IMG/VR virus record: IMGVR_UViG_3300013233_000118
Location: 1 to 39,216 of that record
Source of the DNA: a virus
Length of the DNA: 39,216 nt
Strand: one strand, 5' to 3'
Shown: piece after piece, positions 1 through 39,216 of the stretch
Position numbering within the stretch: the first letter of the stretch is position 1
Layout: the number at the start of each line of letters is the position of its first letter
Position numbers and translations under genes: made by a program
The notes under the pieces: model-generated
Told to the model about the DNA's origin: nothing
Database searches by the model: none
What the model saw: only the letters and a program-made list of their open reading frames with translations

Positions 1-239
1 AATACCATTAGTAATACGACAGGCTATCTGCGAGTAGGAGGAGCACAACATACTTCGGCACCGTGGCCAGGTGGCTCATTCGAAGGCTACGTTCGCATAT
101 CAGCTACAGCACCAAGCGCAGAGCAGTCCAAGTTCATGGCAGCACAGGAGAACGCACTCAACGGTGGTAAGCCTTGCCTGTTATCCAGTAGCGCGAACGT
201 ATCAGACGTAGAGTACAACGCAGAGCATGATGTGTATTA
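1..239. repeat. Terminal redundancy, left copy
   Basis: Bases 1-239 are identical to 38978-39216. The repeat lies in the middle of the fibre coding sequence, which continues in frame across it. This fits an assembly overlap of a circular or circularly permuted genome better than a true T7-like terminal repeat. The non-redundant length is 38,977 bp. Confidence 0.95.
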
Positions 240-657
240 CATCACGAACGGCTATAACGTAGATGAGTTCAAGGGATTAGTTCGTAATGATTCTATGGTA
301 CTGGCTACTGGCGTTACAGCATCAGGTAACCAACTGGCTGCCCCCTATCTATCACGCACCGGCATAACGAACTACTACAAGGCACCAGCGATTGACGTGA
401 ACAGCCAGCTTAAAGCAGTGATGTTGGACAACGCGCAGCTACGCCAAGGCACTGTAACGAAAGCAATCACATCAGAAGCAGCAGGCACAGTGCTGAAATT
501 CCCGCAGGGATTCAAGCCTATTCGGGTTATGTCAGCGGCGGGTACATACGTCAGCCTATCCACTAACACCCCTGTATTTGACGGCTTCGTTTGGAGTCTA
601 ACATCAGGTGTAACAGCGGCTACAGTCTATGATTGTGAATTAGTGGGGACGAAATAA
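1..657 (+). CDS. Tail fibre/tailspike protein, C-terminal part (gene cut by the window ends)
   Basis: This is the last 218 codons plus stop of the fibre gene that begins at 37109. The frame is open from base 1, and bases 1-239 are identical to 38978-39216, so the two parts join in frame into a protein of about 841 residues. The first part finishes a LamG/concanavalin-like beta-sandwich (residues reading GYLRVGGAQH, then FEGYVRISA). The remainder is a Gly/Ser/Thr-rich C-terminal region of unknown fold that would form the distal receptor-binding end. An internal ATG at 136 is not a separate start. The stop TAA overlaps the ATG of the next gene (TAATG). The fibre role is inferred from size, position after the ejection proteins and domain content. 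Confidence 0.8.
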   Translation, partial: NTISNTTGYLRVGGAQHTSAPWPGGSFEGYVRISATAPSAEQSKFMAAQENALNGGKPCLLSSSANVSDVEYNAEHDVYYITNGYNVDEFKGLVRNDSMVLATGVTASGNQLAAPYLSRTGITNYYKAPAIDVNSQLKAVMLDNAQLRQGTVTKAITSEAAGTVLKFPQGFKPIRVMSAAGTYVSLSTNTPVFDGFVWSLTSGVTAATVYDCELVGTK

Positions 658-1157
658 TGATTGATTTACTAAGCAACGAAACATTCACCACAGATCAACT
701 CAAGGCGCGGGCTATGGCTCGACTAGCTGAATCTGGCTTAGGACTGGCAGAACGACTAGCTAATGTAGAGCGCATTGTCTATTCCCTGCTCGATCCATCA
801 GGATATGCATTGTCTGATCCCACACAGGTGGCCGATATTGGCGCAGCACTGGCAGCGGCAGAGGGTGATTATGTGCAGGAAGCAAAGGATAACAATTTGC
901 TGATTGCTACACTGGAACATGAGGCCGCCGTAGAACGATTAGCTCAACCTGCATTGCTTGTAGCTGACTATCCGAAGGTTGATGCTATAGATGCCCTAAC
1001 TGGTAAGCCAACAGGCACCAAGACTGACGCACCGGAGATTGTAGCTGATAAGGCTGAACGTAAGGCCGCACAGGCTACCGTGAAGATAGTCTCTGCTCCG
1101 GTTAAGGCACTGGTAGCCAAACGGCTTAAAGCACGTAGGGCAGCAGACACAGTATGA
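657..1157 (+). CDS. Hypothetical protein downstream of the fibre, possible fibre-associated protein
   Basis: A 166-residue soluble, helix-rich and Ala/Glu/Lys-rich protein. The C-terminal third (from about residue 110) is strongly basic (Lys/Arg with Ala/Val). Translation is coupled to the fibre gene by a TAATG overlap and the gene overlaps the next one by 4 bases. Position directly after a fibre gene is where phages often encode a fibre chaperone or accessory fibre protein, but I see no domain that proves this. No membrane segment or signal peptide is visible. The gene call is firm and the function is unknown. Confidence 0.75.
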   Translation: MIDLLSNETFTTDQLKARAMARLAESGLGLAERLANVERIVYSLLDPSGYALSDPTQVADIGAALAAAEGDYVQEAKDNNLLIATLEHEAAVERLAQPALLVADYPKVDAIDALTGKPTGTKTDAPEIVADKAERKAAQATVKIVSAPVKALVAKRLKARRAADTV

Positions 1158-1477
1158 GGATAATCAGACGTAACGGGTTTCCTATCCCAGCAAGGATGGA
1201 TGCCATCACATTAGGTAGCATTATCTTTATCCGTACTGATGCGCCATACCATCTACTAATGCATGAGAAGGTGCATGTAGCCCAGTTCAAAAAGGACTGG
1301 CTTATGCCTATCAAGTACATTATCAGCAAAAGCCACATGTATGCATATGAGATTGAAGCATATAAGGAGTCAATCAAGTACGGTATGAGCGTGGCAGACG
1401 CTGTGAACATGCTCCACAACGGGTATAATCTAGGCTACAGCAAGGCAGAAATTGAAGCAGCGTTAAGGGGGCACTGA
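1154..1477 (+). CDS. Small HExxH metallopeptidase-like protein
   Basis: A 107-residue protein with HEKVH at residues 37-41, the classic zinc-metallopeptidase signature. A YEIEAY stretch about 28 residues downstream could supply a third zinc ligand. The N-terminus is basic. The start overlaps the upstream stop by 4 bases (ATGA) and its stop abuts the next gene. Compact HExxH proteins like this are common in phage lysis and accessory cassettes, where their substrates are mostly unknown. Activity is inferred from the motif only. It could be a host-targeting protease, a virion-processing enzyme or an inactive relic. Confidence 0.75.
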   Translation: MRIIRRNGFPIPARMDAITLGSIIFIRTDAPYHLLMHEKVHVAQFKKDWLMPIKYIISKSHMYAYEIEAYKESIKYGMSVADAVNMLHNGYNLGYSKAEIEAALRGH

Positions 1478-1896
1478 TGGAACAGATAGAGAAAGACGTG
1501 GAGTGGTTGAAAGCAAATATAAAGCACTTATCAGAAGGCCAGTTAATAATGCAGCAGGCCATCAAAGAAGTGGCTGATGCTTTGGCTCAGATAGCGGAAG
1601 TCAGGCATGACCTAGCTCGGCACGATGACGAGATTAAGCTAATGCGGGAACGCTACCATGAGCAGGCTACCTTTATGACAGCACGGCCATGCCACAAGCA
1701 CGCTGACGATATTAAACGGCTAGTGGTAAGGGCTGATAACCTTGAGGGGCGCGTGGAGACAGTAGAGCAGCACCTGCCCACGGTTGAGCTTGCCTCCGGC
1801 TGGCTATTTAGAGGCATCATTGCACTGGTTGCCCTGCTTGGCACAGTATCAGCAGGGGTGCTAATGCATTGGATGAAGGGAGGCTTTGCGACATGA
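1477..1896 (+). CDS. Coiled-coil protein with C-terminal membrane anchor
   Basis: A 139-residue protein. Residues 1-105 are charged and heptad-like (a long coiled coil with the KDVEWLKANIKHL and VRADNLEGRVETVEQ stretches). Residues about 107-131 form one hydrophobic transmembrane segment (GIIALVALLGTVSAGVL). This architecture resembles hemolysin XhlA-type lysis proteins, with a cytoplasmic coiled coil tethered by a C-terminal helix, but the family is not proven. It lies at the head of the lysis cassette, overlaps the next start by ATGA, and may help the holin or scaffold the lysis complex. Confidence 0.7.
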   Translation: MEQIEKDVEWLKANIKHLSEGQLIMQQAIKEVADALAQIAEVRHDLARHDDEIKLMRERYHEQATFMTARPCHKHADDIKRLVVRADNLEGRVETVEQHLPTVELASGWLFRGIIALVALLGTVSAGVLMHWMKGGFAT

Positions 1897-2210
1897 AGTA
1901 CAGAAAACGTCCGATAGTAATAGAAGCAGTGCAGTGGTCTGGATGCAACCATATAGAGATGGAGAACTTCCTAGCTAAGCAATCTGACACTCAACTACCC
2001 GTGCCCGACAACTATACGGAATTGTATGGCGGTGAATTCCGTCTATCTCTTGGTGATAACTATGCCATACAAGACGGCACTTTAATCATTAAGACACTGG
2101 AAGGCCAGCATGCAGCAACTATTGGTGACTACATAATCTGTGGTGTGGCGGGCGAATATTACCCGTGTAAGCCTGACATCTTTATTGCCACATACGAGGA
2201 AGTAGAATGA
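1893..2210 (+). CDS. Conserved phage protein, PGDYG-type fold ([11 protein letters not shown] family)
   Basis: A 105-residue protein. The N-terminus [14 protein letters not shown] and the C-terminal block [20 protein letters not shown] match a small family very common in phages, whose members usually read KYRKKPVVIEA and [20 protein letters not shown]. Its molecular role is unknown. I start at 1893 rather than an upstream in-frame ATG at 1869, because the family N-terminus begins here, GGGAGG lies about 10 bases upstream, and the ATGA overlaps the preceding stop. It overlaps the endolysin start by 4 bases. Confidence 0.8.
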   Translation: [105 protein letters not shown]

Positions 2211-2650
2211 AACTAAGTCCGCACTTCACCCTTGATGAATTCACAGTGAGCCAGACAGCCACACGCCTGCATATCAATAATACGCCACCACCGGCTTATG
2301 TGCCATGCTTGATTGAGTTATGCGATGCCCTGCTTGAGCCTATCCGTGAACACTTTGGCGTAGTGCATATTAGTTCCGGCTTTCGTAGTCGTTCACTGAA
2401 TGCAGCTATTGGTGGCAGTAATAGCAGCCAGCACAGCAAAGGCGAAGCCGCTGACATTATCATCTATGGCAAGACACCATTAGAAGTGTGCCGCTGGGTG
2501 GAGCAGTCAGGACTGCCCTTTGACCAGTTGATTGAGGAAGGGGGCTGGACGCATATCAGCTACAGCCCAAAGCTTAGACGGCAGGCGCTAACCGCCCACT
2601 TTGAGACAGGAATGGGGGCAACATATACAGTAGGATTGCGGGAGGTTTGA
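2207..2650 (+). CDS. Endolysin, M15-family peptidase (peptidoglycan L-alanyl-D-glutamate or D,D-peptidase type)
   Basis: A 147-residue protein with the hallmarks of the Peptidase_M15_3 family. SGFRSRSLN is near residue 58, SQHSKGEAADI near 74 carries the zinc-ligand His and Asp, and WTHISYS near 119 carries the third His ligand. Such enzymes cut peptide cross-links or stems of peptidoglycan and act as phage lysins. No signal peptide or SAR segment is visible, so release should depend on the holin encoded at 3241. The gene is ATGA-coupled to the upstream gene and sits in a lysis cassette. Zinc dependence and substrate are inferred from the family. Confidence 0.92.
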   Translation: MKLSPHFTLDEFTVSQTATRLHINNTPPPAYVPCLIELCDALLEPIREHFGVVHISSGFRSRSLNAAIGGSNSSQHSKGEAADIIIYGKTPLEVCRWVEQSGLPFDQLIEEGGWTHISYSPKLRRQALTAHFETGMGATYTVGLREV

Positions 2651-2651
2651 T

Positions 2652-2945
2652 ATGACATTAATGGAAGATATACCAACGAAAGGTGCTCTAAAGGTAGTGT
2701 CGGACGGATTCCTGTTTCTGTGCCCCGGATGCCATACAATCCATAAGGTCGGTAAGACGTGGCAATTTAATGGGGACTATGACATGCCTACATTCTCCCC
2801 CTCAGTGTTGGTGAGTTACCCAAACGAATCAAGGCTAGACTACTGCTGCCATTCATTTATTCGCGACGGGCAGATTGAGTTTCTTGGGGACTGCACTCAT
2901 GAAATGGCTGGCAAAACACTGCCGCTAGACCCTTGGGAGGATTAA
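2652..2945 (+). CDS. DUF6527-like small protein with Cys pairs
   Basis: A 97-residue protein with CPGCH at about residues 25-29 and two further cysteines in DYCCHSF, so a bound metal is plausible. The stretches TFSPSVLV, CCHSFIRDGQIEFLGDCTHEMAGK and LPLDPW are typical of the DUF6527 family, which is frequent in phages of Gram-negative bacteria and often lies near the endolysin. Its function is not known. It starts one base after the endolysin stop, in the same operon. Confidence 0.8.
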   Translation: MTLMEDIPTKGALKVVSDGFLFLCPGCHTIHKVGKTWQFNGDYDMPTFSPSVLVSYPNESRLDYCCHSFIRDGQIEFLGDCTHEMAGKTLPLDPWED

Positions 2946-2946
2946 C

Positions 2947-3147
2947 ATGACATTAACGATTAACACCGATTGGCTGCTGTATGCATTTTACACATACGCA
3001 GCAATATTCACGTTGGCATTTTTGCTCTGCATGCTTGTTAGCCTAGCGGCTGGTAAAGGTTGGGATGTAAAAGGCTCGATCTTCGCTGCCGCTATTTGGC
3101 CGCGCTATGTGTATGGGATGCTAAAGCTACCCGGTGGCATGGAATGA
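2947..3147 (+). CDS. Small membrane protein
   Basis: A 66-residue protein dominated by a hydrophobic segment at about residues 8-35 (YAFYTYAAIFTLAFLLCMLVSL), followed by a short cytoplasmic or periplasmic tail with a weaker hydrophobic stretch (IFAAAIWPRYVYGML). It lies within a run of membrane proteins that form the lysis cassette and is followed by an ATGA overlap with the next small gene. It could be a second holin, an antiholin or another lysis accessory factor. No family is recognised. Confidence 0.6.
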   Translation: MTLTINTDWLLYAFYTYAAIFTLAFLLCMLVSLAAGKGWDVKGSIFAAAIWPRYVYGMLKLPGGME

Positions 3148-3239
3148 ACACCGGACTATTAATACTAGGGGTAACCACGGCCAGCGGGGTATTCGGTGTG
3201 GTGTGGTATGTCATCGAACGTTCGGATGAGCGGAGGTAA
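3144..3239 (+). CDS. 31-residue single-pass membrane micro-protein
   Basis: The ORF reads MNTGLLILGVTTASGVFGVV followed by a Trp-Tyr and a charged tail (IERSDERR). It has one predicted transmembrane helix with a positively and negatively charged C-terminus. Its start overlaps the previous stop as ATGA, and its last codons (GAGCGGAGGTAA) supply the GGAGG ribosome site for the holin at 3241, so it looks translated and coupled. It is a candidate holin regulator or antiholin. The call rests on gene packing and the hydrophobic profile only. Confidence 0.55.
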   Translation: MNTGLLILGVTTASGVFGVVWYVIERSDERR

Positions 3240-3240
3240 T

Positions 3241-3651
3241 ATGTCATTCGACCCATTAACAGCAATCATGGACGTGGGTGGTAAGCTCATTGACAAGCTT
3301 ATTCCCGACCCAACGGCCAAAGCCAAAGCTAATCTCGATCTGATGCAATTAGCACAGGAAGGTAAGCTTAACGAATTGCAGACTAGAATGTCAGCTATTC
3401 TAGCAGAGGCTCAATCTTCTGACCCGTGGACGAGTAGGGCACGGCCATCGTTCCTCTACGTCATGTATCTAATGATACTGGCATCAATTCCTATGGGCGT
3501 GCTAGCAGCGTTTAACCCGACAATGGCGATGGCTATAGCAGCTGGAATGAAAGCGTGGCTGACAGCGATCCCAGACGGCATGTGGGCTACATTCGGGATA
3601 GGTTATGCTGGTTACTCGGCAGCACGATCCTACGATAAGGCTAAAAAATGA
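3241..3651 (+). CDS. Holin, 3-TM gene-transfer-agent type
   Basis: A 136-residue protein. The N-terminus has MDVGGKLIDKLIPDPTAKAKA, then an amphipathic helix (QLAQEGKLNELQTRM), then RARPSFLYVMYLMILASIP and further hydrophobic stretches ending GYAGYSAARSYDKAKK. This is the pattern of the family called holin of 3 TMs for gene-transfer-agent release. It would form inner-membrane holes that let the M15 endolysin reach peptidoglycan. The start at 3241 is preferred over an in-frame ATG at 3196 because GGAGG precedes it and the family begins with this short N-terminus. It overlaps the next gene by 4 bases. Confidence 0.85.
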   Translation: MSFDPLTAIMDVGGKLIDKLIPDPTAKAKANLDLMQLAQEGKLNELQTRMSAILAEAQSSDPWTSRARPSFLYVMYLMILASIPMGVLAAFNPTMAMAIAAGMKAWLTAIPDGMWATFGIGYAGYSAARSYDKAKK

Positions 3652-3929
3652 ACGTCTGGCAACGCTACGGCGCAATCCTAGCAGTGATTCTCCCAATCAT
3701 ATCCGGCGTATGGTGGGCTGCGACGAATGTCGTGCTTGCTGCCGACTATCACCGCTATCAATCAGAGCAGGCTGTAAGATGGCTGATGTATGATGAAAAC
3801 AGGCTGTGGCGTGATTACCAAGAGACACGGCATATCCGTCACAAGACTGAAACGGATAGACAGCGCATGGCTGATCTTGAGCATGAGCTGAAGTTAAAGC
3901 GTGATGCGATTAATGCTGCTAGGCGTTAG
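3648..3929 (+). CDS. Spanin-like (Rz-type) inner-membrane protein
   Basis: A 93-residue protein with an N-terminal hydrophobic segment (residues about 8-30, YGAILAVILPIISGVWWAAT) followed by a charged helical region (residues about 40-93) with coiled-coil character (ETDRQRMADLEHELKLKRD). The size, topology and position directly after holin and endolysin fit an i-spanin that bridges to the outer membrane. No embedded or overlapping Rz1 lipoprotein with a lipobox was found, so the assignment is tentative. It is the last gene of the late transcript and a weak hairpin-plus-T-run overlaps its stop. Confidence 0.6.
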   Translation: MNVWQRYGAILAVILPIISGVWWAATNVVLAADYHRYQSEQAVRWLMYDENRLWRDYQETRHIRHKTETDRQRMADLEHELKLKRDAINAARR

Positions 3930-3941
3930 CTAGCCCTTTTT
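3918..3941 (+). terminator. Weak rightward terminator at the end of the late operon
   Basis: A short hairpin GCTAG/CTAGC with a 7-base loop is followed by CC and TTTTT. It overlaps the stop of the spanin-like gene and lies where the rightward late transcript meets the leftward early transcript. The stem is only 5 bp, so efficiency is doubtful. Confidence 0.35.
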
Positions 3942-4048
3942 CAATAGCCCGCTTTATCTCAGAGTAGCACTGACGCTGCTTTCATATGCGTAACGCAGCT
4001 TCCAGCCCTGGCCGATACCCACACTCATAGGCTACGGCTTCGGTGAAT

Positions 4049-4073
4049 GTATTGTCTTATTTCCAGACAATAC
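4049..4073. terminator. Perfect 9-bp inverted repeat between convergent operons
   Basis: GTATTGTCT and AGACAATAC are perfect inverted arms separated by a 7-base loop, starting 5 bases after the stop of the last leftward gene (4079). There is no T-run, so it is not a classical intrinsic terminator. A 3'-end stabilising hairpin or an operator is equally possible. Confidence 0.35.
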
Positions 4074-4078
4074 CTTCA

Positions 4079-4654
4079 TCATGTCATCGCATCTATCTCA
4101 GTTTTGGTTAGCGGCCATGCATATGCGAAGCTACCAAATCTTGTTCTGTAGGATTGCTTCCTATCGCCGCGATACTCCAAGACCTTTACTAATACGCCTT
4201 GAAATACTGCTTCAGCTCTACTGGAATTTCCAGCCCAGCAAACTTTATGCTCTAAATCTCCTCCGGTTGGGATTGGTACACACCTATATCTGGCTTTCGG
4301 GTAAATAAACTTATCCTTATTCATAGGAAGCCATCCGTTGGTCGCCTTGTTGAAGTAATCAACCTCACCACCATTAGCCACGTGGTCACGGAATTCTTTA
4401 TGAGGGTCTGGCCGCTCGCATGGCTCCCATATGGCAGTATCAGTATGCCTCAGCCAATAGCTATAGAGTTCCCCTACTTTCCAGCCATGAGCCTGTACAG
4501 CATCCAGCACCGTACCCACCCTTAACGCTGTAAATTCTACAACCACGCCAGTTACTTTATGACGCATAATTAATGGGTAATCAAACTTTGGTGGTATCCA
4601 GCCTAACTCTTTCATATGCTTGCTCAGTACATCCTCTGGTATATCAATGTTCAT
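4079..4654 (-). CDS. Hypothetical protein, distal gene of the early operon
   Basis: A 191-residue soluble protein with no recognised domain. The C-terminal half contains repeated aromatic-rich motifs (FNKATNGWLPMNKDKFIYPKA, YRCVPIPTGGD). WEPCERPDPHKEFRDHV resembles small phage proteins that read like single-domain beta-rich modules. A good GGAGGG ribosome site lies 6-8 bases before the ATG. It is the last gene of the leftward operon, 3 bases after the preceding gene. Late-positioned early-operon genes are often host-takeover or accessory proteins, but nothing in the sequence specifies a function here. Confidence 0.7.
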   Translation of the reverse strand: MNIDIPEDVLSKHMKELGWIPPKFDYPLIMRHKVTGVVVEFTALRVGTVLDAVQAHGWKVGELYSYWLRHTDTAIWEPCERPDPHKEFRDHVANGGEVDYFNKATNGWLPMNKDKFIYPKARYRCVPIPTGGDLEHKVCWAGNSSRAEAVFQGVLVKVLEYRGDRKQSYRTRFGSFAYAWPLTKTEIDAMT

Positions 4655-4657
4655 CGC

Positions 4658-4843
4658 TTACCCTCCGTTGGTTGCCGCCAATATCACTTCACGCATTCTC
4701 AGTACTTCGTCTATCGCGCATTTCGCCATGTGCAGATCGCCTTCTGCAATTGCGGCCGTACATAACCCACGCTCTAGCCATCTGATATACTCAGTTTGTC
4801 TCTCTACTAGATCTTTCTTTGTCATTGTGTACACATTTTTCAT
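4658..4843 (-). CDS. Small hypothetical protein
   Basis: A 61-residue, mostly helical, charged protein (KKDLVERQTEYIRWLERGL, then HMAKCAIDEVLRMREVIL). GAGGGG precedes the ATG by 6 bases. An internal Met at residue 7 is a less likely alternative start. It lies in the leftward operon between a 288-bp stretch without a clear gene and the 191-residue hypothetical gene. No family is recognised. Confidence 0.6.
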   Translation of the reverse strand: MKNVYTMTKKDLVERQTEYIRWLERGLCTAAIAEGDLHMAKCAIDEVLRMREVILAATNGG

Positions 4844-5131
4844 TTCTTACCCCTCTTTAGCTATTATGCATTTAATGTATACCGCAGACGGGGTTCATCC
4901 TGCATCAAGTCCTCAACCATCACGCTAATAGTGCTGGTTTAATGCAGAGCCAGCATGCATGTTGGTCGGGTTTTATGTCCGGCGTTCACCAGCTATATAT
5001 ATATATCTACGTTTATCCCGAAGTTTCCTTAGCTCATCTAGGTGCTACCTAGCCTCCTATTGTGGATGTAGCAGGCACTCAAGTCTTGCGTAGCGCATAC
5101 CTGTTATCGCTTAGCCTTTCGGAACCACATT
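4844..5131. other. 288-bp stretch without a convincing gene in the early operon
   Basis: Only very short leftward ORFs are present (8, 13 and 18 codons, the last ending near 4865), none with a good ribosome site. The stretch holds a TA dinucleotide tract near 4992-5008, a hairpin with arms GCTGG and CCAGC near 4930-4958, and stop codons in all frames. The rest of this operon is almost gap-free, so this could be a decayed gene or a structured untranslated RNA. Nothing more can be claimed. Confidence 0.4.
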
Positions 5132-5317
5132 TTATTCTAAATTCAATGTGGCACGCACTTCGCTTTCACCACGTGCATCCATACTGTGCAATGCCTCTAG
5201 TATTCCGCAGTCATCCAGATTGAAACACTCAATAGGGACAGCAGCGATAACAAACATGCCACACCGAATTTCAATCATATGCTTATCGTGGTTATTTCTA
5301 ACAAGTTGGATTTTCAT
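5132..5317 (-). CDS. Small hypothetical protein
   Basis: A 61-residue protein with alternating hydrophobic and charged strands (MKIQLVRNNHDKHMIEIRCG, then MFVIAAVPIECFNLDD), suggesting a small alpha/beta fold. GGAGAAATAAGAA precedes the ATG. It follows the 115-residue membrane protein and a possible 17-codon ORF in the leftward operon. No domain is recognised. Confidence 0.6.
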   Translation of the reverse strand: MKIQLVRNNHDKHMIEIRCGMFVIAAVPIECFNLDDCGILEALHSMDARGESEVRATLNLE

Positions 5318-5335
5318 TTCTTATTTCTCCATTAT

Positions 5336-5389
5336 TCACTTACGGCTGCGTGCGATAGTAGCTACGCAAAATATAATTGTTCTTTTCAT
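5336..5389 (-). CDS. Possible 17-residue micro-ORF
   Basis: MKRTIIFCVATIARSRK begins with an ATG that overlaps the upstream stop (AAATGA) and is preceded by AAGGAGG about 6 bases upstream, which is an excellent ribosome site. It ends 18 bases before the next gene. The peptide is hydrophobic with a basic tail. Translation is plausible because of the coupling, but at this length chance cannot be excluded. Confidence 0.3.
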   Translation of the reverse strand: MKRTIIFCVATIARSRK

Positions 5390-5733
5390 TTCATCATCCT
5401 CCTTGTTGTGTTTAGGCGGACGCGACCTGCCACTAGTTGTGCATTTAGATTAGCACGGGCTGTAGAATCAATAGAAGTATTGCGAAGCTGTGCCTCGCTT
5501 TCAGCCATTACTGCCTCGTCATTGGCAAGCCTTGATTCTAATGCTGCACTACGTTGATAGCTTTGCTTGAATACTTCTCGCTGAACGGCAGTGCTGCCAA
5601 TAAGTCCGAGGCTGTTTAGCCCAAACCCAATCATTGATAGCACTACTACCAGTATAAATAGCGGTAGCCCTTTTAAGAATGTCCCTCGTGCTTCGCATAT
5701 GCCTGTATTAATATCCTTTCTATAATCGCTCAT
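5386..5733 (-). CDS. Single-pass membrane protein with coiled-coil tail
   Basis: A 115-residue protein. Residues 1-20 are polar, residues about 22-48 form a hydrophobic helix (GLPLFILVVVLSMIGFGLNS), and the rest is helical and charged (ALESRLANDEAVMAESEAQL). Its start overlaps the stop of the preceding 34-residue gene as ATGA. It resembles spanin-like or superinfection-exclusion proteins in architecture, but it is encoded in the early leftward operon rather than the lysis cassette. An early membrane role, such as exclusion or host-membrane remodelling, is therefore as likely. The function is inferred only. Confidence 0.65.
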   Translation of the reverse strand: MSDYRKDINTGICEARGTFLKGLPLFILVVVLSMIGFGLNSLGLIGSTAVQREVFKQSYQRSAALESRLANDEAVMAESEAQLRNTSIDSTARANLNAQLVAGRVRLNTTRRMMK

Positions 5734-5834
5734 TTCTTTTGCTCCTTGTTTTTAATCTTGCGTATTTCCCGTTGGCGTTTCTCTGTCTGCCGCTGGGGAT
5801 ACTTGTTGCGCACTTGCCGGTATTCCTCCGTCAT
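5730..5834 (-). CDS. 34-residue basic micro-protein
   Basis: The ORF starts MTEEYRQVRNKYPQRQ and continues with a Lys/Arg/Gln-rich helix to KNKEQKK. Both ends overlap neighbours as ATGA (start with the VRR-NUC stop, stop with the membrane-protein start). It fills the gap exactly, which is strong support for a real gene. It is highly basic, so binding to nucleic acid or to the adjacent nuclease is possible but unproven. Confidence 0.6.
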   Translation of the reverse strand: MTEEYRQVRNKYPQRQTEKRQREIRKIKNKEQKK

Positions 5835-6097
5835 CGCAGCGCCCCCGCTGCGTCCTCGACTGACCAGCATACGTACACCTCCGCTCCTGCGTCACGCATG
5901 GTCTGCATCACCAGTTCTTGCAGCTTGCTCGCCTTGCCGCCGGGTCGCTTGAACTCGATGAACACTACGTTGCCGCCCTTGATGAACAGCCGGTCGGGCA
6001 CGCCCCTGTGCGCCGGGCTGCTGAACTTGTAACTCAGCCACCCGTTGCGCTTAGCCGCAGCTACCGCCTTCTTCTCAATGTCTTTCTCAAGCACCAT
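5831..6097 (-). CDS. VRR-NUC domain nuclease
   Basis: An 88-residue stand-alone VRR-NUC (PD-(D/E)XK superfamily) domain. The signatures are GVPDRLF at about residues 32-38 (catalytic Asp) and FIEFKRPGGK at about 47-56 (the ExK pair). The family comprises structure-selective nucleases, including the FAN1 nuclease domain and Holliday-junction-resolving phage enzymes. In this operon, next to DNA polymerase, helicase and a second nuclease, it most likely resolves branched replication or recombination intermediates before packaging. The start overlaps the upstream gene by 11 bases and has an AAGGG-type ribosome site. Confidence 0.9.
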   Translation of the reverse strand: MVLEKDIEKKAVAAAKRNGWLSYKFSSPAHRGVPDRLFIKGGNVVFIEFKRPGGKASKLQELVMQTMRDAGAEVYVCWSVEDAAGALR

Positions 6098-6281
6098 TCA
6101 CCACCCTTGCAGCACTCCCGCTTATCGCGTCCAAGACCTTCTGTGCTCTGTCCACCGGCATGCCGGGCATCACCATGCGTATGTCCTTACCTTCGCGCTT
6201 CACCTCCAACTGTATGTTCAGTCCAGCCGTGGTCGGTGTGATCACGATGCTTATCTCCTCGAACCCCGTCTTAATACTCAT
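6087..6281 (-). CDS. Small hypothetical protein
   Basis: A 64-residue protein with a beta-rich N-terminus (EEISIVITPTTAGLNIQLEV) and a C-terminal helix (PVDRAQKVLDAISGSAARVV). I choose the ATG at 6281 because it forms an ATGA overlap with the stop of the upstream nuclease gene, although an in-frame ATG exists at 6290. No family is recognised. Its place between two nucleases suggests a replication or recombination accessory factor, which is inference only. Confidence 0.6.
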   Translation of the reverse strand: MSIKTGFEEISIVITPTTAGLNIQLEVKREGKDIRMVMPGMPVDRAQKVLDAISGSAARVVNGA

Positions 6282-6943
6282 CGTTCGCACCCGCAGTATT
6301 TAACATGCCCGTTCCCCCGCTCACACGGCGGGCATTCGTCAAGGTTGATAATCCACTCTGCCCTGCTCCGAAGCATATCGCCTGTGAACTGCTCGTAGCT
6401 GTACGTCTGTACCGCCAAGGCTGACGTGTCTTTGTTATACGCGATGATCTGTATCGCGTCGGCTTCTTCGTACCGTGCGTAGAGCATGGCCTGACAGTAA
6501 TACTTCCAGTGGCTGTGCTTCACACCTAACCGTGTGAAGTTCCCGAACTGATAGTTGTTCATCGACTTAACGTCGGACACTATCTTCTTGCCTTCCGCTG
6601 TCTCGTACACCAAGTCCGAGTGCCCGCGCAGCTTGCCGTCGATGTCTGTGTACTCCGCCTGTGTGGACAGCACCTTCACTGCGCCAGCGGCGTTGAGATA
6701 CCCAAGCACTACGTCCTCCAGCGCGTTACCAAGATCGAACACACGTTGCAGCTTAGGTGGAATGTTCGCACCGTGTGTGGTGGCCTCGTGGTAGTTGCGC
6801 CACAGTTCAGCCGCGCAGCCGCCTATGGAACTCATGCCGAGGTAGTGTTCACGTCCGGCACGTGGTGCTTGGAGCGTACCTGCGTCAAGTGTGCCGAGCA
6901 TGTTCATGCTCTCCTGCGCCCATGCTATGTCTGCGTACTTCAT
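6278..6943 (-). CDS. PD-(D/E)XK exonuclease, RecB/Cas4-like with four-cysteine cluster
   Basis: A 221-residue protein with the RecB-family core: GHSDLV near residue 107 (catalytic Asp), SDVKS near 123-127 (the D-x-K pair) and YCQAMLYA near 149-156 (motif with Gln). One cysteine at about 43 (GGCAAELW) and a C-terminal group (CPPC and CGC, about 204-219) match the layout of iron-sulphur nucleases of the Cas4/AddB type, so a 4Fe-4S cluster is likely. It would degrade or process DNA ends in phage replication or recombination. The ATG at 6943 is chosen because AGAGGTGG lies 7 bases upstream; a GTG 9 bases further upstream is the alternative. Confidence 0.85.
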   Translation of the reverse strand: MKYADIAWAQESMNMLGTLDAGTLQAPRAGREHYLGMSSIGGCAAELWRNYHEATTHGANIPPKLQRVFDLGNALEDVVLGYLNAAGAVKVLSTQAEYTDIDGKLRGHSDLVYETAEGKKIVSDVKSMNNYQFGNFTRLGVKHSHWKYYCQAMLYARYEEADAIQIIAYNKDTSALAVQTYSYEQFTGDMLRSRAEWIINLDECPPCERGNGHVKYCGCER

Positions 6944-6945
6944 AA

Positions 6946-6993
6946 TAGCCACCTCTTGTTAAGTTCCAACTAGCCACCTCTTGTTAAGTTCCA
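6946..6993. repeat. 23-bp tandem direct duplication at a gene junction
   Basis: TAGCCACCTCTTGTTAAGTT plus CCA occurs at 6946-6968 and again at 6971-6993 (period 25). The repeat carries a ribosome-binding AGAGGTGG and the 3' end of the upstream gene. With one copy only, the upstream gene would end in a TGA overlapping the nuclease ATG, like most junctions in this operon. Confidence 0.9.
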
Positions 6994-7222
6994 CGTGCAC
7001 TTGCCCTGTGCTGCACTGCCGCAGAATCTTGTTGTTGTCTATGCGCAGCACACCGTTAGGGAGAGTGAGCGTGCCGTTGGCTGCGTACTCCAGTGCTTGC
7101 TCGATGCTCATCGGTCGGGTGATCTCCACGTGCGCGTCTTCCCCCAACGCCGTGTCGAGAACCGTGTCACCCTCAAGCACCTCGTCTAGTGGTACGCGTA
7201 GTCCTACGTTGTAAACTGTCAT
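6959..7222 (-). CDS. Hypothetical protein
   Basis: An 87-residue acidic protein (VPLDEVLEGDTVLDTALGED, then NGTLTLPNGVLRIDNNKIL) with probable beta-strands and no recognised domain. AAAGGAGG lies 6 bases before the ATG. It follows the DNA polymerase gene by 16 bases. Its last few codons lie inside a 23-bp tandem duplication that has altered its C-terminus. No function can be assigned. Confidence 0.65.
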   Translation of the reverse strand: MTVYNVGLRVPLDEVLEGDTVLDTALGEDAHVEITRPMSIEQALEYAANGTLTLPNGVLRIDNNKILRQCSTGQVHVELNKRWLVGT

Positions 7223-7238
7223 GCCTTCCTCCTTTGTG

Positions 7239-9122
7239 TCATTTCCTGTACCGTGAACCGACCCATCCCTCTGCCGCCAAGGGTAACCCCTCCGCCCACA
7301 CAGGTGGCTCGCACAGTACCGCGTTCAGATCGTCAAGTTGAAGCGTGTTAGATTCTATCACCACCTCATCGTGTACGTGCATCACAGGTGTGTGGCCTTG
7401 CTGAACCAGTCGGCGCATTGCGTCATACAGTACGTCTCTGGCCACAGCCTGGGTACAGTTTTCCGCCCACCGGCCACCAAAAGTTTGATGCCTTCCCCAC
7501 TTCTGCGTGTATGTGTCCTTCCCGTAGAACGTCACCGCTGGGCGAACTCCGAACCTAGTCTTGACCGGCTCGACCCGTGCGTACGGGTAGCACAACTCTC
7601 GCCCACTTGGCAGCCGCAGATACAGATGCTCACCACGCGTGGCGAAACTGAGTTTGTCGTTTACCTTCATGTCCATGCGGTACTTCGTGCTGAGCATGGC
7701 CTTACTGCCAAGCTGCGACCACAGTGCAGTCACCTTCGGGTGCGCTGCACGCCAGTCGTTGATGGCCTTCTGCGCTTCGCGGTCTGTTACTTCAACGCCG
7801 TATATGCTCGCCATGTTTGAGAACGCACCCAGCCCGCCGGAAAAACCACATGCTAATTCCACAACTTTTCCGATCTGCCTGCCTGCCTTGTCGATGTCTG
7901 AGGGTTCGCAGTGGTACAGCTTACTCGCCGCTATCTTGTATATGTCGTCGCCCACCCCGTTATCGAACGCGATGAACGCGTCAAGCTTCCACTGTTCGCC
8001 AGCCAACCAAGGCAGCACACGCCCCTCGATGTTCGACCAGTCGCTGCACACCAGTCTCGGTGCGGAGATAAGTCCGCGAAGGCAGGATGAGATGTCCGCC
8101 ATCGTAGCCGTGGCGAACCCGTCCGCTATGTGTTTGTCAATGTCCTCCTGCTCGATGTGCGGGCGCGGCAGGTTCTGTGTTTGGATAAGCCGCCCGCCCG
8201 CTCTGCCGGTAGTGGCTGCGTGGTGCTGATGACAGCCCATCACACGCCCCGCTACGCTACAGTCCCGCATCTTCACCAGCTTGGCAACTGATGCCTTGGC
8301 TGTGTCGCGGCGGATGGTCAGCACCGCCCGTACGGCAGGGGGTAAATCAGGGTCGTCGAGCATCGCGGACAGCGAAGCCTTCGCCAGACTATCACACGGA
8401 TACCCTGCGTCGTTAACCCACTGCACCACTGCCTTGACCTGTGTTGGGCGCAGCCCGTCGGTGAGCGCGGCGAACGTGTCCTCCGCTGCACGGGTTAATG
8501 CAGACGCTCGCTCCATCGCCTCGATCACGTTCGGGTAGTCAACCGGTACGCCTCGGTCATTCACGTACATATCTGTGTGCAGGTTACGCACTTCGCCCTT
8601 GCTCAGCTTGTCGAGCGTCTGGTGCATCGTTACCAGCACGTCCGTGTCACGTACTGCGTATGCTTTGAACGCGGCCCAGTCTGCACCTTTATGCGCGTCG
8701 AATGGCGGACAGCAGAACTTGCGGATGAGCGTCGCCCCCGCCTTGTCCTTCGCCGTCTCGTCAGTAAGCCCTATCGCAGCCCCGCACTTGGCCAGTGATA
8801 GCGGTAAGCCCATCACAGCCGCCTGCGACATCACGTCGTAGCACTGTCGAACAGGTATCTTGTACGCTTCGCCGAACTCAGACGCGTTCCACACCCACCG
8901 GTCAAACTGTATGTTCCACGCAGCAACCATGCGGCCCTTGCGGAGTTCAGCCAGTAGTGCCTTCGGCAGCGGCTGCCCGTCCAGCCATAGTCGCGTCGCG
9001 TCCTTCTCGCGTAGCCGGTAGCTTAGTAGAATGGGGCGCGTCGATGGGTCGTTCGCGTATGCGTGTGCGCCGATCTTCGGCAGGTCTGCGCAAGACTGTG
9101 TCTCGAAGTCAATGAATATCAT
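7239..9122 (-). CDS. DNA polymerase, family A with 3'-5' exonuclease domain
   Basis: A 627-residue replicative polymerase. The exonuclease part has FIDFET at residues 3-8 (Exo I Asp and Glu), AAWNIQFDRW near 67-76 (Exo II-like) and VRDTDVLV near 157-164 (Exo III-like). The polymerase part has motif A SDWSNIEGR near 360-368, motif B RQIGKVVELACGFSGG near 415-430 and motif C VHDEV near 583-587. Length and motif set fit short phage family A polymerases. The start at 9122 forms an ATGA overlap with the upstream zinc-finger gene, so a longer frame beginning at 9245 is rejected. A near-perfect GTTAGANTCTAAC element lies just after motif C. Confidence 0.95.
   Translation of the reverse strand: MIFIDFETQSCADLPKIGAHAYANDPSTRPILLSYRLREKDATRLWLDGQPLPKALLAELRKGRMVAAWNIQFDRWVWNASEFGEAYKIPVRQCYDVMSQAAVMGLPLSLAKCGAAIGLTDETAKDKAGATLIRKFCCPPFDAHKGADWAAFKAYAVRDTDVLVTMHQTLDKLSKGEVRNLHTDMYVNDRGVPVDYPNVIEAMERASALTRAAEDTFAALTDGLRPTQVKAVVQWVNDAGYPCDSLAKASLSAMLDDPDLPPAVRAVLTIRRDTAKASVAKLVKMRDCSVAGRVMGCHQHHAATTGRAGGRLIQTQNLPRPHIEQEDIDKHIADGFATATMADISSCLRGLISAPRLVCSDWSNIEGRVLPWLAGEQWKLDAFIAFDNGVGDDIYKIAASKLYHCEPSDIDKAGRQIGKVVELACGFSGGLGAFSNMASIYGVEVTDREAQKAINDWRAAHPKVTALWSQLGSKAMLSTKYRMDMKVNDKLSFATRGEHLYLRLPSGRELCYPYARVEPVKTRFGVRPAVTFYGKDTYTQKWGRHQTFGGRWAENCTQAVARDVLYDAMRRLVQQGHTPVMHVHDEVVIESNTLQLDDLNAVLCEPPVWAEGLPLAAEGWVGSRYRK
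7347..7359. repeat. 13-bp palindrome element, site 1 (one mismatch)
   Basis: GTTAGATTCTATC lies inside the DNA polymerase gene, reading Ile-Glu-Ser-Asn on the coding strand. Confidence 0.7.
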
Positions 9123-9388
9123 CCCGGTACCCCCAAGAATGTGAGGAACCTTGTCTTGCTGTGTATCGCCATCGTTGCGCGTATCGCGCGGGTAGACAGC
9201 CGGTACTTCTGCGCCAGTTCTGTAGCCGACGCTCCGTCCTGCCACTCGGTTAGCAGCGCGGGTATGCGCTCGTCCGATTCCGGCAGTGGGTCTGTGCTTC
9301 GTTGCAATCTACGCGAGCATGTGGAACACAGCCCTCTTCGCCTTTGCGCACCTTCTTTTAACCGCTTGTCGCACTTTGTGCATTTCAT
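9119..9388 (-). CDS. Zinc-ribbon plus helix-turn-helix protein
   Basis: An 89-residue protein. Residues 1-27 contain CTKC and CSTC, a four-cysteine zinc ribbon. Residues about 45-72 (LLTEWQDGASATELAQKYRL and following STRAIR) look like a helix-turn-helix of the sigma-factor or resolvase type. It is a probable DNA-binding regulator, or a polymerase accessory protein, given its ATGA coupling to the DNA polymerase gene. GGAG lies 9 bases before the ATG. It is a candidate binder of the dispersed palindromes, by inference only. Confidence 0.7.
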   Translation of the reverse strand: MKCTKCDKRLKEGAQRRRGLCSTCSRRLQRSTDPLPESDERIPALLTEWQDGASATELAQKYRLSTRAIRATMAIHSKTRFLTFLGVPG

Positions 9389-9442
9389 AAGTTTGTCTCC
9401 GTAGTTTAGGAAGTGAGCAGTTATGCACCATGCTCAGGGTGT

Positions 9443-9475
9443 GACGCGGGAAAGGAAGGGAGGGGAACCCGCGTC
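9443..9475. other. 8-bp inverted repeat with purine-rich loop
   Basis: GACGCGGG and CCCGCGTC are perfect arms around a 17-base loop made only of A and G. It lies in the 93-bp gap between two leftward genes. No T-run follows on the leftward strand, so it is not an obvious terminator for this operon. A regulatory RNA hairpin is possible. Confidence 0.4.
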
Positions 9476-9481
9476 GGTTTG

Positions 9482-9667
9482 TTACTGCGCTTTGTATCTG
9501 ATCTCGCGCAGTTTCTCTAGTCCACCGATCTCGGCCACGTTCACCAGTATCTCTTCCACGAACTGCGACCGGCTCCGTGTCTTGGATGCGTCTGACATAC
9601 GGTTCAGTGTAGCGATAACATCGTTCCGTAGAAAGAAGCTTATCGTTGTCCCTTGCTTCTTGCTCAT
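9482..9667 (-). CDS. Ribbon-helix-helix-like small protein
   Basis: A 61-residue protein. A beta-strand-like stretch TTISFFLRNDVIATLNRMSD is followed by helices (RSQFVEEILVNVAEIGGLEK), the arrangement of a ribbon-helix-helix (Arc/CopG) DNA-binding domain. Such proteins dimerise and bind short palindromic operators. The ATG overlaps the upstream stop as ATGA. It is the most natural phage-encoded candidate to bind the dispersed 13-bp palindromes, but this is speculation from fold type alone. Confidence 0.65.
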   Translation of the reverse strand: MSKKQGTTISFFLRNDVIATLNRMSDASKTRSRSQFVEEILVNVAEIGGLEKLREIRYKAQ

Positions 9668-10383
9668 TTCTGTTCCTCCATGTGGTTGATATTCTTGAAC
9701 TGCTCCGCCATGTCCTTGAGCATGTTGTACTTGCTCTCGTCTTGGATGAACCCAACCGGGTGTGCGCTTGGTGTGAACCAAGTGTTCTTGCCTGACTGTG
9801 ACACCTTGGCGTTGAACTCATACACCGCTGCGAATGTCCCCATGTGTGCGTGCAGCGTCAGGTGTGTGTTCAAGTTGCGCGCCTCAGCGATGGCGAACTT
9901 GTTGGTGCGCTTGATGCTCATCAGTGCGGGTGCGTCTGCGCCTTCCGGTAGCACAACCATTGCCATGAAAGTGGCGCACGGCGGAGGCGTGTTGCGTTCC
10001 CCGTCCTTTGTCCACTGCGATAGTGGGCAGTCCGAACATAGCGGCGAGTGCTTGCTACCGTGAACGAAGTCCTGCGAGTGGCAGTCCACCGTTGCATCTT
10101 CGGTGAACAGTGCACGTGTTTGATACGCCTTGAGGATAACCCCACGGAACGTCTCGCCTAACACCTCTCCGGTGAGCGCGTTAAAGAACATGCCCTCTTC
10201 CAGTCCGTCGATGTACTCCTCGTTCTTCTTCTTCACCTGCGGCGACATTGCCTGCGCCAGTTGGATACGCGGCGTGGTCTTGTCCTCCCCCGCGTCCTCC
10301 ATGCCGGTGGTTTCGAGTTGTTTGTCTTTGAGGAACGCAGGTACTGCGTCCATGTTGGCCGTAGCCAGTTCTGTGCTTGTCAT
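9664..10383 (-). CDS. Conserved phage replication-associated protein, possible ssDNA-binding protein
   Basis: A 239-residue protein with four cysteines and several histidines in the region reading CHSQDFVHGSKHSPLCSDC, a likely metal site. Its beta-rich segments include PRIQLAQAMSP, GVILKAYQTR and KFAIAEARNL. The C-terminus is not the acidic tail typical of T7 gp2.5. Placement between a Gam-like coiled coil and an RHH protein, upstream of the polymerase, fits an ssDNA-binding or recombination mediator role, but no family is certain. The start at 10383 is chosen because AAGGAG lies 6 bases upstream. The Met two codons earlier would have no spacing. Confidence 0.6.
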   Translation of the reverse strand: MTSTELATANMDAVPAFLKDKQLETTGMEDAGEDKTTPRIQLAQAMSPQVKKKNEEYIDGLEEGMFFNALTGEVLGETFRGVILKAYQTRALFTEDATVDCHSQDFVHGSKHSPLCSDCPLSQWTKDGERNTPPPCATFMAMVVLPEGADAPALMSIKRTNKFAIAEARNLNTHLTLHAHMGTFAAVYEFNAKVSQSGKNTWFTPSAHPVGFIQDESKYNMLKDMAEQFKNINHMEEQK

Positions 10384-10397
10384 ATTCATCTCCTTAT

Positions 10398-10781
10398 TTA
10401 TGCCTTTCGTACGGACAGCAGATCGACGAACTCTACGTCCACACCGGCGGGCAGTTCGCCGTGTTCTTCCAGTTCTTCCGCACATACTTTGTTGAGCGTC
10501 GCCCAATGCACCGTGGGGCGTATCACCGACTCGAAGCCGTTAGATTCTAACCACTCGAACAGCGCGTCCTCGTTTGACTTCGTCGCCCGTAGCACATTGT
10601 TCACTGAAAAGCTTTTTCCGTGTGTCTTGAAGCCGTCGATGTCCTGCTCACGCAGCTTGGCAACAAGGGCGAACTCCGCCTCCCGTACTTTCTTGTTCGT
10701 GGCTTTCAGCGATGCCTCAATGTTAGCCTTCTCTTGTCTGGCTGTCAATACACTGCTTGCCAACTCTGTTAAGTTATCCAT
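10398..10781 (-). CDS. Hypothetical coiled-coil protein (Gam-like architecture)
   Basis: A 127-residue protein. Residues 1-50 are a long charged helix (LTARQEKANIEASLKATNKK), followed by a compact domain (GFKTHGKSFSVNNVLRATKS, HWATLNKVCAEELEEHG) that resembles phage proteins with a coiled coil and a small C-terminal domain. A function in replication or DNA-end protection is possible only by analogy. It contains Leu-Glu-Ser-Asn encoded by a perfect 13-bp palindrome (10539-10551). The start at 10781 has AAGGA 8 bases upstream and overlaps the preceding stop by 8 bases. Confidence 0.65.
   Translation of the reverse strand: MDNLTELASSVLTARQEKANIEASLKATNKKVREAEFALVAKLREQDIDGFKTHGKSFSVNNVLRATKSNEDALFEWLESNGFESVIRPTVHWATLNKVCAEELEEHGELPAGVDVEFVDLLSVRKA
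10539..10551. repeat. 13-bp palindrome element, site 2 (perfect)
   Basis: GTTAGATTCTAAC lies inside the 127-residue coiled-coil gene, reading Leu-Glu-Ser-Asn. Confidence 0.85.
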
Positions 10782-11385
10782 TTCTCTCATCCTTATTCTC
10801 TGCCTGCCGGTACTCGTTCGCTAATATCTCATTGGCCATCACCACGTATAGGCGGTTGGAGATCTCCTCACAACATAGCTTACTTAGTAGGACGGGGCCT
10901 TTCCACCCGTGGCGGTATCTTATGTCGTCCATCGCTATCGCTACGCACCTCTGCATATCCTCCGGGGATAAGCCGAAGTTCTCAGTGTTGTGAACATTTT
11001 TCGCCTCTCTCCTGACTATACGATCTGCTTCTCGAATATCATCCTCGCGAGCCTTAGCTTCTCGTATTTGGGCAGCCAGTTTGGCATCTTTTCTCCGCTG
11101 TTCTACTACGGCCAACTCATCCCGCATAGCGTGTTCACCGAACTTCTCCCGTATAGCTTCACGCATATCTCTCGTCACCGATAAGCCGTATGTGGCTATT
11201 AGCCTGTCAGCTTTTGTGCGTGGTTTGTGTGTGAAGCTCTCTACGAACCCGCACGATAGCCCTAGTGCGTGTGAGATATGCGATGCTGAGCCGTACTCTA
11301 TCTCTGCCACTCTTACAACGACGCGTATATACTGTGCCACCGCTGGGGCTATGCGTTTAGGCAACTCGTCTTCTATCGTTCTCAT
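10774..11385 (-). CDS. Hypothetical protein with N-terminal helix-turn-helix-like region
   Basis: A 203-residue protein. Residues about 10-60 (IAPAVAQYIRVVVRVAEIEY, SASHISHALGLSCGFVESF) look like a helix-turn-helix. The middle (residues about 80-125) is a highly charged helix rich in Ala, Arg, Lys and Glu. The C-terminal part (MQRCVAIAMDDIRYRHGWKG) is helical. The ATG at 11385 forms ATGA with the helicase stop, so a longer upstream frame is rejected. A DNA-binding or replisome-linked role is plausible given the neighbours, and no specific family is recognised. Confidence 0.65.
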   Translation of the reverse strand: MRTIEDELPKRIAPAVAQYIRVVVRVAEIEYGSASHISHALGLSCGFVESFTHKPRTKADRLIATYGLSVTRDMREAIREKFGEHAMRDELAVVEQRRKDAKLAAQIREAKAREDDIREADRIVRREAKNVHNTENFGLSPEDMQRCVAIAMDDIRYRHGWKGPVLLSKLCCEEISNRLYVVMANEILANEYRQAENKDERNG

Positions 11386-12719
11386 CCTACTATCCTCCTT
11401 ATTTCTTCGAGCGTGTTCAACGCCACGCCCTCTTTGCGTTTCACTGCTTCGATCACCTTCATGTCGGTGGTGCCCTCGCTCACCAGTTGGATGGACAGGC
11501 ATGGCTTCGTCATGTCTCGTCCTGACCGTCGCATCCTCGCCCGGCTCTGCACATACGTTACGTAGCTGAAGTCGTAACTCCACCTGACCTCCACGTCCGC
11601 GTTCTTCAACTCGTTCACGCCCTCCGCCAGTGTCTGCACCTGCGCTATCAACACCTGATGCTTTCCCGCCTCGAACTCTGTGAGTATTCGTCGTCGGTCT
11701 TTGTCATCGACCGCACCATAAATTACCGGCGCGTCCAGTTCCTCGCCCAGCCACTTGATCTCTTCGACAAACTTGCACCACACCACGATACCCTTGTGGC
11801 CTGACGCTATGATGTCTTTGAGTTCGTCCAGCTTTCGTGTGCCCAGCCGATGGTCTTTGCCATCAACGTCTCGGAGTGTTCCGCCTGCTATCTGCGATAG
11901 TCGCAGCATCTGTATCGCTGCGTTCTGCGCAGTCACCAGTCCCGACCCGATCTTGGTCAGCAGGTCCTTGGACAGTTCCTTGTACGCTCGCTTCTGGTCT
12001 GCGTTCAGTTCCACGGTTCGTACCTGCTCCACCCATTCGGGCATGCCCTTGATAGCGTCGTCGAATGTGACGTACCTGACAAATGGTGCGCACCGCTGAC
12101 GAATGTCGTCCTCGTTACGCACGCCGATGATCTTGCTGAACCCGCCCATGTTAAGTTCAATGGCGAACTCCTTGCGGAACGCGAAGTGCGACCGCCAAGG
12201 TAGTATGGACGGGTTAATGAACTTCATCTGGTTGTACAGGTCAATCGGCCAGTTGCGTATCGGTGTACCTGTGAGGATGCGCCGTGTCTTGGCGGACTTC
12301 GCCAGTCGTAGTGCTGCCTTTGTCCACCGTGCCTTGGGTGAGATGAGCCTCTGCGACTCATCCGCCACGATATAATCTACACCTGCTAGCTGCTTCTCAT
12401 ACTTGTGCAGCAGGTCGTAGTTCATCACCAGCACTTGTGCCTCGCTCGACAGCGCATCCTCTCGCTGCTTGAGCGTGCCCCTCACCGCACGTGCGGACAG
12501 CGGGCTGAACCTCCCGATCTCGTCTATCCATGCATGAACTACCGACAAAGGGCAGAGTACCAGTGCGCGGGTGGCTAGCCCTCTGCTGAACCGTTCCTCC
12601 ATGTCGCGTATAGCCGTGAGTGTCTTGCCTGTGCCCATGTCGAAGAACAGCGCGAAGCCCTCCTGCCCGTGCATTGCACGTAGTGCTTCCTCTTGGTGCG
12701 GGTAAAGTTTAACGCCCAT
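11382..12719 (-). CDS. SNF2-like superfamily 2 DNA helicase/translocase
   Basis: A 445-residue protein with the full SF2 motif set. MGVKLYPHQEEALRAM is the Q-motif-like start, DMGTGKT (about 27-33) is Walker A, VADESQ (about 118-123) is motif II, TGTPIRN (about 151) is motif III, and the C-terminal RecA lobe ends with QSRARMRRSGR (motif VI arginines). Phage members of this family act in replication, branch processing or strand exchange. The start at 12719 has GGAGG 6 bases upstream and overlaps the previous gene by 11 bases. It is ATGA-coupled to the following gene. Confidence 0.92.
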   Translation of the reverse strand: MGVKLYPHQEEALRAMHGQEGFALFFDMGTGKTLTAIRDMEERFSRGLATRALVLCPLSVVHAWIDEIGRFSPLSARAVRGTLKQREDALSSEAQVLVMNYDLLHKYEKQLAGVDYIVADESQRLISPKARWTKAALRLAKSAKTRRILTGTPIRNWPIDLYNQMKFINPSILPWRSHFAFRKEFAIELNMGGFSKIIGVRNEDDIRQRCAPFVRYVTFDDAIKGMPEWVEQVRTVELNADQKRAYKELSKDLLTKIGSGLVTAQNAAIQMLRLSQIAGGTLRDVDGKDHRLGTRKLDELKDIIASGHKGIVVWCKFVEEIKWLGEELDAPVIYGAVDDKDRRRILTEFEAGKHQVLIAQVQTLAEGVNELKNADVEVRWSYDFSYVTYVQSRARMRRSGRDMTKPCLSIQLVSEGTTDMKVIEAVKRKEGVALNTLEEIRRIVG

Positions 12720-12963
12720 CTCGACCTCCGCTTGGAAACGCCAGAACCGTGGCGGTCTTCTGCCATACGTCCGGTGCCTCCTCTCTGTCAGGTAGATTCT
12801 CCAGTGCTGTGAACACCGCGTTCTGCGTATCTTCCGGCAGCGCATCGAATACGTCTTGCCCGCTTGGGGAGAACGCCGCCGATATCACTTCTTCCGTCTC
12901 CCTGTCATACACGCAGTACAGTGCAAACAGCCCCGTCTCTAGTCGTACTCTCGCCTCAATCAT
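12709..12963 (-). CDS. Small hypothetical protein
   Basis: An 84-residue protein with MIEARVRLETGLFALYCVYD at the start and a helical acidic middle (SGQDVFDALPEDTQNAVFTA). The start at 12963 is chosen because AGGAGG lies about 9 bases upstream; the frame also has earlier ATGs. It overlaps the helicase start at one end and the 48-residue zinc-ribbon gene at the other. It resembles small DUF-type phage proteins but no family can be named. Confidence 0.6.
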   Translation of the reverse strand: MIEARVRLETGLFALYCVYDRETEEVISAAFSPSGQDVFDALPEDTQNAVFTALENLPDREEAPDVWQKTATVLAFPSGGRDGR

Positions 12964-13102
12964 CTTCTCTGTACCTCCTTTCATCTTCACGCCTCTCGCA
13001 CTCATCGTCGTACTCGCCCGCGCATCTGTCGCACACCTGTCCTTTATGCGTGCGAGTTGTTCTCCACTCCAACACCTGTCGGCCACACGTTGCACATCTC
13101 AT
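12956..13102 (-). CDS. 48-residue zinc-ribbon micro-protein
   Basis: The protein has CATC at residues 3-6 and CDRC at residues 24-27, a CxxC-x17-CxxC zinc ribbon, followed by an acidic and basic charged tail (EYDDECERREDERR). The ATG overlaps the upstream stop as ATGA and the stop overlaps the next start, so it fills the gap between two genes exactly. A nucleic-acid or protein-binding adaptor is likely. It is easy to miss because of its length. Confidence 0.7.
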   Translation of the reverse strand: MRCATCGRQVLEWRTTRTHKGQVCDRCAGEYDDECERREDERRYREDD

Positions 13103-13914
13103 AGGAACCCCCCGTCGAACTCGCCGCTCAGTGCTTCTGCTGCTGACGCTCCGGCTGCTGTGCGTGCCTTGCCCGCTGCTGCGCTCTTCGACCGCCCAAC
13201 GCCTACATACTCATCGCCGTTAAGCTTAACCACTGCGCCCCAGTATTGTGCGGGAACCGCCTGCTCACCAACCAACGCCCGGCTATACCCTCGCCCCTCT
13301 ACACGGTATGTGCGTAGTGCGTACAACATCTCCATGTCTGTGCCAAGCGAGTCGAACGAACTGTTCGCTACGAACACGACCCTTGGTGCAGCGTCGTTGA
13401 ACCTCGCTGTGTCGCGCCGCCAGTGTCGGTCTATCTCGCTCTGCAAACGCATGAATCCGTCGCTCTGCGGACCCCAACACTTCACCCCCTTGTCGCGTAG
13501 CCCATGCATCAACGCCGCCGTTCTCACCTTCGCTAACCTGTCGGCGGGTGCGCCCGGCGGCAGGCTATAACTACCCTCGTCGCTAGTGTGTGATGTATAA
13601 AGTGCGTTGTGCAGTCGTTCGACAAGCCCCCGCACAGTGCGTACACGCACTGTTCTGCATGCGGACTCTGTGTTCGCTTTCATGTCGAACAACAGCCGTT
13701 CCCACTCCGGGCTGCGAAACTTCGGTGTGGGGTGCTTGCCCTCGTCGAACTTCGCCGCGTCTATCGCTCCGGGCACGGCCGCAAGCACTCCATACACAGG
13801 TGCCGACAGTGCCCCTCTAAGTTCTCTGGCTAGCTGAGCGGTGTACGCTCTGTTGGGGTGCTCGTCCGCTTCTGCCAGTATCTTCTCCGCCGTCAATCTC
13901 AATGATCGTTTCAT
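13099..13914 (-). CDS. Hypothetical protein next to the MoxR/VWA pair
   Basis: A 271-residue protein. A helical N-terminus (KRSLRLTAEKILAEADEHPN) is followed by a mixed central region (residues about 80-200, ending near RVVFVANSSFDSLGTDMEML) and a C-terminal region with EYVGVGRSKSAAAGKARTAA. That last stretch resembles a small double-stranded-RNA-binding-like motif, though I would not rely on this. GGAGGT lies 5 bases before the ATG and only one base separates it from the VWA gene stop. It may be a substrate or partner of the MoxR/VWA system. The function is unknown. Confidence 0.6.
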   Translation of the reverse strand: MKRSLRLTAEKILAEADEHPNRAYTAQLARELRGALSAPVYGVLAAVPGAIDAAKFDEGKHPTPKFRSPEWERLLFDMKANTESACRTVRVRTVRGLVERLHNALYTSHTSDEGSYSLPPGAPADRLAKVRTAALMHGLRDKGVKCWGPQSDGFMRLQSEIDRHWRRDTARFNDAAPRVVFVANSSFDSLGTDMEMLYALRTYRVEGRGYSRALVGEQAVPAQYWGAVVKLNGDEYVGVGRSKSAAAGKARTAAGASAAEALSGEFDGGFL

Positions 13915-13915
13915 C

Positions 13916-15163
13916 TCACACCTCCAACATTGGTATCGTTGCACCAAACGGCGCCGTTCGTCGTTTGTCCGTACTCATCCACAGCACCGGATAGTCCGGC
14001 TCTTCACCGAAGTCGCGTGACCACAGGTCGGTGAAGTAGATGAGCGCGGCTGGCTGTATGCCCTCCCCCTCTACCCACTTCATCACGGGGCTGAACCGTG
14101 TGCCGCCCCCGCCGTTCGGGTGCAGCGTCACTTGCTCGCCAGCCTCGAATGTGTCTACGTGCTGCACCTTCGTGTCACAGTACACCACGTGGACCTGCTC
14201 CGGCGACACCGCGTCGATAGCCGCGTTGATCTCGGCTGCGTATGCGCCAAGTTCCTTGCTCGACACCGACCCCGATGTATCAACACCGATCACTATCGGT
14301 GGCATCTGCTCAGAACGTAGTGACGGCATGAACAGGCCACGTGGCAGGTACCTTGTGGACGGTCGGTACCATGTGTAGTCCGCCTTCGCGGTCTGCTGCA
14401 TGAACTGCTGGAGTTCTGCCCGCCAGTTCACCCGCGTCTCTACCACCTGCTCAACTACTCTCGCCAAGCTTCCACTCAGTGTACCTGCCGAGCGTGCCGC
14501 ATTGGCCGCCTCTGCCATTGCTCCGCGCCACTCAGCCTCTGTGCCGTTAGACTCTAACGCGTCTCTCAGCGAATCAGCATCGCTGCCGCCCGTATCGTCA
14601 CTATTATCACCAGTACGACTACCGCTCCCGCCGTTACCGTCGCCAGTGCCACTAGCATCGCCTCCGCCTCCTCCCTCGTCGCTCTCCACCGGTTCTCCGC
14701 ACTCTCCTGCGGACGCTTGCGCCTGCTGCTGTTGTTGTTGTTTTTCATCCTCGCTTTCCTCCTGTAGTATTGCGTATATGCGCTCTGCCGCCATGTCATT
14801 GTACTTTGTGTCGTGCAGCCACCCGTCTAGTGCGGGCAATCCTTCGCTTGCAAGTATCCCGTTGATCGCGTAGTCCGCCGCTACGTTGAACAGTTCGTGA
14901 TCGCGACCGTCCAATCTCCACGGGTGGCCTAACGCCGGGTGCATCGTCTCATGTGCAATGAGTGTGATTACCTGCTCTTGAGGCAGCGACAGAATGAAGT
15001 CCGGGTTATACCTCATCTCCACATTGTTCACGCACGCCGTCGGTATAGAACAGTCCTCCCGAACTTTCAACCGGAGTACCAGACTGGCGAAGAACACCAG
15101 TCGCTTATCCAGAGTGAGTTGTACTCTTGCCCGCTGTATACGTTTATACGCTTCTTCGTTCAT
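13916..15163 (-). CDS. Metallopeptidase-like/VWA domain protein (DUF2201/CoxE-like)
   Basis: A 415-residue two-part protein. The N-terminal half has HETMHPALGH (residues about 71-80), a zinc-binding HExxH motif of the putative metallopeptidase domain. A low-complexity Gln/Ser/Gly/Asp linker covers about 140-195. The C-terminal half is a von Willebrand A domain with the metal-binding signature GVDTSGSVSS (about 293-302). Such proteins pair with MoxR AAA+ ATPases as metal-dependent chaperones, and homologous pairs occur in N4-like phages. It lies 3 bases after the MoxR gene. The linker region carries a GTTAGACTCTAAC element (Leu-Glu-Ser-Asn). Confidence 0.88.
   Translation of the reverse strand: MNEEAYKRIQRARVQLTLDKRLVFFASLVLRLKVREDCSIPTACVNNVEMRYNPDFILSLPQEQVITLIAHETMHPALGHPWRLDGRDHELFNVAADYAINGILASEGLPALDGWLHDTKYNDMAAERIYAILQEESEDEKQQQQQQAQASAGECGEPVESDEGGGGGDASGTGDGNGGSGSRTGDNSDDTGGSDADSLRDALESNGTEAEWRGAMAEAANAARSAGTLSGSLARVVEQVVETRVNWRAELQQFMQQTAKADYTWYRPSTRYLPRGLFMPSLRSEQMPPIVIGVDTSGSVSSKELGAYAAEINAAIDAVSPEQVHVVYCDTKVQHVDTFEAGEQVTLHPNGGGGTRFSPVMKWVEGEGIQPAALIYFTDLWSRDFGEEPDYPVLWMSTDKRRTAPFGATIPMLEV
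14546..14558. repeat. 13-bp palindrome element, site 3 (perfect arms, C centre)
   Basis: GTTAGACTCTAAC lies inside the VWA gene just after its low-complexity linker, reading Leu-Glu-Ser-Asn. Confidence 0.85.
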
Positions 15164-15166
15164 GCC

Positions 15167-16192
15167 TCACCTCCCACTTATCAGCTTGCCGAGGTCGGTG
15201 CGCAGGAATTCAATGAACACCTTAGCCTTGACCACGTTCTTGTTTGCGCGAACGATGTCTCGCACCAACAGTACCCCGAACTCTTCGGGCAACCGCTTGG
15301 CGTACTCAAACGCCGCGTTCAGTCCTTTCGTACCTGTTGTCGGTGTGTTCTCCGCCACCATAGCAGCCACTGCATACAGCGATGACACGCCTAGCGGCAC
15401 AACCGCGTTGGCTGGGTCTTCTGCAATCGACTCATATGACGGGAGTTCTCCGTACACGTTCAAGAAGCCGATGAACTCTGCCGCTGCCCCATCGCCAACC
15501 GCGCCTGCTATGGCCGCGGTAAGTGCGGCACCGGTAAGTGCGGTGTCGGTGAGCCGGGACGCTGCTGCCCATGTTCGGGGGCATGGGCTGTTGGTAATAT
15601 CAGCAGACGGCTCGAAGCGGTGGAACACTTCTGGCTTCCAGTTTATGAAAGCCCTGATCTCCGGTCGAATCCCGTTCTGCGCAGCCCAGTCCATCCATGC
15701 GTCGCGGTCTGGCTGCAAGTGGATGATTGTGGCGAACCTCGACTTCACTGGCTCAAGTACGCCTGATACACCTGCTCGGTCTTGTCGGCGATTGGTCGCT
15801 GCTACGAACCGCACGCAGTCCGGCACGTCGTGCCCGTTAATTCGTCGGGCGAGAATAGGCTGCATGTAGCTGGCCTGTACGGCTGGCGCGGCCTGCCCGA
15901 TGTCGTCGATGAACACCACCAATGGCTCCGTTGCGTTGACGATTCGGTGCACATTGCCAAACGGTACGAATGTGGCGCAGTCCGCGCCTTCCTTTATCCA
16001 CGGTAGTCCCTTCATGTCCGTAGGGTCAGACAATACCGGATGCTCTACCAGTAGGTCGTATCCTAATTCGTCGCAGGCTTGTGTGACGATGTCCGTCTTG
16101 CCAACGCCCGGCGCACCGACCAACATGAAAGGCTCGCCTATGTGTAACATCGCCGTGGCGATTTCAATTGCTGTTTTAATGTTTACTTCCAT
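15167..16192 (-). CDS. MoxR-type AAA+ ATPase
   Basis: A 341-residue protein with GAPGVGKTD (about 26-34, Walker A), VVFIDDIGQ (about 92-100, Walker B) and VRFVAATNRR (about 126-135, sensor 1). The arrangement and length fit the MoxR branch of AAA+ proteins, chaperone-like ATPases that activate or insert metals into partner proteins bearing VWA domains. Here the partner is encoded immediately downstream. Its role in phage growth is not established. A strong AAGGAG ribosome site precedes the ATG. Confidence 0.9.
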   Translation of the reverse strand: MEVNIKTAIEIATAMLHIGEPFMLVGAPGVGKTDIVTQACDELGYDLLVEHPVLSDPTDMKGLPWIKEGADCATFVPFGNVHRIVNATEPLVVFIDDIGQAAPAVQASYMQPILARRINGHDVPDCVRFVAATNRRQDRAGVSGVLEPVKSRFATIIHLQPDRDAWMDWAAQNGIRPEIRAFINWKPEVFHRFEPSADITNSPCPRTWAAASRLTDTALTGAALTAAIAGAVGDGAAAEFIGFLNVYGELPSYESIAEDPANAVVPLGVSSLYAVAAMVAENTPTTGTKGLNAAFEYAKRLPEEFGVLLVRDIVRANKNVVKAKVFIEFLRTDLGKLISGR

Positions 16193-16208
16193 CTCTCTCT
16201 CTCCTTGT

Positions 16209-16604
16209 TTACTTGTTAGATTCTAACATTTGTGCGAGTGGAACCTGCACTCGCCACTCGAAGCCCCACTGCGGCGTACTTGCGCTGTGCCACAGCATCA
16301 CCCACTGGTCGGGGTCTACTTCCACCTCATTAAAGTACACACCGAAATCACGCTGGCTAAATCCCCAGCTTGGGTTGAAATACTCCGCAACAGCGTTGAC
16401 CCGCCCACGTGTGGTCCGTGTGTTCCACCCCGCCAGCCGCACCTGTACGTCGGTCGAATGAATGCTTCGCTCTGCTATTAAGTTGCCGTGCAGCCGTAGC
16501 TGTACTAGCACGCCGTCACGCTGCACCTTTGTGTTGCCCCTGCTGAACTTGTCGCCGCGCATAAATGCCTCGGCAGCGTCCTGTGATATTTTTCTGAATG
16601 ACAT
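16209..16604 (-). CDS. Hypothetical early protein
   Basis: A 131-residue protein, probably beta-rich (QRDGVLVQLRLHGNLIAERS, WVMLWHSASTPQWGFEWRVQ) and with no recognised family. AAGGAG lies 6 bases before the ATG. A promoter-like element sits just upstream at 16634-16662. Its final residues before the stop are Met-Leu-Glu-Ser-Asn-Lys, encoded by a perfect 13-bp palindrome (16215-16227). The coupling with the MoxR gene (16-base gap) suggests it could belong to the same functional unit. Confidence 0.65.
   Translation of the reverse strand: MSFRKISQDAAEAFMRGDKFSRGNTKVQRDGVLVQLRLHGNLIAERSIHSTDVQVRLAGWNTRTTRGRVNAVAEYFNPSWGFSQRDFGVYFNEVEVDPDQWVMLWHSASTPQWGFEWRVQVPLAQMLESNK
16215..16227. repeat. 13-bp palindrome element, site 4 (perfect)
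   Basis: GTTAGATTCTAAC lies at the very end of the 131-residue gene, reading Leu-Glu-Ser-Asn just before Lys and stop. Confidence 0.85.
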
Positions 16605-16633
16605 CTCTCTCCTTTTGTTGTTCCGATATGTGT

Positions 16634-16662
16634 ATGCTAATGCATAGCTGTTAGTTTGTCAA
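16634..16662 (-). promoter_or_regulatory. Possible second leftward sigma-70 promoter
   Basis: Leftward strand: TTGACA (16657-16662), 17-base spacer, TAGCAT (16634-16639). The -35 lies in the same CTGTTGACAA block as the main promoter at 17151-17179, and the -10 is 4 of 6. It would feed the 131-residue gene, MoxR and VWA genes. The -35 overlaps the end of the 48-residue gene. Confidence 0.45.
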
Positions 16663-16797
16663 CAGTCGCTTGATAACATGCCGTGCAGCACGGATAGTCA
16701 CCGCTCGCTGCACCACTTGTCCGTCGTGCTCGATCTCATACAGGTGCTTAGCCACTTGCCGGATAAGCCACCCTTGCTGAAAGTGTTGTGTTATCAT
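16651..16797 (-). CDS. 48-residue small early protein
   Basis: The protein begins MITQHFQQGWLIRQVAKHLY and continues with a charged helix and a basic C-terminus (AARHVIKRLLTN). It has no cysteine pairs. The start overlaps the stop of the 60-residue gene by one base (TAATG). It is one of three consecutive micro-genes at the start of the leftward operon, and its end overlaps a promoter -35 element. The compact coupling supports translation. No function is recognised. Confidence 0.6.
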   Translation of the reverse strand: MITQHFQQGWLIRQVAKHLYEIEHDGQVVQRAVTIRAARHVIKRLLTN

Positions 16798-16979
16798 TAC
16801 TCCACCCCCCGTACGCGCTGCGCCATGTCGTCCGCTTCACGCACCAGTTCAAGGAACTTGCTTGTGTCCATCTCGCCTGCAAGATACCGTCGCCCTTCCA
16901 GTGCCAAGTGTTCTGCGATGCTCTGCGCGGCAGCGTCCTTCACCGCTTCGTGAAACGCCTCTGCTGTGTACTCATCCAT
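16797..16979 (-). CDS. 60-residue small early protein
   Basis: An acidic, helical protein (MDEYTAEAFHEAVKDAAAQS, MDTSKFLELVREADDMAQRV) without a recognised domain. It overlaps the preceding gene by 8 bases and the next by one. Early, small and acidic proteins in this position are often host-takeover factors, but nothing in the sequence proves it. Confidence 0.6.
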   Translation of the reverse strand: MDEYTAEAFHEAVKDAAAQSIAEHLALEGRRYLAGEMDTSKFLELVREADDMAQRVRGVE

Positions 16980-17091
16980 CGTAGTCCTCCTGCGCCCATT
17001 CGGCGTTATCTGCCAAGCATGGCTCTTGGTGCTCGCTGCATGCAGCCTCCCAAGCGCCGTGTTCGAGTTCTAGTCGTTCGTCAATGTCCAT
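16972..17091 (-). CDS. 39-residue acidic micro-protein, first gene of the early operon
   Basis: The protein begins MDIDERLELEHGAWEAACSE and ends EWAQEDYDG, and is strongly acidic. GGGAGA lies 6-7 bases before the ATG. It overlaps the next start by 8 bases. It is the first ORF after the strong leftward promoter, and a perfect 13-bp palindrome (17103-17115) sits just before its ribosome site. Such first-position acidic micro-proteins can be host-polymerase or host-nuclease inhibitors in other phages; that is inference only here. Confidence 0.55.
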   Translation of the reverse strand: MDIDERLELEHGAWEAACSEHQEPCLADNAEWAQEDYDG

Positions 17092-17102
17092 CTCTGTCTC
17101 CC

Positions 17103-17115
17103 GTTAGATTCTAAC
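17103..17115. repeat. 13-bp palindrome element, site 5 (perfect, early leader)
   Basis: GTTAGATTCTAAC is non-coding. It lies between the predicted start of the early leftward transcript and the ribosome site of the first micro-gene. Confidence 0.9.
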
Positions 17116-17150
17116 TTCTTGTTCGTGAGGCTATCTCCGCCCCATGACGT

Positions 17151-17179
17151 ATTCTAGCCTATTACTATCTGCTTGTCAA
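17151..17179 (-). promoter_or_regulatory. Leftward sigma-70 promoter of the early operon
   Basis: Leftward strand: TTGACA (17174-17179) perfect, 17-base spacer, TAGAAT (17151-17156) 5 of 6. The predicted start is about 17144, upstream of the first early micro-gene. A GTTAGANTCTAAC palindrome lies about 30-40 bases downstream in the leader. This is the best promoter seen in the window. Confidence 0.8.
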
Positions 17180-17233
17180 CAGCTACCTGCTAATGCTTGA
17201 CCTGCTGGCTGCTAGCTGTCACGTTCGCAGATG

Positions 17234-17280
17234 CGGCACACCCTCGGTGGGGGTTTATCCCCCCACCTTTCTCGGTGCCG
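17234..17280. other. Nested inverted repeat in the divergent region before the PrimPol gene
   Basis: A perfect inner stem GGTGGGGG/CCCCCACC (17246-17253 and 17260-17267) has a short TTTATCC loop. Outer arms CGGCAC (17234-17239) and GTGCCG (17275-17280) extend it, separated by internal loops. It lies between the leftward promoter and the rightward PrimPol gene. It could be an RNA leader structure, an attenuator (TTTCT follows) or a DNA structure used in replication. Confidence 0.5.
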
Positions 17281-17309
17281 TATGTTCAGGGGTGTCGCAA
17301 CGCCTGTTC

Positions 17310-17315
17310 GATAAT
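17310..17315 (+). promoter_or_regulatory. Weak candidate -10 element for the PrimPol gene
   Basis: GATAAT (5 of 6) lies 42 bases before the ATG at 17357. No good -35 box is visible at the right spacing, so an activator or a different start would be required. The PrimPol gene has GGGAG 9 bases before its ATG. Confidence 0.25.
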
Positions 17316-17356
17316 GAAAATTTAGCCGATTAAGTTCGGACAGGGAGAATCCGCTT

Positions 17357-19675
17357 ATGAATAACGCTTTAACCAAATCAGATATTGCCGACTGGGCAGC
17401 GGTAGCCAAACAGTCCATCCGAATAGCCGATGCACTGGGTGGTATAGCCATCCCGGTTCACACGGTTGTTAACGGACGCTGCTCATGTGGCAGCACGCAC
17501 ACAAAATCACCCAAGAGCCGAGGCAAGCACCCCGTCAGCCCAAGCTGGCAGAACAGTACCGAACTATGCGCGCTCGACCACCAGCGGATACTGGCCGGGG
17601 AGTTCAACGTCGGGTGCAGCGTTGGTGAGCGCGCGGTGCTGCTCGACTTCGATGGCGCGGAGGGTGTGGCCAAGTTGGACGAGTGGACAGAGCGCGGCCT
17701 GCCGCTGAGCGTACGTTGTACCACTGGGTCGGGTGGGCGACACGCCTACTTCACCCTCGCTGCATGCTGGCATGGCGTATTCCGCAATAGTGCCAGCAAA
17801 ATCGCGCCCGGCGTGGACGTTCGCGCCGTTGGCGGTCAGGCCGTCATGCCGCCGAGCCGCCACTATAGTGGGGGTGAATACACGTGGGACGACCCACATG
17901 CTGAGCCGGTCGAACTACCTGAGTGGTTCGTGCAGGAATTCATGGTCAAGTCACAAAAGCTGCATGTAGACGAGGTAGACACAACCGAGGGCATTAAGAT
18001 TAAGTACAGCGTCAACGCACCAGAGGACGTACTCCGTGTGACCCGTAAGATCGACCAGTGGGAAGTCACCAACTCCGAGTCCACCTGCCTACAGATCGGG
18101 TATTACTGCCGCGACCACGGGATCAGCGAAGACATGGCCGTTGGCATCGTGCTCGGCTCTGTTTGGAACGAAAAGTGCGACCCGCCTTGGGATGAGCCGG
18201 AGCTAAAGGCCAAACTACACAACGCATATAAGTATAGTAGCGGCAAGATGGGCGTTCGCAGCGTAACCGCCATGTACGAGGGCGGCGACAGCCTGCTGCC
18301 TGAGACACACAACCACCGCGTACTGCGCCAACGGTGCGGTGTATTGCGCGGCGAGTGGCTCGCCGATGTCAACAGCGCGTACTCCACATTGTTTGAGGGC
18401 AGCACCTTGTGGGTGGTGAGCTACGTCAACGGGGCGTTGCGGCGTATGCGCCCGGCAGACTGGCGGCTGAGTATGGCCGGTGTGCTGGTAGAGGGCGAGG
18501 GTAAGAATGGTGCTGCGGGTGCGCTGGGCGACGTGTGGTTCAAGCACCCACATACAGAGTGGTGCGCCGTTGGTATGTACCCACGTGTGAAGGACTGTCC
18601 ACCGAATGTGCTGAACACTTGGTGTGGTCTGCCCAAGAGCAAAGGCAAGGCAGTGGGCGGCGTGGCAGTTGGGTGCGAGAAGTTCAAATGGCACGTTCGG
18701 GAGAATATGTGCGCTGGCAACGCCGGGCAGTACGCGTGGATTATGAACTGGCTGGCGCACATGGTGCAGCGACCATGGGAGAAGCCCGGCACAGCCATCG
18801 TTCTGCGCAGTGAAAAGGAAGGTACCGGTAAGGGGCTGTTCGGCGAGTACATACGTCGTTTGGTAGGTGACGCACTTAGCTTCAAGACCAGCAATCCACA
18901 GGATATAGTCGGCACATTCAACGCGGGTATGGACGATAAGCTACTGGTGGTTGGCGATGAGATACTGTTCAAGGGAAACAAGCCCGCCACCGATGCTATC
19001 AAGAGCCTTATCACCGAACCAACCGTGAGCATTCGACGTATGCGCACTGACGCACAGGTTCGGCCAAGTTATGTGCGCGTGGTGCTAATCAGCAACCACG
19101 ATGCTGTTATGGACATTCGCAGGGGCGACGCTCGACGTATCACCGTTGTGGACATGGACTCCGCCAAGAGTTCAGCGGACTGGCTGGACGACGTTTGGGA
19201 CGAAATGTACAACGGCGGGGCTGATGCACTTCGTGAAGAGCTCTTGGCGTGGGACGTTGACTCGAAGCTTGTGCGCAGACCACACAAGGGCGCAGGGCTG
19301 GACAAGATGCGCACCGCGTCACTTGATCGTAACAGCGTAGAGGGTTGGCTGACTGACCAGTTGCTGGATGGGGGCGCATTAGATGGTGAGGCGTGTGAAG
19401 GTGAGGGCGTGGGTGTTACGTTCTACGGTGATGATGTTCTACTGTGCCGGTCAGGGGCATGCGTGGTTGGTCGGACACTGTACAGAATGTACGCCGATGA
19501 GACACGCGACCAGTACACCACGCAGCGTCAATTTATCCTCCGTGTGGTGCAGGTGCTTGGCGGGGAAACCAAGCCAGTGAAAGTCGGCGGGAAACTCATC
19601 CGAGCCATCGATTTTGGCGGTGTCGAGAGGGGCAGAAAAATGGCCGAGAAAATGCTCGGAAAAGGGCTGTTTTAA
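17357..19675 (+). CDS. PrimPol-helicase: bifunctional primase-polymerase with SF3-like helicase
   Basis: A 772-residue replication protein. The N-terminal PrimPol (archaeo-eukaryotic primase-like) domain shows LLDFDG (about 95-100, metal-binding Asp-x-Asp), SGGRHAYF (about 125-132, catalytic His) and GVDVRAVGGQAVMPPS (about 152-167). The C-terminal domain (about 450-620) has SEKEGTGKG (Walker A, about 485-493), LLVVGDE (Walker B, about 529-535) and VVLISNHD (sensor-like, about 575-582), typical of superfamily 3/DUF5906-type helicases. It should prime and unwind DNA for the family A polymerase. It is the only long gene transcribed rightward at this point. An array of repeated TGTAACC-core sites follows it, possibly its origin. 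Confidence 0.93.
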   Translation: MNNALTKSDIADWAAVAKQSIRIADALGGIAIPVHTVVNGRCSCGSTHTKSPKSRGKHPVSPSWQNSTELCALDHQRILAGEFNVGCSVGERAVLLDFDGAEGVAKLDEWTERGLPLSVRCTTGSGGRHAYFTLAACWHGVFRNSASKIAPGVDVRAVGGQAVMPPSRHYSGGEYTWDDPHAEPVELPEWFVQEFMVKSQKLHVDEVDTTEGIKIKYSVNAPEDVLRVTRKIDQWEVTNSESTCLQIGYYCRDHGISEDMAVGIVLGSVWNEKCDPPWDEPELKAKLHNAYKYSSGKMGVRSVTAMYEGGDSLLPETHNHRVLRQRCGVLRGEWLADVNSAYSTLFEGSTLWVVSYVNGALRRMRPADWRLSMAGVLVEGEGKNGAAGALGDVWFKHPHTEWCAVGMYPRVKDCPPNVLNTWCGLPKSKGKAVGGVAVGCEKFKWHVRENMCAGNAGQYAWIMNWLAHMVQRPWEKPGTAIVLRSEKEGTGKGLFGEYIRRLVGDALSFKTSNPQDIVGTFNAGMDDKLLVVGDEILFKGNKPATDAIKSLITEPTVSIRRMRTDAQVRPSYVRVVLISNHDAVMDIRRGDARRITVVDMDSAKSSADWLDDVWDEMYNGGADALREELLAWDVDSKLVRRPHKGAGLDKMRTASLDRNSVEGWLTDQLLDGGALDGEACEGEGVGVTFYGDDVLLCRSGACVVGRTLYRMYADETRDQYTTQRQFILRVVQVLGGETKPVKVGGKLIRAIDFGGVERGRKMAEKMLGKGLF

Positions 19676-20075
19676 TGACGGGAAAGAGGTTACAAAACGG
19701 TTACACTTCTTTTTTAAAAAGAAATGTAACCTTTAGTGCACAGATACTGCGCTGTTGGTAAGAGAACATATATACACAATACATGCTAACTGGAGGCTAG
19801 CGGGGTGTTCGAGGGATGCTAAAAAGAAGTGTAACTTTGGGAAGTGTAACCACGATGTGTATACCGGATGTGTAACCATGCTGATGCGTTGGTACCATTG
19901 GTGTGGGGGTCTGAATTTATGCCTCTGGTTATACTAGTTACACTTCTTTTATCTTCAAGCAAATCCAAAAAACAGGGTATATGGTGTTTCTGTATAAACT
20001 AAAGTTGAAAAGAAGTGTAACCTGTGCCTCACCACCCAATTGGGTGGTTTTGAAGCGAAGAAAAAAGGAGTGAAA
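19676..20075. other. 400-bp AT-rich gene-free region with repeat array (candidate origin)
   Basis: No convincing gene lies here; a 60-codon ORF at 19755-19937 is built from the repeats and is rejected. The region carries eight TGTAAC[C/T] cores, seven of them inside longer AAAAGAAGTGTAACC-like units, in both orientations. It separates the PrimPol-helicase gene from the small terminase gene. Confidence 0.7.
19688..20022. repeat. Iteron-like array of AAAAGAAGTGTAACC elements
   Basis: Cores (TGTAAC[C/T]) are at 19688-19694 (-), 19699-19705 (-), 19725-19731 (+), 19830-19836 (+), 19845-19851 (+), 19871-19877 (+), 19936-19942 (-) and 20016-20022 (+). Five carry the A-rich AAAAGAA flank in full. 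Two face each other to form a 33-bp near-perfect palindrome at 19699-19731 (16-base arms, one mismatch). Location and pattern fit replication iterons or operators. Confidence 0.85.
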
Positions 20076-20510
20076 ATGATCGATATTATTTGTGAATTAG
20101 TGGCGGAAGGAAAGTCGTTTGACGAGATAGCAAGAATGGACAAAATGATGCCGAAAAGAGAGATAATGAGATTGCTGAGAAGTGACAAAAGTTTTCAGGT
20201 GAAATTGTTTGCCGCGATGCAAACAATGCAGCTTGATAATTTCTCTCAGTTGATCGGAATAGCAGACGGCTCGACAAGGGAAGATGTTCAGGTGGCGAAG
20301 CTTCAGATTGAGACCCGCAAGTGGTGCATGGAAAGAGTGGCAAAAGAATTGTTTAGCCCGAAAGTGTTAGAATCTAACGAATCGAAAAGCACTGCACTCG
20401 AAGATGAAAAGTTGTTCGCTGAATTAAACGAAAGAATGGCAAAACGCCGCAAGCTTGCAAACGTGGTTGAGCTGTTACCTGCGGATACACCACACAAAGC
20501 CACAGGATAG
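20076..20510 (+). CDS. Probable small terminase subunit
   Basis: A 144-residue helical protein. Residues 1-35 (IICELVAEGKSFDEIARMDK) form an HTH-like DNA-binding region. The central helices (DNFSQLIGIADGSTREDVQV, AKLQIETRKWCMERVAKELF) match Sf6-type small terminases, which recognise the packaging site and form a ring. AAGGAG lies 7 bases before the ATG at 20076; an earlier in-frame ATG at 20040 lacks a good site. The large terminase gene is 1.3 kb downstream, separated by a leftward gene, which is unusual but not rare. It encodes Leu-Glu-Ser-Asn from a perfect palindrome at 20366-20378. Confidence 0.75.
   Translation: MIDIICELVAEGKSFDEIARMDKMMPKREIMRLLRSDKSFQVKLFAAMQTMQLDNFSQLIGIADGSTREDVQVAKLQIETRKWCMERVAKELFSPKVLESNESKSTALEDEKLFAELNERMAKRRKLANVVELLPADTPHKATG
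20366..20378. repeat. 13-bp palindrome element, site 6 (perfect)
   Basis: GTTAGAATCTAAC lies inside the small terminase gene, reading Leu-Glu-Ser-Asn on the rightward strand. Confidence 0.85.
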
Positions 20511-20565
20511 CCGCTGTGACGTTTTTATGCGTGCATATAGGCAAGGGTAGCGTGAGCAAACAAAA

Positions 20566-20596
20566 AGCCCTCAGCGGCGAAGCTACGGGCTAGGGC
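20566..20596 (-). terminator. Distal leftward terminator of the tandem pair
   Basis: An imperfect hairpin (GCCC...GGGC with inner AGC/GCT) is followed on the leftward strand by TTTTTGTTTG. It shares the flank CAAACAAAAAGCCC with the neighbouring terminator, so the pair arose by duplication or convergent use of the same tail. Confidence 0.55.
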
Positions 20597-20632
20597 AAAC
20601 AAAAAGCCCCTGCCGATTAGGGCAGGGGCTTT
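20593..20632 (-). terminator. Strong leftward intrinsic terminator
   Basis: A perfect 12-bp stem AAAGCCCCTGCC/GGCAGGGGCTTT with a 6-base loop is followed on the leftward strand by TTTTTGTTTG. It lies 22 bases after the stop of the 262-residue leftward gene. It may also weakly stop rightward transcripts (CTTTGA). Confidence 0.85.
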
Positions 20633-20653
20633 GAAGGCGTGACGCTTATGTGA

Positions 20654-28426: not shown

Positions 28427-29065
28427 ATGAACTTTCTCGAAGCAGTAAACGCAACGCTGACCGCGTGTTCGGAGGCAGCCGTCACTTCGGTGACGGCTGC
28501 CCCAACTGCGCAGACACTCAAGTTCACCGGCTTCGTTAAAGCGGCATACCGTGAAGGTAACATGCTTAAACGATGGCCTTGGCAGAAAGGTATTACAACG
28601 GTGACGGCAGGTGTTACGGTGGATAGGTTTACACCAGCCGTCGAACTTCTTGAGATTGTATCGGTTACATATAAGGGAGCGAGCCTTTCTGACAGGTACA
28701 CGTATGAGGAACTGACACGGATAGCACCACAAGCAGGTGGACAGGCCGGTACACCAACGCATTTTGCCATGCAGGACTTCAACACTGTGTATGTGTATCC
28801 GCAACCGGTGGACGTAGCACCTGAGACGCTTGTGCAGGTTTATGGGTATCAGGACATCCCTGATCTTCTTCTGGATGCGGACGTATTGGCAGGGCCAGCA
28901 GCATACCATGATGCAGTGGTGCAGTTGGCCTACGCGATAGCCAAGGATAAGCACTTCGGTAGCGTATCGGAGGCTTCGTCTGCGCGGGCACTTGCCATTA
29001 AGATGTTCCGCACGGTATTCGCACGTTCACGTCGTAACAAAGCGGCACCGAGAATCCGCGTATGA
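28427..29065 (+). CDS. Head-tail adaptor, tail tubular protein A-like
   Basis: A 212-residue protein with MNFLEAVNATLTACSEAAV, then GFVKAAYREG, YTYEELTRIAP and FNTVYVYPQPVDVAPE, ending with a helix (YHDAVVQLAYAIAKDKHFGS). This pattern, with the central YVYPxP element, is typical of the podovirus adaptor (T7 gp11-like) that docks to the portal. There is little spacing between neighbours (a 3-base gap before, overlap after). Confidence 0.75.
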   Translation: MNFLEAVNATLTACSEAAVTSVTAAPTAQTLKFTGFVKAAYREGNMLKRWPWQKGITTVTAGVTVDRFTPAVELLEIVSVTYKGASLSDRYTYEELTRIAPQAGGQAGTPTHFAMQDFNTVYVYPQPVDVAPETLVQVYGYQDIPDLLLDADVLAGPAAYHDAVVQLAYAIAKDKHFGSVSEASSARALAIKMFRTVFARSRRNKAAPRIRV

Positions 29066-30687
29066 CGGAGGCTATCGAGCAACCGTACGCCGGAGGGCTG
29101 AACTATGTAGCAGAGGACTTGGCTACGAAAGAGGGCACGGTGCCTGATGCAGCGAATGTAACATTTGGCATGGGTGGGCGAGTGGCCACGCGCGGCGGCT
29201 CGACGAGATCGTCAGTAGTTACGCTATCGGTATCGCCAACGGTGCGCGATATGTACGTGGTGGAAGAGACAGATAGAGGTGCGGCCTCGCAGTTGATTGT
29301 AACGGGCGGGAGCGTGACGAGGGTGACATCACCGGCCACAGGCGGAACCCCGGTCGCGTCATGGCAGGGGAGCTACGCGCGCACATCAGTAGCGGGTGCG
29401 GTTACGCAGCTACGTGCGCAGGGGGTGGCGTTCGTTGACACTTCTGCTGCTACGCCAGCATACGGCACTGTGATAACCTTTGGGGGCAATAGTTCACCCG
29501 TCGCATATGTTCGCAACCCGGATAACGCGGTGTCCCAATCGCACGCCGATTGGGGGTTCAACGGTTACCCCACTACGTGTGCAGCGTACGCCGGCAGAAT
29601 GTGGTATGCAGGGGTACCGGGGTTCCCAGCAAGACTGTACTACTCACGCGTCGCCACGTTTGGTAACTTTACACCCTCCACAACCGCGGTTAGTTCAGAC
29701 GGCGGTACGATCGACATGCAGCTTGTGGATGGCGGCAGCATCATCGCGCTCAAACACTTGTACGACATGCTCATCGTGTTCACCACGCGGGGCGTGTATC
29801 GCTTAGTGACGCTCACGACGGGACTGGTGCCGTTCAAAGCCACCCAGCTATCTACCCACGTAGCGGTGTCGCAGCACGCAGTGGTGCAGGCGGACAACGA
29901 GATATACCTGATGACGGAAGCGGGCGTGTATAAAATGTCTACCGCGTTGACGTACGGGGATATACAGAGCGACGAGATAACGACGGCGATAACGCCGGTG
30001 TTTGAGAATGCGTCGATGTGGGAGTTGTCCGGCGCGTTCGGCGTGTTCGATAAGTCCGAGCGTAAAGTTCATTTCTTCTTCCAGACCAATTACGCGCCAG
30101 CGGGCGGAACGGCCGGTGTGCTACCAAACGAGTTCACACTTGCGCAGGCGCAGGCAAGGATAGATGCGGGGGAGCAGTTCTACCCACCCAGCGTGTCTAC
30201 TTGCTACACGTATGATATTCGCGGGAAGGCGTGGGAGCGGCACTACTTCCCTTTCTACATTGACTACGCGGTTGCACACAACCGGGGCGATGGGACGACA
30301 GTAGTAGAAGCGTACACCCGGAAAGCGGATAACGGTACGGTAGACAACTTAGCCGTGTTGGAGTCGGAGGTATTTGACAGGGCGGTCAGCGTTGACAACG
30401 GCGCGGCCATACCGGCATATCTTCGTACGCGCAAGTGGCCGCTGGATGGTATAGGGTACCGCAAGACGCGGCTGTTCTTGTTCAGCTACATAAAGAGCGG
30501 TAACCCCGCCGCAGCGGTGTCGTTCGATGACGCGCCGTTTACGCAGATAAGCCCGGCACTGCCTACCGGCGTGAGCAGGGTAGCAGCAGTAGGGTCAGGC
30601 AATGTGGCACAGGTTGAGTATAGCGGCGCAGCACCGTGGGAACTTAACGCGGTGTCGCCGGACATTAAGAAGCTAGGCAGGAGATAA
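29062..30687 (+). CDS. Tail nozzle, tail tubular protein B-like
   Basis: A 541-residue beta-rich protein. The N-terminus is MTEAIEQPYAGGLNYVAEDL. Repeated strand motifs end in Asn/Gly. RMWYAGVPGFPARLYYSRVA, followed by TFGNFTPS, matches the beta-propeller nozzle of T7-like tails, which forms the tail tube below the adaptor. C-terminal segments (TRKWPLDGIGYRKTRLFLFS) are strand-rich. The start overlaps the adaptor stop by 4 bases. Confidence 0.85.
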   Translation: MTEAIEQPYAGGLNYVAEDLATKEGTVPDAANVTFGMGGRVATRGGSTRSSVVTLSVSPTVRDMYVVEETDRGAASQLIVTGGSVTRVTSPATGGTPVASWQGSYARTSVAGAVTQLRAQGVAFVDTSAATPAYGTVITFGGNSSPVAYVRNPDNAVSQSHADWGFNGYPTTCAAYAGRMWYAGVPGFPARLYYSRVATFGNFTPSTTAVSSDGGTIDMQLVDGGSIIALKHLYDMLIVFTTRGVYRLVTLTTGLVPFKATQLSTHVAVSQHAVVQADNEIYLMTEAGVYKMSTALTYGDIQSDEITTAITPVFENASMWELSGAFGVFDKSERKVHFFFQTNYAPAGGTAGVLPNEFTLAQAQARIDAGEQFYPPSVSTCYTYDIRGKAWERHYFPFYIDYAVAHNRGDGTTVVEAYTRKADNGTVDNLAVLESEVFDRAVSVDNGAAIPAYLRTRKWPLDGIGYRKTRLFLFSYIKSGNPAAAVSFDDAPFTQISPALPTGVSRVAAVGSGNVAQVEYSGAAPWELNAVSPDIKKLGRR

Positions 30688-30689
30688 GC

Positions 30690-31904
30690 ATGGGATTCAA
30701 TTTTGGAGGATTCATACGTCATCCGGGGAAGACGCTAGGCGGGCTAGTGCATAACCCCGCGAAGAAGATTCTACCGGCAGGGTTCCGCAATTCGGGGCTT
30801 TATCGCAACACGTTACGCCCGGTGTTAAACACGGCTATCTCAGCGGGTGAGGGTTTTGTGGCGGGAGGCATCCCCGGTGCAATCGCCGCAGGTACGCTTC
30901 GCGCCGGTGAGACGGCTATTGGCGGTGTTCGCAAGTTCGGAGCATTCCAACCACTTACAGATATTGTGCAGCCAATCGCGGTTGGGGGAGCGGCAGGCGC
31001 GGCTTTCGGAACTGGCGCAGCGGGGTCACTTACCGCTACACCAGCAGCGGCGACACCAGCGGCCACATCGACGTTAACAGCAGCACCATCGGGGGCTATA
31101 GCTGGCGGAACTGACCTAACGTCGTTAGCCACCGGCGGTGCGGTGACGAACTCAGGACTGGGAACCGCCAACGCATTGGCAGGCGGCATATCAAACGCAG
31201 CCGCAGGAACCGGCGGGCTGTCAACACTCGGCACAGGTGTGGCGGGAACTGGTGCGGCAGGTATCGGTAGCACAGCGGTTGGCGCGGGAGCGAGTGCCGC
31301 ATCGGCGTTCGGGCAAGCACTGTCGGCAGGCGCATCACTGGGCGAGGCCAGCACTATCGCGGCGGGGCAGGCCGTGGCGAACGCAGTTGGAGCGGGCACA
31401 ATGTCCGCAGCAACCGGTTCAGCCATGATGTCAACTATATCAGCTGGAGCCACCGGGCTGTCATTGGTGTCAACGTACGGTGGGCCAGCCCTGCAAGTGC
31501 TTAGCGGCATCAAGGGCATGCAGGTGTCGAAGCAGCAGATGCAGTTGGCTGACCAAGCGCAGCAGGCCGCGCAGTCAGGTAATAGGAATGCATTGGCCGC
31601 AGCAATGGCTGCGTTGAAGCTGTCCTTCGCTAAGCAGAGTGCCAGCGTTCAAACGAATCTCGGTGCCAACGGATTCTTATCCTCCCGCAACGCAGGTGGA
31701 TTCGGTGGTCAAGCGCAGAAGTCGCTTGACCAAGCGCGGGCAGCGCGGGCGGCCAACATCGGCTTGCTATCGACGAACGAATTGAACCGTATCAACGCAG
31801 AGGCCAAGCGTGCGAAAGCAGCCGCCGCAGCTGCTGGCGCAGACGCTAAGTTCGGGGCGGGAAGCGGAGTAGTGTCAGGGCTGTCCCGCTTCTTAGGGGC
31901 TTAA
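30690..31904 (+). CDS. Putative internal virion/ejection protein (small, Gly/Ala-rich)
   Basis: A 404-residue protein with a Gly/Ala/Thr/Ser-rich, partly hydrophobic N-terminal two-thirds and a helical C-terminal region (QQMQLADQAQQAAQSGNRNA, NRINAEAKRAKAAAAAAGAD). This fits the small internal virion protein of T7-like phages (gp14-like), which is released into the outer membrane during DNA ejection. It is followed by two further large genes in the same style. The assignment is by position and composition; sequence homology is not claimed. AGGAG precedes the ATG. Confidence 0.65.
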   Translation: MGFNFGGFIRHPGKTLGGLVHNPAKKILPAGFRNSGLYRNTLRPVLNTAISAGEGFVAGGIPGAIAAGTLRAGETAIGGVRKFGAFQPLTDIVQPIAVGGAAGAAFGTGAAGSLTATPAAATPAATSTLTAAPSGAIAGGTDLTSLATGGAVTNSGLGTANALAGGISNAAAGTGGLSTLGTGVAGTGAAGIGSTAVGAGASAASAFGQALSAGASLGEASTIAAGQAVANAVGAGTMSAATGSAMMSTISAGATGLSLVSTYGGPALQVLSGIKGMQVSKQQMQLADQAQQAAQSGNRNALAAAMAALKLSFAKQSASVQTNLGANGFLSSRNAGGFGGQAQKSLDQARAARAANIGLLSTNELNRINAEAKRAKAAAAAAGADAKFGAGSGVVSGLSRFLGA

Positions 31905-31905
31905 T

Positions 31906-33288
31906 GTGAGTATTCTCGACCAGAACTTTGCACCGTCACCACGGCAGGAGTTGTCAACTTCGCCGGGGTTCATCGCCCCCACGCCTGACTTCAAGGGCAA
32001 CGCGATAGTCAGCAATTTGAAGGACTTGGCCGGTGCGTTCGATAAAACGTACGTCGCGCGTTTACAGTTGGCGGCACAGCAGAAGCGGCAGGATATACTC
32101 GACCAACGATTCGAGGCGACGCAGAAGCACAGCCGTGGGAGGGCGTTGATAGCCGACAAGCGATTCGAGGCGACGCAGAAGCACACACATGAGCGGGAGT
32201 TGCTAGCCGACAAGCGATTTAGCGAGAAGCAAGCCAGACAGCAGATACTGGATGAGCAGCAGAAATACTCGAGAGCGATAACCAACAAGCTTCGCAACGC
32301 CCAGTTGACCAGTCTCGCTACGCAGGATGCCAGCAGGAAAGATAAGATACGCACGCAGAAAGAGCAGAACGCGGTGTTCAATGAGTTCCGTAACAAGGGC
32401 ACGTCTATCTTGCCAGAGCAGCAGGACGGTGAGAGCGACATGGCGTATTATCAGCGTGCGAGGCATGCGGTTCAGACCATGAACCTCAGCCCACAGCAGT
32501 TGAACGCTGCGCTGGGCATATTCGATGGCTCGGACATTGGACGCAGAGGCGCAGCAGCTACGCAGGCATACACCAAAGACCTTTCGGAGTACCGCAAGGC
32601 TGCGAACGATGCACGGGTAACCGGTGCGGCAATAGCGAATCTGCAACGGCGCATGGCCACAGTGGTCGGTATCGACCCTGCATCCGTTGCGCAGGCTACA
32701 CCGGCACAGATAAGCGCGTTGGCTAGCCAGCAGTTGCGTGATGACACCGACCCCAAGTTCAAGCAGTACGAGGACTTGGTGAAGGAGATGAGTAAACTGC
32801 AAGCGAAGTTCGATGTGGCAAGAGCCACTGCGCAAACAGTTGCCGACGGCAATGCGGACGTGCGTAGTCGCACCGGTGCCAAGACATCTGCGCAGGTTAT
32901 TGCAGAACACAACGCAGCACTGGCCGCACAGAAGGCAGAGGCGGAACGCCTAGCGCAGCACACCGCCGCGCTGACCGACACCGTCTCGCAGGAGAGCAGC
33001 ATCGAGGACGCGCTAACAGGATATGTGCAACCGGACAGCGCAGTACAGGCGGCCAAAGACCGTGCGCAGGGCGTGCCGGGGGCGATGGGCGTGTCACTGT
33101 CGGATATTAGTGCTGCGCAGGCAGGCACGATTTTACGAGAACGAGTGGTTAGCCCGATCAAAGAGCAAATACAGCGGCGTGACATAATAGATAAGGTAGG
33201 AAAAGAAGCGTTCAACGCATTGCTGGGCGCATACGGTAACAGCGTGTCGGCGTTCTGGCACGCGCTATTTGGTAGCGCAGGCAGATAA
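31906..33288 (+). CDS. Putative internal virion/ejection protein (coiled-coil)
   Basis: A 460-residue, strongly helical, Gln/Ala/Lys-rich protein (gp15-like position). Three 18-residue internal repeats lie near residues 64-117, two of them reading RFEATQKH. The start is GTG at 31906 (GTG AGT ATT), preceded by AGGGG; an ATG two bases earlier is out of frame. The stop overlaps the next gene (TAATG). The function is inferred from position among putative ejection proteins. Confidence 0.65.
   Translation: MSILDQNFAPSPRQELSTSPGFIAPTPDFKGNAIVSNLKDLAGAFDKTYVARLQLAAQQKRQDILDQRFEATQKHSRGRALIADKRFEATQKHTHERELLADKRFSEKQARQQILDEQQKYSRAITNKLRNAQLTSLATQDASRKDKIRTQKEQNAVFNEFRNKGTSILPEQQDGESDMAYYQRARHAVQTMNLSPQQLNAALGIFDGSDIGRRGAAATQAYTKDLSEYRKAANDARVTGAAIANLQRRMATVVGIDPASVAQATPAQISALASQQLRDDTDPKFKQYEDLVKEMSKLQAKFDVARATAQTVADGNADVRSRTGAKTSAQVIAEHNAALAAQKAEAERLAQHTAALTDTVSQESSIEDALTGYVQPDSAVQAAKDRAQGVPGAMGVSLSDISAAQAGTILRERVVSPIKEQIQRRDIIDKVGKEAFNALLGAYGNSVSAFWHALFGSAGR
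32107..32220 (+). repeat. 54-bp period internal repeats in the ejection protein
   Basis: CGATTCGAGGCGACGCAGAA followed by GCACA occurs at 32107-32131 and 32161-32185 (25 identical bases, 54 bases apart). A shorter third copy starts at 32215. The unit equals 18 codons of the coiled-coil region. Confidence 0.8.
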
Positions 33289-36200
33289 TGCCCCTCAATC
33301 AAGCCATAACGCAGGCACCGCAGCCGTCACAGTTGTTTATCGACCAGCCGCTGGCACCGCTCGACCTGTCGTCTGATGCGCAACCATTGCCCGACTTTCC
33401 CCCTTTGCCCGACTTCGCACCGGTAGCGCAAGCAGCACAGCCTGCGCAGACAGTCGCACCGGCGCAGCAACAGTCGTTTGGCGAAGGCGTGATGAAGGGG
33501 ATAAGCAGCGAACTTGATGCGTATGGTAATATCATCGCGCACCCGTTAGACGCAGCAGAAGGCGCAGCGCAGGGCATTGGCGCGCTATTCTCAGGAGAGG
33601 GGGATGCAGCAGGAGCGTTGCGTGACATGCTGTCAGGTATTCGTGAGCATCCCGGCGAGGCGTTAGGACACTTCGTGGCCGGGCTTCCGCTTATGCTGAT
33701 ACCCGGAGGCGCGGCAGCGCGTATAGCAGGCGGCGCGCTAAAGACGAAGCTGCTGGCCAAAGGCGCGAGTAAGCTAACCAGCAGCGCAGCTGGGCTATCC
33801 ACCGGCACAGCCATCGGCGCACTCGGCTCTACGGGATTCGCAGGTGCGCTCACTAATGCACGAGGTGAAGAACTCACGCCGTCTGATGCGCGACTGGCCG
33901 CGACGCTGGGCGCGGTATTTGGCGCAGCCGCACGCAAGTCAGACATTCACGACACAGTCCACCCGGCGGCGCAGGCACTGATGGATAAATACCCGGAGGC
34001 GTTCGCCGCAGTACAAGACCCATTCTCACATGCAGACCGACTGGTTCACAACTACGCTGGCGCGGAGTCAGACTTTGGGCTTCGTATGGGCGAGGTGATG
34101 AGAAAGACAAGCACAGCGCAGAGCACAGCGAAGGCAGTGGCTGAGCAGCGGTACCTCCCGCATGAGGGGGAGATAGACAAGTTATCGAGCAAGCAGTCCG
34201 CCGCGTACGAGGAGCTCATCCGGGAGACAGATAAGCGGTGGGACATTCGGCAGCAGACGCATAAGGGTACGTTGTTCATACCGGACAAGGAACTCGAAGC
34301 ACGCGGCGTAGCCCCCGAAGTTCGTAAGGCGTACCGCGCCACGCTCAATCTTGCGCACCACAATCAGAAGTTGCAGCGTGCGCAGGCACTGCGCATCGAC
34401 TCCAACGCGGACGTACCAAAGCCTATTTACGGTATGCTGCCACGCAGGTGGATGAACCCGCACAAAGTGTTTTACAAAGACGACTTGTCCGACGTGATAA
34501 CAGTCAGGGGGTTCAACAGCGCACGCAAGGCCAAGGAGTTCGCTGACGAGATCGGCGGAACGTATCTGAGCGACCCTGAGTTCTTGAACCAGCCGGTGCA
34601 GTACGTTATCGACACCGTCAGCAAGCGTGACATATTGACCGATGGTAAGATCGACAAGGAGAAGTTACGCGTACAGATGAGCAATGTCGCACGCTCATCG
34701 CGTAGCCGACTGGCCAGCATGACAGCCGAACGTAAGGGGCGAGCCGGGTATGATTCGTTAGATTCTATCGGCAACATCAAAGCGGCATTCCGTGCGGACA
34801 CGAACGCGATAGCCAAGCTTGAGCATGTTGAGCCGCACCTGCACAAACTCGACAGTCTGGCTATCGACGCAGACAAGCTGAACTTGGCCGTTACGCATGC
34901 ACTGGTCAAAAGCGTACGTGACCAAGTAGCGGGGAACGTTCATGCGAGTAACATAGCCAGCAGCATCAAGGCGGGGTTCTTTCACACGTTCCTGAGCGCG
35001 CTCAACGTGGTCGCACCAACGATGAACCTTCTGTCTGCCGGACTGCTAACCCCCGCGCACTTGCTGAACGAACTGCACGGGCAACTCGGTGCGCAAGGAC
35101 TGGCAGAACTTCTCCCGGCTATGCGAGCCACCGCGCACGGCATTGCCTCGCTTCTCAATGGCGACGCTAAGCTGCGTAAGCTGGTGGCTGACAATGAGCG
35201 GGAGGGTGCTACGCCGTCCACCCACTCGGTGAACATCGGTGAACCGGTTACGACAAGGCACGGAAAGCTTGGGACGATACTTAACAAGGCCGCGAGGCTG
35301 AACTCTTACATGATGCGTAAGTCAGAGCACATGGCCAAGCAGGTTACAGGTGTGGCTTTCCGTGAGGCGGGTATTGCCAGAGGGCTGCACGGCCAAGAAC
35401 TTACTGAGTTCGTCCATAACGGCGTTCAGCGCACGGTCGGGGAGTTCAACGCAGGGATGCGTCCGCTGTTCCTTGTTGGCAACGGAACGGTGGCAATGGA
35501 CGCACTGGCAATCGTTACGACGTTTCAGAGTTACGTCATCCAGAAGGTTATGGCTGACCTGCCGATGATAGCGCATGTGTCGAAGCCGCTCGCCCTTACG
35601 TATCTCGGTTCCATCGCTATCGCCGCAGGCGCGCAGGGCATACCGGGCGTGGTACCCACGCTGGACTACATCGTCGAGACGGTAGACCCGGACGGTTCAC
35701 TAACGAAAGACTGGGGCGACTACAAGATCGAACATCAGCTAGCATTCCACGGTGTGCTGAGTTACGCAGGCGCAGCAAGTCGGGCTGAACTTGGTGGGCC
35801 ACTAGGCGTTGGTACACAGTTTGGTGCTAACCCGCTGGGCGTTACAAGCACGGTGGCGCAGATGATAAGTAAGGCGCACGACGGCATGCCGATAACGAAG
35901 GCCATGCTCACCATGTTCCCCGGTGATATTCGTAACCGTGTCGGCGCGGTCAAGGCGTTACTCAACGGCGGCAAGTTCACCCCACCTACCGCCGCGCGGC
36001 ACACCCCCACGTATGACATCACCCCGCTTGAGGCGTTGTACACGTCTGCGACCGGACTGGCTGCGCCAAGCGTACAGCGTCAGAAGGCCAAAGAGGGCGT
36101 AGCATTCGCCGTGCATAACAAGCTTGTGTCAGACAGGAAGACACTGTTCAACGAGGCGGTCAACGCCATGACGGCAGGAGCCTTGACAGATGCCCAGCGC

Positions 36201-36350
36201 GGCCGTATAACGAGCAGGTTCAAGCACAATCTGGCGGGTAAGAGCGTGTCGAAGTTTTGGCGCAGCGTCAGGAAGGCGGTTAAGAACAACGCCAAGGCGG
36301 CGGCACCACACGTTAATGGCGGCCTCGAAGGACGGTTACTGAGAAGATGA
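33288..36350 (+). CDS. Large internal virion protein (gp16-like position)
   Basis: A 1020-residue protein. The N-terminus has a Pro/Gln/Ala-rich tail. Residues about 60-220 have glycine-rich amphipathic stretches (VAGLPLMLIPGGAAARIAGG). The middle is mixed, and the region around 570-800 has hydrophobic helices (GFFHTFLSALNVVAPTMNLL, AMDALAIVTTFQSYVIQKVM, ALTYLGSIAIAAGAQGIPGV) suggestive of membrane-interacting segments. Its length and position make it the large ejection protein that forms the periplasmic conduit. No transglycosylase Glu motif could be assigned safely. A one-mismatch palindrome lies at 34757-34769. Confidence 0.7.
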   Translation: MPLNQAITQAPQPSQLFIDQPLAPLDLSSDAQPLPDFPPLPDFAPVAQAAQPAQTVAPAQQQSFGEGVMKGISSELDAYGNIIAHPLDAAEGAAQGIGALFSGEGDAAGALRDMLSGIREHPGEALGHFVAGLPLMLIPGGAAARIAGGALKTKLLAKGASKLTSSAAGLSTGTAIGALGSTGFAGALTNARGEELTPSDARLAATLGAVFGAAARKSDIHDTVHPAAQALMDKYPEAFAAVQDPFSHADRLVHNYAGAESDFGLRMGEVMRKTSTAQSTAKAVAEQRYLPHEGEIDKLSSKQSAAYEELIRETDKRWDIRQQTHKGTLFIPDKELEARGVAPEVRKAYRATLNLAHHNQKLQRAQALRIDSNADVPKPIYGMLPRRWMNPHKVFYKDDLSDVITVRGFNSARKAKEFADEIGGTYLSDPEFLNQPVQYVIDTVSKRDILTDGKIDKEKLRVQMSNVARSSRSRLASMTAERKGRAGYDSLDSIGNIKAAFRADTNAIAKLEHVEPHLHKLDSLAIDADKLNLAVTHALVKSVRDQVAGNVHASNIASSIKAGFFHTFLSALNVVAPTMNLLSAGLLTPAHLLNELHGQLGAQGLAELLPAMRATAHGIASLLNGDAKLRKLVADNEREGATPSTHSVNIGEPVTTRHGKLGTILNKAARLNSYMMRKSEHMAKQVTGVAFREAGIARGLHGQELTEFVHNGVQRTVGEFNAGMRPLFLVGNGTVAMDALAIVTTFQSYVIQKVMADLPMIAHVSKPLALTYLGSIAIAAGAQGIPGVVPTLDYIVETVDPDGSLTKDWGDYKIEHQLAFHGVLSYAGAASRAELGGPLGVGTQFGANPLGVTSTVAQMISKAHDGMPITKAMLTMFPGDIRNRVGAVKALLNGGKFTPPTAARHTPTYDITPLEALYTSATGLAAPSVQRQKAKEGVAFAVHNKLVSDRKTLFNEAVNAMTAGALTDAQRGRITSRFKHNLAGKSVSKFWRSVRKAVKNNAKAAAPHVNGGLEGRLLRR
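34757..34769. repeat. 13-bp palindrome element, site 9 (one mismatch)
   Basis: GTTAGATTCTATC lies inside the large ejection protein, reading Leu-Asp-Ser-Ile. It is the only copy outside the early and central region, and it could be chance. Confidence 0.5.
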
Positions 36351-36556
36351 AGCACGCAGTTGTGAATTGGGATAGGCGGGATACCCACATTCGTATTGGG
36401 GGCGAGACGACTGTGCGCGGAACCGCAGTGGTGCCTATGCCTGTCCATGTGGTTCCCGCCGGAGGTGGAACGATAGTGTTGCCATCTGTCGTCGGCGGTA
36501 TTAACGTAGTGGCGTGGGCAGTTAATGCGGTCGGAGCAGGAGTAAAATTAGCGTGA
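36347..36556 (+). CDS. Small hypothetical protein
   Basis: A 69-residue protein, basic N-terminus (MKHAVVNWDRRDTHIRIGGE), then a hydrophobic valine/glycine-rich C-terminal half (VLPSVVGGINVVAWAVNAVG) that could insert in a membrane or form a beta-structure. It is coupled by ATGA to the large ejection protein. It may be a tail-associated protein. No family is recognised. Confidence 0.6.
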   Translation: MKHAVVNWDRRDTHIRIGGETTVRGTAVVPMPVHVVPAGGGTIVLPSVVGGINVVAWAVNAVGAGVKLA

Positions 36557-36581
36557 TAAGTATATCGAACAAGGAGAATGT

Positions 36582-36899
36582 ATGAGTATTTTAGCCACAG
36601 ACAATAACAGCAACGCGGTACAGGCCTTCAGACTGCCGCATTCTGGTAGTTCTGCCGTGTTAGCTACAATCGCAGCGGCTAATGTTTCAAGTCCCGCCCT
36701 TGCGGCCGGAATGTATCGAATCATATCCACGGCCAATATCGCAATTGCTTCCGGAAAACCCGGTTCAATAGCCACAGCAACCGATTTACCAATGTGCGCC
36801 AATGCACCGGAATATTTCTATGTGAACGGTGGCGAAACTATTAATGCCTTTGACCAAGGTGCAGGTGGCGCAACAGTTAGCTACAGTAAAATGCCATGA
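36582..36899 (+). CDS. Hypothetical virion protein (tail or decoration)
   Basis: A 105-residue, Ala/Ser/Asn-rich protein with beta-rich features (SGSSAVLATIAAANVSSPAL, GGETINAFDQGAGGATVSYS). It begins a region of clearly lower GC than the preceding genes. AAGGAG lies 7 bases before the ATG. Surface protein, decoration protein or fibre-associated adaptor are all possible; no domain is recognised. Confidence 0.6.
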   Translation: MSILATDNNSNAVQAFRLPHSGSSAVLATIAAANVSSPALAAGMYRIISTANIAIASGKPGSIATATDLPMCANAPEYFYVNGGETINAFDQGAGGATVSYSKMP

Positions 36900-37099
36900 G
36901 CCTTCTTATTGATATAGGTAGGCAGGGTATGATGGGCGGATCAGAAACCGGCTCAGGTTATAATCTTTATAGCCTATTAGTAGCCAATGTTTCAAACGTA
37001 GTTTTTCACGTTCTAAATGTAGCTAATAATGCAAATGGAAGTGGAATTATTATAAGTAATAGCGTACTGAATGCATCTAGTACGTCTGTAACAGTATAG
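36896..37099 (+). CDS. Small hypothetical protein
   Basis: A 67-residue, Asn/Ser/Val-rich protein (LYSLLVANVSNVVFHVLNVA) that resembles the C-terminal beta-strand repeats of tail-tip proteins. It overlaps the previous gene by 4 bases (ATGA) and ends 9 bases before the fibre. AT content is higher than in the structural genes. No function is assigned. Confidence 0.55.
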   Translation: MSLLIDIGRQGMMGGSETGSGYNLYSLLVANVSNVVFHVLNVANNANGSGIIISNSVLNASSTSVTV

Positions 37100-37108
37100 G
37101 AGAATAAA

Positions 37109-39216
37109 ATGGCCTCAAGAGATGTTGTAACATTAAATGAGACTTCCTCACGGCTGGAAGTCGCACAGGCAGGTGACACATATAATTTGCCCCGTAATAC
37201 CACGGTGCAGGGCGAACTTACCGCTGATAAATTAAGCGTCGGAGGTAACACAGCTTCCGCAACTGGACGGGTTAAAGTCAATGCCATTGAGTTCTCCGAT
37301 GGATCTACTGCGCTTACAGCTACAGCCGCATCAGGCTCACAGGACATTAACAGTGTTCTTAGTGTTGGTAACACCACACTAAAACGTGCAACAGTTGGAG
37401 GCATCGACTTCGCAGCAGTCTCTGCCCTAATGCTCCCCATTACTATCGTTGACTATGCCGCCTTCGACAACTCACGCGACCCAGTATGGATTGATAAATG
37501 CAGTGATAAAAGCTGGGAGAATGAAGGAAGGGCTACCGCGTATGTCGGCGAATATCCGGACTTAGCCGCTGCGGCACTGGCTAACGGCATGGCAGCAACG
37601 ACCGATTACTACTACAACACAACAGATAATCAGTTCCACGCACTGGCTAGTCCGGCCATTGACGCTGTTGTAAACCGTGCTGGTAGCCGTAAGTTTCCTA
37701 TGCGTGGCTTTGTTACTGCTGAAGCCAACCGTGTGATCGTCTGGGATACTACGGGCGGTAAGCCTACGATGTGGATGGCATTCGATGGCTCTAGCAGCTC
37801 GATGCTCACAAAAGACGGGGCACACCCATTTACATCTATAGTGTTTAAGGACGGCTTCCTTGCAGTCGGGTCGGGGGGCTTTGGCCTACAGACTGTCAAT
37901 TTCAACGCTGATAGTGGAACTATCTATCGGACAACCCATACCCCAGCGTTTGAGGGTAAGTATATCGGCAATATAGCGCAGCGTAACGACGGTATAGGCT
38001 TTACTGATGGACAACTCACGATTGTGAGCAACACAGTCAATTCAGTAGCCATCACCTACCTACCTGACGCACCTCTGGATGAGTATGGCATGCGAGTGCC
38101 TACGATATTGATTTCCGAAGGGCTAAGTGGTGGTGCCGGTGCATTTCAAATAATCAAAGACGATGGTACGATAATTACTGCAAGCCATTTATATGGCCCA
38201 CGATCTTTTACCGTAGTGGACAATGGGCGCAGATTAATGGCTGAATCCGTAGGCCACCAAAGAATCTACGGAGACATTAGAGCCCTGAGTAATAACTTCA
38301 CACCTTTGAAGAGCTACTATCAAGGGTCGATACCTGCAATCTGGCCTGTAGGTCTATCAGTAACGTCAATGATTTCTAATCAGAGAACTATACTGATGGG
38401 TCACTCAGGTGGCATTTCAGGACTCGTTGAAAATCCAGCAAGTCTTACAGCCGGAATGGTATGTAATATCACTGACACCTACAACACAGGCTATCAAGTC
38501 GGTGACATCCGCGCAGCAATCGGTTACGACTCTCTTGGCGTATTAGCCGATAAGTCCGTCAAAGCATTATCCCCTGTTGAAGTGGGCACGCTGACTAAGA
38601 CCACGCAGGCGGGTGGGCGCACTATCGTTAGTGGATTCTCTGGGGCTAACTATATTCAGATACCAACCAATGCGGCGTTTAATAACCTTGGCACTGGCGA
38701 CTTCTCTATTATTATGAGCGGGGTTAAGTGGGGAACCCAAAATAGAGGTCGGGAACTATTATCAGTAGGTGATGGAGTCAGCGCAGGCTCCTTGCTGGTT
38801 GAAATGTGGGCCCCAAACAGGCCAGCGATTTATGTGTATACTACAGGATGGGCTTTGATGGTCATGTCTGATGTTACTTTCACTGATTCTGCAGCGCATG
38901 TACTTGAATTCAAGCGTACTGGAGTATTAGTCGAATGTGTTGTTGATGGCGTGGTAGTTGGCACGGGAACAAACGGAAATACCATTAGTAATACGACAGG
39001 CTATCTGCGAGTAGGAGGAGCACAACATACTTCGGCACCGTGGCCAGGTGGCTCATTCGAAGGCTACGTTCGCATATCAGCTACAGCACCAAGCGCAGAG
39101 CAGTCCAAGTTCATGGCAGCACAGGAGAACGCACTCAACGGTGGTAAGCCTTGCCTGTTATCCAGTAGCGCGAACGTATCAGACGTAGAGTACAACGCAG
39201 AGCATGATGTGTATTA
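37109..39216 (+). CDS. Tail fibre/tailspike protein, N-terminal part (continues at base 1)
   Basis: The frame starts at ATG 37109 (AGGAG 6 bases upstream) and is open to the window end, joining base 240 of the left end in frame for a total of about 841 residues. Residues 1-110 are Ala/Thr/Ser/Val-rich and could be the attachment domain. Residues about 115-330 hold beta-propeller-like strands (VIVWDTTGGKPTMWMAFDGS, FKDGFLAVGSGGFGLQTVNF). Residues from about 500 carry a LamG/concanavalin-like domain (FSGANYIQIPTNAAFNNLGT, then LEFKRTGVLVECVVDGVVVG). Proteins with this layout are receptor-binding fibres. The gene lies between the ejection proteins and the lysis cassette. Confidence 0.85.
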   Translation, partial: MASRDVVTLNETSSRLEVAQAGDTYNLPRNTTVQGELTADKLSVGGNTASATGRVKVNAIEFSDGSTALTATAASGSQDINSVLSVGNTTLKRATVGGIDFAAVSALMLPITIVDYAAFDNSRDPVWIDKCSDKSWENEGRATAYVGEYPDLAAAALANGMAATTDYYYNTTDNQFHALASPAIDAVVNRAGSRKFPMRGFVTAEANRVIVWDTTGGKPTMWMAFDGSSSSMLTKDGAHPFTSIVFKDGFLAVGSGGFGLQTVNFNADSGTIYRTTHTPAFEGKYIGNIAQRNDGIGFTDGQLTIVSNTVNSVAITYLPDAPLDEYGMRVPTILISEGLSGGAGAFQIIKDDGTIITASHLYGPRSFTVVDNGRRLMAESVGHQRIYGDIRALSNNFTPLKSYYQGSIPAIWPVGLSVTSMISNQRTILMGHSGGISGLVENPASLTAGMVCNITDTYNTGYQVGDIRAAIGYDSLGVLADKSVKALSPVEVGTLTKTTQAGGRTIVSGFSGANYIQIPTNAAFNNLGTGDFSIIMSGVKWGTQNRGRELLSVGDGVSAGSLLVEMWAPNRPAIYVYTTGWALMVMSDVTFTDSAAHVLEFKRTGVLVECVVDGVVVGTGTNGNTISNTTGYLRVGGAQHTSAPWPGGSFEGYVRISATAPSAEQSKFMAAQENALNGGKPCLLSSSANVSDVEYNAEHDVY
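38978..39216. repeat. Terminal redundancy, right copy
   Basis: Identical to 1-239. The fibre frame runs through the junction without interruption. Confidence 0.95.

Follow-up and report, generated by a model that had tools for sequence, protein, structure and literature searches.

The window, a stretch of 39,216 nucleotides covering the whole of viral record IMGVR_UViG_3300013233_000118, carries a 400-bp intergenic gap between a primase-helicase gene and a small terminase gene (terS). The gap contains an array of repeats with a TGTAAC core, a hairpin and an AT-rich stretch, arranged as follows.

17357-19675, plus strand: PrimPol-DUF5906 primase-helicase gene, 772 aa, proposed initiator
19253-19672, plus strand: winged-helix-like C-terminal domain (residues 633-772) of the proposed initiator, thought of here as the candidate reader of the repeats
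19676-20075, no strand: intergenic gap with array, hairpin and AT-rich stretch, proposed replication origin
19688-19694, minus strand: repeat copy 1 (core 19689-19694), from the core scan
19699-19731, no strand: near-palindrome (hairpin) made of copies 2 (19700, minus) and 3 (19725, plus), from fold analysis
19820-19836, plus strand: repeat copy 4 (core 19830-19835)
19840-19851, plus strand: repeat copy 5 (core 19845-19850)
19866-19877, plus strand: repeat copy 6 (core 19871-19876)
19926-19950, minus strand: tandem pair of degenerate GGTTATAC (19926-19933) and copy 7 (core 19937-19942), a pair also found in relatives L133, L214 and L215
19951-20007, no strand: proposed site of melting, an AT-rich stretch (68.4% AT) flanked by inverted copies
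20008-20022, plus strand: repeat copy 8 (AAAAGAAGTGTAACC), 53 bp before terS
20076-20510, plus strand: Sf6-type terS (PF20901), with a different TerS in L215 and L214

A sequence-only reading had placed eight TGTAAC[C/T] cores, in both orientations, between 19688 and 20022, and we located all eight, at 19689(-), 19700(-), 19725(+), 19830(+), 19845(+), 19871(+), 19937(-) and 20016(+). The base after the core is C in six copies and T in two, and the AAAAGAA flank that the same reading saw on most cores is carried by five of the eight (four exact AAAAGAAGTGTAAC, one AAAAGAAATGTAAC). The hexamer itself is not enriched genome-wide (22 occurrences against 18 expected); the array holds eight within 335 bp, whereas 200 Markov-simulated versions of the window never gave more than four per 335 bp. 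Across the window, the 14-mer AAAAGAAGTGTAAC is present four times, in the array only, and in 500 shuffles of the array region no 14-mer of any sequence reached a count above two. An exact search for this 14-mer across viral contigs gave at least 118 stretches and was uninformative, with one scattered match each among the matches listed.

The 33-bp near-palindrome described earlier is confirmed, with 19-nt arms (19696-19714 and 19716-19734) that are 89% complementary and a single-strand fold better than that of shuffles (z = -3.5). Core-to-core spacing is irregular (11, 25, 105, 15, 26, 66 and 79 bp). The first copy lies 13 bp downstream of the primase stop, and the array ends at 20022, so that its claimed adjacency to the terS ATG (20076) stands, at a recomputed distance of 53 rather than 54 bp. 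The AT-rich gap had been given as 335 bp, which is the span of the array; the full gap measures 400 bp, and its AT-richness is borne out (59.8% versus 45.5% genome-wide), with 19951-20007 having the lowest stability in the gap and falling in the top 0.12% of the genome. As the earlier reading held, no gene explains the region: only ORFs of up to 60 aa lie wholly inside the gap, and an ORF at 19955-20188(-) overlaps terS. Rfam and tRNA searches gave no match, nor did a palindrome scan.

The upstream gene encodes a Prim-Pol domain (PF09250) and a DUF5906 SF3/D5-type helicase (PF19263) in one chain, and its product is a member of the PrimPol-SF3 helicase group (pRN1/NrS-1 type). The modelled protein matches NrS-1 CTR (Foldseek E=3.4e-16) and the SaPI5 primase-helicase. 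AlphaFold2 models of the C-terminal domain show two helices followed by a beta hairpin, and its structural matches are mostly winged-helix DNA binders, with archaeal Orc1 on DNA first, at Z up to 4.0 only; Foldseek with this domain alone gave no significant match. The C-terminal domains of SaPI5 and P4 alpha were absent among the match rows for this domain, which is uninformative either way. From these models we propose that the domain is winged-helix-like and predict that it reads the repeats.

Arrays in close and distant relatives

Portal alignments yielded the related loci L133, L214, L215 and L216. No relatives of the window were found at the DNA level among phage genomes, in protein scans with PrimPol only or TerS only, or in scans of genome-contig collections. 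L133 has a PrimPol 57% and a TerS 41% identical to those of the window, and an array of GCGTTACC/GGTAACGC in the same gap. L215 has flanks homologous to those of the window (ATPase 86%, minus-strand gene 56%, TerL 86%); its primase is a VapE (PF05272, E=1.5e-50) with no significant match to the window PrimPol, its array consists of GTTATACC/GGTATAACA, and its TerS is phrog_4102, unlike that of the window. Between homologous flanks, primase, array motif and TerS have all been replaced. L214 begins at the extreme end of the primase, where its tail GKGRRAWFPDAG resembles the GRGKRAWFKDE of L215; its array is of the L215 type and its TerS is 50% identical to that of L215. As a separate observation, about 134 bp present in the window are missing from the L133 TerL gene near position 4043 and its frame is broken there, by a deletion or an assembly error.

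Conservation of the array in relatives had been suggested as a check, and the outcome is positive for its place and layout, which are kept in L133, L214 and L215 with a differing motif. In the window and these three loci (4/4), the first three copies, two followed by an inverted third and including the hairpin, all fall in the first 50 bp or so downstream of the primase stop. After the hairpin the shared order is a tandem pair, an AT-rich stretch (present in 4/4) and a last copy on the plus strand, 36-60 bp upstream of terS; in three of these loci only one copy makes up the repeat set to the right of the AT-rich stretch. The least stable 40-mer of L133, L214 and L215 falls in each case inside the same gap. 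Orientation strings are <<>>>><> for the window (the degenerate 19926 copy, which completes the tandem pair, is omitted), <<>><<> for L133, <<><<> for L215 and <<><<<>> for L214, and carry some judgement because motif patterns were picked separately per locus. A second hairpin, of TGTGA...TCACA type, lies in the AT-rich stretch of L133 (1702-1728), L214 (262-286) and L215 (4195-4210), with no clear counterpart in the window.

A wider scan with the conserved helicase stretch yielded 33 loci, mostly at 30-39% identity. With the window family included, an array lies within 450 bp 3' of the primase at 11 of 38 loci and within 450 bp 5' at none of the 36 testable (Fisher p=0.0004). The other 27 of the 38 primase relatives are without such an array, and the association is therefore not universal. 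Arrays directly 3' of the primase were found in L221 (GGTGACA, nine copies), L222 (GTGACCA, six), L224 (ACCTGGGAC, six), L235 (AACTAGAC), L237 (CAATCCGAC, six) and L249 (GTGAAGTA), and in the named phages Kosakonia phage Kc259 (ATGTTCC, nine copies) and Brevibacillus phage Emery (GGTAACA-type); an array in this place was absent in Javan100, Bacteroides phage BT2 and Bordetella phage CN2. The Kc259 array (L253 3437-3730) comprises eleven ATGTTC copies, eight of them ATGTTCCA, on both sides of an AT-rich stretch; it comes immediately after a VapE-type primase gene whose annotation reads hypothetical protein. In L221 (7010-7090) and L224 (4245-4285), an alternating CA/CG-rich tract between the iteron sets replaces the AT-rich one, and might take on an alternative structure that unwinds easily.

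A candidate replication origin and its alternatives

We consider it very likely, with a probability of roughly 0.78, that the gap at 19676-20075 is the replication origin used by the upstream primase-helicase, which we infer to bind the gap and initiate there. This reading is supported because the place and layout of the array stay constant while its motif changes in three relatives, and because arrays also adjoin related primase-helicases on their 3' side in genomes that are otherwise unrelated. The protein would bind the TGTAACC repeats through its C-terminal winged-helix domain, and its SF3 helicase rings would assemble on the array and melt the AT-rich stretch at 19951-20007 between inverted copies, possibly assisted by the hairpin at 19699-19731. 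The N-terminal PrimPol domain would then synthesise the first primers, and the family-A polymerase of the phage would extend them, probably bidirectionally.

Base composition is consistent with this position in one respect: the G-over-C skew of the plus strand at fourfold sites rises across the array in four loci, a weak signal (pooled p=0.0008; p=0.07-0.21 singly). Bulk GC skew, proposed earlier as a check, has its minimum near 17 kb, away from the array, and was uninformative; it tracks gene direction, and we rejected it as an origin marker on account of this confounding. The sequence-only reading had favoured an iteron-type origin beside an initiator. Comparison supports the origin, whereas the evenly spaced, one-direction iterons of plasmids are not borne out, and a classic iteron plasmid origin is rejected given copies in both orientations at irregular spacings of 11-105 bp.

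A broader, tentative idea is that initiator, array and terS are exchanged together as a cassette, with both replication and packaging starting at the array; we regard this as doubtful. If it were true, phages of one group could switch replication and packaging specificity in a single recombination step.

A packaging (pac) function, in which TerS binds the repeats and packaging starts beside terS, appears distinctly unlikely. It would fit the short distance from the last copy to terS, which is also the next gene in L133, L214, L215, L221 and L224, and the replacement of the L215 TerS along with its array. However, at six of the 11 array loci (L222, L237, L235, L249, Kc259 and Emery) the array follows the primase and the next gene is other than terS; L235 has a TerS of the window's own Pfam family (PF20901) on the opposite side of the primase; and the array motifs of L221 and L224 differ despite TerS proteins that are 65% identical. 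Across the loci compared, the array thus follows the primase-helicase and not TerS, given the 3' bias and these six loci. Packaging or a terS operator is unlikely as the shared function because arrays adjoin primase-helicases where TerS is elsewhere; packaging could still hold in the window clade, because terS follows the array there, and for the same reason TerS may bind the array in that clade and in L221 and L224. Either role is less likely than an origin.

An operator, at which a regulator or the primase itself would bind the repeats and control transcription of terS or the region, is highly improbable. The repeats do lie directly upstream of terS, and a hairpin followed by four T (20034-20051) could terminate the primase transcript. 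Against this, at least eight copies over 335 bp, together with the AT-rich core and hairpin, are more than an operator usually has, other genes come after such arrays at distant loci, and a sigma-70-type scan found no strong promoter in the gap.

There is likewise little chance that the 33-bp palindrome is the sole working site, as in pRN1, with the remaining repeats accessory: the hairpin directly follows the primase stop in 4/4 (window, L133, L214, L215), and a pRN1 stem-loop sets a precedent that has also been proposed for Bordetella phage BIP-1 (PMC4234260), but the tandem pair and last copy are conserved as well, and the distant L249 and Kc259 arrays consist of direct repeats on either side of an AT-rich stretch. 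Because the hairpin arms are made of the repeat motif, hairpin and repeats are difficult to tell apart.

Comparison with known systems

By analogy, the window layout is of the SaPI/PICI, P4 and pRN1 kind: inverted sets flank an AT-rich stretch, a hairpin is present, and both lie 3' of the gene for the proposed initiator. In PICIs the origin directly follows the initiator gene on its 3' side, and an AT-rich region with iteron sets on both sides is always present (PMC6092414); SaPI Rep and Cch2 use the C-terminal domain to recognise repeats that lie just downstream of their own genes (PMC7581432). The window array likewise sits immediately 3' of its initiator gene, and its AT-rich stretch lies between the minus pair (19926-19950) and the plus copy (20008-20022). 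In contrast to SaPI/PICI elements, the window phage carries virion and DNA polymerase genes of its own; its primase-helicase is an AEP PrimPol-DUF5906 protein, and its array has an extra hairpin and irregular spacing. Elsewhere in the record are genes for an SNF2-type helicase, a family-A DNA polymerase, a Cas4-like exonuclease and TerL, and for the portal/head-tail adaptor, major head protein and tail protein; with its TerL, structural and polymerase genes, the window was rejected as a PICI satellite, which would rely on a helper phage for virion genes. Relatives of its structural proteins are distant and podovirus-type, for example in Saffermanviridae and Zobellviridae.

P4 alpha joins primase, helicase and a winged-helix repeat-binding domain in one protein, as summarised in PMC4234260. 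By that description the window protein is alike, with its winged helix predicted, whereas the P4 alpha primase is TOPRIM-type. The stem-loop used by the pRN1 protein, which is of PrimPol-SF3-winged-helix type, lies 54 bp beyond the 3' end of the gene for that protein (PMC4234260). The pRN1 protein ORF904 and the window protein share PrimPol, SF3 helicase and winged helix (predicted here) in one chain, a hairpin and an origin placed right after the gene; the pRN1 stem-loop spans 100 bp and is without iterons, versus a 33-bp hairpin and at least eight repeats in the window. Among solved structures, NrS-1 PrimPol is the closest to the helicase part of the window protein (6k9c, 6lrb), whereas the origin suggested for NrS-1 consists of two 8-nt recognition sites in the middle of the genome (PMC7102993) and not of an array that follows the gene.

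Satellites, P4 and pRN1 already offer examples of an origin 3' of a primase-helicase gene, an arrangement known mainly from satellites such as SaPIs and P4. Within the open-licence literature, phage iteron arrays that include a hairpin and follow a PrimPol-DUF5906 gene on its 3' side appear to be new, although earlier single cases may exist in older subscription journals; within the same scope it also appears new that initiator, array and terS are replaced together among close relatives. The presence of arrays 3' of PrimPol-DUF5906 and VapE genes, including those of Kc259 and Emery, suggests a common origin type recognisable from sequence. The motif differences among close relatives and the L215 primase replacement offer ready pairs for matching protein domain to repeat, and the natural replacement of initiator, array and terS makes origin specificity testable.

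A neighbouring gene and the record ends

Between terS and terL lies a conserved minus-strand gene (20654-21442) for which a family search gave no match; it is 56-58% identical in L133 and L215 and has a repeated N-terminal AVESA tract. The record ends are identical over 239 bp (1-239 and 38978-39216), and the right copy lies inside a tail-fibre-like ORF (37109 onwards). Because these 239 bp are common to both ends, the genome is probably closed or circularly permuted, with a length of 38,977 bp.
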